This document shows, in pieces, positions 1 through 64,000 of a DNA stretch of 64,000 nt; positions within the stretch are counted from its first letter, which is position 1; each line of letters begins with the position of its first letter. The translations under genes and the position numbers were made by a program. The DNA comes from Hyalangium ruber. Its GTDB lineage: Bacteria; Myxococcota; Myxococcia; Myxococcales; Myxococcaceae. Under the pieces are notes generated by a model, which ran no database searches, was not told the origin of the DNA, and saw only the letters and a program-made list of their open reading frames with translations. The stretch lies in contig NZ_JAXIVS010000010.1 in NCBI RefSeq assembly GCF_034259325.1, forward strand, positions 248,001 to 312,000. The letters are read 5' to 3'.

Positions 1-9
1 AGGCCCCCC

Positions 10-549
10 ATGAAGCCGCAGCTCCCCTCCCTGGCCGCCCTCTCCCTCTCGTTGCTGCTCGCCCCGCCGGCGCTCGCCATGGACAAGCGGCAGGCGGATG
101 CCGCCTGTGGCTCCTGGACGCTGGAGTGCCCCGAGGGCGCCACCTCCACCCCGGGCCCGGCGAAGAAGACCGGCCCGCTGGAGTGCAAGGCGAAGGTGAA
201 GGAGCGGGTAGTGAAGGAGGGCCCCGCCGTGGTGTGCAAGAACGGCGAGGGGCAGGCCTTCGGAGACTGGAAGGAAGGCAAGAAGCACGGCCGCCACGTC
301 ACGATGAGCCCGGACGGCTCGTGGACGGAGGAGGACTTCGTGGAGGGCAAGCTGGAGGGGCGCCAGGTGAAGTACAGCGCCGAGGGCCAGCTCCTCTCGG
401 AGACGCACTTCCAGGGCGGCAAGAAGCACGGGCGGGCGCGAACCTACTCCGCGGATGGGCGCCTCGCCTCCGAGGAACTCTGGGACAAGGGCCTGAAGGG
501 CAAGAAGCCCGAAGCGGCCCCCGCGCGGGCCGCCACGCCCGAGCCGTAG
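10..549 (+). CDS. Secreted MORN/YwqK-like repeat protein
   Basis: A 179-residue protein with a clear Sec signal peptide (residues 1-23, ending ALA before MDK), so it is probably exported to the periplasm or surface. Residues 85-166 carry four short units with the pattern (aromatic)-x-x-GKxxGR (GDWKEGKKHGR, DFVEGKLEGR, HFQGGKKHGR, LWDKGLKGK). This is typical of bacterial MORN-like repeats, also annotated as YwqK-type. Four cysteines (33, 40, 59, 76) precede the repeats and could form disulfides. The ATG lies only nine bases into the window, so its promoter and any upstream operon partner are not visible. MORN repeats are usually binding scaffolds; no catalytic motif is seen. The C-terminus is Ala/Pro-rich and low complexity. 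Confidence 0.8.
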   Translation: MKPQLPSLAALSLSLLLAPPALAMDKRQADAACGSWTLECPEGATSTPGPAKKTGPLECKAKVKERVVKEGPAVVCKNGEGQAFGDWKEGKKHGRHVTMSPDGSWTEEDFVEGKLEGRQVKYSAEGQLLSETHFQGGKKHGRARTYSADGRLASEELWDKGLKGKKPEAAPARAATPEP

Positions 550-606
550 CACGCTCCGCACGGGGGTTTTCCCCGCGAAGCCACACCCGCGAAAACGTCA
601 GACCCG

Positions 607-650
607 CATGGTTTAAGAACCATGAAGTCCCCGTTTTCCACGGAAACGGG
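607..650. promoter_or_regulatory. Two adjacent palindromes upstream of the repeat protein
   Basis: CATGGTT-taag-AACCATG (607-624) is a perfect 7-bp inverted repeat. A second imperfect one, CCCGTTT...AAACGGG, sits at 630-650. Both lie within 100 bases of the ATG at 698, where operators or 5'UTR hairpins would be expected. No known regulator motif is recognised. Confidence 0.3.
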
Positions 651-697
651 AGTGACGTACCGAATCCTCCCCAGTGCTTTCGCGGAGCCAACCCCCC

Positions 698-3196
698 ATG
701 TCCTTACGCGCTTCTCTTCGTCACACGGCCCTGCTGGCCGTGGTCCTGTTGTGCCTGCCCGGCGCTGCCTGGGCGCAAGTAGCCCTGAGCGGCCAGGTCC
801 ACTTCGCCGACGGCAGCATCGCCGCGGGCGTCACGGTGTACGCCAAGGCCGGCAACATCACCCATCGAGCCACCACGGACGCGTCCGGCAACTACCTGCT
901 GCAGTTCGCCGCGGGCACCTACGACGTCGGTGTCTCCTTCAATTCCAATGGCTTCAGCGGCTCCCAGACGCTCTTCTCCGCTCAGCCTTTCAGCTCCAAC
1001 ACCACCCTCAACCTGATCACCTCCGACATCCTGCTCAATGGCCGCATCCTCAACAGCAGCGGCCAGCCCGTGCCCGACATCCGGATGACCGGCTACGTCT
1101 ACGGCGGCGACAGCTGGAATGATCTGTTCCCCGTCTCTGGCGCCGATGGTCGCTTCCAGGTCCGCATGCTGCCCGGCACCTACACCAACGTGCGGCTCCA
1201 GCCTCCCTCCGGCTCCTCCTACGTCCTCACCCCGCTGCCCAATCAGACCTTCACCGCCTCGCTCTCCAAGGACTTCACCTTGGCCAGCACCATCACTCTC
1301 AGCGGCCAGGTCCACTTCGCCGACGGCAGCATCGCCGTGGGCACCTCGGTGTACGCCGAGGCCGGCAACATCATCCACCGGGCCACCACGGACGCGTTCG
1401 GCAACTACATGCTGCAGCTGGCCGCGGGCACCTACGACGTCGGCGTCTCCTTCAACTCCAATGGCTTCAGCGGCTCCCAGACGCTCTTCTCGGCTCAGCC
1501 CCTCAGCTCCAACGCCATCCTCAACCTGACCACTTCCGACATCCTGCTCAACGGCCGCATCATCAACAGCAGCGGCCAGCCCGTTCCCGATGTCCGGATG
1601 ACCGGCTACGTCTACGGCGGCAACAGCTGGAATGATCTGTTCCCCGTTTCTGGCGCCGATGGTCGCTTCCAGGTCCGCATGCTGCCCGGCACCTACACCA
1701 ACGTGCGGCTCCAGCCTCCCTCCGGCTCCTCCTACGTCCTCACCCCGCTGCCCAATCAGACCTTCACCGCCTCGCTCTCCAAGGACTTCACCTTGGCCGG
1801 CACCATCACCCTGAGCGGCCAGGTCCACTTCGCTGACGGCAGCATCGCCGCGGGCACCTCGGTGTACGCCGAGGCCGGCAACATCATCCACCGGGCCACC
1901 ACGGACGCGTCCGGCAACTACCTGCTGCAGTTGGCCGCGGGCACCTACGACGTCGGTGTCTCCTTCAATTCCAATGGCTTCAGCGGCTCCCAGACGCTCT
2001 TCTCCGCTCAGCCCTTCAGCTCCAACACCACCCTCAACCTGACCACCTCCGACATCCTGCTCAACGGCCGCATCATCAACAGCAGCGGCCAGCCCGTGCC
2101 CGACGTCCGGATGACCGGCTACGTCTACGGCGGCAACAGCTGGAACGATCTGTACCCCGTCTCTGGCGCCGATGGCCGCTTCCAGATCCGCCTGCTGCCC
2201 GGCACCTACACCAACGTGCAGCTCCAGCCTCTCTCCGGCTCCAGCTATCTGCTGACGCCGCTGTCCAACCAGACGTTCTCCGCCTCGCTCAGCAAGGAGT
2301 TCCTCGTCGCCGACAGCAACGAGTGCGCGTTGAACAACGGCGGCTGCAGCGTGAACGCCACCTGCACCAACATCCCCGGCTCCTTCACGTGTACCTGCAA
2401 CCCCGGCTACACGGGGGATGGGTTCTCCTGCGTGGTCATCCCCGCGACGGTGACGCTCACCTCCCCCAATGGCGGCGAGCAGTGGGCGACGGACAGCGTG
2501 CAGAACATCACCTGGAGCGCCTCCGGCCTGAGCAACGTGGACCTCCACTACTCGCTCGACAACGGCGCCAGCTGGACGCTGATCGCCGCCAACGTGTCGG
2601 CCGCCTCGGGTGCGTATGCCTGGACCCTGCCGACCTCGACTTCCACGAGCGCCCGCGTGCGCGTCGCCAATGCCCTGGACGGCAACCCCTCGGACATCAG
2701 CAACGCCGCCTTCTCCCTCGTGGCTCCCGCGCGTCTCGTCCTCAATGAGATCCTCGCCAACGAGCCCGGCTCGGCCACCGCCGGCGAGTTCATCGAGGTG
2801 GTCAACGTGGGCGGCACCAGCCTGGACCTCAGCGGCTGGGCGCTCTGGGACGCCACCGCCGTGCGCCACACCTTCCCCTCCGGCACCGTGCTGCCCGCGG
2901 GCAAGGCGCTGGTGGTGTTCGGCGGGGCCTCCGGCATCCCTGCCGGCGTGCCCAATGCCGTGGCCGCCACCACCGGGGGCCTCAACCTGGGCAACAGCGG
3001 CGACACCGTCACGGTGAAGAACGCCGCCGGTGCCAGCATCGACAGCTACACCTATGGCAGCACGCTGGCCTCGGCCGATGGCGTGTCCATGAACCGGAGC
3101 CCGGATGCCACCGCGGGCGCGTCGTTCGTGCTGCACAACGCCCTGTCCACGCTGTCCGCCTCGGCCGGCAAGCGCGCCAACGGCAGCGCCTTCTAG
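698..3196 (+). CDS. Secreted triple-repeat, EGF-like, lamin-tail-domain protein
   Basis: An 832-residue exported protein with a signal peptide at 1-26 (cleavage after AWA). Residues 30-542 are three tandem copies of a 171-residue unit containing two carboxypeptidase-regulatory-like beta-sandwich motifs (LSGQVHFADGS..., ILLNGRI...SSGQPVPD). Residues 539-580 form a six-Cys calcium-binding EGF-like domain (DSNECALNNGGC...). An Ig-like segment beginning near 585 with SPNGGEQW follows, then a lamin-tail domain from about 680 (LVLNEILANEPGS). All these modules are extracellular adhesive folds, so a surface or matrix role is inferred; no catalytic residues are seen. ATG 698 is preferred over an in-frame GTG at 674 because it starts directly on the signal peptide. 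Confidence 0.85.
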   Translation: MSLRASLRHTALLAVVLLCLPGAAWAQVALSGQVHFADGSIAAGVTVYAKAGNITHRATTDASGNYLLQFAAGTYDVGVSFNSNGFSGSQTLFSAQPFSSNTTLNLITSDILLNGRILNSSGQPVPDIRMTGYVYGGDSWNDLFPVSGADGRFQVRMLPGTYTNVRLQPPSGSSYVLTPLPNQTFTASLSKDFTLASTITLSGQVHFADGSIAVGTSVYAEAGNIIHRATTDAFGNYMLQLAAGTYDVGVSFNSNGFSGSQTLFSAQPLSSNAILNLTTSDILLNGRIINSSGQPVPDVRMTGYVYGGNSWNDLFPVSGADGRFQVRMLPGTYTNVRLQPPSGSSYVLTPLPNQTFTASLSKDFTLAGTITLSGQVHFADGSIAAGTSVYAEAGNIIHRATTDASGNYLLQLAAGTYDVGVSFNSNGFSGSQTLFSAQPFSSNTTLNLTTSDILLNGRIINSSGQPVPDVRMTGYVYGGNSWNDLYPVSGADGRFQIRLLPGTYTNVQLQPLSGSSYLLTPLSNQTFSASLSKEFLVADSNECALNNGGCSVNATCTNIPGSFTCTCNPGYTGDGFSCVVIPATVTLTSPNGGEQWATDSVQNITWSASGLSNVDLHYSLDNGASWTLIAANVSAASGAYAWTLPTSTSTSARVRVANALDGNPSDISNAAFSLVAPARLVLNEILANEPGSATAGEFIEVVNVGGTSLDLSGWALWDATAVRHTFPSGTVLPAGKALVVFGGASGIPAGVPNAVAATTGGLNLGNSGDTVTVKNAAGASIDSYTYGSTLASADGVSMNRSPDATAGASFVLHNALSTLSASAGKRANGSAF
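785..2323 (+). repeat. Three tandem 513-bp coding repeats
   Basis: The units start at 785, 1298 and 1811, so the period is exactly 513 bp (171 codons) and the frame is kept. Copies 1 and 2 differ at roughly one residue in ten. The block at about 1123-1284 recurs at about 1636-1797 with only one base change noticed. This implies recent duplication or gene conversion. Confidence 0.9.
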
Positions 3197-3245
3197 GCAC
3201 CTCCGCCCTGAAGTGCCCCCTCCTGTCCACCCCGAAGTGGACAGC

Positions 3246-3273
3246 GCCCTCTCCCTCGGTCCTGGGAGAGGGC
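3246..3273 (+). terminator. GC-rich hairpin after the repeat protein
   Basis: A perfect 10-bp stem, GCCCTCTCCC / GGGAGAGGGC, with an 8-base loop, 49 bases after the stop codon. There is no T-run, so it could be a Rho-assisted terminator or a dispersed intergenic hairpin. It resembles the one at 17243-17279 in sequence. Confidence 0.4.
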
Positions 3274-3395
3274 GGGGAGGGACATGCAGGCAAGCAGCGA
3301 AGCCCGCCCCGCCGCTCGCTGGGTTGAGTCCTCTGGCTCCGGACGCACATTTACCTCATGCGCTCGCCGCGACCTGCGAGCAGCAGGGGGTTGTG

Positions 3396-6300
3396 ATGCA
3401 AGAGGACCATGGCCCCACCGACGGGCCGCCTCAGTCCGAGCTGTCCCCAGGCGAGGAGGACCTCGACTTCGGCGATTCCCTGCTGCACGAGGTGGCCAGG
3501 GGGCCCCTGCCGCTCCGCTTGCCCGTGCGCGGAGAACGCCTGGGCGGCAAGGACGGCCAGCGCTTCGAGATTCTCGCGGAGCTGGGCGGCGGGGCCATGG
3601 GTCGGGTATTCCGCGCGTGGGATGAGAAGCTCCAGCGCGTCGTGGCGCTCAAGTTCCTCCAGCCCCACGAGGCGCTCGGCGAGGAGCCCCTGCGCGCGCT
3701 GCTGCGCGAGGCGCGTGCCATCGCCCAGCTCGACCACGAGAACATCGTCCGCGTCTTCGACGTGTCCGAGTGGAGCGCCGCGAGCTGGGAGCCGCGCATC
3801 CCATTCCTGATCATGGAGTGCCTGCGGGGCGAGTCGCTCGCCGTGCGCATGCGGCGAGAGCGGCTCTCGCCGGGGCGCGCCCTGGACATCATGCTCGGCA
3901 TCGCCGAGGGGCTGGCGCACGCCCACGAGCACCACATCGTCCACCGGGACCTCAAGCCCACCAACGTCTTCCTCACCCCGCAGGGCACGCCGAAGCTGCT
4001 CGACTTCGGCCTGGCCCACCTCATGTCCTCGGGTGCCTCATCGGAGCCCCACCTGCCCTCGGCCGGCACTCCGGCCTACATGGCCCCGGAGCAGTGGCGG
4101 AGCCTGCCGCAGGACGAGCGCACCGACATCTGGGCCGCGGGCGCCCTCCTCTACGAGATGCTCACGGGGGAGCCGCCCTATCCGCACAGCGCCTCTCCGG
4201 ACGCGCTGCGCGAGCAGGTGACGTCCCCCGAGCCGGTGCCGCCCGTGCGCGGCCGGAGCCCTGGGCTGCCGCGCGAAGTGGAGCAGCTGCTGTCCACGGC
4301 GCTGGCCAAGGAGCCCGAGCGGCGCTTCCCCACGGCGCGGGAGTTCGCCGAGGAGCTGCGCGAGCTGGCGGAGCGCTTCGGCCAGCGGCGGGAGGCTTCC
4401 CGAGGCAAGGCCCCCGAGCGGCGCCAGGTGACGCTCGTCTCCTGCGCGCTGGCGGGGCTCGCGGAGGTCGCCCAGGGGCTGGACAGCGATGACCTGGGAG
4501 AGCTGCAAGAGGCCTTCCTCCAGTGCTGCGAGGAGCTGCTCCAGCGCTACGGCGGCACCATCGCCGTGTACCTGGGAGACGAGGTGCAGGCGTGCTTCGG
4601 CTGCCCGGTGGCGCACGAGGAGGACACGGAGCGCGCGGTCCGCGCGGGGCTGCACCTGATCCGTGAAATCCCCTCCACCCTCCAGCGCAAGCTGCCCGGG
4701 CTTCCCCTGCGCACGCTGCAGGTCCGGGTGGGCGTGCATACGGACGAGGTGGCGCTGAGAGCCCTCTCGCGGCAGCCGCAGGGCTCGCCGCTCTTCATTC
4801 ACAACGAGGCCCCGAAGCTCACCACGTGGATCACGGGACACGCCGCCCCGGGCATGCTCCTCGCCAGTCAGAGTACCTGGGCGCTGGTGCGGGGAACCTT
4901 CGAGGCGGAGCCCGCCGGCTCCCGCGCCTTCACGGGCCTGGCCGGGACGCGGAGCCTGGAGTTCTACCGCGTGCTCCGGGAGCGCCCCGCGAAGTTCCGT
5001 TTCGATCGGGTGCGCGCCGCCGGGAGCCTCACGCCGCTGGTGGGCCGCGAGCTCGAGCTGCGCCGGCTGCTGGAGCGCTGGCAGCAGGCCCGCCGTGGAC
5101 ATGGTTCGCTCGTGCTCGTCAGTGGGGATGCGGGCATCGGCAAGTCGCGCCTCCTCCAGGAGCTGCGAGCGCGGGTTCCTCGGGAGGACTGCATCCACTT
5201 CCAGTGTCAGTGCTGGCCCCAGTTCAGCGCCACCGCCTTCCACCCCTTCATCGAGCTGCTGCGCCACATGCGGCGGGAGCTTCCCCCCGCCCCTGCCTCC
5301 GAGCCGGGGCAGCCGGAGCGCTCCCTGGGCCTGAGCTCGGAGCAGGAATACCTGCTGTCCGCCTTGCTGGCCGTGCCGGGCGCCGAAGCGGCGCGCCCCG
5401 CATCCCTCTCTCCGGAGCGCTGGAAGGAAGGCACGCTCAAGGGGCTCCTGACGCTGCTGCTGCGCGCCACGCACCAGCGGCCGGTGCTCGCCTTCGTCGA
5501 GGACGTACACTGGGCAGACCCCTCCTCCCTGGAGCTGATCAGCCTCGTGATGGAGCACGTGGGGCGAGAACGCCTGCTCGTCGTCCTCACCGCCCGCCCG
5601 GACTTCCACCCCACCTGGCCCCCTGCGGCTTCGATGCACCGGCTCGAATTGGAGCGCCTCCCCGCGGAGCGCACCGCGGAGCTGGTGCGCGCGGTCGCGC
5701 ACGGCCGGAAGCTGTCCGACGACACCCTGAACCAGCTCGTGGCCAGAACGGATGGCATCCCCCTCTTCGTCGAAGAGCTGACGCACATGATGCTGGACCA
5801 GCCCTCCGCCTTGGAGGCGAAGGCCCCGAGGCACGTGCCCGCCATCCCGGCCAGCCTGCACGAGCTGCTGTTGGCGCGGCTGGACCTGTTGCCCTCGCGA
5901 CAGCGAATCCTGGCGCAGGTGTGCGCGGTGCTGGGGCGCGGCTTTCCGCTCTCGGTGCTCGCCCACGTCCTCCAGCGGGACGAGGCCGGCGTACGCCGCG
6001 ACCTGGAGGCGCTGGTGGCGGAGGGGCTGCTCGAATCCCCACAACAAGGCACGGACGCCGGCTATCCGTTCCGCCACGCGCTCCTGCAGGACGCGGCCTT
6101 CCAGTCCCTGCATCGCGGCACCCGCCGGGGCTATCACCAGCGCATCGCCCAGGCGCTGATGGAGCGCTTCCCGGAGACGGTGGAGTTCCAGCCCGAGCTC
6201 CTGGCCCACCACCTCACCGAGGCCGGAGAGTCCGAGCGAGCCATCGACGCCTGGACCCAGGCGGGGCTGCGCGCCAACCTGCGCTCGGCCAACGCGGAGG

Positions 6301-7433
6301 CCGTCAGCCACTTCCGTCAGGCACTCTCGCTGCTGCCCGCGCTGGGCGACACCGCCCGGCGCACCCAGAAGGAGCTGGAGCTGCTCATCGCCCTGGGCAC
6401 GCCGCTGGCCCAGCTCCAGGGCTATCGCGCGCCTGAGGTGGAGCACACCTACGCGCGGGCGCAGGAGCTCTTCCTTCAGGTAGGCGAGGCGCTGCCCCAG
6501 CTCCACCTGTCCTATTGGGGCCCCTTCGCCTACTACTTCTCGCGCGCGGAGTACCCCCAGGCGCACGCGCTCGCGCTGCGGCTGGTGGAGCTGGGCCAAC
6601 GCCACCAGGACCGGGAGCTGCTCGCCCTGGGCCACCGGATGCTGGCCTCCGTCCTCTTCATCTGGGGCCGCATCCCCACCGCCCTGGAGCACATCCACCG
6701 GGCGCTGGAGAGCTCGAAGGACTTCAGCCTCGCCGAGCACCAGCGGCTGGCCGAGAAGCACTGGGTGGATCCCCGCGCCATGGCCCTGTCGTTCGGCGCC
6801 CTGGTGCTCTCGGTGATGGGGCGGGACGAGGAGGCCCGCCGCTTCAGCCAGGAAGCGCTGCGGCTGTCGCGGAGCATCAAGCACCCGCACACCATCGCCA
6901 GCGCGCTGACGTATGTCACCGTGGCCTGTCACCTCCGCCGGGACGTGGAGGGGGCGCTCCACTGGGGGCAGGAGGCCATCACGCTGGCGCGGGAGAACGG
7001 CTTCCAGGCCTGGGAGCTGTGGTGCACCCTGGTCCATCTGTGGGCCCTGTCCGAGCGCGGCCACGCCCGGCGGAGCCTGGAGCTCATGCGCGAGGGCATC
7101 GCCCGCTGGAGCCACCTGGGAATCCGCGCCGGCCTGTACCAGCACAGCCTCGGCCTGCTGGCGGAGATGCACCTGAAGCTGGGCAATCCCCGCGAGGCCT
7201 TGGAGCTGCTCCTCACCGTCATCCACCAGCCGGAGGAGACGGGGGAGCGCTTCTACGAGGCCGAGCTGCACCGCTTCCGCGGCGAGGCCCTGAGGGCGCT
7301 GGGCCGCGAGGCGGAGGCCCGGGAGTGCTTCTCCCAGGCGCTCCACATCGCCCGCTCACAGGGCGCCCACGCCTTCGAGCAACGGGCTCTGGAGGCACTG
7401 GGCACCCTGTCAGAGGAGGCCTCTCCCGCGTAG
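3396..7433 (+). CDS. Ser/Thr kinase with degenerate cyclase-like, AAA ATPase and TPR regions
   Basis: A 1345-residue cytoplasmic signalling protein. The kinase domain (about 56-330) has a glycine loop (LGGGAMGRVF), the VALKFL lysine (84), HRD (183-185), DFG (203) and GTPAYMAPEQ, so it looks active. Residues about 340-520 match the class III cyclase-like module common in myxobacterial and actinobacterial AAA regulators (RRQVTL...YLGDEVQACFG...HEEDTERAVRAG). The first metal-binding Asp (normally FCDLVGST) has become SCALAGLA, so catalysis is unlikely. An AAA/STAND-type ATPase follows (Walker A GDAGIGKS near 577, Walker B FVEDVHWAD near 702), then TPR-like helices to the end. The start at 3396 has AGGGGG about five bases upstream; the frame is open much further upstream but that stretch is low complexity. 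Substrate unknown. Confidence 0.85.
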   Translation: MQEDHGPTDGPPQSELSPGEEDLDFGDSLLHEVARGPLPLRLPVRGERLGGKDGQRFEILAELGGGAMGRVFRAWDEKLQRVVALKFLQPHEALGEEPLRALLREARAIAQLDHENIVRVFDVSEWSAASWEPRIPFLIMECLRGESLAVRMRRERLSPGRALDIMLGIAEGLAHAHEHHIVHRDLKPTNVFLTPQGTPKLLDFGLAHLMSSGASSEPHLPSAGTPAYMAPEQWRSLPQDERTDIWAAGALLYEMLTGEPPYPHSASPDALREQVTSPEPVPPVRGRSPGLPREVEQLLSTALAKEPERRFPTAREFAEELRELAERFGQRREASRGKAPERRQVTLVSCALAGLAEVAQGLDSDDLGELQEAFLQCCEELLQRYGGTIAVYLGDEVQACFGCPVAHEEDTERAVRAGLHLIREIPSTLQRKLPGLPLRTLQVRVGVHTDEVALRALSRQPQGSPLFIHNEAPKLTTWITGHAAPGMLLASQSTWALVRGTFEAEPAGSRAFTGLAGTRSLEFYRVLRERPAKFRFDRVRAAGSLTPLVGRELELRRLLERWQQARRGHGSLVLVSGDAGIGKSRLLQELRARVPREDCIHFQCQCWPQFSATAFHPFIELLRHMRRELPPAPASEPGQPERSLGLSSEQEYLLSALLAVPGAEAARPASLSPERWKEGTLKGLLTLLLRATHQRPVLAFVEDVHWADPSSLELISLVMEHVGRERLLVVLTARPDFHPTWPPAASMHRLELERLPAERTAELVRAVAHGRKLSDDTLNQLVARTDGIPLFVEELTHMMLDQPSALEAKAPRHVPAIPASLHELLLARLDLLPSRQRILAQVCAVLGRGFPLSVLAHVLQRDEAGVRRDLEALVAEGLLESPQQGTDAGYPFRHALLQDAAFQSLHRGTRRGYHQRIAQALMERFPETVEFQPELLAHHLTEAGESERAIDAWTQAGLRANLRSANAEAVSHFRQALSLLPALGDTARRTQKELELLIALGTPLAQLQGYRAPEVEHTYARAQELFLQVGEALPQLHLSYWGPFAYYFSRAEYPQAHALALRLVELGQRHQDRELLALGHRMLASVLFIWGRIPTALEHIHRALESSKDFSLAEHQRLAEKHWVDPRAMALSFGALVLSVMGRDEEARRFSQEALRLSRSIKHPHTIASALTYVTVACHLRRDVEGALHWGQEAITLARENGFQAWELWCTLVHLWALSERGHARRSLELMREGIARWSHLGIRAGLYQHSLGLLAEMHLKLGNPREALELLLTVIHQPEETGERFYEAELHRFRGEALRALGREAEARECFSQALHIARSQGAHAFEQRALEALGTLSEEASPA

Positions 7434-7439
7434 GAGCGC

Positions 7440-8318
7440 TCAGTACGGCAGCTGCAGGCGGTGGTACATCCGCTGCTGGGCCTGGGAGCGCAGCGGCCTC
7501 GGAATACTGAAGCGGTCAGCGGTCGGCTCCAGTTGGGGCTCCTCGAAGCGCCACTGCTTGAGCAGACTGTCGAAGCCCCAGGCCACGTAGTTCAGCAGAC
7601 TGCCCTGAGAGATGAACTCGGCCACCTGGAGCGACTCCCACTCGAGGCGCAGCTCCACCTTCCTGCGCTCCTCCGCATCCTTCGCCGCCAGCAGGCCCAG
7701 CACGTTGCACCACACGCGGTCGCGGTAGTAGCGCAGCCCCGTGATGGTAAGCAGCTCATCCACCTTGCCGAACAGCCGGCTGAAGAACCGCACCCCGCCC
7801 CCGAACTCCCGCGCCAGCACGTCCTGAATCTTGGGCAGGCTGCGCATGAGGACGTTGTTGATCTGATCATGATCGAACTTCCGGCGGGCCAGTTGCTCGA
7901 GATTCGTGGCCTCTCCGCCGCCCACGAGGAGCGTGTGGACGCTGAAGGCCAGGTCGACGTTGATGTGCGCGTTGATGCCGAGCAGGAGGTTCTCGAGGAC
8001 ACTCGCGCGCGGCTTGCACGCCGTGCCGTGAGCCAGCGCCCAGGCCTTGTTCCGAGGCGTCTCCAGGGAGTCGAAATAGAGCTGGGCGAAGCCGGCCGCG
8101 AGCGCCTCCACCCACTTGGAATCGAAGAAGATGGGCTGCGCGAAGTCCCCCTCGCCGCGAAGCGCGTCCCGCACCTCGCTCGTCATGGTGTAGTAGGCCC
8201 GCAGGAAGATGGCCCGGTTGTCGCGCCTCCCGTAGAACTCCTTCAGGGTCTCCCGCATCCGCTCGAGGGAGTCCTCGAGCGTGTCCTTCGAATCGACAAC
8301 GACGCATGTGTCCGCCAT
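7440..8318 (-). CDS. DUF5995 family protein
   Basis: A 292-residue protein, apparently cytoplasmic. It matches the DUF5995 pattern as I remember it: the conserved central LLLGINAHINVDLAF with the downstream helix FDHDQINNVLM. Function is unknown. The many conserved His/Asp/Asn residues (NAHIN, FDHDQIN) suggest a helical metal- or ligand-binding bundle, which is inference. The start at 8318 is chosen because GGAGG lies about ten bases upstream; an in-frame extension to 8513 is unconvincing. It is convergent with the kinase gene, six bases apart, and lies 106 bases downstream of the BNR lipoprotein on the same strand. Confidence 0.75.
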   Translation of the reverse strand: MADTCVVVDSKDTLEDSLERMRETLKEFYGRRDNRAIFLRAYYTMTSEVRDALRGEGDFAQPIFFDSKWVEALAAGFAQLYFDSLETPRNKAWALAHGTACKPRASVLENLLLGINAHINVDLAFSVHTLLVGGGEATNLEQLARRKFDHDQINNVLMRSLPKIQDVLAREFGGGVRFFSRLFGKVDELLTITGLRYYRDRVWCNVLGLLAAKDAEERRKVELRLEWESLQVAEFISQGSLLNYVAWGFDSLLKQWRFEEPQLEPTADRFSIPRPLRSQAQQRMYHRLQLPY

Positions 8319-8424
8319 GGCGTGCAGTCCTCCCTCGGAGAGTGGAGGGCCTGGCTGCCATTTGTGATGCGGACCCGTCGGCCGCGAGAGCAGACCCGCG
8401 AGGGCCTGCTCCTCCGCCCGCTCC

Positions 8425-10329
8425 TCAATGCACCGGCTGATCCGACCGAAGCACGCGATGGTTGTCCGTGAAATAGACGAAGTCGGCACCATCGACGTGG
8501 AGGAAAGGCGCACCGTTCACGAAGAGTTCGCGCACCGTCGTCCCCTCGACCTGGGGAGGGCCATAGGACTGCCACCGCCCCTGCGCGCGGTCCCAGTACA
8601 TGATCTCCTCGGTGTTTCCGCTGTCCTCGACCGCCAGCAGGTTGCTGAAGCTCGTCGAGGCGAGCGGCACGCGCTCCGAGGTCCCCTTCCAGGTGCGGCC
8701 CAGGTCCTCCGAGCTCGCGGTGAAGGACTTCTGGACCCTGCAGCCGAACAGCTCCGACACACGGCCCAGGAGCTGACCATTCCGGTCCGCGGTGGTCAGC
8801 TCCGGGTGATGGGTGTCGGTGCTCACCGGCGCCTGCTGCGCATCCAGAATGGACGCCGCGTTCACGGCCCGCCAGCTCGCGCCGCCATCGAGGCTCTCCA
8901 ACAACGCGAGCTTGTTGCAGTCGCCGTTGTCGCGGCCGCTCAAGAACAGCCGCCCGGGGATCTCCACGAGCGACTTGACGGTGACCGAAAGGGGACTCGT
9001 GCCCAAGAGCGGCCCGGGCTCGCTCCAGGTGACGCCCTCGTCCCGCGAGAAGCTCAGGCCTCCGGTCCGCGCGAGCGCCAGGCGCCCGTCCCGCAACTTG
9101 TCCAGGAAGTACGTATTGGGGAAGAAGCGCTCCACCTTCCACTCGGTGTCGCCATGCGTGTAGGTGATGAACCCCTGGTTCCAGAGCCCGGCGTAGCGCC
9201 CGGGGCTCATGGGGAAGGCGCGGATCAGGTTGCCCGGCGTCAGGTTGGCCACGGTGGGCGGGTTGAGAATGCCGAGCGAGGTATCGGGCGCGGCGCTGAC
9301 GAAGTTACTGAGCAGCGCCAGGTTGAAGTAGTACTCGCCGCCTCGGTAGAAGAGCGTCTCCAGGGACTTGTCCGTCGCGTAGCGCTCGAGCGTGAAGACT
9401 TGCTGGTAGCTGCGCCCCTCGTCGGTGGAGCGGTACGCCACGTCCCGGAAGTGCAGCTCGCCGGGCACGGGCTCCTCCATCGTCATCATGGAGCCCCGGT
9501 TGCCGATGCCGCCGGGCATCGCCGCGCCCACCCAGCTCGCGCCACCGTCGTGCGAGACGAAGGTCATGTTCGGCGTGCGCGCGAAGAGGGTGCCCGCGCG
9601 CGTGACGAACAGGTCCACGCCTCTCCAATCGATCGAGCCCTGCTCGTTGGGCATGACAGGCACCTGCTGCCAGGTCTGACCGTCATCCCGCGACACCTGG
9701 AGCCCGAAGTAGGAGGCCACATAGATGTCGCCATTGGCGGTGAAGTGAACCGAGGGCTGGTACGTGCGGTAGCTGAACGGCAGGGGCGGCAGCTCCACCT
9801 CGGGCCAGGGCGCATCCTCGGTGAATCGCTGTCGACGGCCGAGCCACACCCGAGCCGTCTCATCGCCTCGCTGGGAGGTGCCGGCGTCCACCTGCTGCCG
9901 CACGGTGAAGAGGGTGTCGCCGTTGCGCAGCCCCCACGCGCTCCAGCCCGGCTCCCCGTTGAGGTAGTAGATGATGTCCGTGTCGAGCTGGATATAGGCC
10001 AGCCCGTGCTGGCCGGTGTGGGCAATGCCGGAGGTGGGCGTGACGAAGACCCACTTGTGGATGGAGCCGAGCGCCCCGGCGTTGATCTCCTTCCAGGTGC
10101 GGCGCCTGTCGAAGGAGACGACCACGTTGGCGGAGAGCAGATAGACGCTGTCGCCCATCGCCTCCACCTGCTGGAGGACGCGCGGATCAGCGCCCTCCAC
10201 CGGCGGCGTGACGTAGACGAGCGGAAACGCCGAGCCATCCAGCTGCGGCTCTTGGGGCTTCTTCGAGGGACAGCCGCACAGGAGCGCGAGCACGCCCAGC
10301 GCGGTGACGAGACGGAACGAGACGGACAT
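8425..10329 (-). CDS. BNR/sialidase-fold repeat lipoprotein
   Basis: A 634-residue predicted lipoprotein (signal segment ending LALLCG with lipidated Cys20). At least six Asp-box (BNR) motifs of the form S-x-D-x-G-x-(S/T)-W are spread along it: SRDDGQTW, SHDGGASW, STDEGRSY, SRDEGVTW, SLDGGASW, SEDLGRTW. This indicates a beta-propeller like that of sialidases and photosystem-assembly factors. The catalytic Arg triad and Tyr/Glu of true sialidases cannot be identified by eye, so enzyme activity is not claimed. ATG 10329 begins directly with the signal peptide; an in-frame GTG lies 12 bases upstream. It may be co-transcribed with dnaN (59-base gap). Confidence 0.75.
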   Translation of the reverse strand: MSVSFRLVTALGVLALLCGCPSKKPQEPQLDGSAFPLVYVTPPVEGADPRVLQQVEAMGDSVYLLSANVVVSFDRRRTWKEINAGALGSIHKWVFVTPTSGIAHTGQHGLAYIQLDTDIIYYLNGEPGWSAWGLRNGDTLFTVRQQVDAGTSQRGDETARVWLGRRQRFTEDAPWPEVELPPLPFSYRTYQPSVHFTANGDIYVASYFGLQVSRDDGQTWQQVPVMPNEQGSIDWRGVDLFVTRAGTLFARTPNMTFVSHDGGASWVGAAMPGGIGNRGSMMTMEEPVPGELHFRDVAYRSTDEGRSYQQVFTLERYATDKSLETLFYRGGEYYFNLALLSNFVSAAPDTSLGILNPPTVANLTPGNLIRAFPMSPGRYAGLWNQGFITYTHGDTEWKVERFFPNTYFLDKLRDGRLALARTGGLSFSRDEGVTWSEPGPLLGTSPLSVTVKSLVEIPGRLFLSGRDNGDCNKLALLESLDGGASWRAVNAASILDAQQAPVSTDTHHPELTTADRNGQLLGRVSELFGCRVQKSFTASSEDLGRTWKGTSERVPLASTSFSNLLAVEDSGNTEEIMYWDRAQGRWQSYGPPQVEGTTVRELFVNGAPFLHVDGADFVYFTDNHRVLRSDQPVH

Positions 10330-10388
10330 TGGGGCCCCCACGGGGAGTGGACTCTAGCCCACTCCTCGCGGAGCCGCCCGGGAGCGCC

Positions 10389-11495
10389 TCAGACGCGCAT
10401 CGGCATGACCACGGCGGTGAAGCTGCGGTCACCCGGCGCGTGGAGCACGCCCGGGCTGTGCTCGTCGCCCAGCTCGAAGGACACCTCATCCGTCTCGGTG
10501 ACGGTGAGCACGTCGGTCAGGTAGCGGGCGTTGAAGCCGATGGTGATGTCCCCGCCCCGGTAGGCCACGTCCAGCACGTCGCGGGCCTCGCCCAGGTCCG
10601 GGTTGTTGGCGGTGATGAGGAGCTTGTTCTCCTCCAGGCCGATGCGCACCGCGTAGCTCTTGTCGGCCGACAAGAGGGCGATGCGCTTGAGGCTCTCCAG
10701 GAAGCGTACCTTGGAGACCTGGATGACCTTCTCGCCTTCCTTGGGGATGACGCGCTGGTACTCGGGGAACTGGCCGTCGATGAGGCGCATCACCATGGTG
10801 AGGCCCGGCTTCTTGAACAGCGCCGAGTTCTCCGCGAAGCCCAGGTGGCTCTCCGCGTCGGGGGCCTCGTCCAGCAGGCGCTTGAGCTCCATCAGGCCCT
10901 TGCGGGGGATGATGACGCCGCCCTTGAGCTTGAAGTCGCCGGGCAGCTCGCGCTCGATGAGCGACAGGCGGTGGCCGTCGGTGGCCACCATGCGCACCTT
11001 GCCGGTGGACTGGGGCTCGAAATAGACGCCGTTGAGGATGTAGCGCGTCTCGTCCGAGGAGATGGCGAACTGGGTCTTCTTGATCATCTCCAGCAGGATG
11101 TTGCCGGAGACCTGCACCAGCGGAGCGTTCTCCTCCTTGGGCAGCTTGGGGTACTCCTCGGCGGCCATGCCGACGATCTTGAAGTGCGCCGAGCCGCTGG
11201 AGATGTCCACGTAGTTGTTGGCCAGCTTCTTGAGCGTCACCTGCGCGTCGGGCAGGTTCTGGACGATGTCGAAGACGTACTTGGCGCTGACCGTGATGGC
11301 GCCGGGCTTGGACACCTCGGCCGGGTGCTCGGAGACGATGCCGATGTCCAGGTCGAAGGCGGTGACCGTGACGCCGCTTTTGGTGGCGTTGACGAGCACG
11401 TTGGCCAGGATGGGCATCGTCGTCTTGCGCTCCACGATGCCCTGGGCGCGGTGGAGGGCCCTCTTCAGCTCGTCGGTGGCGATGCGGAATTCCAT
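10389..11495 (-). CDS. dnaN: DNA polymerase III beta sliding clamp
   Basis: A 368-residue protein, the usual length of bacterial beta clamps (about 366). It forms the ring-shaped processivity clamp that tethers Pol III and binds mismatch-repair and translesion partners. The N-terminus MEFRIATDELKRAL...TMPILANVLV and the C-terminus ending VVMPMRV are characteristic, and the three repeated clamp subdomains are spread evenly. The start at 11495 has AAGGAAG six bases upstream. Neither dnaA, recF nor gyrB lies next to it, so the classical dnaA-dnaN-recF order is not present here. It is divergent from msrB. Confidence 0.96.
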   Translation of the reverse strand: MEFRIATDELKRALHRAQGIVERKTTMPILANVLVNATKSGVTVTAFDLDIGIVSEHPAEVSKPGAITVSAKYVFDIVQNLPDAQVTLKKLANNYVDISSGSAHFKIVGMAAEEYPKLPKEENAPLVQVSGNILLEMIKKTQFAISSDETRYILNGVYFEPQSTGKVRMVATDGHRLSLIERELPGDFKLKGGVIIPRKGLMELKRLLDEAPDAESHLGFAENSALFKKPGLTMVMRLIDGQFPEYQRVIPKEGEKVIQVSKVRFLESLKRIALLSADKSYAVRIGLEENKLLITANNPDLGEARDVLDVAYRGGDITIGFNARYLTDVLTVTETDEVSFELGDEHSPGVLHAPGDRSFTAVVMPMRV

Positions 11496-11831
11496 CGGAG
11501 GCTTCCTTGGATCCTCGGTGAACGGCTCTGCCCGGGGGGTGTAGCCCGGGGATTGGGGTGCGTCAACGAACCGGCTCGCCGCTCCGTGCTCCAGTAGGCG
11601 GGGCAAGCCGGAGGACGGAACCATTCCGTCCCCACCTGCTCGGAGATTCAGGTAGGTTCCGCACTTGGGGTGAATCCGAGGCCGAAGACTCTACACGATT
11701 CCAACCCGGAAGGTTGTCCGAGATTTTCGTGCCGCGACAGGTAGGCTCCTGCCTCGCCTCCCCGCCCCGCCTCCAGGCGGGCGTGAAACCCGAGCAGGGG
11801 CTCGTGCATATAAGGAGGCAGGAGGTCCGCC
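11496..11831. other. Divergent intergenic region between dnaN and msrB
   Basis: There are 336 bases without a gene, and it must hold promoters for both dnaN (leftward) and msrB (rightward). A perfect palindrome, GGACGGAA-cca-TTCCGTCC, lies at 11613-11631 and could be an operator or hairpin. The repeated GCCCGGGG near 11540 and a TATAAGGAGG just before msrB are the only other marks. No confident -35/-10 pair is visible. Confidence 0.5.
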
Positions 11832-12248
11832 ATGGACACACCGAAGAACCCGCCCTCGAAGGTGACCAAGACGGAGGAGGAGTGGAAGAAGGAGCTCGAC
11901 CCGGAGCAGTACCGCATCCTCCGTAAGAAGGGGACCGAGCGGGCGTTCACCGGGGCGCTGTGGAACCACCACGACACCGGCACGTACCAGTGCGCCGGGT
12001 GCGGCAACCCGCTGTTCACCTCGGACACCAAGTTCGAGTCGGGCTGCGGCTGGCCGAGCTTCTACGCGCCGCTGGAGAAGAGCCACGTGGACGAGCACGA
12101 GGACCTCTCGTTCGCCATGCGCCGTACGGAGGTAGTGTGCAGCCGCTGCGAGGGGCACCTGGGGCACGTGTTCCCGGACGGGCCCGCGCCCACGGGGCTA
12201 CGCTACTGCATCAACTCGGCGGCGCTTAAGTTCGAGAAGAAGGGCTGA
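11832..12248 (+). CDS. msrB: Peptide-methionine (R)-S-oxide reductase
   Basis: A 138-residue MsrB. It reduces the R-epimer of methionine sulfoxide in proteins, using thioredoxin as electron donor, and repairs oxidative damage in the cytoplasm. Seen directly: two zinc-binding CxxC pairs (CAGC, CSRC), the GCGWPSF signature, the GHVFPDGP loop and the catalytic Cys in RYCINSAAL. The length is typical of a free-standing MsrB without MsrA fusion. No signal peptide is present. A strong GGAGGCAGGAGG ribosome site precedes the ATG. The next gene follows within 25 bases, so they may be co-transcribed. Confidence 0.97.
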
Positions 12249-12272
12249 CCGCCGAGACTCGCGAGGGCTGTC

Positions 12273-12722
12273 ATGAACGTCCGTCTCCTGTCGCTGTCCG
12301 TGCTGTGCCTGGGCCTGGTGGCCGGGTGCGCGAAGCAATCTCCTACCCCCGAGGCTCCCTTGCCCGATACCGCTCAGCCCGCGCAGCCGGCGAACCCCTC
12401 GGGGGCCGCGTCCACCTCGGAGGCCGCTGGGCAGGGGCAGCCGGTGGCGTATGTGGTGCGCAACAGCGGCATCCGGTGCATCGCCCCGCCGTGCGCCACG
12501 CACCTGGCGGTGCCGGTGGCGAACCCGAGCGCGGATGCGATCCAGATTCACGAGATCGACCTCTCGGCGCTCAACCCCTCGCAGGAGCGGCAGGAGGAAC
12601 TCATGCGCACGGCGGACGAGTCGCCGGACGGGTTGAAGGTGGAGGCGGTGCTCGACAAGCAGCTGAAGGCGGGGCCCGCAGGCGACGCCACGGTGCTGCG
12701 GGTGAAGAAGGTCCTGCAGTAG
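12273..12722 (+). CDS. Small lipoprotein, DUF6748-like
   Basis: A 149-residue lipoprotein (LGLVAGC, lipidated Cys19), followed by a Pro/Ala-rich linker to about residue 50. The folded part starts VAYVVRNSGIRCIAPPCATHL, with two cysteines that may pair, and continues to KVKKVLQ-like strands at the end. The pattern resembles the DUF6748 domain found mostly in myxobacterial lipoproteins; that assignment is from memory and tentative. Function unknown. It lies 24 bases after msrB and 21 before the next ORF, consistent with an operon. Confidence 0.7.
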   Translation: MNVRLLSLSVLCLGLVAGCAKQSPTPEAPLPDTAQPAQPANPSGAASTSEAAGQGQPVAYVVRNSGIRCIAPPCATHLAVPVANPSADAIQIHEIDLSALNPSQERQEELMRTADESPDGLKVEAVLDKQLKAGPAGDATVLRVKKVLQ

Positions 12723-12743
12723 CGATACAGAGGAGCCCTCGCC

Positions 12744-13086
12744 ATGCCCGCGGCACTTCGGCTCCACCTCGCATGGCGCCTGGGGCTCCTGCTCTGCCTC
12801 CTCTCACTCTCTGGGGTGGCGGCACCTCCCACCACCTCGCTGCCGGCGCGCGTGGTGCCCGGCATCATGGAGAGCACCCGCGCCAAGGTGCTGGCGGCCC
12901 TGGCACGAGGGGACATCGTCGGGGCGATCGCGGCCTATGAGGCCCACGTCGGCCGCCGCGCTCCGGAGTGGCTCCGCGCCCTCCAGACGGCCTACAGCAC
13001 CAAGAACCAGGATGAGGTCCGCTGATTACTTCACGCGCCTCAATGCACCGGATGGTCACACCTGGAAGGTGGTGAGCAGCCCATGA
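12744..13086 (+). pseudogene. Frameshifted small secreted protein gene
   Basis: The frame opening at 12744 encodes a signal peptide (about 1-26, ending GVAA) and an Ala/Arg-rich helical stretch (KVLAALARGDIVGAIAAYEAHVG...) but stops at 13025 after 93 residues. In the +1 frame the DNA then reads, from about 13012, as a convincing protein tail (YFTRLNAPDGHTWKVV then SSP). Its TGA (13084-13086) overlaps the ATG of the next gene as ATGA. The simplest reading is an ancestral longer gene, translationally coupled to 13083-13427, broken by a small indel or deletion near 13011-13026. Alternatively the 93-residue protein is real and complete. A secreted effector/partner arrangement is possible but unproven. 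Confidence 0.45.
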
Positions 13087-13427
13087 CCTCGGCTCCGACC
13101 GCTCCACCGCAGCGCCCGGTGTTGCTGCTGGACTACCTCCTGCGCATCCGAAAGGACACGCTCGCAGGCAGGCTTGCCATGCACATCGGAGAGCCCAACA
13201 TCGAGCACATGGTGGGCTTCGTGAACGGCTACCACTCCTGCATGCTCAGCAACGGCATTGAAGATGAGGAATACGGCCGCTTCTTCGACTGGCTCATGGC
13301 GAAGGGCGAATTTCCCGGCGAGGGCTGGGCGGCCAAATATCTGCGCGACTGCCACGGCGACCACGAGCAAGCCATCCGCAAGTACCTGGACTTCGTCGCG
13401 GAGTTCATCGCCCTCCACCGGAAGTAG
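13083..13427 (+). CDS. Hypothetical 114-residue cytoplasmic protein, possible immunity/partner protein
   Basis: Not recognised. A small, soluble, mixed-charge protein without signal peptide or membrane segment. Aromatic/acidic motifs stand out: YLLRIRKDTLAGRLAMHIGEP, GYHSCMLSNGIEDEEYGRFFDWL and CHGDHEQAIRKYLDFV. Its ATG overlaps the TGA of the broken upstream frame (ATGA), implying coupling to a secreted protein. Small acidic cytoplasmic proteins coupled behind secreted ORFs are often immunity proteins, so that role is suggested by context alone. It is convergent with the caspase-like gene, six bases apart. Confidence 0.6.
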   Translation: MTSAPTAPPQRPVLLLDYLLRIRKDTLAGRLAMHIGEPNIEHMVGFVNGYHSCMLSNGIEDEEYGRFFDWLMAKGEFPGEGWAAKYLRDCHGDHEQAIRKYLDFVAEFIALHRK

Positions 13428-13433
13428 CGCACC

Positions 13434-15716
13434 TCAGATGCGCAGGCCGAACTGCATGCCCGGCCAGTGCTGCACCGTGACCTCCTCGCTCAGCTTGTTC
13501 TGACGCACCGGCAGCGTCGTCATCTTGCGCCGGTCCGAGTCACTGAAGGCGAAGTAGGCGTTGTATGTCGGCCCGCCGAACACCGCGAAGCGCTTGGCCA
13601 CCTGGAAGCCGAACATCGCCCGCCCTTGTGCCAGCACGTTCTCCCCGCGGAAGGGCTGACGCACCGTGTGGACCGTGCTGCCCGCCGTGTCCACGTCCAG
13701 CCAGAAGCGCGGCCCCAGCGGCAGGTGAACTCCCAACCCCAGGCCGAGGGTGTAGCGGTCCAGCCGGTCATCCGGGCCGATGCCCGCCAGCAGCGTCGTG
13801 TACACGTACTTGCCGCCGAACTTCACCGCCACGTTCGTCAGCTGCACGTCGCTCGCCCAGAACTCCAGGTGCAGCTGCCCCTTCTCCTCGAAGGTGAGCA
13901 GCCCCAGTGGAACACCGCGCACCTCCTCGGCCACGTTGATCAACCCCACCTGCGCCCCCGACACCACCTTGCCCACGTTGATCAACCCCACCTGCGCGCC
14001 CGTCACATCCCCGCTCACGTTGAGCAGCGCCAGTTGCAGGCCCTTCACGCTCTCGGCTCGGTTGTAGCCCGCCGTCGCCTGCAGGCCCGACATCGCGCCA
14101 TCCACCCAGTTCATCCCCGCCGAGCCCTGGAAGCCTCGGAAGCCCCCGCGCGCCACGTTCACGCCCGCCGTCGCCTGCACGCCCAGGAAGTCTCCGCCCG
14201 CCACGTTCACGCCCGCGCTCATCTGCGTGCCCGCCACGGCGCCTCCCGCCACGTTCACACCGGCCGCGAACTGCCCCACCCGCACATTCCCGCCCGCCAC
14301 GTTCACGCCCGCCGTCATCTGTAGGCCGTTCAGGTCCTCGCGCGCCACGTTGAGCGCCGTCGCCAGCTGCGCCCCGCGCACGCTGCCACCCGCCACGTTC
14401 AGGCCCGCCGCCATCGCCAGGCCGCGCACTTCCTCGTCATACGCGTTGGACACCAGCGCCACCGCCGCGCCGCCCGCCAGCGCCGTCCCATCGTTCATCA
14501 CGCCCACCGCCGCCCGGTTCTCCACCGGCCCACCCTGCGCCGCCACCGCGTTGATGCTCACTCCGGGCAGCAGGCCCGCGTTGAAGGGCACCAGCCTGCG
14601 CCCCGGGCCCGCCGCGCTCACCGCCGCCACGGGCGCTCCAGCCGTAAGCACCGGCGCCTCGCCACCGCGAGACACTGTCGCCTCGCGCAGCACCGAGCCG
14701 AAGTGGGTCGGCGCCAGCGGCGTGCGCTGCCCCTCGGTGAGCACGAAGCTCGCCTCGGACACCGCCCCGTTCAGCTCGCGCCGCACCTGGTAGCGCCCCG
14801 GCGCCAGCCCCAGCTCCGTGGGCCGCCCCGGCGTCTTCAGCAGCTCCACCACCAGCACGCCCGCCTCGTCGCGGACGAAGAAGCGCCCCTCCAGCCCGTC
14901 CGCCAGCACCAGCCCCGCGGAGGTGGCCCGCAGGTCCGTCATCACCAGGTCCCCCGTGCCCGCCAGCTCGATGTCATAGGCCGGGTGCTGCGCCCCACCC
15001 TGGGTGCGCTCGGTGCGCGCCAGCGTCTCGTGGAAGGCGAACTGGTAGGCCTCGTTGAGCGTCACCCGTCCATCCCGCGTCACATCCGCCGCGCCGCGCA
15101 GGCCGGAGACCAGGTGGTGGGTGAAGAACGAGCCACCCAGCCGGTCCGACTCCTGCGACACCTCATCCGCGCTGGAGGAGGTGAGGATGGCCTGCCCTTT
15201 CACCTGGCTGCCCGAGTCCACCATGAACGCCGGGCGCGGAGTGCCACCCTTGCGGCGCGCGAACGCCCCCGAGGCGCACGAGTCCAGCACCGCGATGCGC
15301 ACATCCACCGGCAGGGCCGCCAGCGCGCGGCGCAGCTCGCCGTAGTCCACGCGGTCACCCTGCAGCAGCAGGCCCTCGTCGTCCGAGTGCCCCGAGTAGT
15401 AGAGCAGCATCTCCACCCGCTGGGCCCCCGAGGCGCGCGCGGCCTCCGCCAGGGACTTCACCCGCGCGAAGCCGTCCATCAACCCCGTGCGCCCCGTGTC
15501 CAGCAGCAGCACCCGGTCCGCCGGCGTCACCCCGCCCAGCTCGCCCAGCACCTTCGAGAAGGCCTGCGCATCCGTGGTGGCGTAGCGCAACTTCACGCGC
15601 TCCGCTCCGCCGTCATTCACGCCCACCAGCAGCGCCAGCCGACGCACCGCCACGGGCGTCTCCGCGGCGGACACTCCCGCCACCAGCAGCGTCAGCAGCA
15701 TCAGCACTCGAGTCAT
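13434..15716 (-). CDS. Caspase-like (peptidase C14) protein with NVAGG repeats and C-terminal beta-rich domain
   Basis: A 760-residue exported protein (signal peptide 1-18). The caspase-fold domain (about 24-260) has the catalytic dyad His110 (YYSGHSDDEG) and Cys147 (VLDSCASGAF). An EF-hand-like loop follows (DVTRDGRVTLNE), as in many bacterial caspase homologues. Residues about 395-620 are a run of roughly 21-residue units around (A/G)xNVAGGxxxGxQ. The C-terminal 130 residues alternate hydrophobic and polar (YTLGLGLGVHLPLGPRFWLDVD), like an outer-membrane barrel or beta-sandwich. The ATG overlaps the previous stop (ATGA, 15713-15716). The protease may be anchored at, or act on, the outer membrane; the substrate is unknown. 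Confidence 0.85.
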   Translation of the reverse strand: MTRVLMLLTLLVAGVSAAETPVAVRRLALLVGVNDGGAERVKLRYATTDAQAFSKVLGELGGVTPADRVLLLDTGRTGLMDGFARVKSLAEAARASGAQRVEMLLYYSGHSDDEGLLLQGDRVDYGELRRALAALPVDVRIAVLDSCASGAFARRKGGTPRPAFMVDSGSQVKGQAILTSSSADEVSQESDRLGGSFFTHHLVSGLRGAADVTRDGRVTLNEAYQFAFHETLARTERTQGGAQHPAYDIELAGTGDLVMTDLRATSAGLVLADGLEGRFFVRDEAGVLVVELLKTPGRPTELGLAPGRYQVRRELNGAVSEASFVLTEGQRTPLAPTHFGSVLREATVSRGGEAPVLTAGAPVAAVSAAGPGRRLVPFNAGLLPGVSINAVAAQGGPVENRAAVGVMNDGTALAGGAAVALVSNAYDEEVRGLAMAAGLNVAGGSVRGAQLATALNVAREDLNGLQMTAGVNVAGGNVRVGQFAAGVNVAGGAVAGTQMSAGVNVAGGDFLGVQATAGVNVARGGFRGFQGSAGMNWVDGAMSGLQATAGYNRAESVKGLQLALLNVSGDVTGAQVGLINVGKVVSGAQVGLINVAEEVRGVPLGLLTFEEKGQLHLEFWASDVQLTNVAVKFGGKYVYTTLLAGIGPDDRLDRYTLGLGLGVHLPLGPRFWLDVDTAGSTVHTVRQPFRGENVLAQGRAMFGFQVAKRFAVFGGPTYNAYFAFSDSDRRKMTTLPVRQNKLSEEVTVQHWPGMQFGLRI

Positions 15717-16522
15717 GGCGACACCTTTTCCAGCGTGAAGGACACCTGCGTGTAGCGCTCCGGGAGGGCGAGCGGCGCGGTGCGAGCGCTGGCCGAAGCG
15801 GCCACCGTGCGCGCCGCGGCGAGCACCTCCTCGAGGGCGAAGGGAGTGTCCGAGGTAATGAGGAAGAAGCGTTCGAAGGCGGGCGCGTCGTCCAGCGCGT
15901 AGGCGCTCGGCAGCGCGTGGGTGCCCGAGGGCGCCAGCGGCACGGCGCCCGTGGCCGCATCGGGCGCATGCAGCGTCACCGCGCCGCGCCCGTCCACGGA
16001 GAGGATGGCGCCGTAGCGCTGGCCCGCGGCCACATAGGAGACCTGCACCACGTCACCGGTGGCGGCGGCGGCGCCATCGACGAGGCGCTCCGGGCCGGCG
16101 GCGCCCTGGCGGTGGAGGACGAGCTGGGGCGCGAGGCCCTTGGTGCGCGTCGGCTCGAGCCCAGACAGCTCCCCGCTCCCGCCCGTGGGTGTGCCTTCCG
16201 GGCGCACCACCATCAGCAGCGCCACGGCGAGCGCCGGCACCAGCACGAAGGCCGGAGCGATGCGGCGCAAAGGGCTGACGCTCCCTCGGGCCACCTCCAT
16301 GCGCCGAGCCTGGGCCGCGCGCAGCTCCACCTCGCGGGCCACGGCCGAGGGCGGCAACTTCTCCAGCACGTCCCGGTTCTCCGCCTCGAGCGCGGCCAGG
16401 CGGGCCTCTCCCTCGGGCTCCTCCGCCAGGCGGGCGCGCGCCGCGGCCAGCTCCGCGGCGGGCAGCTCGCCCAGGGCGATGCGCTCCAGCAACCAATCCG
16501 GAGTACGGCGCGGGGTCGTCAT
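15713..16522 (-). CDS. DUF4384-like membrane protein, probable anti-sigma factor
   Basis: A 269-residue protein with one transmembrane segment at about 88-106 (APAFVLVPALAVALLMVV). The cytoplasmic N-terminus has the Glu/Ala/Leu-rich anti-sigma-like pattern (DWLLERIALGELPAAELAAARARL). The periplasmic part (about 140-265) reads like a DUF4384 domain: LVLHRQG...LVDGAAAATGDVVQVSYVA...YGAILSVDGRGAVTLHAP. DUF4384 proteins often accompany bacterial caspase homologues. Its start and end overlap its neighbours by ATGA (16519-16522 and 15713-15716), so sigma factor, this protein and the caspase should be made from one mRNA. The anti-sigma role is inferred from position and topology. Confidence 0.75.
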   Translation of the reverse strand: MTTPRRTPDWLLERIALGELPAAELAAARARLAEEPEGEARLAALEAENRDVLEKLPPSAVAREVELRAAQARRMEVARGSVSPLRRIAPAFVLVPALAVALLMVVRPEGTPTGGSGELSGLEPTRTKGLAPQLVLHRQGAAGPERLVDGAAAATGDVVQVSYVAAGQRYGAILSVDGRGAVTLHAPDAATGAVPLAPSGTHALPSAYALDDAPAFERFFLITSDTPFALEEVLAAARTVAASASARTAPLALPERYTQVSFTLEKVSP

Positions 16523-16998
16523 GCGGCCTCCATCTCTTGCAGCGCGGAAGTCAGGCCCCGCAGGCGCTTGCGCACCCCGGAGACGGACAGGCCCACCTCG
16601 CGCGCGGTCTCCTCCAACGTCATTCCATCCACCAGGTGCATCACGGCGATGTCCTGGCTCGAGGCGGGCACGCGGCCGAAGAGCCGGTCCAGCAGCCCCC
16701 GCGCCTCGGTGCGCGCCTCGGTGTCCTCGGAGGAGGCGATGCGCAGCACCAGCTCGTCGTCCCGGTCCTCGGGGCGGCGGCGGGCGCCGCGCAGGCGGTT
16801 GAGACACACCCGCGTGGCGATGCGGTGCAGCAGGCTGGAGGGCGCCGAGTCCTTCAACGCCCCCTGGTAGCGCAACAGCTGCACGAAGACGTCGTGCATG
16901 GCATCCACGGCCTTCTCCTCGTCTCGCAGGAGGAAGCGGCAGCGCCGGAGCACCTGAGGCCCGTAACGGCGGTAGTAGGCCTCCACATCGATTGCCAC
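16519..16998 (-). CDS. ECF-type RNA polymerase sigma factor
   Basis: A 159-residue sigma-70 family ECF factor. The region 2 core is YYRRYGPQVLRRCRFLLRDE followed by AVDAMHDVFVQLL. Region 4 carries a helix-turn-helix (DGMTLEETAREVGLSVSGVRKRL). No extra C-terminal domain is present. I choose GTG 16998 because GGAGGAG lies eight bases upstream; an in-frame GTG at 17034 has no ribosome site. It is the first gene of a three-gene ATGA-coupled operon with a likely anti-sigma factor and a caspase-like protein. ECF operons usually autoregulate, but I cannot pick a convincing promoter in the 288 bases upstream. Confidence 0.9.
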   Translation of the reverse strand: MAIDVEAYYRRYGPQVLRRCRFLLRDEEKAVDAMHDVFVQLLRYQGALKDSAPSSLLHRIATRVCLNRLRGARRRPEDRDDELVLRIASSEDTEARTEARGLLDRLFGRVPASSQDIAVMHLVDGMTLEETAREVGLSVSGVRKRLRGLTSALQEMEAA

Positions 16999-17242
16999 CG
17001 GACTCGCTCCTCCCTCGTTCGCCCCTTGAAACACCAGGGCCGAAAAGAACTGTTACCCGCGCCGTGCTTTTTTCATCGGGCACGCTGCCTACACGTACCT
17101 ACCCGAGAGCTCGGACACGGCGGCACACCGGCTCGCCCCGAGGGGCAGCGGTATACACGCGCCAGGTGTGAGCGAAGAAACGGGCCCGCGCGAGGCGCTC
17201 CGCTCGGGAGCTTCCTCGGGACCTCTCGCCTGCGGAACTGCA

Positions 17243-17279
17243 CTTCCCCCCGCCCTCGGTGAGCGAGGGCGGGGAGAAG
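17243..17279 (-). terminator. Long GC-rich hairpin after the CARDB gene
   Basis: A 16-bp stem with one mismatch (17243-17258 with 17264-17279; core CCCCGCCCTCG / CGAGGGCGGGG) and a five-base loop, starting eight bases past the CARDB stop on the minus strand. There is no T-run. Position and stability fit a terminator or mRNA 3'-end stabiliser. The remaining bases from 16999 to 17242 hold no gene. Confidence 0.5.
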
Positions 17280-17286
17280 TCACGAC

Positions 17287-20200
17287 TCAGGGAATGAAGG
17301 AGATGACGCGGCTGGCCTTCGTGTTGTTGCTCTCGATGAGCTCCGGCGTGTACTGCCCGGGGTCCACGATGGCGCCCATGTACCAGGCCCCCGTGTACCA
17401 AGGCGTCACGTAGAGCATCAGGTCCTGCTTCTGGCACTGCCCCGGCGCCAGCGAGCTCACCATGATGACCTCCACCGGCATGTCCTGATCGTAGATCGGC
17501 CCGCTGTACGAGAAGCGGATGTCGGTGTCATCGGAGAGCACCAGCTGCACCTCCGCGCCGCCAGGGACGGTGCCCTGGTTGCACACCGTCACCGAGGCCG
17601 CGTACTGCTGGCCCATCCGCACGCTCGTCGGAGCCGTCACCGACTGGATGATCAGGTCCGGCGCATCACCGATGCCGATGAGGGCGCTGGCCTTCGTGTT
17701 GTTGGTCTCGATGAGCTCCTGCTCGAAGTTGGCGGGATCCGCCACCACCCCCAGGTACCAACCGCCCTGCAGCCCTGACACGGGGATACTGGTGCGCACC
17801 TCCTGCGTGCTGCAATGACCCGGCTCCAGGAACAGCGAGCCCAAGAAGTCCAGCTGCAGATCCTGGCTGTAGGGCGGGGCGTTGTAGGAGAAGCGGATGT
17901 CCGTGTCCTGCGAGAGCACCAGCTGCAGATCGGTGATTCCGGGCCGGGTGCCCTGGTTGCACACGGTGTACTTCACCGTGAACGGCTCATGGGTGCGCGT
18001 GCTGGCCGGGACGAGCACCGACTGGATGATGAAGTCGGGACGTTGGCCCACTCCCACCAGCTTGCTGGCCTTCGTGTTGTTGGTCTCGATGAGCTCCTGC
18101 TCGTAGTTCTCAGCATCCACCACGGCCCCCAGGTACCAGGCCCCCTCGCGAGGAGCATGCGCGATGCCCTCCAGCTCCTGCGTGTTGCACTGGCCCGGCT
18201 CCAGCGGCCCCGAGCTGAACGGCGCCAAGGGAATGTCCTGCGTGTAGGGACTCCCGCTGTAGGAGAAGCGGATGTCCGTGTCCTCGGAGAGCACCAGCTG
18301 TCCCTCCGTGCTCCCGTACTGGGTGCCCTGGTTGCACACCGTCACCGTCACCGTGAACGGCTGGCCCGGCGCCATGCTGGCGGGCACTCCCACCGTCTGG
18401 ACGGTGTAGTCGGGGCGGTAGCCCACGCCCATGAGCGTGCTGGCCTTGGTGTTGTTGCTCTCGATGAGCTCCTCCTCGGAGTCACCCGGGTCCGCCACCG
18501 CGCCCAGGTACCAGCCCCCATCCTCGGGGGCATACACGCTGGTCTGCACCTGCTCCGTCCGGCACTGACCCGGCTCCAGCGGGCCCGAGGAGAAGGAGTT
18601 GAGCGGCATGTCCTGGTTGTACGGCGTGCCGGAGTAGGAGAAGCGGATGGTGCTGTCCTCGGAGAGCACCAGCTGCACCTCGGTGCTCCCGTACCGGGTG
18701 CCCTGGTTGCACACCGTCACCGCGGTCATGAACATCTCACCGGGCCGCGTGCTGGCCGGAGCGGTCACCGACTTGATGATGAAGTCGGCACGCTGGCCCA
18801 CGCCGAAGACCTTGCTGGCCAGCGTGTTGTTGGTCTCGAGGAACTCCTCCTGGTAGTTGCCGGGGTCAGCCACGGCCCCCAGGTACCAGGCCCCCTGCTC
18901 GGAGGCATACGCCTGGGCCTGGACCTGCTGCGTGTTGCACTGGCCCGGCTCCAGCGGCCCCGAGGAGAAGAAGGTCAGCAGTTCGTCCCGCTGCTCATAG
19001 GGAGCCCCGTTGTAGGAGAAGCGGATGGTGGTGTCCTGAGACAGCACCAACGCCAGCTCCGTATCGCCGAACCCGGTGCCCTGGTTGCACACCGTCACCG
19101 AGGCCGTGAAGTCCTGGCCCAGCTCCACGCTGGTGGGCCCGCTCACCGCCTGGATGACGAAGTCGGGGCGGAAGCCCACGCCGATGGGCTTGCTGGCCAG
19201 CGTGTTGTTGCTCTGGATGAGCTCCTCCTCGTAGTTGCTCGGATTCGCCACCGCGCCCAGGTACCAGACGCGATCCATCTCCAGGGCGGGCAGGCTGGTC
19301 TGCACCTGCTCGGTCCGGCACTGTCCGGGCTCCAGCGGCCCCGAGCCGAAGGAGGTCACCGGCCAATCCTGCCCATAGGGAGGCGCGTTGTACGAGAAGC
19401 GGATGTCGGTGTCCGCGGAGAGCACCAGCTGCACCTCGGTGTTGCCGTACTCGGTGCCCTGGTTGCACACCGTCACCGAGGCCGTGAACGACTGGTCCGG
19501 CACCACGCTGGCCGGGACGCTCACCGCCTGGATGACGTAGTCGGGACCGTGGCCCACGCCCATGAGCGCACTGGCCTTGGTGTTGTTGCTCTCGATGAGC
19601 TCCTCATGGGAGTTGCCCGGGTCCGCCACCGCGCCCAGGTACCACCCCCCGTACTGCTGGGGATGGGCGCTGGTCTGCAGCTGCTGCGTCCGGCACTGCC
19701 CAGGCTCCAGCGGCCCCGAGTAGAGGGAGCCGATCGGCATGTCCTGGTTGTAGGGAGGACCGCCATAGGAGAAGCGGATGGTGGTGTCCTCGGAGAGCAC
19801 CAGCTGCACCTCGGTGCTCCCGTACTCGGTGCCCTGGTTGCACACCGTCACCGAGGCGACGAAGTAATCGCCCGGCGCCACGCTGGCGGGGCCCGTCACC
19901 GACTGGATGACGTAGTCGGGACGGCTGCCCACACCGGTGAGCCTGCTGGCCTTGGCGTTGTTGCTCTCGATGAGCTCCTCATGAGAGCTGCTCGGGTCCG
20001 CCACCGCGCCCAGGTACCAGCCCCCCTGATGCGGGGGGAACACCCGGGTGTGAACCTGCTCGGTCCGGCACTGCCCGGGCTCCAGGGGCCCCGAATAGAA
20101 GCTGTCGATCGGCTCGTCTCGCTCATACGGAGCGCTGTCGTAGGAGAAGCGGATGGTGCTGTCCTCGGAGAGCACCAGCTGCACATCGGTGCTCCCGTAC

Positions 20201-22656
20201 TCGGTGCCCTGGTTGCACACCGTCACCGTGGCGGTGAACGTATCACCGGGATAGATGCTGGCAGGGCCCGTCACCGACTGGATGATGAAGTCGGGGCGGT
20301 AGCCCACGCCCATGAGCGTGCCGGCCTTCGTGTTGTTCTCCTTGTTGAGCTCCTGCATCACATTGAAGGGATCGAGCACGGCTCCCACGTACCCGTTGTC
20401 ATCCTCCGCCTGGGGCAGGGAGCCGTACACCACCTCGGTCTTGCACTGACCCGGCTCGAGCATTCCCATGAAGAAGGCGTCCATGGGCATGTCCTGGCTG
20501 GGGTACGGAGGTCCGTTGTAGTTGAGGCGAATCTCCGTATCCTCCGAGAACGCCAGCTGCCCGTCCGCATAGCCAGGGGCGGTGCCCTGGTTGCACGCCG
20601 TCACCGAGAAGGCGACCGACTCACCGGGCCTCGCGCTCGCTGGGTGGGTGATCGCCTGGATGATGATGTCCGGGGCATAGCCGACGCCCACCTCTTCTTC
20701 ACTGGCCTTCGCGTTGTTGGCCTCGTTGAGCTCGTACTGGTTGAGCCCCGGGTCCGCCACCGCGCCCAGGTACCAGATGCCCTCGAACGGCGCGGACATG
20801 TTGGCCCACACCTGATGCGTCCGGCACTGCCCCGCCTCCAGCGGCCCCGAATGGAAGGAGCTGAGCGGCAGGTCCTGCCCGTAGGGCATGCCGTCGTAGG
20901 CGAAGCGGATGTCGTTGTCCTGCGAGAGCACCAGCTGCACCTCGGTGCTCCCGTACTCGGTGCCCTGGTTGCACACCGTCACCGAGGCGGTGAATTCATT
21001 CCCCGGCTCCACGCTGGCGGGGCCGCTCACCGACTGGATGATGAAGTCGGGCCGGTAGCCCACGCCCATGACCTTGCTGGCCTTCGTGTTGTTGCTCTCG
21101 TTGAGCTCCCACTCGTTGCTGGCCGGATCCGCCACCGCGCCCAGGTACCAGGCCCCCTCTTGAGAAGGAGTTCCCCAGACCTGCACCGGGTGCGTCCGGC
21201 ACTGCCCGGGCTCCAGCGGCCCCGAGTACAAGGAGGTGAGCGGCAGATCCTGCTCCTCCGGCGGGCCGTTGGGGGAGAACCGAATGGTGGTGTCGCGAGA
21301 GAGCACCAGCTGCACCTCGGTGTTCCCGTACGCGGTGCCCTGGTTGCACACCGTCACCGAGGCGGTGAACTCGTAGTCGGGCCGCACGTTGGCCGGGCCG
21401 CTCACCGACTGGATGATGTAGTCCGGAGCAAGGCCCACGCCCACGAGCTTGCTGGCCTTCGTGTTGTTGGTCTCGATGATTTCCTGCTCGCTGTTGCCCG
21501 GGTCCGCCACGGCGCCCAGGTACCAGTTCCCCTCGCTCGGAGCCTGCATGGAGGCTTCCACCTCTTGCGTCCGGCACTGCCCGGACGCCAGCAGCCCGGA
21601 ATAGAAGGGCGCCAGGGGCAGATCCTGCGCCGCCGGCGGGCCGTTCGGATCGAACTGGATGGTGGTGTCCGTGGAGAGCACCAGCATCATCTCAGCGGAC
21701 CCGGTCCCAATGCCGTGGTTGCACACCGTCACCGCCGTGGTGAACGACTCGCCGGGCCGCACGTTGGCCGGGCCATTCACCGACTGGACGATGTAGTCGG
21801 TGCCGTAGCCCACGCCCACCACCTCACTCGCCTTCGTGTTGTTGGTGTCGATGAGCTCCATGGCGAAATTGCCGGGGTCCGCCACGGCCCCCACGTACCA
21901 GGCGCCCTCTTGCGGAGGTATCGCCTCGACATCCAGCCGATGGGCCCTGCACTGCCCCGGCTCCAGATACCCCGTGTTGAAGGCGTCCATCGGGAAGTCC
22001 GGCCCGGGCGTCGGAACGTCCGGGACGTAGGTGATGGTGGTGTCCGCGGAGAGCACCAGCTGCACCTCGGTGCCGCCGCCCATGGTGCCCTGGTTGCACA
22101 CCGTCACCGTGGCCGGGAAGTAGTAGGCCGGCATCACGCTCTTGGGGACGCTCACCGACTGGACCACGAAGTCCGGAGCGATTCCCACGCCGATGAGGGC
22201 TCCTGCGCGCGTGTTGTTGGCCTCGTTGGCCTCCACCGTGCTGTTGAGGGGGTCGGCGATGGCGCCCGTGTACCAGGCCCCCTCGGGCACCGAGACGTTC
22301 GTGTAGAACCGCTCCGTGAAGCACTGCCCCGCTTCCAGCCAGCCCAGGAACGCACTCCCGATGGACACGTCCAGCGTGGAGATGATCCGGTCTTGCGACA
22401 GGTACACCTCCACGTTGGTGCTCTCCGCCACCGTGCCCTGGTTGCACACGGTGACTTCCACCGGGAACGGCCCATTGGGCCAGGCACTGGGAGGACTGCT
22501 CACCTCCCGGACGACGAAGTCCGGGCCGGCAACCAATGCCTGTCGGGTCTGGTTCAGCGCCTCGGCTTCCTCCGCCGACGGTGCGCCGCAACCAACGGAC
22601 CCGAGCAACGCCGATGCCGATACGAGAAGCAGGGCTCGGTTGACTCTCTCACTCAT
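17287..22656 (-). CDS. Giant lipoprotein of 14 CARDB repeats
   Basis: A 1789-residue predicted lipoprotein (LLGSVGC, Cys23). Almost all of it is 14 tandem CARDB-type (cell-adhesion-related, Ig-like) domains of about 124 residues. Each opens PD(F/Y)(I/V)(I/V)QSV..PAS and contains the invariant TVCNQGT strand, SxDTxIRF and a closing WYLGAVADPxNxxxELIExNNTKAS. CARDB domains are extracellular beta-sandwich modules, so a surface stalk or adhesin is inferred; no catalytic or sorting domain is attached. The NNTKAS and TVCNQGT segments are nearly invariant, pointing to homogenisation by recombination. It appears monocistronic, and a conserved hairpin follows its stop. Confidence 0.88.
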   Translation of the reverse strand: MSERVNRALLLVSASALLGSVGCGAPSAEEAEALNQTRQALVAGPDFVVREVSSPPSAWPNGPFPVEVTVCNQGTVAESTNVEVYLSQDRIISTLDVSIGSAFLGWLEAGQCFTERFYTNVSVPEGAWYTGAIADPLNSTVEANEANNTRAGALIGVGIAPDFVVQSVSVPKSVMPAYYFPATVTVCNQGTMGGGTEVQLVLSADTTITYVPDVPTPGPDFPMDAFNTGYLEPGQCRAHRLDVEAIPPQEGAWYVGAVADPGNFAMELIDTNNTKASEVVGVGYGTDYIVQSVNGPANVRPGESFTTAVTVCNHGIGTGSAEMMLVLSTDTTIQFDPNGPPAAQDLPLAPFYSGLLASGQCRTQEVEASMQAPSEGNWYLGAVADPGNSEQEIIETNNTKASKLVGVGLAPDYIIQSVSGPANVRPDYEFTASVTVCNQGTAYGNTEVQLVLSRDTTIRFSPNGPPEEQDLPLTSLYSGPLEPGQCRTHPVQVWGTPSQEGAWYLGAVADPASNEWELNESNNTKASKVMGVGYRPDFIIQSVSGPASVEPGNEFTASVTVCNQGTEYGSTEVQLVLSQDNDIRFAYDGMPYGQDLPLSSFHSGPLEAGQCRTHQVWANMSAPFEGIWYLGAVADPGLNQYELNEANNAKASEEEVGVGYAPDIIIQAITHPASARPGESVAFSVTACNQGTAPGYADGQLAFSEDTEIRLNYNGPPYPSQDMPMDAFFMGMLEPGQCKTEVVYGSLPQAEDDNGYVGAVLDPFNVMQELNKENNTKAGTLMGVGYRPDFIIQSVTGPASIYPGDTFTATVTVCNQGTEYGSTDVQLVLSEDSTIRFSYDSAPYERDEPIDSFYSGPLEPGQCRTEQVHTRVFPPHQGGWYLGAVADPSSSHEELIESNNAKASRLTGVGSRPDYVIQSVTGPASVAPGDYFVASVTVCNQGTEYGSTEVQLVLSEDTTIRFSYGGPPYNQDMPIGSLYSGPLEPGQCRTQQLQTSAHPQQYGGWYLGAVADPGNSHEELIESNNTKASALMGVGHGPDYVIQAVSVPASVVPDQSFTASVTVCNQGTEYGNTEVQLVLSADTDIRFSYNAPPYGQDWPVTSFGSGPLEPGQCRTEQVQTSLPALEMDRVWYLGAVANPSNYEEELIQSNNTLASKPIGVGFRPDFVIQAVSGPTSVELGQDFTASVTVCNQGTGFGDTELALVLSQDTTIRFSYNGAPYEQRDELLTFFSSGPLEPGQCNTQQVQAQAYASEQGAWYLGAVADPGNYQEEFLETNNTLASKVFGVGQRADFIIKSVTAPASTRPGEMFMTAVTVCNQGTRYGSTEVQLVLSEDSTIRFSYSGTPYNQDMPLNSFSSGPLEPGQCRTEQVQTSVYAPEDGGWYLGAVADPGDSEEELIESNNTKASTLMGVGYRPDYTVQTVGVPASMAPGQPFTVTVTVCNQGTQYGSTEGQLVLSEDTDIRFSYSGSPYTQDIPLAPFSSGPLEPGQCNTQELEGIAHAPREGAWYLGAVVDAENYEQELIETNNTKASKLVGVGQRPDFIIQSVLVPASTRTHEPFTVKYTVCNQGTRPGITDLQLVLSQDTDIRFSYNAPPYSQDLQLDFLGSLFLEPGHCSTQEVRTSIPVSGLQGGWYLGVVADPANFEQELIETNNTKASALIGIGDAPDLIIQSVTAPTSVRMGQQYAASVTVCNQGTVPGGAEVQLVLSDDTDIRFSYSGPIYDQDMPVEVIMVSSLAPGQCQKQDLMLYVTPWYTGAWYMGAIVDPGQYTPELIESNNTKASRVISFIP
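17300..22590 (-). repeat. 14 tandem CARDB-coding repeats of about 372 bp
   Basis: The repeats are recognisable in the DNA by recurring blocks encoding TVCNQGT (CCCTGGTTGCACACCGTCAC on the plus strand) and SNNTKAS. Central copies are the most alike; the first two and the last are the most diverged. Confidence 0.85.
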
Positions 22657-22761
22657 GTGGGTATTCCCCCTCGGGATGGCTCACTCGATTCAAAGACAAA
22701 TCAAGGAGTTCTCGCGAGGGATACCCGTTTTCCAGGAGTAACTTCAAGTACTATCAAAAAT
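22657..22761 (-). promoter_or_regulatory. AT-rich leader of the CARDB gene with a long-range inverted repeat
   Basis: A 105-base gap that is far richer in A/T than its surroundings, as expected of a promoter. GGGTAT(TCC)CCCTCG at 22659-22673 and CGAGGGATACCC at 22715-22726 are complementary apart from a three-base bulge. A leader stem-loop next to the start codon could form. No confident -35/-10 pair is assigned. Confidence 0.35.
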
Positions 22762-24051
22762 TTACGCTGGCGCACGCACCATCAGTACGGGCCGCTCACC
22801 GCGTGCCATGACCTCTTGTGCCACCGAGCCCATGACAGCGCGCGCCACACCGGTGCGGCCGCGAGTGCCCATGCAGATGATGTCCACGCCATGGCGCTCG
22901 GCGGCCTGGAGGATGGTGCCCGCCACGTTGGCGCCGACCGCCACCTCCAGCTGCACCTGGCACCCGCGCTGCGCTGCCGCGCGCGGCACCCGCTGCTCGA
23001 GCTGCTGCCGGAGCGCCACGAGCTGCTCGGGCGTGGCGTGCTGCGCGACGTGGAGCAGATGGACCGTGCCGTTGGGAGGCACCAGCGCGCACGCGTAGGC
23101 GATGGCGCGGTCCGCCAGCTCCGAGAAGTCGGTCGTCACCAGCACCGAGCGCACGTGCGGCAGCTCCACCTCGGCCCCGTGTACCGCCGCCTTCACCGGC
23201 ACGCTCACCACGGACATCTTCGCCAGGCGCAGCGCGTGGTGCGACACGCTCCACAGCTTGCCCAGCGCCTGGCGCTGGTGCGTGCCCACCACCAGCAGGT
23301 CCACCTGCTCCTCGGCGGCCAGCGCCACCAGGTGGTCCGCGATTCGGCCCACGCCCACCTCCACCCGGACGCGCACGGGCTTGCCGTCCTCCGCCAGGGG
23401 CTCCAGCAGCACGGCCGCCTCGCGCTCCAGCGCCTGGCGAAGCGAGGGCGTCACCTCGCCAAAGCCCAGGGGCTGCTCCAACCCCAGGCGCATCGCCTCC
23501 TCCTGGGCCCAGAAAACACGACCGCCCACCAGCTCCACGGGGCCGACCTTGCGCAGCGCCTTTACCCAGTCGCGCGCCGCCTCGAAGGGCAGCGAGCGGT
23601 CCACGCCCAGCATCACCTTGAGCGGCCGCTGCCCGCGCACCCACGCCTCCAGCGGCGCCACGTCGCGGGCCACCAGCAGCGGCGTCGCGAGCGACTGCGC
23701 CAGCCGGTCCAGCGTACCGCCCATGCCCAGGAACGGGTTCTCGTGGCTCGGCGTCGCCGTCACCACCAGCCGGGCGCCTTGCTTGGCGGCGAACTCCTGC
23801 AGCGCCGCGGCCGGCTCGCCCGTGAGCAGCGCGCGCTCCACCTTCGCGCCCAGCTTCTCCAGCCGGCGCGCCTCATCGCCCAGCGCGCCCTCGGCCGCCT
23901 CCATCAGCGGCTTGCCGAAGGCCCTGGCGGACTCGGCCGGCAGCACGTGGACGAGCCACAGGGGCTCTCCCAGCTTCCGGGCCAGCAGGGCCGCTGACTC
24001 GCAGGCGGTGTGGGCAGCGTGAGAGAAGTTGGTGGCGCAGACGATGGGCAT
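22762..24051 (-). CDS. Triple-domain universal stress protein
   Basis: A 429-residue cytoplasmic protein made of three UspA folds (about 1-135, 140-285, 290-429), one more than the usual tandem form. Each domain has the Usp opening strand (IVCATNFS, VMLGVDRS, VLVTTDFS). The third keeps the nucleotide-binding motif G-x2-G-x9-(S/T) (GTRGRTGVARAVMGSVAQEV) and is probably ATP-binding. The first two have ATPSHENPFLGMGG- and GTHQRQALGKLW-type variants and may not bind. It starts 41 bases downstream of ldhA on the same strand, suggesting co-expression under energy or oxygen limitation. The domain number is from reading the repeats by eye. Confidence 0.88.
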   Translation of the reverse strand: MPIVCATNFSHAAHTACESAALLARKLGEPLWLVHVLPAESARAFGKPLMEAAEGALGDEARRLEKLGAKVERALLTGEPAAALQEFAAKQGARLVVTATPSHENPFLGMGGTLDRLAQSLATPLLVARDVAPLEAWVRGQRPLKVMLGVDRSLPFEAARDWVKALRKVGPVELVGGRVFWAQEEAMRLGLEQPLGFGEVTPSLRQALEREAAVLLEPLAEDGKPVRVRVEVGVGRIADHLVALAAEEQVDLLVVGTHQRQALGKLWSVSHHALRLAKMSVVSVPVKAAVHGAEVELPHVRSVLVTTDFSELADRAIAYACALVPPNGTVHLLHVAQHATPEQLVALRQQLEQRVPRAAAQRGCQVQLEVAVGANVAGTILQAAERHGVDIICMGTRGRTGVARAVMGSVAQEVMARGERPVLMVRAPA

Positions 24052-24092
24052 GGTGCCTCCGGAAACGGCGGTCGTGGAACCTGCTGGCGCTT

Positions 24093-25121
24093 CTACTCCG
24101 TTCGGGGGGGAGCGCGCAGCACTTGTCCGGCGCTCACCTCGTGAAGCAGCGGCTGGCCGCGCTCGAAAGCCTGGAGGCTGGAGAGCGTGGTGTCGGCGAT
24201 GTTGCCCAGCGCCTCGCGGGTGAGGAAGGCCTGGTGTGAGGTGACGAGCACATTGGGGAAGGTGAGCAACCGCGCCAGCACGTCGTCCTGGAGCACCTGG
24301 CCGCTCAGGTCCTGGAAGAAGATGCCCTCCTCCTCCTCATAGACGTCCAGCCCCGCCGCGCCGATGTGGCCCCGCTTGAGCGCGTCGATGAGGGCCCGGC
24401 TGTCGATGAGGGCGCCCCGGCCGGTGTTGATGATCATCACCCCACGCTTCATCTTCTCCAGCGCGGCGGCGTCCACGAGGTGGTGGGTGCCAGGCGTGAG
24501 CGGCACATGCAGGGAGATGATGTCCGCCTCGCGCAGCAGCGTCTCCAGCGGCACGTAGCGAGCGCCCAGCTCACGCTCCACCTCCGCTTCCGGCGCGGCG
24601 TCGAAGCACAGCAGCCGGCACCCGAAGCCGTGGAAGATGCGCGCCGCGGCCCGGCCAATGCGGCCAGTGCCCACCACCCCCACCGTCTTGCCGTGCAGGT
24701 CGAAGCCCACCAGCCCATCCAGGGAGAAGTTCCAGTCACGCACGCGCGCATGGGCCTGATGGATGCGGCGGTTGAGCGCCAGCACCAGCGCCACCGCGTG
24801 CTCGGCCACTGCGTAGGGCGAGTACTCGGGCACGCGCACCACCTTGAGGCCCAGCCGCGCCGCCGCCGCCAGGTCCACGTGGTTGTAGCCCGCCGAGCGC
24901 AGCGCCACGAGCCGTGTGCCGCCCGCGTGCAGCAACTCCAGCGTGGCGGCGTCCACCTTGTCGTTGACGAAGGAGCACACCGCGTCGAAGCCCTGCGCCA
25001 GCCGCGCCGTCTGCGCCGTGAGCCGGGGCTCGAAGAAGACGAGCGTGTGGCCGTAGCGGGCATTGGCCGCCTCCAGGGCCTCACGGTCGAACCGGTGGGT
25101 GTCGAAGACGGCCAGCTTCAT
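24093..25121 (-). CDS. ldhA: D-2-hydroxyacid dehydrogenase, probable D-lactate dehydrogenase
   Basis: A 342-residue NAD-dependent D-isomer-specific 2-hydroxyacid dehydrogenase. It probably reduces pyruvate to D-lactate with NADH during fermentation. The Rossmann motif GTGRIG (in VGVVGTGRIG) is present. So are the catalytic Arg/Glu/His set in INTGRGALID, GLDVYEEEEGIFF and VTSHQAFLT, and the D-LDH hallmark LRSAGYNHVDL. The VYEEEEGIFF/SHQAF pattern is closer to D-lactate dehydrogenases than to phosphoglycerate dehydrogenases. A GAGGAGGAG ribosome site precedes the ATG. It is divergent from the thioredoxin gene and upstream of the Usp gene. Confidence 0.92.
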   Translation of the reverse strand: MKLAVFDTHRFDREALEAANARYGHTLVFFEPRLTAQTARLAQGFDAVCSFVNDKVDAATLELLHAGGTRLVALRSAGYNHVDLAAAARLGLKVVRVPEYSPYAVAEHAVALVLALNRRIHQAHARVRDWNFSLDGLVGFDLHGKTVGVVGTGRIGRAAARIFHGFGCRLLCFDAAPEAEVERELGARYVPLETLLREADIISLHVPLTPGTHHLVDAAALEKMKRGVMIINTGRGALIDSRALIDALKRGHIGAAGLDVYEEEEGIFFQDLSGQVLQDDVLARLLTFPNVLVTSHQAFLTREALGNIADTTLSSLQAFERGQPLLHEVSAGQVLRAPPRTE

Positions 25122-25271
25122 GTCTCCTCCTCATTCCAAGAGGTTTTCCCAGCTTCCATCCAAGCATGTCCCCCCGGCAAGAGGGGGAGCAGGCATCTCG
25201 GGGCTCGTGTCACCCAGCATCGGGCGTCCCCACCCTAAGTCTTTATCTTCATGAGAGGCGCGGAGGTCCTC

Positions 25272-25721
25272 ATGTTTCGATGCCCAACCTGTGGAGCATT
25301 CAACCGTGTCCCTCACCCGCCCCCGGGGGGTACCCCTACGTGTGGGCGCTGCCACGGCGCGCTCGACACGTCGGGCCAACCCCAAGCGGTCGGGGGGGAG
25401 GAACTCTCGCGAGCCGTTGTCTCCTCTCCAGTTCCGGTGCTGGTGGATCTGTGGGCCCCCTGGTGTGGCCCGTGCCGAGCAGCGGCCCCGGTGTTCGACG
25501 CCGTGGGGAGAGCCCAGGCAGGCAGGCTCATCGTCCTGAAGCTGAACACGGACGAGCACCCCGAGACCGCCTCCTCGCTGGGCGTCCGAGGCATCCCCAC
25601 CTTCATCCTTTATATGGGAGGCCGTGAGGTGGCGCGCCGCAGCGGGATGATGCCCCGCGCGGAGCTGGAGCAGTGGATCCTGGATGCGCAGCAGGGAGGC
25701 TCTCCGGGCATGAGGGTGTAG
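25272..25721 (+). CDS. trxC: Thioredoxin 2-type protein with N-terminal zinc ribbon
   Basis: A 149-residue thioredoxin that reduces disulfides in cytoplasmic proteins. Cys4/Cys7 (CPTC) and Cys24/Cys27 (CGRC) form the zinc-binding extension typical of TrxC, followed by a thioredoxin fold with the active site WCGPC (Cys65, Cys68) and cis-Pro in GIPTF. ATG 25272 is preferred over ATG 25251 because GGAGG sits five bases before it and the protein then begins directly on the zinc ribbon. pncB follows after 18 bases, so the two form an operon. It could serve as electron donor for the MsrB encoded 13 kb away; that is inference. Confidence 0.93.
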   Translation: MFRCPTCGAFNRVPHPPPGGTPTCGRCHGALDTSGQPQAVGGEELSRAVVSSPVPVLVDLWAPWCGPCRAAAPVFDAVGRAQAGRLIVLKLNTDEHPETASSLGVRGIPTFILYMGGREVARRSGMMPRAELEQWILDAQQGGSPGMRV

Positions 25722-25739
25722 CGAGGGGAGGAGGACGCC

Positions 25740-27080
25740 ATGGAGGAAGACCTCACGCTGCTCACGGACCTGTACGAATTCGCGATGGTGGATGCCTACC
25801 TCGACGAAGGCATGCAGGACGAAGCGGTGTTCAGCCTCTTCGTCCGTCGGCTGCCGTCGCGGCGTAACTTCCTGCTCGCCTGTGGGCTGGAAGAGGCGCT
25901 GCGCTACCTGGAGACGCTGCGCTTCACGCCGGCGGCCCTGGACTACCTCGCCTCGCTGGGCCGCTTCTCGGACCGGCTGCTGCGCTACCTGGAGCGCTTC
26001 CACTTCTCCGGGGACGTGTGCGCCGTGCCCGAGGGCACCCCGGTGTTCGCCGAGGAGCCGCTGCTGGAGGTGGTGGCGCCGCTGCCCGAGGCACAGCTGG
26101 TGGAGACCTACCTCCTCAACCAGGTCCACCTGCAGACGCTGGCGGCCTCCAAGGCCGTACGGGTGACGGAGGCCGCGGCGGGCCGTCCGGTGATGGAGTT
26201 TGGCGTGCGGCGCACGCACGGTGTGGACGCGGGGATGAAGGTGGCGCGCGCGGCCTTCATCGCGGGCGTGGGAGCCACCTCCAACGTGCGGGCCGGGCGG
26301 CGCTACGGCATTCCCGTGGCGGGCACCATGGCGCACAGCTTCGTGCAGGCCCACGAGGACGAGTTGGAGGCCTTCCGTGCCTTCAGCAGCCGCTTCCCGG
26401 AGACCACGCTGCTCGTGGACACCTATGACACGCTGCGCGGTGTGCAGCACGTGGTGCGCCTGGCGCGCGAGCTGGGCGAGGCCTTCCAGGTGCGCGCGGT
26501 GCGGCTGGACTCCGGAGACATGCTGGCGCTGTCGCGCGCGACGCGGCAGATGCTGGACGAGGCGGGGTTGCAGCGCGTCAAGCTCATCGCCAGTGGCAAC
26601 CTGGACGAGGATTCCATCCAGCGGCTGCTCTCCCAGGGGGCCCCCATCGACAGCTTCGGGGTGGGAACATCGCTGGGCGTGTCCTCGGACGTGCCCTGCC
26701 TGGACATGGTCTACAAGCTCGTGGCGTACGCGGGGAAGGACCGCATCAAGCTGTCCACCTCCAAGGTGCTCTACCCGGGGCGCAAGCAGGTGTACCGGGT
26801 GGAGGAGCACGGGGTAGCGCGCAAGGACGTGCTCGCCCGCCACGGAGAGATGGTGCCGGGGCGCCCGCTGCTGCGGCCGATGATGCGCGAAGGCAAGCGC
26901 GTGGCGGGGGCCTCGCCCTCGCTGGTGGAGATTCAGGAGCACACGCGGCGGGAGCTGTCGCGGCTGCCCCCCGAGGTCCGTCGCCTCGAGCCCCTCAACC
27001 CGCCCTACCGCGTGGAGGCCAGCCCCGTGGTGGCTTGGACGCGCGAGCAGCTCATCGAGGCGTGGGCCGCGACTCCCTGA
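25740..27080 (+). CDS. pncB: Nicotinate phosphoribosyltransferase
   Basis: A 446-residue enzyme of NAD salvage (Preiss-Handler pathway). It joins nicotinate to PRPP, with ATP hydrolysis, to give nicotinate mononucleotide. Recognisable NAPRTase signatures: TDLYEFAM near the N-terminus, the EFGVRRTHG active-site segment, GTMAHSFV, VDTYDT, VRLDSGD and the SFGVGTSLG phosphate-binding turn. Length is typical. A strong GGGGAGGAGG site precedes the ATG, and it is co-directional with trxC. No copy of the NrtR-like palindrome found at 30.7 and 34.2 kb lies upstream of trxC-pncB. It is convergent with the histidine kinase, eight bases apart. Confidence 0.95.
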   Translation: MEEDLTLLTDLYEFAMVDAYLDEGMQDEAVFSLFVRRLPSRRNFLLACGLEEALRYLETLRFTPAALDYLASLGRFSDRLLRYLERFHFSGDVCAVPEGTPVFAEEPLLEVVAPLPEAQLVETYLLNQVHLQTLAASKAVRVTEAAAGRPVMEFGVRRTHGVDAGMKVARAAFIAGVGATSNVRAGRRYGIPVAGTMAHSFVQAHEDELEAFRAFSSRFPETTLLVDTYDTLRGVQHVVRLARELGEAFQVRAVRLDSGDMLALSRATRQMLDEAGLQRVKLIASGNLDEDSIQRLLSQGAPIDSFGVGTSLGVSSDVPCLDMVYKLVAYAGKDRIKLSTSKVLYPGRKQVYRVEEHGVARKDVLARHGEMVPGRPLLRPMMREGKRVAGASPSLVEIQEHTRRELSRLPPEVRRLEPLNPPYRVEASPVVAWTREQLIEAWAATP

Positions 27081-27088
27081 CGGGCCGC

Positions 27089-28570
27089 TCAGTGAACCGA
27101 GTCCTCGCCTGTCCCCCACGCCGTGGCGGGGCCCTCGGCGCGAGGGGCTCCCTGCGTGGCGGCGCGGGCGATGGGCAACCGGACCCGGAACACGGAGCCC
27201 TGGCCGGGGGTGCTCTCCACCTCGATATGGCCACCGTGGGCCTCGACGATACGGCGCGCGACGGAGAGCCCCAGGCCCGCGCCGGGCGCTCGCTCGCGCG
27301 CCCCCCGCGCCCGCTGGAAGGCAGCGAAGAGGCGGAGCTGCTCCTCGGCGGAGATGCCGATGCCCTGGTCGGCGACGGAGAGCGCGGCCTCCTCGCCCTG
27401 ACGCTCCACGGTCACCTCCACGCGCGTGCCCACGGGGGAGTACTTCAGGGCATTGCTCACCAGGTTGTTGAGCACCTGCTCGATGCGGATGCCGTCACAG
27501 CACAGGGGCACGGGCGTCTCGGGCAGGGACAGGCGCAGCTCATGGCCCGGCCCGGTGGCCTGGTACAGCTCCACCACGGCGCGCGCCAGCTCGCGGGCGT
27601 CACGCTCCTCGAGCTGCAGCTCCAGCTTGCCGGCCTCGATGCGGGTGGAGTCCAGCAAGTCTCCCACCATGCGGTCCAGGCGCTCCACCTGCCGGCGCGC
27701 GAGCGCGAACATCTTCTGGAGGCGCTCGGGAGAGACCTCGGCGCGGCCCGGGGCGGCGAACGCGGTGGACATCTTCAGCGCGGACAGCGGGTTGCGGAGG
27801 TCATGCGCCACCCCCGCCAGGAACGTGAGCTGATCCTCCTGCTGGCGGGTGATGGAGGAGGCCATCTCATTGAAGGTGCGCGCTACCTCGCGCAGCTCCA
27901 GGGGCCCGGTCTCGGCCGCGCGGGTGCGCTTGCGCCCGGAGGCGAAGCGGCGCATGGCCTGGCGCACCTGGGCCACCGGTCGCAGAACGGCACGGCGCAC
28001 CCAGACGAGCGAGACGAGCAGCCCGATGAGGAGCAGCGCGGCGAGGATGGGGCCTCCCAGGCGGGTCAGCCGGTCCCAACGCGCGGCCTCGGCCTCGGCG
28101 TGACGGGCCTGCTTCACCTTGAGCTCGATGAGCTCTTCCAGGGAGACCAGGGCCTGATCCAGATCCGCGCCAGCCCGAGGAGACAGCCGCGCCGAGTACT
28201 CGCCATGTGCCTCCCGCTGGGCGATGAGGTAGTGCGCCACCCGCTGGCGGAGGTCGGCGATGCGCTCGCTCTCCTCCGGGGTGGTCGCGGTGCGAGAGAT
28301 CTCCTCCATGAGGGTTGTCAGCTGCGTCTCCAGGAAGAAGAGCTGACGAACCCGGTCATCCGGTGCGCCGGACAGCTCATTGCTCTGGCGGTAGTGGGTG
28401 AGGAGCTCCACCTCCAGCTCCTCGGCGAGCCGGACGCCCTCGACGCTGGAGCCGAGGCTGCCGGTGACGCGGTGCAGGTAGCTGGTGAGCAGCCAGAGCG
28501 ACGCAGCGGCCGCCAGCACGAGTACCCCAAGCACCGTCACCAGCGAGGTGAACATGGCCTTGAGGCTCAT
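27089..28570 (-). CDS. Membrane sensor histidine kinase with HAMP domain
   Basis: A 493-residue sensor kinase. TM1 (about 7-29) and TM2 (171-190) flank a helical periplasmic sensor region (four-helix-bundle-like, Glu/Leu-rich). Then come a HAMP domain (about 190-245) and a HisKA domain with phosphoacceptor His256 (FLAGVAHDLRNPL). The HATPase has an N-box (NNLVSNALKYS), G1 (DQGIGIS) and G2 (GAGLGLS). The start at 28570 has GGAGG five bases upstream. No response regulator is adjacent, so it is an orphan here. It is downstream of the VWA gene on the same strand but 164 bases away, with a possible terminator between. Confidence 0.92.
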   Translation of the reverse strand: MSLKAMFTSLVTVLGVLVLAAAASLWLLTSYLHRVTGSLGSSVEGVRLAEELEVELLTHYRQSNELSGAPDDRVRQLFFLETQLTTLMEEISRTATTPEESERIADLRQRVAHYLIAQREAHGEYSARLSPRAGADLDQALVSLEELIELKVKQARHAEAEAARWDRLTRLGGPILAALLLIGLLVSLVWVRRAVLRPVAQVRQAMRRFASGRKRTRAAETGPLELREVARTFNEMASSITRQQEDQLTFLAGVAHDLRNPLSALKMSTAFAAPGRAEVSPERLQKMFALARRQVERLDRMVGDLLDSTRIEAGKLELQLEERDARELARAVVELYQATGPGHELRLSLPETPVPLCCDGIRIEQVLNNLVSNALKYSPVGTRVEVTVERQGEEAALSVADQGIGISAEEQLRLFAAFQRARGARERAPGAGLGLSVARRIVEAHGGHIEVESTPGQGSVFRVRLPIARAATQGAPRAEGPATAWGTGEDSVH

Positions 28571-28683
28571 GAAGCCTCCACGCGCGACGGTACGAGCAGG
28601 CCTCCAGGGAATCCTTCCACGCAAGACCTCCTGGAGGAGGAACAACGCCGGGCGTGAATCTCCCCTCCTCATGGAGGCAACAA

Positions 28684-28710
28684 GCGCGCGTGGGGGGACC
28701 CGGCGCGCGC
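28684..28710 (-). terminator. Weak hairpin between VWA gene and histidine kinase
   Basis: Seven-bp arms GCGCGCG / CGCGCGC with a 13-base loop, 25 bases after the VWA stop. There is no T-run, so termination is uncertain. Confidence 0.3.
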
Positions 28711-28734
28711 CTGCTCGGAGAGGGAGCCAGGGGC

Positions 28735-29529
28735 TCAGCGCCCGAAGCCCCCCAGGGCGGTGCGGCTGAAGCTGGCGGCACCCTGGCTCACGCGCACGGC
28801 GGACTGACTGAAGACATTGAAGGCCTGGCGGATCTCCTGAGCGCTCTGGCCCGGGGTGAGGATCCACTTGTCTTCGATGCCCATGTCTCGGAACACCTTG
28901 CGGAAGTCCGTGGTGCCGTCGCTGATGCCCATGGCGGCGACGATGTGGTTCTCGGCGCGCTGCAGGTCCTTCACCAGCGCGGCGACGTCCTTGGCGCGCG
29001 AGTTCTGCGAGTGGCAATCCCCGCCGTCGGTGATGAGCAGGGTGACGGTGCGGGCGGACACGCCGTTGCGGGTGAACTCCTGGGCCTTGGCGAGCACGGT
29101 GCCCAGCAGCACCACGGTCTGGTCATACAGGGGGGTGCCGAGGCTGGGGTTGTAGTTCTTGTCATGCATCCGCACGACGTCCTCGATGGGGCGGTACGGG
29201 TTGAGGACCGAGCCGTTGAGGTAGCGGGTGTGGAAGAGGACGGTGTCGCGCTGCTTGCTGGAGAGCAGTGCGTCGAGGACGAGGTTGTGGCCGTCGCAGA
29301 CGAGCTGAGCGTTGTTGGCGTGCTGGATGCTGCCGGAGTCATCCGGCATGACAGTGACGAGGACGACCTCGCTGGACTGGACGTCATCCACGCTGATGCC
29401 GAGGCCGGCCTGGATCTGCGCGCCGAGGTCCACGACGGTGAGGGCCTGGAGGCCGGCGGGGCTGAGGACTCCCTCGGCGTGAGCGGCCTGGAAGAGCTGC
29501 GAAACCTGGGTGCCATTGCTGGTGCTCAT
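28735..29529 (-). CDS. VWA (von Willebrand A) domain protein, TerY-like
   Basis: A 264-residue cytoplasmic protein. The MIDAS metal site is visible as D63-D-S65-G-S67 (VTVMPDDSGSI). A Thr-containing second loop (SLGTPLYDQT) and the third MIDAS aspartate loop (LLITDGGDCHS) follow. This places it in the VWA family, comparable to TerY proteins that scaffold kinase/phosphatase partners. It lies 27 bases after the nicotinamidase-like gene and should be transcribed from the operator-promoter at 30678-30706. The C-terminus is Ser/Gly-rich (FSRTALGGFGR) and might be a phosphorylation target, which is speculative. No signal peptide. Confidence 0.8.
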   Translation of the reverse strand: MSTSNGTQVSQLFQAAHAEGVLSPAGLQALTVVDLGAQIQAGLGISVDDVQSSEVVLVTVMPDDSGSIQHANNAQLVCDGHNLVLDALLSSKQRDTVLFHTRYLNGSVLNPYRPIEDVVRMHDKNYNPSLGTPLYDQTVVLLGTVLAKAQEFTRNGVSARTVTLLITDGGDCHSQNSRAKDVAALVKDLQRAENHIVAAMGISDGTTDFRKVFRDMGIEDKWILTPGQSAQEIRQAFNVFSQSAVRVSQGAASFSRTALGGFGR

Positions 29530-29556
29530 GACAGTTTCCTCCCTTCTTCGTGTGGA

Positions 29557-30621
29557 TCAGCCGATGCGCAGGTCGGGCCAGCTGGCGAGCGGGGTGGTCG
29601 ACTTCACCAGGTGCATGCCGGCATCGGCGAAGCGCTTGAGCGCGGCGTCGGCCTGCGGCGTGAAGTCCGCGGCGAACCCGCCCTTGCCATCCGGCACGGT
29701 GACGGCCGACATGCAGTCGGTGAGCAGGTACACCTTGCGAGCGAGCGCGGCGTCCTGGGCGACGATCTCCGTGAGCAGGTCATCGATGGAGCTCTTCACG
29801 CAGTGGCTGGCGGCCTGGCCTGCGATGACGACGGCGTCGGCGGTGAGCAGCGTCTTGATGAACTGGGTGTTGCGCTGCGCCAGGGGCTGTCCGTCGTGGC
29901 GGCTGAGCACCTCGGGGCGCAGCACCGAGTAGTTCTCGGTGAGAGGGTTGCCACCCTTCACCTCGCACCACGACTGGCTGCTTCGAGCGAAGGCATGGAA
30001 CAGGCGGGCCTCCTGCACCACGCCGGCCAGCGCGTGCCCGTCGCCACCGAGCAGGCAGTGCGGCGGCCAGAGATAGAGGGTGTACTTCCCGGCGCGCTCC
30101 AATTCCTCGCAGTAGTACTTCACCTGCTTGAGCAGCCAGGGGTAGTTGCCGCCGCACAGCCACTTGGCCACGGCGGGGTTGGGGCGGACCTGCCCGCGCT
30201 CGATCTGCTCCCGCGTCACCTCGCGGTACGGGGTGAGCTGCTGGTCGTTCTGGTCCACCCAGAACGAGGGGAAGAAGATCTGGTAGGCGAAGTGCGTGTC
30301 GAGGGTGGTGGTGACGTTCGTGAGGGCGCCGAGGTTGCGGTACATGAACTCGGCGATGCGGCGGCTGTCATCGATGGCGCCCTTGCCGCTGCGGCCGGCG
30401 ACGTAGAGCGAGCCCTCGGGGAAGCAGAAGTCCTTCTGCACGTCGATGAGCAGCAGGTGCAGGTTGAACGTGTCGGTGGCGGACGGGGTGACGTCGTTGG
30501 CGGCGCGCCACGTGGCCGCCTCTCCCTGCAGCTTCCCGGCGTTCGGGCCGTAGCCGTAGTTGCCTGCGTTATCGGGCCGGTAGAACGACGGAAGCGGAAG
30601 CTCCTTGATCGGGTTCTTCAT
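29557..30621 (-). CDS. Isochorismatase-fold hydrolase, probable nicotinamidase
   Basis: A 354-residue cysteine hydrolase of the isochorismatase superfamily. All three nicotinamidase catalytic residues are present: Asp60 (LIDVQKDFC), Lys222 (CEVKGG) and Cys274 (GQAASHCV). A metal-site pair Asp108/His110 (TLDTH) and the nicotinamidase landmark WPPHC (185-189) are also present. It probably deamidates nicotinamide to nicotinate, feeding PncB. It is much longer than classical PncA (about 200), with an extra N-terminus of 50 residues and an insert near 120-180, so the exact substrate is uncertain. GGAGGG precedes ATG 30621. It has its own promoter with an NrtR-like palindrome, and the VWA gene follows in the operon. 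Confidence 0.82.
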   Translation of the reverse strand: MKNPIKELPLPSFYRPDNAGNYGYGPNAGKLQGEAATWRAANDVTPSATDTFNLHLLLIDVQKDFCFPEGSLYVAGRSGKGAIDDSRRIAEFMYRNLGALTNVTTTLDTHFAYQIFFPSFWVDQNDQQLTPYREVTREQIERGQVRPNPAVAKWLCGGNYPWLLKQVKYYCEELERAGKYTLYLWPPHCLLGGDGHALAGVVQEARLFHAFARSSQSWCEVKGGNPLTENYSVLRPEVLSRHDGQPLAQRNTQFIKTLLTADAVVIAGQAASHCVKSSIDDLLTEIVAQDAALARKVYLLTDCMSAVTVPDGKGGFAADFTPQADAALKRFADAGMHLVKSTTPLASWPDLRIG

Positions 30622-30677
30622 GGCTCTGCCCTCCTGACTGCGCCTGACTGCCATCCCCTTCGTGTTTCTTCTACACC

Positions 30678-30706
30678 AACATAGTGTCTGAACGACACCA
30701 TGTCAA
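30678..30706 (-). promoter_or_regulatory. Promoter with embedded NrtR-like operator (nicotinamidase-VWA operon)
   Basis: Read on the minus strand: -35 TTGACA (30701-30706), a 17-bp spacer, -10 TATGTT (30678-30683). The spacer and part of the -10 box hold the inverted repeat TAGTGT-N7-ACACCA (plus strand 30682-30700), with one mismatch between arms. The same design occurs at 34231-34259. A repressor bound here would cover the RNA polymerase site. The transcription start would be near 30671, giving a leader of about 50 bases before ATG 30621. Confidence 0.75.
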
Positions 30707-30758
30707 GTCGATGAGGCCTGGCGCTCGTCAGGCATTGCCTCGAGCGCGCACGGCGGAC

Positions 30759-32627
30759 TCAGGACATGCGCAGCCCGGTGATGTCCTGGCCGCGCACGAC
30801 GGTGAGCCCTCCTCGGGTGAGGAAGAGTCGGCAGTCGGCGTCGACGAAGGGCTCGGCATCGGGGAAGTCGCGGATGGCCTCGAGGCGACCCTGGCGCAGC
30901 TCCACCCGCGTCAACCCAACATCCGTGGCGGCGAAGAGCACATCCCCCGCGGCGCACTTGCCGCGCAGGGAGCCAAGCCACGAGCCGTCGCCTGCCTCGG
31001 CGTGAGCGCTGGCCCGCACCGCGCCATCGGCGCCCACCACGACGCAGTGGTGGACGGTGCGTCCGTTGCTCTCCTCCGCGAGGAACAGCCAGGCGTTCTG
31101 CCCCTCGAAGAGGCACTCCACGTCCACGAGCCTGCCCGCGGGCCACGGCAACACCAGGCCGTCCTTGATGCCGGAGCGCGCGGCGTCGAACACGAAGGCG
31201 CCGCGCAGGTTGCCCGCGCGGTGGAAGCCCAGCCCGAAGCGAGGCCCGACGAAGAGCCGCGTCTGCCCCTGCAGCACGTCACCGATGCGCTCGGGGCCCA
31301 GGGCGCCATCCCTCCACAGTCCGCCCGCCTGGGCCCAGTAGCGGTGGCGCAGGTTGGCCGCGAAGGCAGGGCGGCCTTCCGGAGCGTCCACGCCCAGCCG
31401 CTCCGGCGCGCGGCCTGGAGCGAGCACCGCCAGCTCTCCCCCTCTCCCCACGAGCGTCACCTCGCCCTGAAGCGCCCAGTGGAGCGACGGGTCGAGCGGC
31501 CCTTGGAGCACGGTGCGCCCATCCTCGCGTCGGTAGGCGCCATCCGCGTGATAGAGCCAGCGCAGCACGCCCTCTTCCGCGCACGCGTGGACGAGCACGC
31601 CGCGCGTGGAGAACAGCCGCGTGGCGGTCACCTCCCCGCGCGCGGCGCTCACCGGCGTCACGGTGGCGGCGGCGTGAGGGCTGCACGTCGGGCACGCGAG
31701 GCGGGCGTGCTCAACGCCGCACGAGGCGCAGGCGGTGAAGCGCAGCACGTCCAGCAGACGAGGCGGGAAGGGGCCGCGCACGTCCTCGACGAAGACCCGG
31801 TGGAGCTGGTGCAGCACGTCATCCGGGAGCGTGGCCAGCGGCAGCGCGGGCTTGGGGTACTGCACCTCTGGATGGAACACGGTGAGGCGCTGATGGACAC
31901 GGGCTGCAGGGGTGGCGCGAGGCGTCGGCGGCGAGGGCCGGTGGATGCCGCCATAGGGCCCCACACACAGCAGACTCTGCATCAGGGCCACGGTGAAGGC
32001 GTACCAGTCGCTGTCCGGCGAGGCCGGGCGGCCCGGGTTGAGAGCGGCGCCCGTGCCGGTGAGGCGCAGTGGATCCAGGAAGCGCTCGGTGAAGACGGCG
32101 GAGAGGAAGGCGCCGAACTGGAAGCTGTCGGCGTCGATGAGGTACGCCTCCGCGCCCGAGACGAGGACGTTGAGATCATTGAAGTCCCCCACCACCACGC
32201 CGCCGCCGTGGACGGCCTCCAGGGTGTGGTGCAGGCCACGCAGCACCTCGACGACGCGCGCGGAGGTGGCGCCGGAGCGCCGGAAGGCGGGGTCACTGAA
32301 GCGCCGCAGCGGCTCGACGCTCTCCAGCTTGCGCATGGCATAGCCCAGCAGGGTGCGCCCGTTGCGCCCCGTGGCCAGCGTCTGCGGCACCACCACACGG
32401 GCCGGCATCACCTTCGGAAAGGCGGGCAGCTTGCGCTGGTGCTCATCCAACCGCGCGCGGGCGGCGGCCTGCTCCTCCGGCAGCCCCTGGTAGTCCGGGT
32501 GCTCGGGAGGCTTGAAGACCTTGAGGGCTCGCCCATCGCCCAGGTCGAACACATCCGCCTCGCCGCCCTTGCCGAGCGCGCGCGTGGGGTCTACCCGTAC
32601 CTTCTTCCCTTCCAGGTAGAGGTCCAT
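30759..32627 (-). CDS. Protein kinase with zinc ribbon and C-terminal propeller-like region
   Basis: A 622-residue protein. The kinase-like domain (about 12-280) has a glycine loop (LGKGGEADVF), Lys36 (ALKVFK), a divergent catalytic loop GDFNDLNVLV in place of HRDLKxxN, and DAD (LIDADSF) in place of DFG. The metal/catalytic acids are kept, so activity is plausible. Residues about 297-313 are a four-Cys zinc ribbon (CASC...CPTC). The last 300 residues are rich in short beta motifs (WRDGALGPERI, LFVGPRFGLGF, VLFAATDVGLTRVEL) suggesting a beta-propeller sensor. Kinases with a zinc ribbon after the domain are known from TerY-P triads. ATG 32627 follows the PP2C stop by four bases, so the two are coupled. 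Confidence 0.8.
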   Translation of the reverse strand: MDLYLEGKKVRVDPTRALGKGGEADVFDLGDGRALKVFKPPEHPDYQGLPEEQAAARARLDEHQRKLPAFPKVMPARVVVPQTLATGRNGRTLLGYAMRKLESVEPLRRFSDPAFRRSGATSARVVEVLRGLHHTLEAVHGGGVVVGDFNDLNVLVSGAEAYLIDADSFQFGAFLSAVFTERFLDPLRLTGTGAALNPGRPASPDSDWYAFTVALMQSLLCVGPYGGIHRPSPPTPRATPAARVHQRLTVFHPEVQYPKPALPLATLPDDVLHQLHRVFVEDVRGPFPPRLLDVLRFTACASCGVEHARLACPTCSPHAAATVTPVSAARGEVTATRLFSTRGVLVHACAEEGVLRWLYHADGAYRREDGRTVLQGPLDPSLHWALQGEVTLVGRGGELAVLAPGRAPERLGVDAPEGRPAFAANLRHRYWAQAGGLWRDGALGPERIGDVLQGQTRLFVGPRFGLGFHRAGNLRGAFVFDAARSGIKDGLVLPWPAGRLVDVECLFEGQNAWLFLAEESNGRTVHHCVVVGADGAVRASAHAEAGDGSWLGSLRGKCAAGDVLFAATDVGLTRVELRQGRLEAIRDFPDAEPFVDADCRLFLTRGGLTVVRGQDITGLRMS

Positions 32628-32631
32628 GGCG

Positions 32632-33435
32632 TCACACCCTCTCCATGCGGCGGCGCAGGACGATGAGGGTGGTGTCATCGGCCAGCAGCCCCGGCGTGCG
32701 CACGAGGCGGCGCGCGGTGAAGTCGGCGCGGACGGACTCCCGGCCGAGCAGCGTGAGCCGACGGCGCAGCGCATCCGGGTTCTGGAAGTAGCGCTCGTTG
32801 GACCAGTACTGAGACAGCGGGCCCACCGGCTCCTCGGTCTCGGCCACCCGGGCCTCGGTGAGCTTGCCGAGGTCCACCGCGCCATCCGTGCCCAGCATCA
32901 GCGCCACCACTTCTTCGGTGGGCACGAGCGCCTGCCGCTCCAGGGGCACTGCTCCCTCGGACAGCAGCCCATAGGCGAGGTACGGCGGAGCGTTGTGGGG
33001 GAAGGGCCCCAGCGCGTGTACCTCCCCATTGAGGGCCCACAGCCCATCTCCCGCCGAGAACACCAGCGTGCGCGAGGGTGTCACCACCGCGCCCACCACC
33101 GTGAACAACAGGTGCTCACCCACGAGCGAGGAGCCCAGTTGCGAGGTAAGCGAGGAGAGGAAGCCCAGCACCTCGGCGCGCACCGTCTCGAGGAACTCGG
33201 GCGCCTCCAGGGAGATGCCCCGCTCGAGCACCGCGAGGGCCACATCGGCCACGCACCGTGCGCCGAGCTGCGCGCCCACCTCGCTATGGGCCGCGCTGCC
33301 ACACCCGTCCGTCACCACGGCGGCGAGCACGTCCCCCCGAGAACGCACGCACAGCGCATCCTGGTTGTTGCGGCCCGCGCGAGCGTGCTCGCGGCCCATC
33401 ACGGAGGCAGCGGCGATATCGAAGGCAGGAAGCAT
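32632..33435 (-). CDS. PP2C-family protein phosphatase
   Basis: A 267-residue cytoplasmic metal-dependent Ser/Thr phosphatase. Motifs: GRNNQDALCV, AAVVTDGCGS (metal-binding Asp), FSAGDGLWAL, MLGTDGAVD and the C-terminal DDTTLIVL, so the metal acids seem intact. It presumably opposes the kinase encoded four bases downstream. ATG 33435 has GGGAGAGG about eight bases upstream; an in-frame GTG nine bases earlier is less well placed. It lies 70 bases after the NrtR-like gene on the same strand, probably in one operon from the promoter at 34231-34259. Confidence 0.88.
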   Translation of the reverse strand: MLPAFDIAAASVMGREHARAGRNNQDALCVRSRGDVLAAVVTDGCGSAAHSEVGAQLGARCVADVALAVLERGISLEAPEFLETVRAEVLGFLSSLTSQLGSSLVGEHLLFTVVGAVVTPSRTLVFSAGDGLWALNGEVHALGPFPHNAPPYLAYGLLSEGAVPLERQALVPTEEVVALMLGTDGAVDLGKLTEARVAETEEPVGPLSQYWSNERYFQNPDALRRRLTLLGRESVRADFTARRLVRTPGLLADDTTLIVLRRRMERV

Positions 33436-33505
33436 GGGACACACCTCTCCCGAGCCCCGCGCACGGGGTCGGTGGAACGGGTGGGGACAGTCAGCGGTGG
33501 AGCGG

Positions 33506-34198
33506 CTACAGCTCGAAGTTGAAGCCGGCCTTCTCGAGCTGTTTGTACTTCTTGTGGTCGAACCGGTAGAGGCGCGCGGCGCGGTGGGAGACGTCCTGCT
33601 CCACCTCGTCGAGCTCCTCCAGCAAGTCCATGGAGAGGATCTTCTTGCGGAAGTTCCGCTTGTCGAGCTCGCGCTCCAGAATCACCTCATAGAGCCGCTG
33701 GAGCTGGGTGAGGGTGAACTTGGGCGGCAGCAGCTCGAAGCCGATGGGCTGGTAGCGCACCTTGCCCTTGAGCCGCTGGAGCGCCGTGGCGAGCACGTCC
33801 GAATGGTCGAACGCCAGCTTCGGCGTATCCCAGACGGAGAACCAGGCCGCCTCGCGCGCGTCCGTCGCGGCATGCACGACGTTGTGGTCGCTCAGCTTCA
33901 CCAGGGCGAAGTACGCCACGGTGACGACGCGCCCCCGAGGGTCCCGGCTCGGCTCTCCGAAGGTGTAGAGCTGCTCCAGGTGGCTGGGGCGGATGCCGGC
34001 CTCCTCCGCCAGCTCCCGGCGCGCCGCGTCCTCCAGCGACTCCTCCATCCGAACGAAGCCGCCGGGCAGCGCCCACTTGCCCACGAAGGGCTCCACGCCC
34101 CGCTGGATGAGGAGCACCTTCAGGTCTCCCTCATCCATCCCGAACACCACGCAGTCCACCGTCAAGGCGGGCCGTGGGTACTCGTAGGTGTGGCTCAC
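33506..34198 (-). CDS. nrtR: NrtR-type Nudix transcriptional regulator of NAD metabolism
   Basis: A 230-residue protein with an N-terminal Nudix domain and a C-terminal winged-helix-like DNA-binding region ([28 protein letters not shown]), the NrtR architecture. NrtR proteins repress NAD salvage/synthesis genes and release DNA when they bind ADP-ribose. The Nudix box here is complete (G-x5-E-x7-REL-x-EE-x-G, [10 protein letters not shown]...), whereas many NrtRs have lost it, so hydrolase activity may persist. I start at GTG 34198 (AAGGAG seven bases upstream) rather than GTG 34228, which would sit at or before the predicted transcription start. It probably autoregulates through the palindrome at 34235-34253 and controls the site at 30682-30700. 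Confidence 0.88.
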
Positions 34199-34230
34199 GC
34201 GCGCTCTCCTTGGGTATCCCGTCAACACAA

Positions 34231-34259
34231 AACATAGTGTTGAGGCGACACTAAGTCAA
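34231..34259 (-). promoter_or_regulatory. Promoter with embedded NrtR-like operator (nrtR-PP2C-kinase operon)
   Basis: Read on the minus strand: -35 TTGACT (34254-34259), a 17-bp spacer, -10 TATGTT (34231-34236). The palindrome TAGTGT-N7-ACACTA occupies 34235-34253 with perfect six-base arms. The 32 bases from AACATAGTGT onward closely match those at 30678-30709. Transcription would start near 34224, giving a short leader to GTG 34198. Confidence 0.78.
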
Positions 34260-34276
34260 GACAACGCGCCAGGCGG

Positions 34277-35281
34277 CTATGCCGAGACGAGGCTGGAGAG
34301 CCTGCGCCAGTCGACGAGCTGGACGCTCTCCTCGGCGAGCTCGAACTCCACGGAGCGGCGCATGCCGAGCAAGTCGCCAGCAATCTGGAAGGGCACCTCG
34401 CGGTCGAAGTCCATGCGCACGCGCTCGACGAGGAAGTCGTGCATGTTGCGCATGGGGTGCTCACCGCGCCACAGCTTGAACATGTTGCGCGTGGCCTCGA
34501 GCACGCTGGCACCGTAGACGCGCACCGAGAGGCGGTGAGGCATGGCCTGGGCGAAGGGGAAGGCCTTGAAGCCAAAGCCCCACTCGGGCGTGGTGGCGGC
34601 GCCCGCGACGCCCACGGGGCCACGGTACAGCAGGGCGCCCGTGTCGCCGTTCGGCAGGGGGCGGATGGCGCGGTGCGCATCCACGGTGAGGGCGGGCGCG
34701 CCGAGGTTGTAGACGGAGACCCGCGGGGTGTTGTCGCCGAACACGTGGCGGGGAATGGTGCGGGTGAACATCGCGCCCAGGTAGCCGCGCAGGCCGGACT
34801 GGGTGCCCTTGAGCGGGCCCGCGGAGGCGAGCTGGCTCTTGAAGTCCTGAATCATCTCCGCGTCCCAGCCCGTGCCGGCGAAGGGAGCCAGGCGGCCCTC
34901 CACGCGCACGAGGCCGAAGGGACGCAGGGGCGGCAGGCGCTCGCCATAGGCGGCCAGCTGCTTGAGGGCCACTGCGGGCCGGGGAGCGCCGGTGACATGG
35001 GCCCACGCGTTGCCGGTGCCGAGCGGGAGCACGCCGATGGCGGGGAGCGCCAGACCCTGGGCGCGCATCTCATTGAGGAGGCCGGTGATGGTGCCGTCGC
35101 CGCCGCCCGCGAGCAGGAGCGAGGGGGGGTTGGTCCGCAGTTGCTGGTCGATCCAGGTGCGGGCCTCGTCCATCGAGCGGGTCAGGGCCACGCGGGCACG
35201 GGGGAGGAATCGCTGCACGAGGCCTCCGACGACTTCGGAGCCACGGCGGGCACGCAGGTTGACGAGGACGGCGATGTTCAT
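34277..35281 (-). CDS. Diacylglycerol/lipid kinase family protein
   Basis: A 334-residue protein of the DAGK catalytic-domain family (YegS/BmrU-like). It has the N-terminal AVLVNLRARRGS strand, the GGGDGT nucleotide-binding motif (LLLAGGGDGTI), the GVLPLGTGNAWA loop and FAGTGWDAEMI. The family phosphorylates diacylglycerol, sphingoid or related lipids with ATP; the actual lipid is unknown. ATG 35281 has GGGGAGAG about 12 bases upstream; a TTG seven codons earlier is the alternative. It ends 18 bases from the nrtR promoter but points towards it on the same strand, so read-through into nrtR is possible. Confidence 0.88.
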   Translation of the reverse strand: MNIAVLVNLRARRGSEVVGGLVQRFLPRARVALTRSMDEARTWIDQQLRTNPPSLLLAGGGDGTITGLLNEMRAQGLALPAIGVLPLGTGNAWAHVTGAPRPAVALKQLAAYGERLPPLRPFGLVRVEGRLAPFAGTGWDAEMIQDFKSQLASAGPLKGTQSGLRGYLGAMFTRTIPRHVFGDNTPRVSVYNLGAPALTVDAHRAIRPLPNGDTGALLYRGPVGVAGAATTPEWGFGFKAFPFAQAMPHRLSVRVYGASVLEATRNMFKLWRGEHPMRNMHDFLVERVRMDFDREVPFQIAGDLLGMRRSVEFELAEESVQLVDWRRLSSLVSA

Positions 35282-35372
35282 AGGCGGCAGGACTCTCCCC
35301 AAGCCATGTCATGGCCCTGTCACGACAGGCGGGGTGGTGGGTGTCATTCCTCCAGGTGTCCGAAGGTGGACG

Positions 35373-36377
35373 TCACGCTCCGAGCGCTTCCACGACTCGG
35401 AGCCCGAGGCGGCGCCCTGCCGCACTGCGTCGCAGGGAGGCGACAGAGGCCAGGAGGCCTCCGGCCAGCAGGAGGCGCTTGAACCACAGCCGAGCAGGGG
35501 AGCGGTAGCCGGCACTGCGGCCGGTCCCCTGGGCCATGGGCTGGAAGAGATTGCCCGAGGTGCGGGACTGGCGCCGATCCTCGAAGTGCTTGGACTCGGT
35601 CATGGAGCGCATGGCCTTCTCGGAGGCCCAGGGCAGCAGGGTGTGGAGCGCGGCGAAGACACGGCGGGAGGGCCCGATGAAGAGCTCGCGACGAGGGCGC
35701 TCGAGGACGCGGGCGATGGCGCGAGCGACGCGCTCGGGAGAGTAGATGGGCTCCACGGGGCGCAGGCGCCAACCGGTGTAGTTGGCGGAGTGCTGCCACA
35801 GAGGTGTGTCGACGGCGGCGGGGAGGACGGTGCAGACGTGAATGCCCGTGCCCTCGAACTCCTGGCGGATGGAGGAGGAGAAGCCGCGCACGGCGAACTT
35901 CGAGGCGGCATACGCGCTGACATAAGGCCCGGCGGTGGAGCCGAAGACGGAGGAGACATTGACGAGGGTGCCCCGGCCCTGGCGGCGGAACTGGGCGAGC
36001 GCGGCGCGAGCGCCGTACACGGTGCCGAAGAAGTTGGTCTCCATCACCTGGCGGAAGGCCTCGTCAGGGGTCTCCTCCAAGCGGCCGAGCAGGTAGACGC
36101 CCGCGTTGTTCACCCAGCCATCGATGCGGCCAAAGGCCTGTACAGCCTGGGCGGCGAGAGCACGGACGGCGTCGGCCTCGGAGACATCCGTGGGAATGGA
36201 GAGACAACGGATGCCGAGGGCCTCGCACTGCTGGGCGAGCTCATCGAGCGGCTCTTCGCGGCGCGCGGCGAGGACAAGGTGAGCACCCTTCTTGGCCAGC
36301 ACGAGCGCCGTGGCACGGCCAATGCCGCTGGATGCACCGGTGATGACGATGACCTTGCCCTTCCAAGCGCGCTTCAT
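35373..36377 (-). CDS. SDR family oxidoreductase
   Basis: A 334-residue short-chain dehydrogenase/reductase with the NAD(P)-binding motif TGASSGIG, NNAG, the catalytic Ser of VNVSSVFGS and Tyr/Lys in SAYAASKFAV. The core of about 250 residues is followed by an 80-residue C-terminal extension (RRVFAALHTLLPW...LWFKRLLLAGGLLASVASL) with a hydrophobic stretch that may bind membrane. This layout is common in SDRs acting on lipids or isoprenoids. GGGAGGG precedes ATG 36377. It lies 91 bases upstream of the lipid kinase on the same strand, so joint lipid modification is possible but unproven. Confidence 0.9.
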   Translation of the reverse strand: MKRAWKGKVIVITGASSGIGRATALVLAKKGAHLVLAARREEPLDELAQQCEALGIRCLSIPTDVSEADAVRALAAQAVQAFGRIDGWVNNAGVYLLGRLEETPDEAFRQVMETNFFGTVYGARAALAQFRRQGRGTLVNVSSVFGSTAGPYVSAYAASKFAVRGFSSSIRQEFEGTGIHVCTVLPAAVDTPLWQHSANYTGWRLRPVEPIYSPERVARAIARVLERPRRELFIGPSRRVFAALHTLLPWASEKAMRSMTESKHFEDRRQSRTSGNLFQPMAQGTGRSAGYRSPARLWFKRLLLAGGLLASVASLRRSAAGRRLGLRVVEALGA

Positions 36378-36728
36378 GCGGCCCTCCCGGATGGTCCCTC
36401 CCCGCGCAAGATGGGGGAGGAAGTCCATTGGCGCACCTCGTCATGAACCGCCGCGCTGGGGAGCAAGCCAGGGAGCAGGCCTTCGCCGAGTCTCCGAATC
36501 GGGACTGGAGTCCAAAAACGAGACGGTCCGAGAGAGGTAACACGGGAGGTAGGAAAGCTTTGGGCGGAGGCTGACCTGGAGGGTCAGGAACTCGCGGCCA
36601 AGTTCCCGAAAGGCCAAGGCTTTCGAAGTTCCGGGGGGGGGCGGTTGTGGAGAAGCACGAGCGGCTGGTATCTCGGCTCCGCCTATCCGGTAGTGAACGG
36701 AACACTCCCTGCAATCCAGGGTCGCTCG
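36378..36728. other. Divergent intergenic region with a nine-G tract
   Basis: There are 351 bases between the SDR gene and the AT-rich lipoprotein gene, with no gene recognised. A run of nine G residues at 36633-36641 sits about 90 bases before the lipoprotein ATG. Homopolymer slippage there could change promoter spacing. No confident promoter boxes are visible. Confidence 0.5.
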
Positions 36729-38486
36729 ATGATCCCAACCAAGCCCCTCTTCCTCTCCGCCGTCGTCCTTCTGACAGCCTGCATCAACCTTCCGGACATC
36801 GACGCTCCCCAAGCAGAGATACAGGTCGTTACCCCCAGCGAGACTGCGTACACGAACGGTACCCTCGAGTTGAAAATGGAGGTGACAGGCGCTCCCCCAG
36901 ACAAGGTCGAGTTGCTGGCAGGTGACGAGGTTCTCGCGACACTCGACCCGCCATACTCCTTCCAGTGGGACACGACCTCCGTGCCCGAGGGGCGCTACCG
37001 CATCATGGGCCGCGTGCATATCGCGGGTCAGTCCTTCACCAGCGCCGCACGCGAGGTGGTCGTGGACCGGACAGCGCCCCAAGTGGTGTCACGCACGCCA
37101 ACACCTGGAGCACAGAACGTCTCGATCCACGAACGGATTCAGGTGGTGTTTTCGGAGCCGATCCAGTTCAGCACCACGCCTCAAGAGTTGATGCACCTGA
37201 CCCAGAACAGCCTTGATATTCCTTGTACTGCCTCATTGAGCGCGGACGGCAATTCCGTCACGGTGACTCCCTTGTCCGCGTTGAGTGCTCCCAGCACAGC
37301 AACCCTCACCTTGAACGGCAGCGTGACAGACTTGGCTGGCAATACCCTGCCGCATCCCTCTGACCCATGGGCGTGGCAGTTGCCTTCCTGGCTCATCTGG
37401 GGCCCCATCGACGGCGCCACAGCCCCTGCCACCAATGCCTCGCTTGCCAACTACGAACTCGACAACCTTGGCAACCCCGTGGTTGCTTGGGCTATCCCCT
37501 CCTCCCCTGCTGACGAGCTCCACTTGTACCGATGGGAGGGAGCTTGGACACATCTCGGTGGTGACCTGAGCGCCTATCCAGGCAACACCCCTGCATCCGA
37601 AGTCTCGATTTCCATCGATAACTCCGCCCAAACTTTTGTGATTTGGCGCGAGAACGATGGAACTTCCAACAAGATACTTGTCCGTCGCTGGAACAGTAGC
37701 TCATGGGCTCCTCTCAGTGGCGACGCAACGACTCCACTGGAAGGTTTCTGGCCCCAATTGAAATTCGACCCTTCCGGCAACCTTGTTCTCACAAGGGCTG
37801 AACTGAGGGGAACCTCCAACTGGTTTTGTACCCATCGCTGGACCGAGTCCCAGTGGGAAGCGATTGGGGACTGCATTAACTCAAGGACGGCAAGCGCGGA
37901 TGCTTTTCCTGTTCTCACTTTTAGAAACACGGGTCACCCAGCCCTTGGATGGATCAGCCCCAAGGAAGCGTCCTCAAACATCCTGTACTACTATTGGAAC
38001 GGCAGCACCTGGATAGACCTTGCGGATGACGCGGGAACTGAATTCGATCAATACGTCGCCTATGGAAGCTACCTCTCCTTGCAAACCACGACCTCAGGGC
38101 ACCCACTGGTAGTATGGACTGAGAAGGAGAATGACCGCGACTATATCCAAACTCATCTTTGGTCTGCCACTCAGTGGCTCCCTCTGGGAAGCAGGATCGC
38201 TGTAAACTCTTCCAATCCACCAAATTACGCCGTCGTTATCGAAGAATCCGGCACGCCTCTCCTCGCTTGGTCTCGATATACTCTTAGCGGGCTAGACCAT
38301 CAACTTCACGTCTGGCGGTGGGCAGACAATGAATGGCGCCCCATCAGCGAACCGCTCGTCTTTGAAAGCTTACGTGGCAACATCCGGATACATCCCAACA
38401 AACTGGGGCATATTCTGATCTCCTGGGTAGAGAGCCGCGGAGGCTCCACTGCCCCCAGAGTCCACTTTCGACGCTTTAATCGCTAG
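36729..38486 (+). CDS. Ig-like lipoprotein with WD/kelch-like repeats, atypically low GC
   Basis: A 585-residue predicted lipoprotein (VVLLTAC, Cys18). Residues about 25-125 form an Ig-like domain (ELKMEVTGAPPDKVELLAGDEVLATLDPPYSFQWDT in two pieces). Residues about 125-225 are an SbsA/Big_5-like domain (SRTPTPGAQNVSIHERIQVVFSEPI). The rest is a propeller of repeats of the type ...GNPVVAW...LHLYRWEGAWTHLGG (also FVIWRENDG, LVVWTEKEND, LLAWSRYTL, ILISWVES). These resemble myxobacterial repeat lipoproteins. From about 37.4 kb to the stop the DNA drops to roughly half G+C (one 60-base line is about 43%), with many AT-ending codons, unlike all neighbours. This suggests recent acquisition. Function unknown. 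Confidence 0.78.
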   Translation: MIPTKPLFLSAVVLLTACINLPDIDAPQAEIQVVTPSETAYTNGTLELKMEVTGAPPDKVELLAGDEVLATLDPPYSFQWDTTSVPEGRYRIMGRVHIAGQSFTSAAREVVVDRTAPQVVSRTPTPGAQNVSIHERIQVVFSEPIQFSTTPQELMHLTQNSLDIPCTASLSADGNSVTVTPLSALSAPSTATLTLNGSVTDLAGNTLPHPSDPWAWQLPSWLIWGPIDGATAPATNASLANYELDNLGNPVVAWAIPSSPADELHLYRWEGAWTHLGGDLSAYPGNTPASEVSISIDNSAQTFVIWRENDGTSNKILVRRWNSSSWAPLSGDATTPLEGFWPQLKFDPSGNLVLTRAELRGTSNWFCTHRWTESQWEAIGDCINSRTASADAFPVLTFRNTGHPALGWISPKEASSNILYYYWNGSTWIDLADDAGTEFDQYVAYGSYLSLQTTTSGHPLVVWTEKENDRDYIQTHLWSATQWLPLGSRIAVNSSNPPNYAVVIEESGTPLLAWSRYTLSGLDHQLHVWRWADNEWRPISEPLVFESLRGNIRIHPNKLGHILISWVESRGGSTAPRVHFRRFNR

Positions 38487-38532
38487 CCCTGGCCATTGCG
38501 CTTCTTTCCTTAACACTCCACAACCAGCTCCC

Positions 38533-40065
38533 ATGAAAAAGCTATACGTCACACTCGCCACACTCCTTTCGCTGACCGCACACGCCGCCCCCAAGCGACT
38601 GGTGGTGGCCAGCGGGGAGTGCAAGGACGCGGAGCTCAGCAGCCATGCCAAGGCGTTCCATGACACGCTCCAGTCCCGACAGGCCGAGGAACTTCTCAGC
38701 CTCGCGGCCTTCAACGAGCGCCTCTTCCCTCCCGCCTCCAAGAGCTTCGAGGATATCCAGCGCCAGCTCGATGCCGCGCAGAACCAGTTCTACGAGGCGC
38801 GCTACGCCAAGGCCGAGCAGGCCATCGACGAGGCGCTCAAGGAGATCTCCCGCCTCCCCGTCGGCGATACCCGCTGGCAGCTCTACCTCAACGCCCAGCT
38901 CCTCCATGCTCTCAACTACCGCTCCATGGGCAAGGTGAAGGAGAGCGACACCGCCTTCCTCAACGTCCTGCGCCTCAAGCCCCAGCACAAGCTGGACCCC
39001 GCTCTCTACGCCCCCTCCATCCGCCAGGCGTTCGACAAGGCCCGGGGCGAGCTCGCCAAGGCCAAGAAGGTCAAGCTCGCCGTGAGGTCCACCGTCCCCG
39101 CCTCCGACGTCTACCTGGATGGCCTCAAGGTGGGTCAGACACCCTTGAATCTCGAGGTCCTCGCGGGCGCCTACGACATCACCCTCGTGAAGGGCTCCGC
39201 CGTCAGTTTTCCGCGTCAGATCCAGGCTCAAGGGTCAGACACTCCCATCCTGGTTGATCTCGCCTACGAGGGCTCCGTCACCGCCAGCCCCTATCCCTGC
39301 CTTGCCGCTACGGACAGGGCCGATGAGCGCACGCTCAGCCATGCCATCCGTCTCGGTGGCACTCTCGGCGTCGAGGAGGTCATCCTCGTCCGCCTGGAGC
39401 GCCCCAGCAGCGGGCCCAACTGGTTCGCCGCCATCGTGCTCAATGTCGAGGGTGGCCAGAAGGTTCGCGAGGGCGGATTCAAGACCCAGGGCTTCGATGC
39501 GCCCCTCGACTCCCTCTCAGCCCTCGTGGACTTCGTCACCACGGGCAAGGACCAGCCCCCCCTCGTCGTGTCCAATACCAATGGCAAGGCCCCCTGGGTT
39601 CAGTCCTCCGGCGCTCCGGTGTCCTCCGGTCCTGGGACTCCCTCCGACCCGGATATTTCGGCGCCGGATCGGCTCCTGGAGGGGGGGGAGGCTTCGTCTC
39701 GAACCGGCTCGGGCTCCACCTCGGCCCTGCGCGTGGCCTCTTATGTGACGCTGGGCGCCGGCGTCGCCGCCCTCGGTGGCGCCGGCGCCGTGCGGCTCAT
39801 GGCCCAGAAGGATCTCGACGCACTCGAGCAGCGGCTCAACGCCAGCGGACGCATCAACGCCAACGACGCGGAGTCCCTCGAGCTTCGTGACTCGCTCGCT
39901 TCCAAGGGCAACATGATCACCGGGCTCCTCATCGGCTCGGGGGCCGCGATCACCACGGGGGCCGTGCTCTTCCTCGCGTCTCCCTCCCATGAGCCCCCGC
40001 CCGTCAGCGTGGGTGTCTCACCCAGCCCCGGAGGGGCTTCCGTTTCCCTCTCGGGCTCGTTCTGA
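38533..40065 (+). CDS. Secreted/periplasmic PEGA-domain protein
   Basis: A 510-residue protein with a signal peptide (about 1-18, ending AHA). Residues about 70-165 are helical and TPR-like (YEARYAKAEQAIDEALKEI...LNAQLLHALNYRSMGK). A PEGA domain follows at about 180-240 (VPASDVYLDGLKVGQTPLNLEVLAGAYDITL). Near the C-terminus are two hydrophobic segments (VASYVTLGAGVAALGGAGAV and ITGLLIGSGAAITTGAVLF) that may anchor it. PEGA modules are surface or envelope-associated in myxobacteria; no enzyme motif is seen. A G8 tract at 39681-39688 lies inside the coding region (residues LEGGEAS). High GC resumes at this gene. Confidence 0.8.
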   Translation: MKKLYVTLATLLSLTAHAAPKRLVVASGECKDAELSSHAKAFHDTLQSRQAEELLSLAAFNERLFPPASKSFEDIQRQLDAAQNQFYEARYAKAEQAIDEALKEISRLPVGDTRWQLYLNAQLLHALNYRSMGKVKESDTAFLNVLRLKPQHKLDPALYAPSIRQAFDKARGELAKAKKVKLAVRSTVPASDVYLDGLKVGQTPLNLEVLAGAYDITLVKGSAVSFPRQIQAQGSDTPILVDLAYEGSVTASPYPCLAATDRADERTLSHAIRLGGTLGVEEVILVRLERPSSGPNWFAAIVLNVEGGQKVREGGFKTQGFDAPLDSLSALVDFVTTGKDQPPLVVSNTNGKAPWVQSSGAPVSSGPGTPSDPDISAPDRLLEGGEASSRTGSGSTSALRVASYVTLGAGVAALGGAGAVRLMAQKDLDALEQRLNASGRINANDAESLELRDSLASKGNMITGLLIGSGAAITTGAVLFLASPSHEPPPVSVGVSPSPGGASVSLSGSF

Positions 40066-40092
40066 GCACGCGTCTGGGTAGAGTGCGCCCCC

Positions 40093-41511
40093 ATGCGCAC
40101 TCTGCTTGCCCTGCTGCTGGCCACCAGCGCCGCCTCCGCCGCCCCGGTCCGGACCTTCCGCGTCGACTACTTCCACACCGGGAACGCTACCGAGGAGCGC
40201 TTCAGCCTCGACCGGCTCGTCCTCGAACCGCTCCCGTGGCCCGGTAACCCCTCGCGCCCCGTCGACGAGACCAACCTCGGCAAGTACCTCTTCGAGGTCC
40301 GCGACAGCGCCACCAACCGCCTCCTCTACTCGCGCGGCTTCGCCTCCATCTATGGCGAGTGGGAGACCACCTCGGAAGCCAAGGAGGTTCACCGCACCTT
40401 CCACGAGTCCTTGCGCTTCCCCGCTCCCGAGAAGCCCGTCCAGGTCCTCCTCAAGAAGCGCGATGCCCGAAACGCCTTCCGGGAGATCTGGTCCCTCGCC
40501 GTCGACCCGAAGGACATGTTCGTCGACCCGTCCGCTCCCGCCTCGCCCGGGCCCCTGTTGCCGCTGCTCCAGAGCGGGCCTCCCGCCGAGAAGGTCGACC
40601 TGCTCATCCTCGGCGACGGCTACACCGCCCAGGAGCGCCCCAAGTTCGAGAAGGACGCGCGCCGCCTCGTGGACATCCTCTTCACCTTCTCGCCCTTCAA
40701 GGAGCGCAAGGCCGACTTCAACGTCTGGGGCCTCGTCCCCGCCGCCGCCGAGTCCGGCATCTCGCGGCCGTCCACCGGCATCCACCGCCGCTCCCCCGTG
40801 GGCGCCACCTATGACGCCTTCGGCAGCGAGCGCTACGTGCTCACCTTCGATAACCGCGCCTTCCGCGACACCGCCGCCTTCGCGCCCTACGACTTCGTGG
40901 AGATCCTCGTCAACGGCAACACCTACGGAGGCGGCGGCATCTTCGGCCTCTATGGCACCGTGGCCTCCGACAGCCTCTGGTCCCCGTACATCTTCGTCCA
41001 CGAGTTCGGCCACCACTTCGCCGGCCTCGCCGACGAGTACTACACCTCCGACTCCGCCTACCTGCCCGCCGAGGACCGCCCCGAGCCCTGGGAGAAGAAC
41101 GTCACCGCGCTCAAGGACCCCGCGCAGCTCAAGTGGAAGGCGCTCCTCTCACCCGCCACGCCCCTGCCCACGCCCTGGAGCAAGGAGGCCTACGAGACGC
41201 ACGCTCGCGACATCCAGCAGCGCCGCCGGCAGATTCGCGCCGAGCGCCGCCCCGAGTCCGAAATGGATGCCCTCTTCACCCGCCAGCGTGACTGGGAGGA
41301 GAAATTCCTCTCCTCCCAGAAACACTCCGGCAAGGTGGGCGCTTTCGAGGGCGCCATGTACGAGGCTCGCGGCTACTACCGCCCCCAGGTCGACTGCGTC
41401 ATGTTCACCCGCGACCGCGTGCCCTTCTGCGGCGTGTGCCAGCACGCCCTCACCGAAGTCATCGAGCTGTACGCCGGAAAACCCGCCAAGTCGGGCGCGT
41501 CATCACCGTGA
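40093..41511 (+). CDS. Secreted M64-family (IgA peptidase-like) metallopeptidase
   Basis: A 472-residue exported protein (signal peptide 1-16, SAASA). The N-terminal beta-rich M64_N-type domain (about 18-145) opens FRVDYFHTGNATEERFSLD. The catalytic domain (about 165-460) starts KVDLLILGDGYTAQE and carries the zinc motif H303-E-F-G-H307 followed by GLADEYY, where the Asp supplies the third ligand typical of M64. The family was founded on a Clostridium IgA protease; in a predatory soil bacterium a general extracellular protease is more plausible. It is close behind the PEGA gene (27 bases) and may share its transcript. Confidence 0.9.
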   Translation: MRTLLALLLATSAASAAPVRTFRVDYFHTGNATEERFSLDRLVLEPLPWPGNPSRPVDETNLGKYLFEVRDSATNRLLYSRGFASIYGEWETTSEAKEVHRTFHESLRFPAPEKPVQVLLKKRDARNAFREIWSLAVDPKDMFVDPSAPASPGPLLPLLQSGPPAEKVDLLILGDGYTAQERPKFEKDARRLVDILFTFSPFKERKADFNVWGLVPAAAESGISRPSTGIHRRSPVGATYDAFGSERYVLTFDNRAFRDTAAFAPYDFVEILVNGNTYGGGGIFGLYGTVASDSLWSPYIFVHEFGHHFAGLADEYYTSDSAYLPAEDRPEPWEKNVTALKDPAQLKWKALLSPATPLPTPWSKEAYETHARDIQQRRRQIRAERRPESEMDALFTRQRDWEEKFLSSQKHSGKVGAFEGAMYEARGYYRPQVDCVMFTRDRVPFCGVCQHALTEVIELYAGKPAKSGASSP

Positions 41512-41631
41512 AAACAGACCTCGCGCGTTAATCCATGTGTGACATGCCGATGGCATGGAGCGGCAGCGTGGACGTGCCTTCCGGAGTGGGTGTAAGGGTA
41601 TTCGCATCCAGACACCCCAGGGAGGTTGTTC

Positions 41632-44600
41632 ATGTTGAAGCGCAGCTGGCTCCAGGCGCTCTGTGCCGTCGTGTGCGTACTGGCGCTCGCGGGATGTGGT
41701 GGCGATGAGTGTACGAGCCCTACGGACTGTCGTAACGAGAAGGGAGCTCCGCCCGCAGGCAAAACGTACGCCTGTGTAGAGAACAAGTGTGAGTTGAGGG
41801 ATGCGCCGGACACCGAGGTGAAGTGCGAGCCCGAGTGCGCCAGTGGCCTGGTCTGCGACACCAGCTCCGGCACTGGCGTGTGCCGCACCTGCTCGGCGAC
41901 CGCGGGCTGCACCGCGCCGCTCATCTGCGACGTGGCGGCCAACAACGGCCAGGGCGTGTGCAAGACCTGCACGGACTCGACGACCACCGGCACCGACCTG
42001 GGCTGCGCCTCCAACGCCCCGGTGTGTGACACCTCGGGCAGCAACGGCCAGGGCGTGTGCAAGACCTGCGCGGACTCGGCCTCGGGCACGGGCGCCGACC
42101 AGGGCTGCTCCACCAGCACCCCGATCTGCGACGCCACCGCCAACAGCGGCGCGGGCGTGTGCAAGGCGTGCTTCGACACGGCCTCGGGTACTGGCCAGGA
42201 CCTGGGTTGCTCGGCGACCTCCCCTGTCTGCGACCCCACGTCCGCCAACGGCGTGGGCGCGTGCAAGACCTGCACGGACACCGCGCAGGGCACCGACACC
42301 GACCTGGGCTGCTCCGACACCGCCCCCATCTGCAACACCACCGCCAGCGGCGGCCGCGGCGCGTGCAGGGCGTGCGTGGACTCGCTCACGGGTACCGACC
42401 TGGGCTGCTCCGACACCGCCCCCATCTGCGACACCTCGGGCTCCAGCGGCGTGGGCGTGTGCAAGACCTGCACGGACTCGGCCACGGGCACCGGCACGGA
42501 TCAGGGCTGCTCTGCCACCACTCCCATTTGTAACCCCGACGCCAACAGTGGCTCCGGCGTGTGCAAGGTGTGCGCGACCTCGGCCACCGGTGGTACGGAC
42601 GTGGGATGCTCGGCGACCACGCCTGTGTGTGACCTGGACGCCAACAATGGCGCGGGCGCCTGCAGGTTGTGCGCGGACACAGCTACGGGCGCGGCGACCG
42701 ACACGGGCTGCAGCGCGACCTCCCCCCTGTGCGCGCCCACGGCCAACAATGGCGCCGGCGCCTGCAGGGTCTGCATGAATACCGTGGGCCCTGACGAGAG
42801 CGGCACGGACGTGGGGTGCTTTGCTCCCACCTCCATCTGCGACACCGCGGCCGCCAACGGCGCTGGCGTGTGCAAGGTCTGCCTGGGCGCCGAGGGGTGC
42901 CCCGGCGCGCAGACGTGCAACGCAACGGGTACTGCCTGCGAGGGCTGCGAGGGCGATGCCTCGTGTACCAACCCGTCGACCCCGATCTGCAAACCGCCTC
43001 CTCCGGTCTCGACCTGCGTGGAGTGCGTCGAGAACGCGAACTGCACCACCGCGACCCGGCCCGCCTGCAACGCGACCAACTTCTGCGGATGCACGGACGA
43101 CGATCAGTGCCTGGCTGCGGCCGGCAACACCGACTTCTGCGACCTGACGGCCAACAACAGCCGCGGCGAGTGCAAGGTCTGCCTCACGGACGCGAACTGC
43201 CACTCGGTGGACCAGAACAAGCCCTACTGCGACAGCCAGACAGCCTGCATCCAGTGCCGCACCACTGCTGACTGCGCCCTGACTCAGGTGTGCAACACCA
43301 CCCTCAAGGCCTGTGAGGCCGCCCCAGGGGCGGACCCCGCTACCACCAGCGCGCAGATCGCCGCGTTCATCGCTGCTGACCCGATCGTCTACGATCCGGG
43401 GCTCCCCATCGAGAACGCCTTCGTCACCTACATCAAGCCGGCCGTGGGCGCGGACGCCGCAGGCTTCTTCCTCCAAGCGGAGGCCAATGGTCCGGCCATG
43501 TTCGTGGAGACGGATCCCTCAGCGCTGCAGGTGGGTGACCGGGTCACGATCTCCGTGACCCAGAAGTCGCTGAGGAGCGGCATCGATGCGGCCACCACCC
43601 TAGCCGCGGCTCCGACCATCGTGTCCCGGGGCCATCCGGTGCAGAACCTGAACACGGCCACCCCTGCGGGTCTCGCGGTCGACCACTCCGCGAAGGCCGA
43701 CACCGAATTCACCGTCGAAGCCAACCTCAACCAGTATGAGAGTGAGCTCGTCAGCTTCACGGGGACCCTGGGAACGGGTCCCAGCTCGCTAGGCACGGGG
43801 CACGTCGGCTTCCAGTTCACGACGACGGGCATCACGACGGGCAACAACAACGTCCGGCTCCGCGTGGCGACCACCGTGTCTGATCAGTACGAGATGGTTT
43901 CCGGCTGCCAGTTCACGCTCAAGGCGGGTCCGATGTGGCGCTTCACGCCTTCCGCCACCAGCAACGCGGCTCAGCCGTCGGCTTACTACGCCTCGGACCT
44001 GAGCGTGAGCTGCCCTGGCCCCAAGCTGCTAAGCGCTCTGCCCAGCTCACTGACGCAGGTGGTGCTGACATTCGATCGTCGGATCGACCCCAACAGCATC
44101 ACCGACGCCGCGACTCAGTTCATCTTCGAGACCGGGCTCACCACCACGGACGCGCAGGTCAATGAGCGGCAGGTCACCCTGACCACGAGCACGCAGACCC
44201 CGGGGACGACCTATAACCTGACGGTCGCGAACACCATCAAGGACACGGTCGGCACCCCTGTGCAGGCCGATGCGGACACGGCCACATTCAAGGGCTACCG
44301 GGTCCCTGCGGTGCTGCGCATCACCGAGGTCCAGCCGACCATGACCGGCAATGCCGACCTCGTGGAGCTTGTCGTCGTCACCGGGGGCAACGTGGAGAAC
44401 TTCACGCTCAATCAGGACGTGAACGCGCCGACGCTCCTGGCCACCTTCCCCGATGCCACCGTGGCTGCGGGGGACATCATCGTCGTGCATATGAACACAC
44501 CTTCGATGACCAGCGAGACGACTGGCAAGACTCAGTTCCCGTCCAGCGGCACGGCCACCAACTACGACACCGCGTGGGACTTCAAGGGAGGTACGAACCA

Positions 44601-44943
44601 CATCACGTACTCCAGCCGCGTGCTGGTCATTCGGGATGCGGTCAGCAACATCCAGGACGCCACTCCCTTCATTCGGACGGAAGGAACGCCTCCCGCCGCC
44701 TTCGCCGGCAACCTGCAGGCCATCCAGGCCGCCGGTCACTGGAGCCCCGTGGACTGCGGTGGAGTGCCATGCACCCTCACCTCGACGCCCACGGCCCTCG
44801 AGGTCTCGGCCGACTGGACGGGCCTGCCTACTTCGAACTCCACCACCGCGACCAACAGTGTTCGGCGCGTCTCCGCCACCGACACCAACAGCAAGGCAGA
44901 CTGGGCGACCGGTGCTCCGACGTGGGGCGTGATCAACCCGTAG
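41632..44943 (+). CDS. Cys-rich repeat lipoprotein with lamin-tail-like C-terminus
   Basis: A 1103-residue predicted lipoprotein (LALAGC, Cys22). Residues about 60-560 are extremely Cys-rich, with nine tandem units of about 34 residues of the form GTDxGCSxxxPICDxxxxNGxGVCKxC, plus further Cys motifs. Then follow an OB/YceI-like beta region (AFIAADPIVYDPGLPIENAFVTYI), an SbsA/Big_5 Ig-like domain (LLSALPSSLTQVVLTFDRRIDPNS) and a lamin-tail-like end (VLRITEVQPTMTGNADLVEL). A cell-surface scaffold stiffened by disulfides is inferred. ATG 41632 with GGGAGG six bases upstream is preferred over TTG 41626. It is terminated by the hairpin at 44984. Confidence 0.85.
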   Translation: MLKRSWLQALCAVVCVLALAGCGGDECTSPTDCRNEKGAPPAGKTYACVENKCELRDAPDTEVKCEPECASGLVCDTSSGTGVCRTCSATAGCTAPLICDVAANNGQGVCKTCTDSTTTGTDLGCASNAPVCDTSGSNGQGVCKTCADSASGTGADQGCSTSTPICDATANSGAGVCKACFDTASGTGQDLGCSATSPVCDPTSANGVGACKTCTDTAQGTDTDLGCSDTAPICNTTASGGRGACRACVDSLTGTDLGCSDTAPICDTSGSSGVGVCKTCTDSATGTGTDQGCSATTPICNPDANSGSGVCKVCATSATGGTDVGCSATTPVCDLDANNGAGACRLCADTATGAATDTGCSATSPLCAPTANNGAGACRVCMNTVGPDESGTDVGCFAPTSICDTAAANGAGVCKVCLGAEGCPGAQTCNATGTACEGCEGDASCTNPSTPICKPPPPVSTCVECVENANCTTATRPACNATNFCGCTDDDQCLAAAGNTDFCDLTANNSRGECKVCLTDANCHSVDQNKPYCDSQTACIQCRTTADCALTQVCNTTLKACEAAPGADPATTSAQIAAFIAADPIVYDPGLPIENAFVTYIKPAVGADAAGFFLQAEANGPAMFVETDPSALQVGDRVTISVTQKSLRSGIDAATTLAAAPTIVSRGHPVQNLNTATPAGLAVDHSAKADTEFTVEANLNQYESELVSFTGTLGTGPSSLGTGHVGFQFTTTGITTGNNNVRLRVATTVSDQYEMVSGCQFTLKAGPMWRFTPSATSNAAQPSAYYASDLSVSCPGPKLLSALPSSLTQVVLTFDRRIDPNSITDAATQFIFETGLTTTDAQVNERQVTLTTSTQTPGTTYNLTVANTIKDTVGTPVQADADTATFKGYRVPAVLRITEVQPTMTGNADLVELVVVTGGNVENFTLNQDVNAPTLLATFPDATVAAGDIIVVHMNTPSMTSETTGKTQFPSSGTATNYDTAWDFKGGTNHITYSSRVLVIRDAVSNIQDATPFIRTEGTPPAAFAGNLQAIQAAGHWSPVDCGGVPCTLTSTPTALEVSADWTGLPTSNSTTATNSVRRVSATDTNSKADWATGAPTWGVINP
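41971..42882 (+). repeat. Nine Cys-rich coding repeats of about 100 bp
   Basis: Units repeat the pattern GCSxxxPICD...NGxGVCKxC, four Cys each. Several neighbouring units share long DNA stretches such as GTGTGCAAGACCTGC, indicating expansion by tandem duplication. Confidence 0.85.
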
Positions 44944-44983
44944 GCCCATATTGAGCCTCAGGGCTCAGCGCTGAAAACCAGAG

Positions 44984-45022
44984 GGGCCGCGACTCCCAAG
45001 GGTCGCGGCCCTTCTCTTTTTC
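44984..45022 (+). terminator. Intrinsic terminator of the Cys-rich lipoprotein gene
   Basis: A ten-bp stem GGGCCGCGAC / GTCGCGGCCC (44984-44993 with 45002-45011), an eight-base loop and then TTCTCTTTTT. This is a classic Rho-independent terminator, sitting between convergent genes. Confidence 0.9.
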
Positions 45023-45533
45023 ACGGGGGACGCGAGATGGAGTCCGCGGGGGGTGGGGGCCGCAACACGATCACCTCCCTGGCGATCCACTCTCCCTGAT
45101 GCACCTCGTAGGAGACCTGGATCTCCGCGCCCGCCTCCACCGTCCTCCGGCTCACCTCCTGCCCCTTCCGCACGAAGCGCGTGTCCGGCTCGATGCGCAC
45201 CTCTTGCTCCGCTCCCGCCTCGTCCCAGAAGAGCAGCTCGTCGTCTCCCACCCACTCCACCTTCCCCTGCGCCCGCGCCGTCGGTGCCTCCCGCCCCGAA
45301 CCGCCCTGCCCCGGCGCCTCTCCTTCCCCCACCTCCGCCCGCAAGTCCCTGCCCTGCGCGTCCAGCTCCTCCGGCGTCGGCACCCGCTCTCGCGCCAGCA
45401 GCCCCCGCAGCACCTCGGAGCGCGCCTCGCGCTCGTAGCCGCTCGGCTCCTCGTCCCCGCTCTGGCACGCGTATCCCCAGCCGCAGAGCCCCACGGCCAA
45501 CGCTATCGCTGTCCATTGACGCAGCCGGCCCAT
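45021..45533 (-). CDS. Small lipoprotein-like protein with OB-type (DUF5666-like) domain
   Basis: A 170-residue exported protein with an N-terminal hydrophobic segment ending WGYAC (Cys23), a loose lipobox. Residues about 25-85 are charged and disordered. Residues 88-155 are a small beta-barrel-like domain (AQGKVEWVGDDELLFWDEAG...VRIEPDTRFVRKGQEV...QVSYEVHQGEWIARE) resembling DUF5666/OB domains, which bind small ligands or polymers. GGGGGAAG precedes the ATG. Function unknown. It is convergent with the Cys-rich lipoprotein gene across the shared terminator. Confidence 0.72.
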   Translation of the reverse strand: MGRLRQWTAIALAVGLCGWGYACQSGDEEPSGYEREARSEVLRGLLARERVPTPEELDAQGRDLRAEVGEGEAPGQGGSGREAPTARAQGKVEWVGDDELLFWDEAGAEQEVRIEPDTRFVRKGQEVSRRTVEAGAEIQVSYEVHQGEWIAREVIVLRPPPPADSISRPP

Positions 45534-45761
45534 CGCGTCACTTCCCCCTTTCGCACTTCCCTCCGCTTCACTCCTGAAGATGGGGGCTTCACCCCATGAG
45601 GAGAATCCGGGGGTGGACGTCGCTTCGCCCCCTCCCGCCGACTCCCAAGGAACAGGCTCGCACCCCCTCGCTCCCTGGCTCGCTCCCCCTTCCCTTCCCT
45701 CACTCCAGGTAGGGGCCCTTCCAGAAACGACCCAACCTATTAGATACTGTCGGAATCGACG

Positions 45762-47321
45762 ATGGGCTCCTCCCCTCCTTCATCCGTGGCGTGGGCCGCT
45801 TACGCCTCTTTCCTCTCGGAACGCTGGCCTCGGCGCACCCGGCAACTGTGTCAGACCGTCCTGGTAGGTAGTGTGCTTCTGCTCCTGGGCGACGTGCTCA
45901 TGGTCCAGTTCGGCGCCTTGCCTTCCCCCCACTCCGTGCTCGCGGTCGCCGGGGTCCGCTTCGCGTGCCTGCTGCTCCCCCTAGGCGTGCTCGGCTTCAT
46001 GGCCCGCATGGCCCGCTGGGAGGTCGGCCCCTGGCTCGGCCTGTTCTCCACCGCCGCCTGGCTCCTCGCCAGCCAGGCGGCCTTCTACTTCGCCGGCACC
46101 CAGCGCTCCCTGCTCCACGCCACCCTCCTCTTATGGAGCGTCTTCTTCATCCCCATGGTGCTGCCGCTCAACTCCCTGGCGCGCGGCCTCTTCTACGCCT
46201 TCATGGTGATGAGCTACGCCGTGCTGGACCTCTCCCTGGACCCCAGCCCCCAGCTCACCCCTCGCATGCTTGGCATTGGCGCCATGACCGTGGGCACCGT
46301 GTCCATGGCCTGGACCCTCGAGCGCGTCCTGCGCTCCCTGCGCCGCCAGTTCTTCCTCAAGCAGGAGATGGGCTCCACCCTGCGCACCCTGGAGGCCTCC
46401 CGCACCCAGGTGGGCGATGCCACCGACACGCTCGGACAGCTCGTCGAGACGCTGCGCGACTCCACCCTGGAGCTGTCCAGCGAGTCCTCTCGCGCCCACA
46501 TGCAGACCGAGCGCATCGCCCTGGCCAGCGAGGCCGTGGCTCGCATGGCCCGGGCCTCCTCGGCGCGGGCCTCCGGCGCCAGCAGCATCGTCTCCCAGGC
46601 CACCGGCCACACCCAGCGCATCGATGACGAGATGGGCCTGGTCGAGAGCGGCATGCAGAGCATCGCCAAGGCCATCATCCACACCGAGGCCAGCCTCCGG
46701 GAGTTGGAGACCCACGCTCGTCAAATCGTCGCCTTCACCGAGACGCTCCAGGAGTTCGCCAACCAGACCGACGTGCTCGCCCTCAACGCCGCCATGGAGG
46801 CCGCGCGCGCCGGGGATGCCGGTCGCAGCTTCGCCGTGGTCGCCCGCGAGGTGCGCAAGCTCGCCGAGGCTTCCAAGCACAGCTCCGTGAAGATCAACGA
46901 CGTGGTGCGCGGCATCCGCATCCAGCTCGACGAGACGCTGCTCGGCATGGGCACCATCCGCGAAACCACCCACCAGTTCGAGAGCAGCTTCACCGACGCG
47001 CGCAAGACGTTGGAGTCCATCCGCGGCATCGTCACGCAAATCGAAGGGCTGATGCGCTCCACCATGGAGGACGCCAGCGAGCAGGCCGGCGCCACCGAGG
47101 CCATCTCCTCGGGCGCCTCGCAGCTCCAGAGCCTCATCGAGTCGCATGCGCGGATGAGCGCCGATGTGGCCATCACCGCCGACCGACTGGGCCAGCTGGC
47201 CGATGAGCTGCGCGCGCTGCTGCCTCGCAAGGAGGCTCGCGCCGAGCCGCCAGCGACGCCCAACGCGGGGCCCTCGCTCGCCGACTCCCCGCTCGCCGGC
47301 CAGCACGTGGTGGTGGCCTAG
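45762..47321 (+). CDS. Methyl-accepting chemotaxis-type receptor with multi-TM sensor
   Basis: A 519-residue receptor. About six transmembrane helices occupy residues 30-185 (VLVGSVLLLLGDVLMV, FACLLLPLGVLGFMA, LGLFSTAAWLLASQAAF and others) instead of a periplasmic ligand domain, so it probably senses membrane or energy state. The cytoplasmic part is a long coiled coil with the MCP hairpin tip at about 325-365 (NQTDVLALNAAMEAARAGDAGRSFAVVAREVRKLAE), which contacts CheA/CheW. No che genes are nearby, so it is an orphan receptor. The Pro-rich C-terminus lacks an obvious CheR-binding pentapeptide. The GGGG/Pro-coding upstream region makes the exact start uncertain. Confidence 0.88.
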   Translation: MGSSPPSSVAWAAYASFLSERWPRRTRQLCQTVLVGSVLLLLGDVLMVQFGALPSPHSVLAVAGVRFACLLLPLGVLGFMARMARWEVGPWLGLFSTAAWLLASQAAFYFAGTQRSLLHATLLLWSVFFIPMVLPLNSLARGLFYAFMVMSYAVLDLSLDPSPQLTPRMLGIGAMTVGTVSMAWTLERVLRSLRRQFFLKQEMGSTLRTLEASRTQVGDATDTLGQLVETLRDSTLELSSESSRAHMQTERIALASEAVARMARASSARASGASSIVSQATGHTQRIDDEMGLVESGMQSIAKAIIHTEASLRELETHARQIVAFTETLQEFANQTDVLALNAAMEAARAGDAGRSFAVVAREVRKLAEASKHSSVKINDVVRGIRIQLDETLLGMGTIRETTHQFESSFTDARKTLESIRGIVTQIEGLMRSTMEDASEQAGATEAISSGASQLQSLIESHARMSADVAITADRLGQLADELRALLPRKEARAEPPATPNAGPSLADSPLAGQHVVVA

Positions 47322-47335
47322 GGCCGTGTCATAGG

Positions 47336-47386
47336 GCGTGACAGACCGTCACGCGGCGTTACACCCCTCGGGAAGCGCCCCGAGGG
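47336..47386 (+). terminator. Two consecutive hairpins after the chemoreceptor gene
   Basis: GCGTGAC-agacc-GTCACGC (47336-47354) and CCCTCGGG-N6-CCCGAGGG (47365-47386) are perfect stems directly after the MCP stop. No T-run follows, so they may act as a Rho-dependent or attenuating element. Confidence 0.45.
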
Positions 47387-47394
47387 AGCGGCGC

Positions 47395-47411
47395 TGGCAC
47401 GGCGTTTTGCA
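47395..47411 (+). promoter_or_regulatory. Sigma54-like element upstream of the ARPP-1 gene, off-spacing
   Basis: TGGCACGGCGTTTTGCA resembles the sigma54 consensus TGGCACG-N4-TTGCA. The GG and GC cores are 11 bases apart instead of the required 10. It lies 30 bases before ATG 47441, and a sigma54 activator gene is next downstream. Activity is doubtful because spacing is normally strict. Confidence 0.35.
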
Positions 47412-47440
47412 TTGGGACTCCACGTACCCAGGAGAGTCCC

Positions 47441-48385
47441 ATGAACCGCTTCCTTGCCGCCCTCACCGCCGCCCTGCTGCTCACCCCGTCCCTGGCTCCC
47501 GCGCAGGAGGCAGGCACGGAGTTCGACCTGCGCGACTTCGAGGCCGGCGAACCCGTGCTCGCCTACAACCTCGCCGTGGTGCCCCTGCACACCCGCAAGG
47601 GCCCTCCGTATGACGACTACACCGTGCTGGAGGAGGCCCAGAACGCACGCAAGGTGGACGTGCGCGAGGTGGGCGATGGCAACGTGCCCGAGCTGTCCGT
47701 GCGCAACCGCGACGAGCGCCCCATGTACCTGCTCGGCGGCGAGGTGCTGCTGGGCGGCAAGCAGGACCGCATGGTTCAGTCCGACGTGGTGCTGGATGCC
47801 GGCGAGCGCCGCCGCGTCCCCGTCGTCTGCGTCGAGCAGGGCCGCTGGGAGGGGCAGGACCTGAGCTTCCGCCCCGGCCTCGCCGTGGCCCACCCGGACC
47901 TGCGCCGCGCCGCCCTCTTCTCCGAGCAGGGCGCCGTGTGGAACGAGGTGGCCCGCAAGTCCCAGGTCTCCGGCGTCTCCAGCGAGACGGGCACCTACCG
48001 GCGCGTGCTCCAGGACGCGACGCTGCGGAAGCGCATCGGCCAGTACCTCGACGAAATCCAGGCCAAGCTGCCGCGCGACGAGCGCATGGCGGGCCTGGCC
48101 GTCGCCATCAACGGAGAGCTGGAGGTGGTGGACGTCTTCGACAGCCCCAAGCTGTACGGCAAGCTGGAGCGCAAGCTGCTGGCCTCCTACGTGCTGGCCG
48201 CCATCGAGAAGCAGCCGGGCCGCGCCGAGCAGGCCGAGCAGGGCCAGGCCAAGGCGCGCTCCCTCAAGAAGAAGGACATCGACGCCTTCGTGGGAACCCC
48301 CAAGGAGGGGCAGAAGAAGGTGTTCCGCACCAAGGGCAAGGCCATTCACGGCACCTTCTTCGGCTCCACCGAGGGGAAGAAGTAG
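47441..48385 (+). CDS. Exported ARPP-1 (DUF6569) family protein
   Basis: A 314-residue protein with signal peptide 1-22 (APAQ). The body matches the ARPP-1 family (ARG and rhodanese-phosphatase-superfamily-associated protein): LAVVPLHTR...DDYTVLEEAQNARKVDVREVGDGNVPELSVRNRDERPMYLLGGEVLLGGKQDRM in pieces, then VPVVCVEQGRW. Molecular function of the family is unknown, and homologues are often cytoplasmic, so the signal peptide here is notable. The C-terminus is Lys/Gly-rich (KKKDIDAFVG). GGAGAG precedes the ATG. The FHA-sigma54 activator gene begins 55 bases downstream. Confidence 0.82.
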   Translation: MNRFLAALTAALLLTPSLAPAQEAGTEFDLRDFEAGEPVLAYNLAVVPLHTRKGPPYDDYTVLEEAQNARKVDVREVGDGNVPELSVRNRDERPMYLLGGEVLLGGKQDRMVQSDVVLDAGERRRVPVVCVEQGRWEGQDLSFRPGLAVAHPDLRRAALFSEQGAVWNEVARKSQVSGVSSETGTYRRVLQDATLRKRIGQYLDEIQAKLPRDERMAGLAVAINGELEVVDVFDSPKLYGKLERKLLASYVLAAIEKQPGRAEQAEQGQAKARSLKKKDIDAFVGTPKEGQKKVFRTKGKAIHGTFFGSTEGKK

Positions 48386-48440
48386 ACACAGCCCCCGTGT
48401 CCAACCCCCCACGTCCCCGGGCTATCGCTAGAATGGGGAC

Positions 48441-50269
<1,829 letters not shown>

Positions 50270-50273
<4 letters not shown>

Positions 50274-51490
50274 ACTTCCTCTGCCCCGCCTGCCGCACCC
50301 CGCTGTCCGGGCCCCGCACCGCGGTGGCCACATGCACGGGCTGCGGCGTGGAGGTGGACCTGGCGCGCGTGGAGACGGCGCCCGGCACCGCGCGCCTGTC
50401 TCCCGAGGTGGACCTGACGGGTGAGCAGCTCGGGGGCATGGCGCTGAAGCGGCGGCTGGGCGCGGGCGGCATGGGCACGGTGTACGAGGCCGAGGGGCCC
50501 CAGGGCCCGTGCGCGGTGAAGGTGCTGTCGGCCCTGGTGGCCGCCGAGCCGGCCGTGCGCGCCCGCTTCCGCCGCGAGGCCGAGGCGCTGCGGCAAATCG
50601 AGCACCCGGCGGTGGTGCGCGTGCTAGCCGAGGGCGAGGAGCGCGGCTTCTGCTGGTACGCCATGGAGCGCGTGGAGGGGCCGGACCTGCGCGCGAAGCT
50701 GGCGGAGGGGCCGCTGCCGGCCGCCGAGGTGGAGGGGCTGGCGCGGCGGGTGCTCTCGGCGCTGAGTGCGGCGCACGCGCGGGGCTTCATCCACCGGGAC
50801 GTGAAGCCGAGCAACCTGCTGCTCTCCCGCGAGGGCGTGAAGCTGTGTGACTTCGGCATCGCCCGGCTGGAGGGGGCCACCACGCTCACGGCCTCCGCCG
50901 CGTTGATTGGCTCGCTGCGGTACATGGCCCCCGAGCAGCAGCGGATGGGCCGCGCGGATGCGCGCTCGGACCTGTATGCGCTGGGGTTGGTGCTCCACGA
51001 GGCGCTGGCCGGAGGCATTCCGGGAGAGCGGCCGCTGCCCTCGGGTGTGCCCGGGCGCCTGCGCACGCTGATCTCGAAGCTGTTGGCGGAGCGGCCCGAG
51101 GAGCGTCCACAGAGCGCCACGGCCGCGCTGAAGTTGCTGGAGCGCAGCGTACCCGTGGGCGTGCTGAGCGTGGGCGGTGCCGCGGCGCTGGCGCTGGTGG
51201 GGTTCCTGGTCGCGGTAGGCCCGTGGCGCGCGGAGCCTCCGGTGCCGAAGGCCCTTCGCAAAGATGATGTGCCGAAGGAGGCCGTGGCGAAGGAGCCGGA
51301 GCCGACCGAGCCCCAGAAGCTCCCCGAGCCCGTGCTCACCCAGAAGAACTCGCTGGAGGCGCCTTCACTCCTCCCCGAGACGAAAGCGCCTCCTGCCCAG
51401 CGAAAGACCCTCCCGGTCAAGTTGGACACGCGCACGCCCAGGAAGAAGCCGGCGAAGGCGGTAGAGCTCGCGCCCTCCAAGAAGCTCTGA
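50270..51490 (+). CDS. Membrane Ser/Thr protein kinase with N-terminal zinc ribbon
   Basis: A 406-residue kinase. A four-Cys zinc ribbon (CPAC near residue 5, CTGC near 22) precedes a PknB-type kinase domain (about 53-300): [37 protein letters not shown] and [10 protein letters not shown], all intact. One TM helix follows at about 312-332 ([17 protein letters not shown]), then a 75-residue Pro/Lys-rich tail, presumably periplasmic and probably cell-wall-associated. The gene overlaps the FHA-sigma54 activator by ATGA, so the two are translated together. Phosphorylation of, or binding by, the FHA protein is inferred from this coupling. Confidence 0.93.
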
Positions 51491-51527
51491 CCTTGGTGGA
51501 TGGCGAAGGTGCTGGTGGAATGCGCCG

Positions 51528-53123
51528 GTGCTTCGCTCACCTCAGCGCCTCTACATCCTCTACACCCTCGCCCTGAGCGGCGTGCTGCTCCTCATGGCGC
51601 CGCTGTCCTGGCTCCACAAGGAGCTCGGCGCACCACGCAACTGGCAGACCCTGCTCAACGTGCTGCTGGTCCTCGCGCTGGCCTGGGCCGGCGGGCTGCG
51701 CGAGGGCACCTCCGAGGCGACGCTGCCCGCACGGGTGAAGCGCCTGTTCGTCATCGCCGTGGCCGTCTACTGCGTGTCCGTCCAGCTCGGGCGGTACTTC
51801 TCCTTCGCCATCAACGGGGTGGACTTCAGCATCTTCGATTGGATGCTCTACAACACCAACCACCGCGACTTCGGCTACTCGCCCATCTACGACGTCAACC
51901 ACTTCGGGGTGCATGCCACGTATGTGCTCTTCCCCCTCGTGGTGCTCCACCGGCTCTTCGAGACACCCCTGCTGCTGTGCCTCACCACCGCCGCCCTCGT
52001 GGGCGGCGCCGCCTGGCCCCTGTGGCGGCTGGGCAAGCGCGTGCTCCCGCATGAGGGGCTGTGCGTGCTCCTCGTCCTCGCCTACCTCACCACGCCCTTC
52101 ACCAGCGTGCTCCTCGACGGCGGCTTCCGCCCCGAGGTGTGCTACCCGCTCTTCGGCCTCACCTTCCTGCTCGGTTGGGTGGAGCGCCGGCCCGCCCTGT
52201 GGGGCGCCGCGCTCGTGGCCTTCCTCGGCATCAAGGAGGACGCCGCCTTCTATGTCATCGCCTTCGCCCTGGGCGTGTTCCTCTTCGAGCGTGCGCGGTG
52301 GCGGCCCGCCCTCGGCATGCTGGTGGCCGCCGCCGCCCTCTTCGTCTTCAACGTGCGCTTCTTCCAGCCGCTGATGCTCCAGGGCTCGAACTACGCGCAG
52401 CCCACCTACGTCACCTTCTGGGGCCAGTACGGCGCCACGCTCCCGGAGATCGTCCGCAACATGCTCACCTCGCCCCTGCGCCTGCTGGGCGATGTGCTCA
52501 CCTCGGGCTGGTACCGCGTCTTCGCCCCCGCCCTGTTCCTGCCGCTGCTCTCCTCCCGCGCCCTGGTGCCGATGCTGGCCACCGTCTTCCTGCTCGGCTC
52601 CACCTCCTACGCGAAGATGCGCGGCTTCGGGACGTACTACCCGGTGACGCTGCTGCCCTTCTTCTTCTGGGGCTTCACCGAGGCCTACGCCGTGCTCGGC
52701 CGGCACCCCTGGCTGGCCCGCCTCCGCGAGGGCCTGCTGGTCGTGGCCCTGCTCCTCTTTCCCCTCGTGGGCGGTAACTACGCGAAGTTCTCCCGCCCGC
52801 CTTCCGAGGTCCGCCAGGCCCTGCCGAGCGTTCGTGAGCGGCTCGCGCGGGAGCCCGGCCCCATCTGCGCCCAGACGGTCTTCTTCCCCCACCTGCCCTA
52901 TGAGCTGCCGCTGCGCCCCCTCTTCGAGGACTGCTGGGAGCACCCCGAGTGGTCCAAGCTGGCCCACCCCGAGCTGGAGCCCTACCCCTTCACCCGCGCC
53001 GCGTTTCAGCGCCACCTCGAAGAGGCCCGGCGGCAGGGGCGCACCGAGGAGCTCGGCGCGGGCTTCGTCCTGATCGATCCGGGGGCGCGAGGCCCATCCA
53101 CCTCGGTGGACACTTCGCGCTAG
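51528..53123 (+). CDS. DUF2079 multi-pass membrane protein
   Basis: A 531-residue inner-membrane protein with about ten or more hydrophobic helices. It matches the DUF2079 family as I recall it: the conserved FSIFDWMLYNTNHRDF...HFGVHATYVLFPL segment after the second helix, LLDGGFRPEVCYPLF, and IKEDAAFYV (normally KEDxx). DUF2079 proteins look like GT-C-fold glycosyltransferase relatives, and the Asp/Glu in the first loop and KED motif would be catalytic in that view. Substrate unknown. GTG start at 51528; no strong ribosome site. It lies in a rightward series with the next two genes. Confidence 0.85.
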   Translation: MLRSPQRLYILYTLALSGVLLLMAPLSWLHKELGAPRNWQTLLNVLLVLALAWAGGLREGTSEATLPARVKRLFVIAVAVYCVSVQLGRYFSFAINGVDFSIFDWMLYNTNHRDFGYSPIYDVNHFGVHATYVLFPLVVLHRLFETPLLLCLTTAALVGGAAWPLWRLGKRVLPHEGLCVLLVLAYLTTPFTSVLLDGGFRPEVCYPLFGLTFLLGWVERRPALWGAALVAFLGIKEDAAFYVIAFALGVFLFERARWRPALGMLVAAAALFVFNVRFFQPLMLQGSNYAQPTYVTFWGQYGATLPEIVRNMLTSPLRLLGDVLTSGWYRVFAPALFLPLLSSRALVPMLATVFLLGSTSYAKMRGFGTYYPVTLLPFFFWGFTEAYAVLGRHPWLARLREGLLVVALLLFPLVGGNYAKFSRPPSEVRQALPSVRERLAREPGPICAQTVFFPHLPYELPLRPLFEDCWEHPEWSKLAHPELEPYPFTRAAFQRHLEEARRQGRTEELGAGFVLIDPGARGPSTSVDTSR

Positions 53124-53152
53124 GTTCTGCTCCTGAAACGGAGGTGGGTGCC

Positions 53153-53782
53153 ATGCGATGGCTGCTCCTCATGATCGCGGTGGGTGCGGCGGGGACGGCC
53201 GGCTACTTCGGCCTGTTCGTGAAGAACTCCTTCTCCGGCTACTCCAACGCGCAGCTCGACGTGCTGGAGCGCGAGCTGACCGCGGGCGCGGCGCAGGAGC
53301 GCCCTCCGAGCAAGCGCAAGTCGAAGTCCACGAACACGGACGAGGAGCAACAGGTGTGGGCCGAGGTTCAACAACGCCTGCTGCTGGAGGAGCGCCAGCG
53401 GCGCTTGTTCCTGGTCCTCTCGCTGGGCGTGGCGGCACTCTCGGGCCTGGGCGCGGCCTTCGTCCGAGGCAAGGCCTCCACCTCCCCCGTCCTGACCGAG
53501 CGAGGCGAGGACGCCCGGCTGGTCGCGGCGGTGGGAGACCCGGCGGTCCTGCGCGAGGGTGCGCGCCAGAAGGCGGCGAGCCTGCTGGGTGTGTCCCCCG
53601 ATGCGCCTCCCGCGGTCATCGAGGCGGCGCTCCAGGCCCAGCTCCAGCAGCGAGACCCGTCCCTGCTGGTGGGACTCGGGCCTGACTTGAAACAGCTCGT
53701 GCTCCAGCAACGTGAGGAGCTCACCCGCGCCCGGGACGTGTTGCTCGAGAAGTCCGGCGCGACGCGAGGGAAGGACACATGA
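53153..53782 (+). CDS. Small two-TM membrane protein with possible degenerate J-like domain
   Basis: A 209-residue protein. TM1 is at 2-20 (WLLLMIAVGAAGTAGYFGLF), then a charged coiled-coil-like stretch (QQVWAEVQQRLLLEERQRR), and TM2 at about 83-103. The last 60 residues (AASLLGVSPDAPPAVIEAALQAQL...TRARDVLLEK) follow the layout of a DnaJ helix I-IV fold (LGVSPDA..., ...ARDVL). The essential HPD has become RDP, so Hsp70 activation would not be expected. That reading is my own and tentative. GGAGG precedes the ATG, and the stop overlaps the next ATG (ATGA). Confidence 0.65.
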   Translation: MRWLLLMIAVGAAGTAGYFGLFVKNSFSGYSNAQLDVLERELTAGAAQERPPSKRKSKSTNTDEEQQVWAEVQQRLLLEERQRRLFLVLSLGVAALSGLGAAFVRGKASTSPVLTERGEDARLVAAVGDPAVLREGARQKAASLLGVSPDAPPAVIEAALQAQLQQRDPSLLVGLGPDLKQLVLQQREELTRARDVLLEKSGATRGKDT

Positions 53783-54396
53783 GCAGCGGGGAGTTCGAGT
53801 TCTGGTTCGAGTTCGCGAGCACCTACTCCTACGTGGCGGCGATGCGCATCGAGGCCGCCGCGGCCCAGGCAGGCGCCCGCATCCTCTGGCGCCCCTTCCT
53901 GCTCGGGCCCCTCTTCACCGAACAGCAGGGCATCAAGGACTCTCCCTTCAACGTCCACCCGGTGCGCGGGCGCTACATGTGGCGGGACCTCGAGCGGCTG
54001 TGCGCCAAGTACGCGCTGCCCTGGCGCAAGCCCTCGGTGTTCCCGCGCAACAGCATCCTCCCGTCGCGCGTGGCCCTCCTCGGCGCCGAGCAGCCCTGGG
54101 GCCCGGACTTCGTGCGCGCCGTCTACCGCGCCAACTTCGCCGAGGACCGGGACATCTCCTCTCCGCCGCTCATCGAGGAGCTCCTCACGAAGGCCGGCGC
54201 CGACGCCCGCGCCGTGCTCGCCCAGGCCGAGTCACCCGACACCAAGCTGCGCCTGCGTGAGCAGACCGCGCTCGCCGGAAAGCTCGGCATCTTCGGCGCT
54301 CCCAACTTCCTGGTACGCGGCGAGCTGTTCTTCGGGCAGGACCGGATGGACGACGCCCTGGCACACCTGGGCGCCTCCGCCGCTACGGGGCGCTAG
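53779..54396 (+). CDS. 2-hydroxychromene-2-carboxylate isomerase-like DsbA-fold protein
   Basis: A 205-residue cytoplasmic protein of the DsbA-like HCCA isomerase/GST-kappa family. It has the N-terminal FWFEFASTYSYVAAMRIE, LLGPLFTEQ, the helical insert and C-terminal GIFGAPNFLVRGELFFGQDRM. Enzymes of this family use glutathione and a Ser in place of CxxC (here Ser15 or Tyr in STYSY) to isomerise aromatic-degradation intermediates; a naphthalene-type pathway is not visible here, so the true substrate is unknown. It is ATGA-coupled to the membrane protein upstream. Its end overlaps the convergent response regulator gene by 14 bases (54383-54396). Confidence 0.88.
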   Translation: MSSGEFEFWFEFASTYSYVAAMRIEAAAAQAGARILWRPFLLGPLFTEQQGIKDSPFNVHPVRGRYMWRDLERLCAKYALPWRKPSVFPRNSILPSRVALLGAEQPWGPDFVRAVYRANFAEDRDISSPPLIEELLTKAGADARAVLAQAESPDTKLRLREQTALAGKLGIFGAPNFLVRGELFFGQDRMDDALAHLGASAATGR

Positions 54397-54883
54397 CGGC
54401 GCTCACCCCGGTGAGCTCCGCCGCCATCTCCCGCAGCTTCTGGCTGCTGAAGGGCTTGCGCATCTCCTGCAGCCGCCGCGCCTCTCCGAACTCACGCAGG
54501 ATTTCCTCCCAGGAGTAGTCGGAGTAGGCCGAGCACAGCACCACCTGCAGCCCGGGCGCCACCTGCCGCAGGTGCCGCAGCGTCTCGACACCGTTCCAGC
54601 CCGGCGGCATGCGGTAGTCCAGGAAGACCAGCGCGTAGGGCTGGCCCGAGTCCTCCGCCTGCCGCACCTTGTCGAGGCCCTCCTCGCCCTGGAAGGCCGA
54701 CTCCACCTCGAAGGCCTCCTCCTTCCCCCCCGCACTGCTCGCGGGCGCCGAGCCGAAGAGCGCCCCCTCCAGCTGGTCCAGCAGGTGGGTGTTCGCCTTC
54801 GGCTCCGGACAGAGGACCCGCCGGAAGTCGCGGTGGATCGCCTCGGAGTCGTCGATGATCAGGATCCGCTTGGTGCGCCTCAT
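54383..54883 (-). CDS. Stand-alone response regulator receiver protein
   Basis: A 166-residue single-domain receiver. Acidic pair Asp11-Asp12 (ILIIDDSEAIH), phosphoacceptor Asp89 (VFLDYRMPPGWNG), Ser/Thr switch (VVLCSAYSDYSW) and conserved Lys (MRKPFSSQKL) are seen. An insert of about 30 residues (25-55) between the first helix and second strand makes it longer than a standard 120-residue REC. No output domain. Its ATG overlaps the stop of the upstream hybrid kinase (ATGA, 54880-54883), so it is the probable final acceptor of that kinase's phosphate. Confidence 0.92.
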   Translation of the reverse strand: MRRTKRILIIDDSEAIHRDFRRVLCPEPKANTHLLDQLEGALFGSAPASSAGGKEEAFEVESAFQGEEGLDKVRQAEDSGQPYALVFLDYRMPPGWNGVETLRHLRQVAPGLQVVLCSAYSDYSWEEILREFGEARRLQEMRKPFSSQKLREMAAELTGVSAASAP

Positions 54884-57800
54884 GCCGGCGAGCCTTCGGC
54901 CGCCGCGCGAACCCGAGCCACCCACTCGCGGACCCGCTCGCGCAGCTTCTCCGGCTCGAAGGGCTTGTCCAGCCGGGGGTTGGACACCTGCTCCAGGAAC
55001 TCCTGGGCCGCTGGCGTGTAGGCCCCACCGGTGACGAACACCATGCGCTGGGCCCGCTCGGGCTCGGCCGCCTTGAGCTGGGCGTACAGCTCCATGCCCG
55101 TCATCTCCGGCATCATCAAGTCGCAGAGGATGACGTCATAGGTGCCCTGCGGCGAGCGCAACATCTCCAGCGCCTGCCGCGAGCTGACCACCACCTCCAC
55201 CTCATGTTCGCGCGCCAGCGTCCGCCGCAGCGCGGAACTCACCAATGGATCATCATCCACCACCAGCACCCGACCTCGCATCGACACTCCCTCCTTGGAT
55301 TCGACCTCACGCAGCGCGCGTACCGCCTCGCCCCGCGCCACTGGCAACGTCACCCGGAACACCGTCCCCCGCCCCACCTGACTCTCGACTTCTATGCGCC
55401 CGCCCATCGCCGTGATGAACGCATGACATAGTGCCAGCCCCAGGCCCGTGCCGACACCTACCGGTTTCGTGGTGAAGAAAGGATCGAAGATCCTCGCCAT
55501 CACGTCCGGGGCGATGCCACTGCCCGTATCATGCACCTCGGCCACGACTTGTTCGTCCCCCAGCCGACGAGTCACCAGGCGCACCTCGTTCTGCTCGGGC
55601 TTTCCCTCGGGCAGCGCCTGGGCGGCGTTGATGATGAGGTTGAGGAACACCTGGGCCAGCCGGGGCTCGTTGCCCTCCACCCGGGGCACCTCGGAGAAGT
55701 TTCGCACCAGCTGGGCCCGGGGGCGAAGCTCCCCGGTGGCCAGCTTCGCCGCCGCGTCCATCACCGCCCGGAGGTCCACCGGCCCCGTCGAGTCCTCGTC
55801 CTGGCGGGAGAACGTCTTCAAGTCCTTGACGATACGACGCACCCGGTCAGCCCCCATGAGGGCCTCGCGCAGCACCTGCTCCATCTCCCGCAGCCGCTCG
55901 CGCACGTCCTCCGGCCCGCCCTCCAACCGCTGCATCAGCGTGCCTGCCTCTTCGCTGGCATGCTGCAGGTTGGAGACGATGTAGGACAGGGGGTTGTTGA
56001 TTTCGTGGCCCACGCCGGCGGCCAGGGTGCCCACCGCCGCCATCTTCCCCGCCTGGACGAGCTGGGCCTGGGTGGCGCGCAGGGTGCGCAGGTGGGCGTC
56101 CAGCTCGTGGTTGGCGCGGGCCAGCTCCTTGGTGCGCTCCTCCACCCGGGCCTGGAGCCAGCGCTCGCGCGCCTTCAGCCGACCCACCCGCCAGCCGTAG
56201 CCTCCGGCCGCCACGCCGCCCACCCCCACCACGCACAGCAGGTAGAACCACACCGTCTGGTGGAACCACGGCCGCAGCGTCAGCTCCAACACCACCCCGG
56301 GCTCGCGCCACACGCCCTCCCGGTCCGCCACCATGACCCGGAAGCGGTAGGTGCCCGGCGGCAGGCGCGAGTACGTCGCCCAGCGCCGGCTCTCGGCGTC
56401 CACCCAGTCCCCGTCGTAGTTCTCCAGCCGGTAGCGGAAGGGCACCCGCACGGGGCCCTCGGGGGCGAAGGCGGTGAAGCGCACCTCCAGGTCATTGCGG
56501 CCTGGCTCCAGCTCCAGCTTCGGGCCCAGCGGCATCGGCTGGCCCTGCACCCGCACCTCCTGGATGTGGACCTCGGGCGGGCGTCGGTCCAGGTGCGGGT
56601 CCCTGCCGTCCACCGCCACCACGCCGCGCAGGGTGGCGATCCACACGCGCCCGTCCCGCGAGCGCCACGCGGAGGGCTGGGAGCTGCCGTTGGTCTCCGC
56701 GGCGCGCAGCCCGTCGCGCTCGTCATAGAGGTAGGCGCGCACCCGCTCGCGTCGGCCGTCGGCCACCTCCTCCAGCTCGCGCTGGCTCACCCGGGAGATG
56801 CCCTTGTTGCTGCCCATCCACACGTAGCCGTTGAGGTCGGGCACCACATTATAGACGGTGTCGTCGGCCAGCCCCTGCGCCACGCTCACGCGCGAGAGGA
56901 GCTCGCCCTTCAGGCGCAGCACGCCGGTATAGGTGCCCATCCACAGCGCGCCCTGCGGGTCGGCGTACAGCGAGAGGATGGTCTCGTTGGCCAGCCCCTC
57001 CACCGCCACGCGGCTGAAGGCCCCGTGGGCGTAGCGCACCAGGCCCCCGTGCGTGCCGAACCAGAGCGTGCCGGCGCCATCCTCCACGATGGAGATGACG
57101 GCCTCGGGAACCGGGCCCTGCTCGGGCGTATATAAGGTGAAGCGCCCCGCGTGCAGGCGCGCCAGCCCCGAGGAGGTGCCGAACCACACGTCCCCGTGCG
57201 AGTCCGGGAGGATGGCCCACACCACGTCATGCGGCAGCCCGTCCTCGCGCTGCACCTGGCTGAAGCGCTGCCCGTCGTAGCGGAAGGCGCCGTGGTGCGT
57301 GCCCACCCAGAGCGTGCCGTCAGGCCCCTCGGCCAGGGAGCGGATGTTGTCGTCGGTGAGCCCCTCCGCCGCGCTCATGCGGTGGATGTGCCCATCCTTC
57401 ATCCGGTTGAGCCCGCCTCCCAGTGTGCCCACCCAGAGCGCCCCGTCCTTCGTCTCCATCACCACGCGGACGAAGTCATGGCTCAGGCCCTCCGGCACGC
57501 CGAAGGTGCGAAAAGGGCCCGCGCGCAGGCGGTTGAGGCCCCCGTCCGCCGTGCCCACCCAGAGGTTGCCGTCCCGGTCCTCGAAGAGCGAGTACACGCG
57601 GCTGCCGGACAGCCCCTCCCTGGGGCCGAAGTGGACGAAGCCCCCGTCCGTGCGCCGCGCCAGGCCCGTCTCATGGCCCACCCACAGCGTGCCGTCCCGG
57701 GCCTCGAGCAGCACGGCCACCTCGTGGTGCGGCAACCCCTGCTCCGGGCCATGAAAGGTGAAGCGCCCCTCGCTCAGGGACAGCAGCCCGCCATACGTGC

Positions 57801-58512
57801 CCACCCACAGCGTGCCGTTGCGGCCCACCCGCAGCGAGCGCACCCGCGCGTCCGCGCCCTCCGGCAGCGGCACCCGCTCCACCTTGCCGTCCCACAGCCG
57901 CGCCAGCCCCTCGCGCGTGCCCACCCACACCCCGCCGTGCTGGTCCACCGCGAGCGCCTCGATGCCGGTGCTCGGCAGCCCCTCCTTGGCCGTGTAGCGG
58001 CGCCGCGTGCCTCCCGGAGAGAGGGACACCTGCTCCAGCCCCAGCGAGGAGCCCACCCACAGCGTGGTGCCCTCCAGCGCGAGCGCCGGCACGTTCACCT
58101 GCCGCAGGTCTCCCTCGTCCCGCAGGCGTTGGAAGCGGCCGCCCTCGTAGTGGAGCACGCCCTTCTTCGTCCCCACCCACAGCCCGCCGGCGCCATCCTC
58201 CACGAGCGAGCGGATGCCGTGCTCGCTCAGCTCCGGCGTGTTGTGCCGGTTGTACACGGTGAACTGGGCGCCATCGAAGCGGGCCAGGCCCTCCCAGGTG
58301 GCCAGCCAGAGGTAGCCCTCTTCCGTCTGCTGAATGGCGAAGACGGTGTTCTGCGGCAGCCCGTCCTCATTGCGCCAGGCCTGGTGGTTGTACTGGGACA
58401 GGAGCCGGGGCGTGTCCAGGGCATGGCTCCGCGTGCTCGCGCCCAGGAAGGCGACGAACCACAGGCCGAGGAGGGCATGTCCCCCTGAACCGCGCTTGCC
58501 CCGTTTCAACAT
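54880..58512 (-). CDS. Hybrid histidine kinase with extracytoplasmic two-component-regulator propeller
   Basis: A 1210-residue sensor. A signal peptide or anchor (1-30) is followed by about 14 propeller repeats of the LWVGTxxGLxRxxDG type (roughly 45-640), a Y_Y_Y domain (about 660-735, FTAFAPEGPVRVPFRYRLENYDGDW), TM (WFYLLCVVGVGGVAAGGYGW), and a coiled coil. The HisKA domain carries GVGHEINNPLSYI and the HATPase has the G1/G2 boxes (DTGSGIAPDV, GTGLGLAL). A C-terminal receiver ends it (VLVVDDDPLVSS, phospho-Asp in LCDLMMPEMTG). This architecture resembles Bacteroides polysaccharide-sensing hybrids, but no susC/D or CAZyme genes are adjacent. Start ATG 58512 is chosen for the signal peptide; the upstream in-frame region is low complexity. 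Confidence 0.92.
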   Translation of the reverse strand: MLKRGKRGSGGHALLGLWFVAFLGASTRSHALDTPRLLSQYNHQAWRNEDGLPQNTVFAIQQTEEGYLWLATWEGLARFDGAQFTVYNRHNTPELSEHGIRSLVEDGAGGLWVGTKKGVLHYEGGRFQRLRDEGDLRQVNVPALALEGTTLWVGSSLGLEQVSLSPGGTRRRYTAKEGLPSTGIEALAVDQHGGVWVGTREGLARLWDGKVERVPLPEGADARVRSLRVGRNGTLWVGTYGGLLSLSEGRFTFHGPEQGLPHHEVAVLLEARDGTLWVGHETGLARRTDGGFVHFGPREGLSGSRVYSLFEDRDGNLWVGTADGGLNRLRAGPFRTFGVPEGLSHDFVRVVMETKDGALWVGTLGGGLNRMKDGHIHRMSAAEGLTDDNIRSLAEGPDGTLWVGTHHGAFRYDGQRFSQVQREDGLPHDVVWAILPDSHGDVWFGTSSGLARLHAGRFTLYTPEQGPVPEAVISIVEDGAGTLWFGTHGGLVRYAHGAFSRVAVEGLANETILSLYADPQGALWMGTYTGVLRLKGELLSRVSVAQGLADDTVYNVVPDLNGYVWMGSNKGISRVSQRELEEVADGRRERVRAYLYDERDGLRAAETNGSSQPSAWRSRDGRVWIATLRGVVAVDGRDPHLDRRPPEVHIQEVRVQGQPMPLGPKLELEPGRNDLEVRFTAFAPEGPVRVPFRYRLENYDGDWVDAESRRWATYSRLPPGTYRFRVMVADREGVWREPGVVLELTLRPWFHQTVWFYLLCVVGVGGVAAGGYGWRVGRLKARERWLQARVEERTKELARANHELDAHLRTLRATQAQLVQAGKMAAVGTLAAGVGHEINNPLSYIVSNLQHASEEAGTLMQRLEGGPEDVRERLREMEQVLREALMGADRVRRIVKDLKTFSRQDEDSTGPVDLRAVMDAAAKLATGELRPRAQLVRNFSEVPRVEGNEPRLAQVFLNLIINAAQALPEGKPEQNEVRLVTRRLGDEQVVAEVHDTGSGIAPDVMARIFDPFFTTKPVGVGTGLGLALCHAFITAMGGRIEVESQVGRGTVFRVTLPVARGEAVRALREVESKEGVSMRGRVLVVDDDPLVSSALRRTLAREHEVEVVVSSRQALEMLRSPQGTYDVILCDLMMPEMTGMELYAQLKAAEPERAQRMVFVTGGAYTPAAQEFLEQVSNPRLDKPFEPEKLRERVREWVARVRAAAEGSPA

Positions 58513-58919
58513 GGAGGCCGCAGTGTCCAGCAAATGACGCCGTGTCACCAGAGGGGCATTCTTTACCCGGCGGCAGCGACAGGAGCCCCCATTCACGCCC
58601 TTGCCCACCGCTCCCGCCGCTGCCGCCCGACCGCGGCACGGGGCGGCCCCAGCTCCGTCGCCCACGCCCTACCCACCCCTGGGGTTGCTTCCCGCGCATC
58701 ACCGTGAAACGACCAGGAGGTGGCGACCTGACCCGCCCCACGCCTGCTCCCCTGGTCGCTCCTCCAGGCGCTCGCGATTCCGCCCCGCCCCGTGCCAAGG
58801 CAGAAGATGGGGTGTGGCTCCGAGTGTGACCACTGCGAGAAGTGGACAGCGAGGTGGATCCCCGGCCCGGGGCTGAGCGCATCGCGAGCGCCCCGCTGCC
58901 CGCGCCCTCTCGCGCGGTG
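58513..58919. other. Intergenic region upstream of the hybrid kinase
   Basis: There are 407 bases between two minus-strand genes. No gene with convincing codon pattern is seen. A short palindrome ATCCCCGG-CCCGGGGCT near 58858-58874 could end the membrane-protein transcript. The rest should hold the kinase promoter, but no clear boxes are recognised. Confidence 0.5.
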
Positions 58920-60485
58920 CTAGCGCTCGGCCTCCCAGGGAGGTGTCCTCGGGGACAGGAGCACGTGGAAGCCCTTGGCCCGGGCCTTTCGCACCACGTG
59001 GGCCACGTCCTCCAGCGAGGCCTCCTCCTTCACGGTGAGGTAGAGCAGGGCGTTGTCCACGGAGTCGCCGGCGAGCGGGCCTGGGTCCTTCAGGTCCAGC
59101 ACCCGGGGCTCCCCGGCCTCGCCGCTCGCTTCCACGAGGCGTACCTGACGCTCGGCGCCCAGCTCCGCCTGCCAGGGCTTGAAGGAGGAGAAGATGTCTG
59201 CCGCTTCCTGGGAGGGAAGGAAGACGTCGGCGACCCCGGGCCCGGAGCTCTCGGAGACGGCGAAGCGCACGAGGAGGGGATGGCCTCCCGACGCGGAGAG
59301 CTGACGCTCCACGGAGTCCTCGGAGGAGGCGCCCCGCAAGCCGATGAGGTAGAGCTTGCTCAGGCCCGCATGGCTGCTCGCCACGAGCAACCGGCGGAAC
59401 TCGGCAACTGGCACCCGGGCATCCACGGCGAGGTGCAGGCCCTCGTCGAGCCGCCGCTCGTCGTTCTCCAGCACCTCCTCCCGGAGGAACCGAACGAGCT
59501 CCTCGTCTCCGGTGTTCCACGAGGCCGAGTAGCTGCCTGGCATGACCACGCCCCGCATGTTGGCGATGGCCTCCACCCGCTCGAAGCCCTGGTCCCGGCC
59601 GAAGGGGAGCAACTGCAGCTCCGCCAGCTCGGAGGGAGACGCGCGAGTGCGCTCCACCGCCTGGGACATGAGCGTGGGGAGCCGCCCATCGGCCCAGAGC
59701 ACACCGGCGCCGAGGAGGACGAGCAGCGCCAGCAGCGCGAGCGCGGCGGGGCTCCTGGGCTGCTGGACGCCGCGCCATGCCATGAGCAGGACCGTGACGA
59801 GGACGAGCGCCCCCAGGGCTCCGGCGCGCAGCAGGAGGGTGCCTCGCAGCTCCTCGGCGCCAGTCATGAGGATGATCGCCCGGTCGGCCGGGTTGACGCC
59901 GCCGACGGCGATCAGGACTTCGGAGAGGGACGAGGCCTCGGTGGCGGACAGGATGCTCACCACCATCAACAGCAGCGCCGCGCCGGCCTCGAGGAGCCGG
60001 TAACGGGCCTTGGATTGGACAAGCCCGGCGATGAGGAGCCCGCCCGCGGCGGCCAGCAGCAACCCGGCGCTGGCCCACGCTCCGAACATCCGGGAGTAGA
60101 GGGCCTCTCCCGTGCCCACGGCGAGGATGGTGAGCTGGTCGTACGGGTTGACGAGCGCGATGGCCTCGAGCACCTGACGCCCGCCCGTCACGGCGCCAGC
60201 ACTGCCCACGACCCAGGGCAGCAGCGCGATGCCGAGTGGCACGAGCGGAGGGATGTTTCTGCCCGAGGCCAGGAAGTAGAGCGCCGCGCAGAGGCCCAAG
60301 GTGCCCAGCATCGCGCACAGGAGGATGGCGTAGAAGGACCACCCCACCATCGTCACGGCCTGGGCGAGTTCGTCGAGACCTCCCAACAGGAGCAAGAGAA
60401 GCACGGCCAGGGTGGGCTGGATCACCAGCGGCAGCAGCGAGGCGATCAGCCCGGGGAGGAAGGACGGCTTCTGGGGCTCGGACAT
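58920..60485 (-). CDS. Membrane protein with duplicated TM unit and duplicated ExbD-like periplasmic domain
   Basis: A 521-residue protein, not a recognised family. The N-terminal 290 residues hold about eight helices. Two stretches match each other, ALVNPYDQLTILAVGTGEALYSR and GGVNPADRAIILMTGAEELRGT, each followed by a long hydrophobic helix, so the membrane part contains an internal duplication. After the last helix, two segments of the soluble half look ExbD/TolR-like: GLHLAVDARVPVAEFRRLL...SKLYLIGL and NALLYLTVKEEASLEDVAHVV...FHVLLSP. A proton-channel-type energy coupler is therefore possible but unproven. Start ATG 60485; the neighbouring kinase gene is divergent. Confidence 0.7.
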   Translation of the reverse strand: MSEPQKPSFLPGLIASLLPLVIQPTLAVLLLLLLGGLDELAQAVTMVGWSFYAILLCAMLGTLGLCAALYFLASGRNIPPLVPLGIALLPWVVGSAGAVTGGRQVLEAIALVNPYDQLTILAVGTGEALYSRMFGAWASAGLLLAAAGGLLIAGLVQSKARYRLLEAGAALLLMVVSILSATEASSLSEVLIAVGGVNPADRAIILMTGAEELRGTLLLRAGALGALVLVTVLLMAWRGVQQPRSPAALALLALLVLLGAGVLWADGRLPTLMSQAVERTRASPSELAELQLLPFGRDQGFERVEAIANMRGVVMPGSYSASWNTGDEELVRFLREEVLENDERRLDEGLHLAVDARVPVAEFRRLLVASSHAGLSKLYLIGLRGASSEDSVERQLSASGGHPLLVRFAVSESSGPGVADVFLPSQEAADIFSSFKPWQAELGAERQVRLVEASGEAGEPRVLDLKDPGPLAGDSVDNALLYLTVKEEASLEDVAHVVRKARAKGFHVLLSPRTPPWEAER

Positions 60486-60675
60486 AGGCCACCGTATAGC
60501 CGCTCTCTTCGGTTCCTTCCTACTGGCGCCCCTTCCGTGCAACGGGAGCTACAGCGGAGCCGATACAGGATGGTCTCGTGGCTGGCAGAAGACTGGGGCA
60601 CGAGTGTGAAGGATTGCGTCTCCTGAAACGAGGCCCTGCCATTCCGACGTGGCACTGGAGTAGACCGTAGCCCTC

Positions 60676-63600
60676 ATGGAGCGTGTAGGAACTCTCATTG
60701 GCCCGTATCGGCTGCGGCATCGAGTGGGCAGTGGCGGCATGGGTGAAGTCTTCGCCGCCTTCCACGAGCGCATGGAACAGGAAGTAGCGCTCAAGCTGCT
60801 GTCGCCCGATGCAGCCAGGGATCAGCAGCTCGTCGCACGCTTCCTACAAGAGGGGCGCGCCCTGGCACGACTCCAGCACCCGGGAGTCGTCCAGGTCTTG
60901 AACTGCGATCAACTCGACGATGGAACGGTCTTCCTCGCGATGGAGTTGCTCCAGGGACTCTCCCTGCGAGAGTGGATGCGTCGCCAGCCTGGGCCTGTAC
61001 CGCGTGAGGTGGCGCTGGCCCTAGGGAAACAAGTCGCTGAGGTGATGGCGGACATACACGCGAAGGAGGTCGTCCATCGAGATCTGAAGCCCGAGAACGT
61101 GTTCCTGTGCCCCAGTCCGAGTGTTGAGCCAGGCTATCGGATCAAGCTTCTGGACTTCGGCATCGCCAAGGTCCCGCCCGCCCTGAGTGGCAGCAATGTC
61201 GACACCCAGGTCCAGACCCAGGCACCGACTTTCTTGGGCACCGCGACATACATGGCCCCCGAACAGTTCCGGAACGCAGCCACGGTGGATGGGCGCGCGG
61301 ACGTCTATTCGCTGGGGGTGATGCTCTTCGAGCTGCTGACGGGCAGGCCGCCCTTCGATTCGAGCGAGCAAGTCGAGGTGATCTCGATGCACATCCGGGC
61401 AGAGCCTCCGAGCCTGCAGGAAGCCCTGCCTGCCACGCCAGGAGTGTTCTCCGCCTTCGTTTCCTCCATGCTCTCCAAGAATCCGCAGGAGCGGCCCGGT
61501 ATGCTCCGGTGCCTGGAGGTATTCAGCGGCCGCTGGGACGACCGTCAAGATGAGTGTCCCATCCCCGGGCTTTTGGCCTTCACGGAGAGCCAAGCCGAAC
61601 TCTTCTTCGGTCGACAGACGGAGATCGGTGAGTTGCTGACCCTCCTCGAAGCGTCGCATGAGGGCCTCCATCGGTGGGTGCAACTCGAAGGCCCTAGCGG
61701 CGTCGGTAAGTCCTCGCTGGTCCAAGCCGGACTGCTTCCACGGTTGAAACAGGCACTGCCTCAGCAATCGCCGCGCTGGCGGATTGCCAGCCTACGCCCT
61801 TCGCATTCTCCGCTGCGAAGCTTGGCGGTGGCGCTTCTCGCCGCGTACAAGGACACGGGCCTCGACCGCTCGCCAGAGCAACTCGAGGAGGCTTTGCACG
61901 CGGGCCCAGATGCACTCCAGCGCTTGGTAAAAGCCTACACGCCTCCAGGCTCTTGCCTCCTTCTGGTCATCGAGCAAATGGAGGAACTGCTCACGCTAGG
62001 CGAGGCAGACAGGCTGCGCATGGAAGAGCTAGTGGCCTCCGCGCTCTCTGCCCCAGACAGTTCTCTGCGGCTGCTCACGACCCTGCGAAGTGACTTCATC
62101 TATCGTTTGGAGCAACTGCCACGCCTCTCACGGCAGCTCAACGAAGCCGTACGGTACTACCTGCGTCCCATGGAGGACGAGGCGCTGACCCAAGCCATTC
62201 ACGGGATGGCCCAGCGCGCGGGGCTACGGCTCTCCGAGGGACTCCCGGAGCGCATGGTGCGCGATACGACGAGCGAAAGCAGTCGGCTTCCGCTGCTGAG
62301 CCATACACTCCGTGGGCTCTGGGCATTGCGCCACGGCACGTCCCTGACCCATGAGCGATATGAGCAACTGGGAGGCGTGGGAGGAGCGTTGGCGCGGCAG
62401 GCCGAAGAACTCCTCGACAGCCTAGGAGCCGAGGGCCGCGAGCGCGCAAAATGGCTCCTGCTCGACCTTGTGCATGTCAGCCACGGCGTCCACGGGGCCC
62501 CCGCCATCCGACGCTCACGCTTACGGCAGGAGGTACTTGCATCGGCGGGAGGCGATGCGCTGGCAGAGGAGGTGCTGCTGCGACTGTCCGGGATGCGCTC
62601 CGAGACCGCCGGCAAGGCGGAGCAGACCCTGCGACTCATCGACGTCTCGGGAGAGCCGGAGCCTACCCAGCAACGTGTCGATTTGATTCATGAGACGCTG
62701 CTTCAAAAGGTGCCATCCTTCGTGGGATGGCTCGAACATGAGCGCACGCTGCTCGAACGCAACATGGAACTGGAAGTCGCCGCGCATGCGTGGGAGCAGG
62801 CTGGCTGTCCGAGGGGTGACCTGCCCACGGGAACGCTCCTCCAGCACTACCGAGAGTCCGCTGGCGCTCGAACTGCCCAGGGCCATCAGGCGCGCAGGGC
62901 CAGTGAGCGGGCAACGCGATTCCTCGAATCGGCAATGCGATTTGACCTGCTGCGGGCGCGGGTCAAGCGAGCCCTGATCGTCGCTTGTCTCGCAGCTACT
63001 GTGGCCAGCATGGCCACGGCTATCCAAGCCTCAAGCGAGAGGCAGCGCGCCGAGACCACCCTCCAGCAAGCCATCGGCCTGACAAACGATTTCGTCTCCG
63101 ATGTGGACTGGGTACTCGGGAGACGCGCTCACACCCTGGAGGCGCGCGATCAACTTCTTAAGCGCTTCGGAGAGCTCCTCGCCAAGCTCCCAGAGCAGGA
63201 CCGCAAGAACCTCAAGGTGCTTCTGGTCAGCATCAAGACCTGGCAGCGCCACGGCGACCTTTTCTTCCACGATGGGACACTCTCCCAAGCTGATCACATC
63301 TTTGACTCCGCGAGACATGCGCTCCAGCAAGGCCTGATGAGCCATCCAGGGAACCCCGATTTGATGTTTCGGCTTGGGCTGGACGCATCCAAGCGAGGCA
63401 AGATCGCCCGGGCGCGTGAACACTGGGAGCAAGCGCGCGTTTACTTCCTCGAGGCAAACAGCCTCTTCGCACGCCCTCACCCAACACACAGACCCGAAGA
63501 TCACCGTCGGACACAAGCGACGAGCTACTCTGAACTGGCCGATCTGGACCTTGCTTCCGGCCAGACCGCTGCCGCCAGAGCGCTGTATGACCGCGCCATC

Positions 63601-64000
63601 GCGCTCTTGGAGCAAAACTCGAGTTCTTACGATCAGTCACTCTTGGCCGAGACACTCGGGGCTCGTGCGAAGGCCGCCTGGGCCGCCAGAGACGCGAAGG
63701 CCGCCGAGCACGGCTTTACTGCAGCCCTGACCCTGGGGCGTGCCCTCAGCCAGTCCGACCCAGGAGATACGTACTATCGCTGGGTGCTGACCCAGATCTT
63801 GGTGGAGTTCGCACGATTCCGTTTCGACAGCAGAGCCTTCTCCGAAGCGGCCAGCCTCTATAAGGAGGCGCAAGACCACGGGCGTGTCCTCCACGAGGGA
63901 GAAAAGCCCAACAAGCGCTATGCGCTGGTCCTAGCCGAGAGCCTGCTCGGAGGCGAGCAGTTGGCGGAGTCTCTGGCAGACGCTGCCCGTACCGCTCAGC
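60676..64000 (+). CDS. Ser/Thr kinase fused to nSTAND-type NTPase and TPRs (runs off window)
   Basis: Open from ATG 60676 to the window edge (1108 codons seen, no stop). The kinase domain (about 12-275) has VGSGGMGEVF, VALKLL, VHRDLKPENVF, LDFGIAK and GTATYMAPEQ, all intact. A STAND-like NTPase follows at about 305-600 (FFGRQTEIGELL, then P-loop EGPSGVGKSSLVQAGLLPRL; LLLVIEQMEELL as Walker B), typical of nSTAND1. One TM helix lies near 766-785 (ALIVACLAATVASMATA), followed by TPR-like helices (ARALYDRAIALLEQ, AAEHGFTAALTLGRALSQ). It may be a STAND-type signalling sensor with the TPRs beyond the membrane. Divergent from the gene at 58920-60485. Confidence 0.9.
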   Translation, partial: MERVGTLIGPYRLRHRVGSGGMGEVFAAFHERMEQEVALKLLSPDAARDQQLVARFLQEGRALARLQHPGVVQVLNCDQLDDGTVFLAMELLQGLSLREWMRRQPGPVPREVALALGKQVAEVMADIHAKEVVHRDLKPENVFLCPSPSVEPGYRIKLLDFGIAKVPPALSGSNVDTQVQTQAPTFLGTATYMAPEQFRNAATVDGRADVYSLGVMLFELLTGRPPFDSSEQVEVISMHIRAEPPSLQEALPATPGVFSAFVSSMLSKNPQERPGMLRCLEVFSGRWDDRQDECPIPGLLAFTESQAELFFGRQTEIGELLTLLEASHEGLHRWVQLEGPSGVGKSSLVQAGLLPRLKQALPQQSPRWRIASLRPSHSPLRSLAVALLAAYKDTGLDRSPEQLEEALHAGPDALQRLVKAYTPPGSCLLLVIEQMEELLTLGEADRLRMEELVASALSAPDSSLRLLTTLRSDFIYRLEQLPRLSRQLNEAVRYYLRPMEDEALTQAIHGMAQRAGLRLSEGLPERMVRDTTSESSRLPLLSHTLRGLWALRHGTSLTHERYEQLGGVGGALARQAEELLDSLGAEGRERAKWLLLDLVHVSHGVHGAPAIRRSRLRQEVLASAGGDALAEEVLLRLSGMRSETAGKAEQTLRLIDVSGEPEPTQQRVDLIHETLLQKVPSFVGWLEHERTLLERNMELEVAAHAWEQAGCPRGDLPTGTLLQHYRESAGARTAQGHQARRASERATRFLESAMRFDLLRARVKRALIVACLAATVASMATAIQASSERQRAETTLQQAIGLTNDFVSDVDWVLGRRAHTLEARDQLLKRFGELLAKLPEQDRKNLKVLLVSIKTWQRHGDLFFHDGTLSQADHIFDSARHALQQGLMSHPGNPDLMFRLGLDASKRGKIARAREHWEQARVYFLEANSLFARPHPTHRPEDHRRTQATSYSELADLDLASGQTAAARALYDRAIALLEQNSSSYDQSLLAETLGARAKAAWAARDAKAAEHGFTAALTLGRALSQSDPGDTYYRWVLTQILVEFARFRFDSRAFSEAASLYKEAQDHGRVLHEGEKPNKRYALVLAESLLGGEQLAESLADAARTAQ

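Follow-up and report, generated by a model that had tools for sequence, protein, structure and literature searches.

An ECF sigma factor, an anti-sigma-type membrane protein and an exported caspase encoded in one conserved operon of Hyalangium ruber: a possible cell-surface signalling module

We analysed a 64,000-nucleotide stretch of Hyalangium ruber DNA (the window), in which an ECF sigma factor, an anti-sigma-type membrane protein and an exported caspase are encoded by consecutive genes. In our judgement the chances are about even that this operon encodes a cell-surface signalling module which regulates its own expression and in which an outer-membrane caspase cleaves the anti-sigma or exposes it; the gene order, the domains, the intact active-site residues and the conserved promoter element with its targets are evident from the sequences themselves.

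The three-gene arrangement is real, and the first-pass annotation, which had described a sigma/anti-sigma/exported caspase module with two ATGA overlaps, was confirmed by sequence, homology and conservation. All three genes lie on the minus strand: the ECF sigma gene at 16519..16998 (159 aa from GTG 16998), the gene of the anti-sigma-type membrane protein at 15713..16522 (269 aa, from translation) and that of the caspase/metacaspase-like protein at 13434..15716 (760 aa). As read from the sequence and its ORFs, the sigma stop codon overlaps the anti-sigma ATG at 16519-16522 (-), and the anti-sigma stop codon overlaps the caspase ATG at 15713-15716 (-). An alternative, longer sigma ORF begins at GTG 17034; since this codon falls inside a conserved −10-like element (17030-17056), GTG 16998 is probably the right start.

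We collected 80 GTDB relatives of the caspase, nine of which were cut by contig ends, leaving 71 evaluable loci. The order sigma, anti-sigma, caspase was found in 50 of the latter, in genomes of Myxococcota, Spirochaetota and Fibrobacterota type. Twelve of the 80 relatives are accompanied by the anti-sigma without the sigma factor and nine stand alone, while no locus with sigma and caspase lacking the anti-sigma was found among the loci of the caspase relatives. Moreover, divergence is correlated among the three proteins (Mantel r 0.78-0.84; 0/2000 permutations as high), which, together with the recurrence of the gene order, indicates that the operon arrangement is not due to chance. In Myxococcus-type genomes the operon is split: the sigma gene is unlinked and the anti-sigma gene still adjoins that of the caspase. 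ATGA overlaps are common in the cassettes, yet not universal (about 31/50 and 22/50 of the two junctions, with automatic choice of start codons). Thus, of the strict ATGA coupling proposed at first, both overlaps are genuine here, but they are lost in many homologues. The fixed stoichiometry deduced from this coupling had to be abandoned, given the frequent loss of the overlaps and the split operons, and since translational coupling does not fix stoichiometry.

The sigma factor is a short protein with sigma-70 regions 2 and 4 only, as is characteristic of the ECF group (Pfam, 171 aa scored: Sigma70_r2, PF04542, 37.0 bits, cut-off 24; r4_2, PF08281, 25.9 bits, cut-off 25.7; TIGR02937 at 60 bits). 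Upstream of its gene, at 17030..17056 (-), we identified the element GTAACAG-N14-GGTGTT, which is invariant in orthologues and represents the predicted −35/−10 promoter for the operon's own sigma. Its general form, GTRACA(G/C)-N14-GGTGTT, lies before the operon in members of several phyla; when applied as a strict motif, it gave 38 sites in 11 cassette genomes, two sites in the reversed control and one site in 14 genomes without the sigma factor or cassette. Most of the sites precede genes for exported proteins, the predicted targets being a TonB-dependent receptor (unlinked to the operon), stand-alone barrel/repeat proteins, GIN-domain proteins and beta-lactamase-family hydrolases. The element is present before both halves of the split operon of Myxococcus and in all sigma-less anti-sigma/caspase operons (9/9). 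This sharing of a promoter element, even where the genes are unlinked, supports the earlier proposal that the sigma factor would raise expression of the caspase operon. Across phyla the sigma factor's own promoter type stands before its own gene and tracks its presence; the operon therefore appears, from sequence comparison, to be autoregulated, with a set of cell-surface genes under the same control, and the predicted regulon of surface proteins seems common to several genera.

The second protein has the layout of one-pass (class I) anti-sigmas, i.e. a cytoplasmic helical N-terminus, one transmembrane segment and a periplasmic domain, with an adjacent sigma gene. In its AF2 model (pLDDT 85.8), helices at residues 9-80 are followed by a hydrophobic segment and a beta domain. 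The single transmembrane segment is predicted at about residues 85-108 (16199..16270, minus strand), from a hydrophobic stretch that forms a low-confidence helix in the model. The periplasmic domain (residues 155-236; 15815..16060, minus strand), which had been annotated as DUF4384, is DUF4384-like: it did not reach the Pfam gathering cut-off for PF14326 (16.1 vs 27 bits), and the name is retained because the homologue L065, the anti-sigma of a paralogous cassette of the same genome, passes that cut-off with 28.6 bits. Homologues of the protein also include paralogues whose N-terminus is zinc-finger HC2-like (weak zf-HC2 score). The zinc-binding HxxxCxxC motif of these aligned paralogues (e.g. 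L063 and L075) is absent from the protein itself, which is compatible with a class I anti-sigma, since zinc-free anti-sigma domains of the same kind exist. A Foldseek search with the model gave nothing at E ≤ 0.001, and our literature search retrieved no paper joining DUF4384 with ECF anti-sigmas.

Where the disordered periplasmic linker (residues 113-127, pLDDT <50 in the AF2 model) borders the DUF4384-like fold lies R126-x-K128-G129 (16136..16147, minus strand), a candidate basic cleavage site. Its K-G pair occurs in 65/65 cassettes and the R at −2 in 55/65. We considered R-x-K-G as a caspase-specific cleavage signature and dropped this idea, as K-G is also found in three anti-sigma homologues without a neighbouring caspase (L162, L245, L259) and may thus be structural; the site is kept as a candidate only.

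The caspase protein begins with a signal peptide of about 18 residues (MTRVLMLLTLLVAGVSA; residues 1-18, 15663..15716, minus strand), similar leaders being present in orthologues. It contains a Peptidase_C14 domain (PF00656; 14976..15644, minus strand; 36.1 bits, cut-off 21.4, Pfam), whose His/Cys dyad (H110, C147) and DxC motif (D145) are invariant in 65/65 cassettes. With domain and dyad present it qualifies as a C14 peptidase, and we infer protease activity. The closest solved folds to its AF2 model (pLDDT 88.4) are the metacaspases 7qp1 and 4f6o (Foldseek); the arrangement of the domains is unsure, since the pTM of the full model is only 0.55. The catalytic part is followed by a region of 14-16-residue beta repeats of the LA_2272 surface type (13917..14429, minus strand), recognized from NF047436 (26.8 bits, over cut-off), repeats in the DNA and AF2 strands. 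At the C-terminus, residues 614-760 (13437..13877, minus strand) form an eight-stranded beta domain, a predicted outer-membrane barrel defined by the last eight AF2 strands; six of the eight strands are significantly amphipathic, and the C-terminal residue of the caspase is L/F/I in 50/58 cases. L240 encodes the same domain by itself, behind a signal peptide (8357-8968). Foldseek matched only the metacaspase part and identified no barrel, because the caspase part dominated the matches, and a PDB sequence search with the caspase gave nothing significant. The caspase is predicted to reside in the outer membrane via its C-terminal barrel.

Taken together, these features suggest how the module may work. 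The ECF sigma factor would be held by the cytoplasmic N-terminus of the inner-membrane anti-sigma, and the exported caspase would be anchored in the outer membrane through its eight-stranded barrel, so that its catalytic domain would face the periplasm, opposite the DUF4384-like domain of the anti-sigma. The barrel/repeat half of the caspase may sense a surface or outer-membrane signal, upon which the caspase would cleave the anti-sigma near the periplasmic linker, or bind it and expose it for cleavage; the sigma factor would then be freed by other proteases. Once free, it would transcribe GTRACA(G/C)-N14-GGTGTT promoters, including that of its own operon and those of anti-sigma/caspase operons elsewhere, stand-alone barrel/repeat proteins, the TonB-dependent receptor and other exported proteins. 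That the outer-membrane caspase acts on the anti-sigma is probable; that it serves as both site-1 protease and signal sensor of the pathway, cutting at or near R-x-K-G in several phyla, is a more tentative proposal, which we rate below even chances. There is precedent in the orthocaspases, which cut behind Arg/Lys and in which DUF4384 serves as an accessory domain (PMC7475262).

It is also possible, though we lean against it, that the caspase is only an output: the DUF4384-like domain would sense envelope stress, ordinary regulated proteolysis would free the sigma factor, this would raise the amount of surface caspase, and that caspase would trim or destroy outer-membrane or foreign proteins. 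The promoter element, which would drive the caspase operon along with other exported proteins, agrees with this, as do two kinds of variant loci. In G022 the sigma/anti-sigma operon carries the barrel only, without a caspase domain, so that a caspase there would need to act in trans; furthermore, orphan caspases of the same family exist without the anti-sigma and without the promoter element, which indicates that some of them have other jobs. However, anti-sigma and caspase remain paired even where the sigma factor has been lost, and 26/30 anti-sigmas of the same type in 16 genomes sit in sigma/anti-sigma/caspase operons, a closer pairing than one would predict for an effector that is one of many targets. 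An unlikely explanation is that the caspase or its barrel guards the anti-sigma against other proteases as long as no signal is received, in which case deletion would turn the sigma factor on and catalysis would amount to self-processing. The FoxA signalling domain, which shields FoxR and undergoes cleavage itself (PMC11637429), and the coupling of a caspase-less barrel to the sigma/anti-sigma pair of G022 fit this explanation, but Pfam revealed no signalling domain shared with FoxA, and self-processing alone need not demand an active site invariant in every cassette. Finally, a programmed-death or anti-phage device, with the sigma factor triggering a killing protease, is very improbable, and the earlier link to death or conflict was not upheld: although such systems are known to include caspase homologues, autolysis in Myxococcus has been suggested (PMC3501461) and a defence island is under ECF sigma control in Myxococcus (PMC12288465), the protease is exported, the predicted regulon consists of envelope and exported proteins, the genes show long-term co-inheritance with intact active sites, and PADLOC gave a weak generic caspase match only.

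Because the module seems to govern both itself and a set of surface genes, this bacterial caspase would appear to belong to a surface-signalling circuit and not to be a death device. As a rule, caspases of bacteria are treated as proteins of death or conflict; the large family described here is tied to a sigma/anti-sigma pair, with a predicted outer-membrane location, inside a regulon of surface proteins. If the caspase does cut the anti-sigma, caspases would be used for envelope signalling in several bacterial phyla. Candidate targets can be read off from the promoter element, so that what these caspases do can be tested directly in a myxobacterium amenable to genetics.

Operons joining a sigma-70 and a metacaspase gene have been reported from Myxococcus, Anaeromyxobacter, Haliangium, Sorangium, Ralstonia and Fibrobacter, including four of the five metacaspases of M. 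xanthus (Asplund-Samuelsson et al. 2012, PMC3501461), and the present operon, which shares this linkage, very probably belongs to the same kind. Unlike our analysis, which found an anti-sigma with a DUF4384-like domain, the text of that paper mentions neither, and its operon section is silent on an outer-membrane barrel, a promoter element, a regulon and a mechanism. Thus, the sigma-70/metacaspase operon has been known since 2012, and the anti-sigma, the barrel and the regulon are new here. No ECF/C14 group was described in the literature we searched, the ECF classification paper lying outside that search.

In FecI/FecR/FecA or FoxI/FoxR/FoxA the genes are ordered sigma, anti-sigma, outer-membrane protein, and the present operon has the same order, with a predicted outer-membrane protein in third place. 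Also alike are the one-pass anti-sigma with a periplasmic sensor domain and a sigma factor driving the outer-membrane partner (PMC11637429); there, however, the partner is a TonB-dependent transducer, whereas here it is a caspase with a small eight-stranded barrel, and the TonB-dependent receptor, not linked to the operon, is one of the predicted targets of the sigma factor. Of the parts of a FecIRA-type transducer, neither plug nor receptor barrel nor STN domain was detected by Pfam in the caspase protein. In the type III-E CRISPR system Csx29/Csx30/CASP-sigma, a caspase-superfamily protease, a sigma inhibitor and an ECF sigma are likewise encoded together, and cleavage of the inhibitor by the protease frees the sigma factor (PMC10028731), while for the present operon we infer such a cut. 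The CASP protease is a CRISPR-activated TPR-CHAT protein, whereas ours is exported, carries a predicted outer-membrane barrel and, by Pfam, contains C14 but neither CHAT nor TPR; cutting of the anti-sigma would thus represent a second, independent caspase-type sigma control, at the cell surface. The EACC1/EACC2 conflict systems (PMC8195603) also combine a caspase domain and an ECF sigma in one neighbourhood. The EACC-type fusion is absent from the present operon, at which no TRADD-N or NTPase parts were seen, and NF047832 (EACC1-associated) scored 59 bits against a cut-off of 140. DegS/RseA/sigma-E, which PMC10028731 also cites, comprises an envelope-stress sigma and an anti-sigma regulated by periplasmic proteolysis, the mode of control proposed here for a similar pair; however, the protease and the periplasmic domain of the anti-sigma are unrelated, and the protease is here co-transcribed and predicted to lie in the outer membrane.

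Four points go beyond the first-pass annotation: the caspase half with repeats and barrel, the regulon, a possible action of the caspase on the anti-sigma, and the paralogous cassettes of the same genome, in which the gene order is also kept.

On the evidence of its sequence, the operon can be assigned to an autoregulatory sigma circuit acting on surface-protein genes; it encodes an anti-sigma factor and an exported caspase that keeps its active-site residues and ends in a predicted outer-membrane barrel. The window (G000:C10:248001–312000) belongs to a genome of 10.77 Mb in 43 contigs; judged by this operon, the genome's closest named relatives are found among Myxococcaceae bins, Archangium and Corallococcus. 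The order recorded in the first-pass annotation was confirmed: the genes of an ECF sigma factor (16519–16998), an anti-sigma-type membrane protein (15713–16522) and a caspase (13434–15716) follow one another on the minus strand, with ATGA overlaps at 16519–16522 and 15713–15716. Regions 2 and 4.2 of the sigma factor both exceeded the Pfam cut-offs. The DUF4384 domain claimed for the membrane protein did not (16.1 versus 27 bits); it is termed DUF4384-like here, because the homologous anti-sigma of a paralogous cassette in the same genome passed the cut-off (28.6 bits). Translation of the sigma factor probably begins at GTG 16998, since the upstream alternative, GTG 17034, sits within a conserved −10-like element. 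Immediately before the operon, the minus strand also carries a gene (17287–22656) for an exported 1789-aa protein with about 14 repeats (CARDB-like by eye), whose stop codon is placed approximately 230 nt ahead of the promoter element. Apparent DnaN (beta clamp; 10389–11624, minus strand) and MsrB (11832–12248, plus strand) genes were recognized nearby, by eye from the translations.

Upstream of the sigma gene, the orthologues share the element GGTRACAG-N14-GGTGTT with fixed spacing (17030–17056 in the window). The 11 cassette genomes contained 38 element sites versus 2 for the reversed pattern, and 1 site was detected in 14 family members without the sigma factor (approximately 107 versus 98 Mb compared). 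Across phyla, most of the scanned cassette loci carried an element with at most 2 mismatches from GTRACAG-N14-GGTGTT before the sigma gene. Anaeromyxobacter-type operons have a variant element, which in three of them (L067, L069, L133) precedes an extra barrel/repeat gene, placed first in the operon before sigma. In Myxococcus-type genomes with an unlinked sigma gene, the sigma operon has kept the element, and so has the anti-sigma/caspase operon; all sigma-less anti-sigma/caspase operons (9/9) carried it 38–156 nt before the anti-sigma gene, and it was absent from eight of nine caspase-only loci (the exception being L151). Directly after one element in genome G027 there is an extra anti-sigma-like gene (L224:2487–3173, minus strand), apparently truncated or frameshifted.

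The regulon was predicted from exact element matches in the 11 genomes and six more, and target families were assigned by Pfam on one representative of most groups and by N-terminal similarity for the remainder. The predicted target genes, mostly 9–60 nt downstream of the element, encode (i) TonB-dependent receptors with a TonB_C-like domain (L204 in H. ruber, L206, L214, L219), (ii) stand-alone barrel/repeat proteins (L207, L212, L218, L229), (iii) GIN-domain proteins (L210, L212, L218, L222, L228), (iv) beta-lactamase-family hydrolases (L209, L223, L225, L226), (v) penicillin amidase (L213, L216), as well as a PAF-AH-like hydrolase and a DUF4833 protein. Nearly all have an apparent N-terminal export signal. 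One of the three exact H. ruber sites (L205, G000:C34:4442–4468, plus strand) had no convincing target gene.

The caspase domain (residues 25–247) scored above the Pfam cut-off, and H110, C147 and D145 (DxC) were invariant in 65/65 cassettes. The best solved-structure matches of the AlphaFold model (pLDDT 88.4, pTM 0.55) were the metacaspases 7qp1 and 4f6o. In the window protein and its orthologues the domain is preceded by a hydrophobic leader; it is followed by beta repeats of 14–16 residues (LA_2272 surface-repeat model, narrowly above cut-off) and then by eight terminal strands. Six of these strands are significantly amphipathic, and 50 of 58 proteins end in L, F or I, as outer-membrane barrels do. 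As both ends of 8-stranded outer-membrane barrels are normally periplasmic, the caspase domain should be periplasmic too. Barrel and repeats together also form proteins of their own, with no caspase domain (L207, L212, L218). In a Myxococcus-type operon of genome G022 (L240), the sigma and anti-sigma genes are followed, also with ATGA coupling, by a gene (8357–8968) for a 203-residue protein consisting of the leader and barrel domain only, with the caspase domain absent; the adjoining lipoprotein gene resembles 12273–12722 of the window. Other caspases of H. ruber have the architectures polysaccharide deacetylase-caspase-TPR (L059, G000:C4:576000–594000) and caspase-WD40 (L062, G000:C16:114000–132000).

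Caspase relatives were present in 52 of the 60 related genomes searched, and most orthologue loci had the three genes in identical order (homologue start codons were mostly assigned automatically). A GTDB genome scan yielded 80 loci, nine of them cut by contig ends: the complete trio was present in 50, anti-sigma with caspase in 12 and caspase alone in 9. Represented among them are Myxococcota, Spirochaetota (one record being Candidatus Marispirochaeta associata strain JC231), Fibrobacterota, FCPU426, Fermentibacteria and proteobacterial bins; metagenome bins account for several of the cross-phylum loci, and some bin labels are perhaps wrong. The record named Comamonas sp. KCTC 72670, with Myxococcus-like cassettes (L091, BNCN01000010.1; L095, BNCN01000015.1), is probably mislabelled or contaminated. 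Spirochaetal caspases formed one group in a quick tree (support 82), so the wide distribution does not reflect recent scatter. In 65 non-redundant cassettes the sigma, anti-sigma and caspase distances were correlated (r 0.78–0.84; 0/2000 permutations as high). The H. ruber genome itself contains more distant extra cassettes (L063, L065, L064, L171) and one divergent arrangement (L170).

These comparisons suggest that the partner of the caspase is the anti-sigma, since the pair persists together where sigma is lost, no locus carried sigma and caspase without anti-sigma, and nearly all cassette-type anti-sigmas adjoin a caspase (26 of 30 distinct ones, from 16 genomes, lie in a same-strand sigma/anti-sigma/caspase operon). 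In cyanobacterial orthocaspases, which cleave after Arg or Lys, DUF4384 is an accessory domain (PMC7475262). The anti-sigma linker before the DUF4384-like fold (residues 113–127), disordered in the model, ends in a conserved R-x-K-G; this motif is only a candidate cleavage site, because K-G is also present in anti-sigma homologues without a neighbouring caspase. Alternatively, the caspase may be a mere output of the sigma circuit, or the caspase-barrel may shield the anti-sigma, as FoxA does FoxR (PMC11637429). The functional parallel to the present system is CRISPR CASP, in which a caspase-type protease cuts an inhibitor and frees an ECF sigma (PMC10028731). Our literature search, with most subscription journals outside its coverage, found no paper on the present sigma/anti-sigma/caspase system. 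Four of five M. xanthus metacaspases are reported to share an operon with a sigma-70 gene, and comparable operons to occur in other genera (Asplund-Samuelsson et al. 2012, PMC3501461); anti-sigma and DUF4384 are absent from the text of that paper, and neither a barrel nor a promoter or regulon figures in its section on the operons. A sigma/DUF4384-like anti-sigma pair with no caspase (L169:7013–9228, contig C2 of H. ruber), followed by an acyl-amino-acid synthase/GNAT-like gene (by eye), is a possible caspase-free control.

Follow-up and report, generated by a model that had tools for sequence, protein, structure and literature searches.

A fused ExbB/ExbD-like membrane protein with a duplicated channel hairpin in Hyalangium ruber and its relatives in Myxococcota

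The window analysed here, a stretch of 64,000 nucleotides from the genome of Hyalangium ruber, carries on its minus strand a gene (58920-60485, stop included; a codon-based pick from the open reading frames and their translations) for a protein of 521 aa counted from its ATG. We consider it rather probable that this protein is a single-chain derivative of an energiser of the AglR/ExbD(/GltG) type, in which canonical proton-driven rotation has probably been lost and for which a structural, force-transmitting or regulatory role is favoured. Such a protein would have originated from an ExbB channel of the AglR/TolQ type and from an ExbD subunit, by fusion and duplication of their parts. The resulting inner-membrane protein would comprise an extra helix, a helix like TM1 of ExbB, two TM2-TM3 hairpins, a helix in the place of the ExbD transmembrane helix, and either one or two periplasmic domains like that of ExbD. 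We infer its topology by analogy with ExbB: the N-terminus would lie inside, and the hairpin loops, together with the ExbD-like C-terminal part, would be periplasmic.

Seven transmembrane helices are seen in the window protein by hydropathy (the coordinates of all its features refer to the minus strand). TM1 (aa 10-34, 60384-60458), which appears as a helix with a pLDDT of ~71-81 in the AlphaFold model, is an extra N-terminal helix with no ExbB counterpart assigned. It is followed by a helix region (aa 37-73, 60267-60377) that corresponds to TM1 of ExbB/AglR in an hhalign comparison with an AglR-only profile. Next come membrane copy 1 (aa 81-157, 60015-60245; helices 81-111 and 114-157), matched by hhalign to the TM2-loop-TM3 hairpin of ExbB, and membrane copy 2 (aa 160-241, 59763-60008), a second ExbB hairpin according to its hhalign alignment with copy 1 and to HMM matches with AglR-type ExbB. 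TM7 (aa 247-265, 59691-59747; hydropathy and alignment) occupies the position of the ExbD transmembrane helix and has D266 at its outer end. Within the periplasmic part, segment 1 (aa 318-395, 59301-59534) is like the periplasmic domain of ExbD, as judged from hhalign and from profile matches to PDB sequences, while segment 2 (aa 400-521, 58923-59288) is probably a second ExbD-like copy, the hhalign evidence being suggestive only.

In the AlphaFold model, the membrane part consists of the helix pairs 81-111/114-157 and 160-195/199-241, with breaks at both NP motifs. The full-length model was built from an input of three sequences, two of them without the periplasmic part; its mean pLDDT is 56.6, most of the periplasmic part falls below 50, and its outline is usable for the membrane helices only. 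Modelled alone, the periplasmic part reached a pLDDT of 38.7. When the weak model was searched against the PDB with Foldseek, all 652 matches were weak and none reached E≤0.001; the query TM-scores of the 50 matches listed range from 0.10 to 0.22.

A reading made earlier from the sequence alone had pointed to an NPxDxxxIL..G..E pattern occurring twice in the membrane part, and this is borne out. The motif NP.D...IL..G..E has exactly two occurrences in the window protein, NPYDQLTILAVGTGE in copy 1 (aa 113-127, 60105-60149; pattern match and residue conservation) and NPADRAIILMTGAEE in copy 2 (aa 198-212, 59850-59894; pattern match), and none of 100,000 shuffled versions of the protein contained even one match. 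In the nearest relative, L068, which is 42% identical to the window protein, the motif is recognisable in copy 2 only, copy 1 being without NP.D; therefore, the exact spelling is not conserved. Single residues are better kept: in the 21-row family alignment, D116 is present in 20 rows and E127 in 19, and in copy 2 the counts are 16 for P199, 16 for D201, 17 for R202, and 12 for E212.

The kinship of the membrane copies with ExbB is revealed by family profiles. The Pfam model PF01618 (MotA_ExbB) has no match in the window protein at E≤10, and a search of the host genome with this model gave nine places, seven of them above the cut-off and none at the window locus. NCBIfam likewise yielded no usable assignment for the window protein. 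For comparisons by hhalign, in which secondary structure was not used, family segments were taken from alignment A5, a set of 21 hand-chosen, diverse and mostly full-length rows (in L070, a contig edge cuts off the N-terminus). Copy 1 matches a set of 54 ExbB sequences with E 1.2e-7, and copies 1 and 2 match each other with E 4.1e-10, whereas copy 2 matches the broad ExbB profile weakly (E 0.019); in each of the three comparisons, none of 200 column shuffles scored as high. The TM1 region gave no significant match to the broad ExbB set (4 of 200 shuffles as high). Against a profile made of AglR alone (seven rows with little diversity), the E-values are 7.7e-6 for the TM1 region, 2.3e-13 for copy 1, and 6.1e-6 for copy 2, with reversed-profile controls at 0.15-0.56 (0.34 for the TM1 region). 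Moreover, among 5,858 distinct open reading frames, the copy-1 HMM found 65 family frames and 8 ExbB, and the copy-2 HMM found 59 family frames and 8 ExbB (best E 1.2e-8), with no others in either case; the reversed HMMs of copies 1 and 2 gave one unrelated weak match and none, respectively. The ExbB proteins matched in this way are canonical and of the AglR type. Since copy 2 is linked to ExbB weakly on the broad profile, its assignment depends on copy 1 and the profiles of AglR type. Taken at the level of sequence profiles, these comparisons show both membrane copies to be homologous to the TM2-TM3 hairpin of ExbB.

Among the ExbB proteins of the host genome, both copies rank the same gene (C19) first, with 53.6 and 33.0 bits for copies 1 and 2, followed by the C1 gene with 25.3 and 15.5 bits; the other five score at most 7.7 bits for copy 1. 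The C19 operon encodes ExbB, ExbD and ExbD of 246, 162 and 195 aa. According to the available part of PMC3169522, AglR, AglQ and AglS (MXAN_6862, 6861 and 6860) have 245, 162 and 194 aa, and by size and order the C19 operon appears to be the AglRQS operon, for which NCBIfam gave no AglR row.

The soluble part was compared with ExbD in the same manner. The Pfam model ExbD (PF02472) matches aa 330-380 with E 0.24 and 11.9 bits, below its cut-off of 25.4, and the ExbD-like stretches lie at about aa 350-383 and 479-510. A first set of ExbD sequences was picked by an Asp-motif pattern and is therefore biased; a second set of 75 rows was picked without it. Against these 75 ExbD rows, segment 1 gave E 1.2e-5, none of 200 shuffles scored as high, and the reversed control gave 0.48. 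Its HMM, run over the 5,858 open reading frames, matched 30 frames of the family and 18 ExbD; the two remaining matches, L081 and L082, had previously been assigned to the family by the A1 profile described below. When the A5 profile was compared with PDB sequences, the first ten matches were all ExbD/TolR, each of them weak (E 0.015-0.68). Segment 1 is thus shown, by profile similarity, to be homologous to the periplasmic domain of ExbD. Segment 2 matches ExbD with E 0.013 and segment 1 with E 6.3e-4 (none of 200 shuffles as high in either comparison), but its HMM found no ExbD match among the 5,858 frames; the hhalign values suggest that it is probably a second ExbD copy. Of the two ExbD-like soluble segments proposed by the sequence-only reading, the first is supported and the second is suggestive only. 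The broader proposal of a fused, two-copy relative of ExbB and ExbD holds, with both copies matching AglR-type ExbB independently and segment 1 matching ExbD against reversed and shuffled controls; the family search that it had called for supplied the link where the Pfam models fall below their cut-offs.

Relatives of the window protein were found by protein search in 23 of 60 related genomes at E≤0.001, some of the rows being true ExbB/TolQ genes matched over aa 91-145 with ~40% identity. The A1 profile, made of seven members and applied to 147 genomes of the class, recovered full-length relatives in several genera as well as membrane-only relatives, and it also matched canonical ExbB genes over positions 83-149. 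With the A5 profile, matches at E≤1e-12 were obtained in 98 of the 195 genomes of the phylum, canonical ExbB matches counted in; the search for the fused family was confined to this one phylum. Retaining open-frame matches of at least 60 bits and removing identical or contained sequences left 52 family rows. Besides the window gene, the host assembly (10.77 Mb, 43 contigs) holds one other family gene, at the conserved locus (C2, 27% identical).

Three architectures can be distinguished. Full-length members have both the membrane and the periplasmic part, membrane-only members (304-364 aa) are found at a single conserved locus beside an ABC exporter gene, and in split pairs (L072, L073 and L201) two small genes carry one hairpin each. 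The split pairs lie at L072:4319-5079 (G013; 131 and 122 aa), L073:997-1742 (G002) and L201 ~4992-5935 (G017). Each of their genes encodes a single ExbB-like hairpin without a large cytoplasmic domain, and no ExbD gene is apparent beside the pairs of L072 and L073. Two divergent family members stand in tandem in G025 (L061:1091-2506 and 2622-3926). Distant members of 508-548 aa (L081:7678-9204, L082:7115-8761 (G027), L083:6684-8318 (G007)) were detected mainly via copy 2 and the ExbD-like part.

A tree of 65 hairpins places all 21 second copies on one side of a branch with support 99/86. The first copies group with three split genes, in each split pair the second gene clusters with copy 1 of the fused proteins, and the two copies of the window protein are not paired together. 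This placement of the second copies shows the duplication to be old and common to the family, with the caution that the alignment has 64 columns only, that the tree is rooted at its midpoint, and that several branches of copy 2 are long.

Some relatives carry an additional C-terminal tail. NF033768 (AgmX/PglI C-terminal domain; cut-off 40 bits) was found in 6 of the 19 family proteins scanned, L039, L067, L070, L040, L197 and L199, with 86-105 bits and E from 1.5e-30 to 1.3e-24; the 19 include the window protein and two split genes, in all of which the NCBIfam scan found no such tail. In all six tailed relatives, GltG (NF033760) outscores GltJ. L197 (G185 f25) and L199 (G182 f24) come from outside Myxococcaceae, from other families of the phylum, and in L039, L067, L070 and L040 the alignments show that the ExbD-like part is present as well. 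By their domain matches, the tailed relatives are proteins with ExbB-, ExbD- and TonB-like parts in a single chain, and the tail fusion therefore unites parts previously thought to cooperate. The GltG/TonB-type domain could let such a chain reach outer-membrane partners. In L099 and L078, the C-terminal 90 aa resemble a diverged TonB-like tail, without a match in NCBIfam.

The family lacks two features of the known motors. In the transmembrane helix of ExbD, an Asp is strictly conserved, as stated in the available part of PMC9008036, whereas the core of TM7, at the position of this helix, has neither Asp nor Glu in any of the 21 rows. At the outer end of TM7 (D266), an Asp is present in 5 of the 21 rows and in 34 of the 52 rows of the larger set. 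Members with VPLLG at the start of TM7 recall the P-L-V-D of ExbD with the Asp replaced, a likeness too short for testing. Moreover, the stretch between the TM1-like helix and hairpin 1 is only ~8 residues long (aa 73-81), compared with the ~80 residues of the cytoplasmic domain in AglR-type ExbB; the ExbB cytoplasmic domain between TM1 and TM2 is absent in the family. From the lack of the ExbD-type Asp and of the cytoplasmic domain of ExbB, we infer a probable loss of motor function, an argument from one absent residue and one absent domain. As the axle domain is joined to the pore subunit and the Asp is gone, a separate dimeric axle rotating in a pentamer is unlikely. Thus, proton-driven motor function is not supported. 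The protein, in which rotation on proton flow would most likely be lost, might serve as a self-contained passive or regulatory element that binds peptidoglycan or the periplasmic partners of ExbD/GltG-type domains, and it could possibly dock on genuine AglR/ExbB rings.

It is unlikely that the protein is instead a working single-chain proton-driven energiser, in which at least two chains would form a small ring and D116, E127 and their copy-2 equivalents would replace the Asp of ExbD. The near-invariance of D116 and E127 speaks for it, as does the alignment of E127 with the Glu of the G-I-S-E-A motif of AglR/ExbB, and the TonB-like tails would provide an output; with both acids kept, an alternative proton path may exist. 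The acid-free core of TM7 and the short connection between the TM1-like helix and hairpin 1 stand against it, and the many membrane-only relatives would be odd for a motor, being axle-less. The boldest form of the idea, a single-polypeptide envelope energiser that combines a pore like that of ExbB with a paired axle like that of ExbD, plus a TonB-like arm in the tailed relatives, and that uses the proton motive force via hairpin acids replacing the ExbD Asp, is decidedly improbable.

The surroundings of the gene suggest another possibility, namely that the protein is a partner or regulator of adjacent kinases, with its ExbB/ExbD-like body serving as a periplasmic sensor; this is quite unlikely. 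The window gene sits between a divergent Ser/Thr protein kinase with an nSTAND1 NTPase domain (60676-64000, plus strand, continuing beyond the window; Pfam) and a Reg_prop/Y_Y_Y hybrid histidine kinase (54880-58512, minus strand; Pfam), a neighbour outside the fused protein. L068 is adjoined by a counterpart of the hybrid kinase, 77% identical to that of the window, and has a Ser/Thr kinase two genes away, and the L060 gene and the L072 split pair come directly after Ser/Thr kinases. On the other side, ~400 bp lie between the window gene and the start of the hybrid kinase, Ser/Thr kinases are abundant in myxobacteria, and most other loci have no such kinase among the surrounding genes listed. 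Among the loci examined, only G112 (L068) pairs a close relative of the window gene with the hybrid kinase, and the neighbourhoods compared showed no partner gene common to full-length members. The hybrid kinase ends in a C-terminal receiver, and a separate receiver protein follows at 54383-54883.

In Myxococcaceae, a conserved locus (L084:8089-9645; syntenic in L086-L094) contains an ABC exporter, often a gene for a 126-aa membrane protein, and a family gene, in which the periplasmic part is kept in some genera and the membrane part alone in others, an apparent case of reductive evolution. A family in general decay, which would have lost the TonB tail, then the periplasmic part, then its function, and would have no defined role, is very unlikely. 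The retention of the membrane part alone at the conserved locus in many Myxococcaceae agrees with decay, as does the divergence of the window gene, which is much faster than that of the neighbouring kinase (42% versus 77% identity to the counterparts at L068). However, open frames are retained in dozens of species, and dN/dS (Nei-Gojobori) in five pairs of close relatives is 0.62, 0.42, 0.30, 0.33 and 0.38, the last two pairs being membrane-only. For the window gene and L068, dN/dS is 1.04, a value that is distrusted, as saturation and GC bias of the synonymous sites are probable, and which does not show constraint. Finally, a chance resemblance, in which the composition of some unrelated protein with several helices would imitate ExbB/ExbD, as the missing Pfam MotA_ExbB match and a best Pfam match to UPF0060 (E 0.0012, below cut-off) might suggest, can practically be dismissed, since the real profiles succeed where reversed and shuffled controls fail, and UPF0060, matched by none of ten relatives at E≤1, was rejected as a composition effect.

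The favoured reading, a single-chain energiser derivative, can be set beside several known systems. The closest is the TolQR-like gliding motor AglR/AglQ/AglS of Myxococcus, as both membrane copies are nearest to the AglR-type ExbB of the host; unlike it, the fused protein is one chain and not three, has its hairpin duplicated, and is without the AglR cytoplasmic domain and without an Asp in the helix at the ExbD position. With ExbB-ExbD-TonB and TolQ-TolR-TolA, the family shares the ExbB hairpin and the ExbD-like domain, and six relatives also have the TonB-like domain at their C-terminus; however, the family is fused and duplicated, has no separate partner genes, and lacks the transmembrane Asp described in the available part of PMC9008036. 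The NF033768 tail of the six relatives is common to GltG (PglI) and GltJ (AgmX) and is nearer to that of GltG; it is carried on an ExbB/ExbD-like body and not on that of GltG itself, which has an FHA domain (PMC3169522, available part), and the window protein has no such tail. According to the literature, the MotA_ExbB hairpin places MotA-MotB stators in the same superfamily; Pfam named no MotB-like peptidoglycan-binding domain in the window protein.

Descriptions of the 5:2 motors (MotAB, ExbBD, TolQR and AglRQS) present them as built from separate subunits. No description of an ExbB-ExbD or ExbB-ExbD-TonB fusion was found in the literature searched, subscription papers and preprints being outside its scope; such a fusion is not described in the available parts of PMC12204202, PMC9389320, PMC12505986, PMC5903867, PMC9008036, PMC3169522 and PMC6434023. 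With its duplicated channel hairpin fused to an axle domain, and with a TonB-type arm added in part of its members, the family represents a natural experiment on which parts of an energiser are necessary. If active, the family would demonstrate proton coupling without the Asp of ExbD; if inactive, it would offer an energiser that occurs naturally in a non-motor form, useful for telling scaffolding and partner binding apart from force generation.
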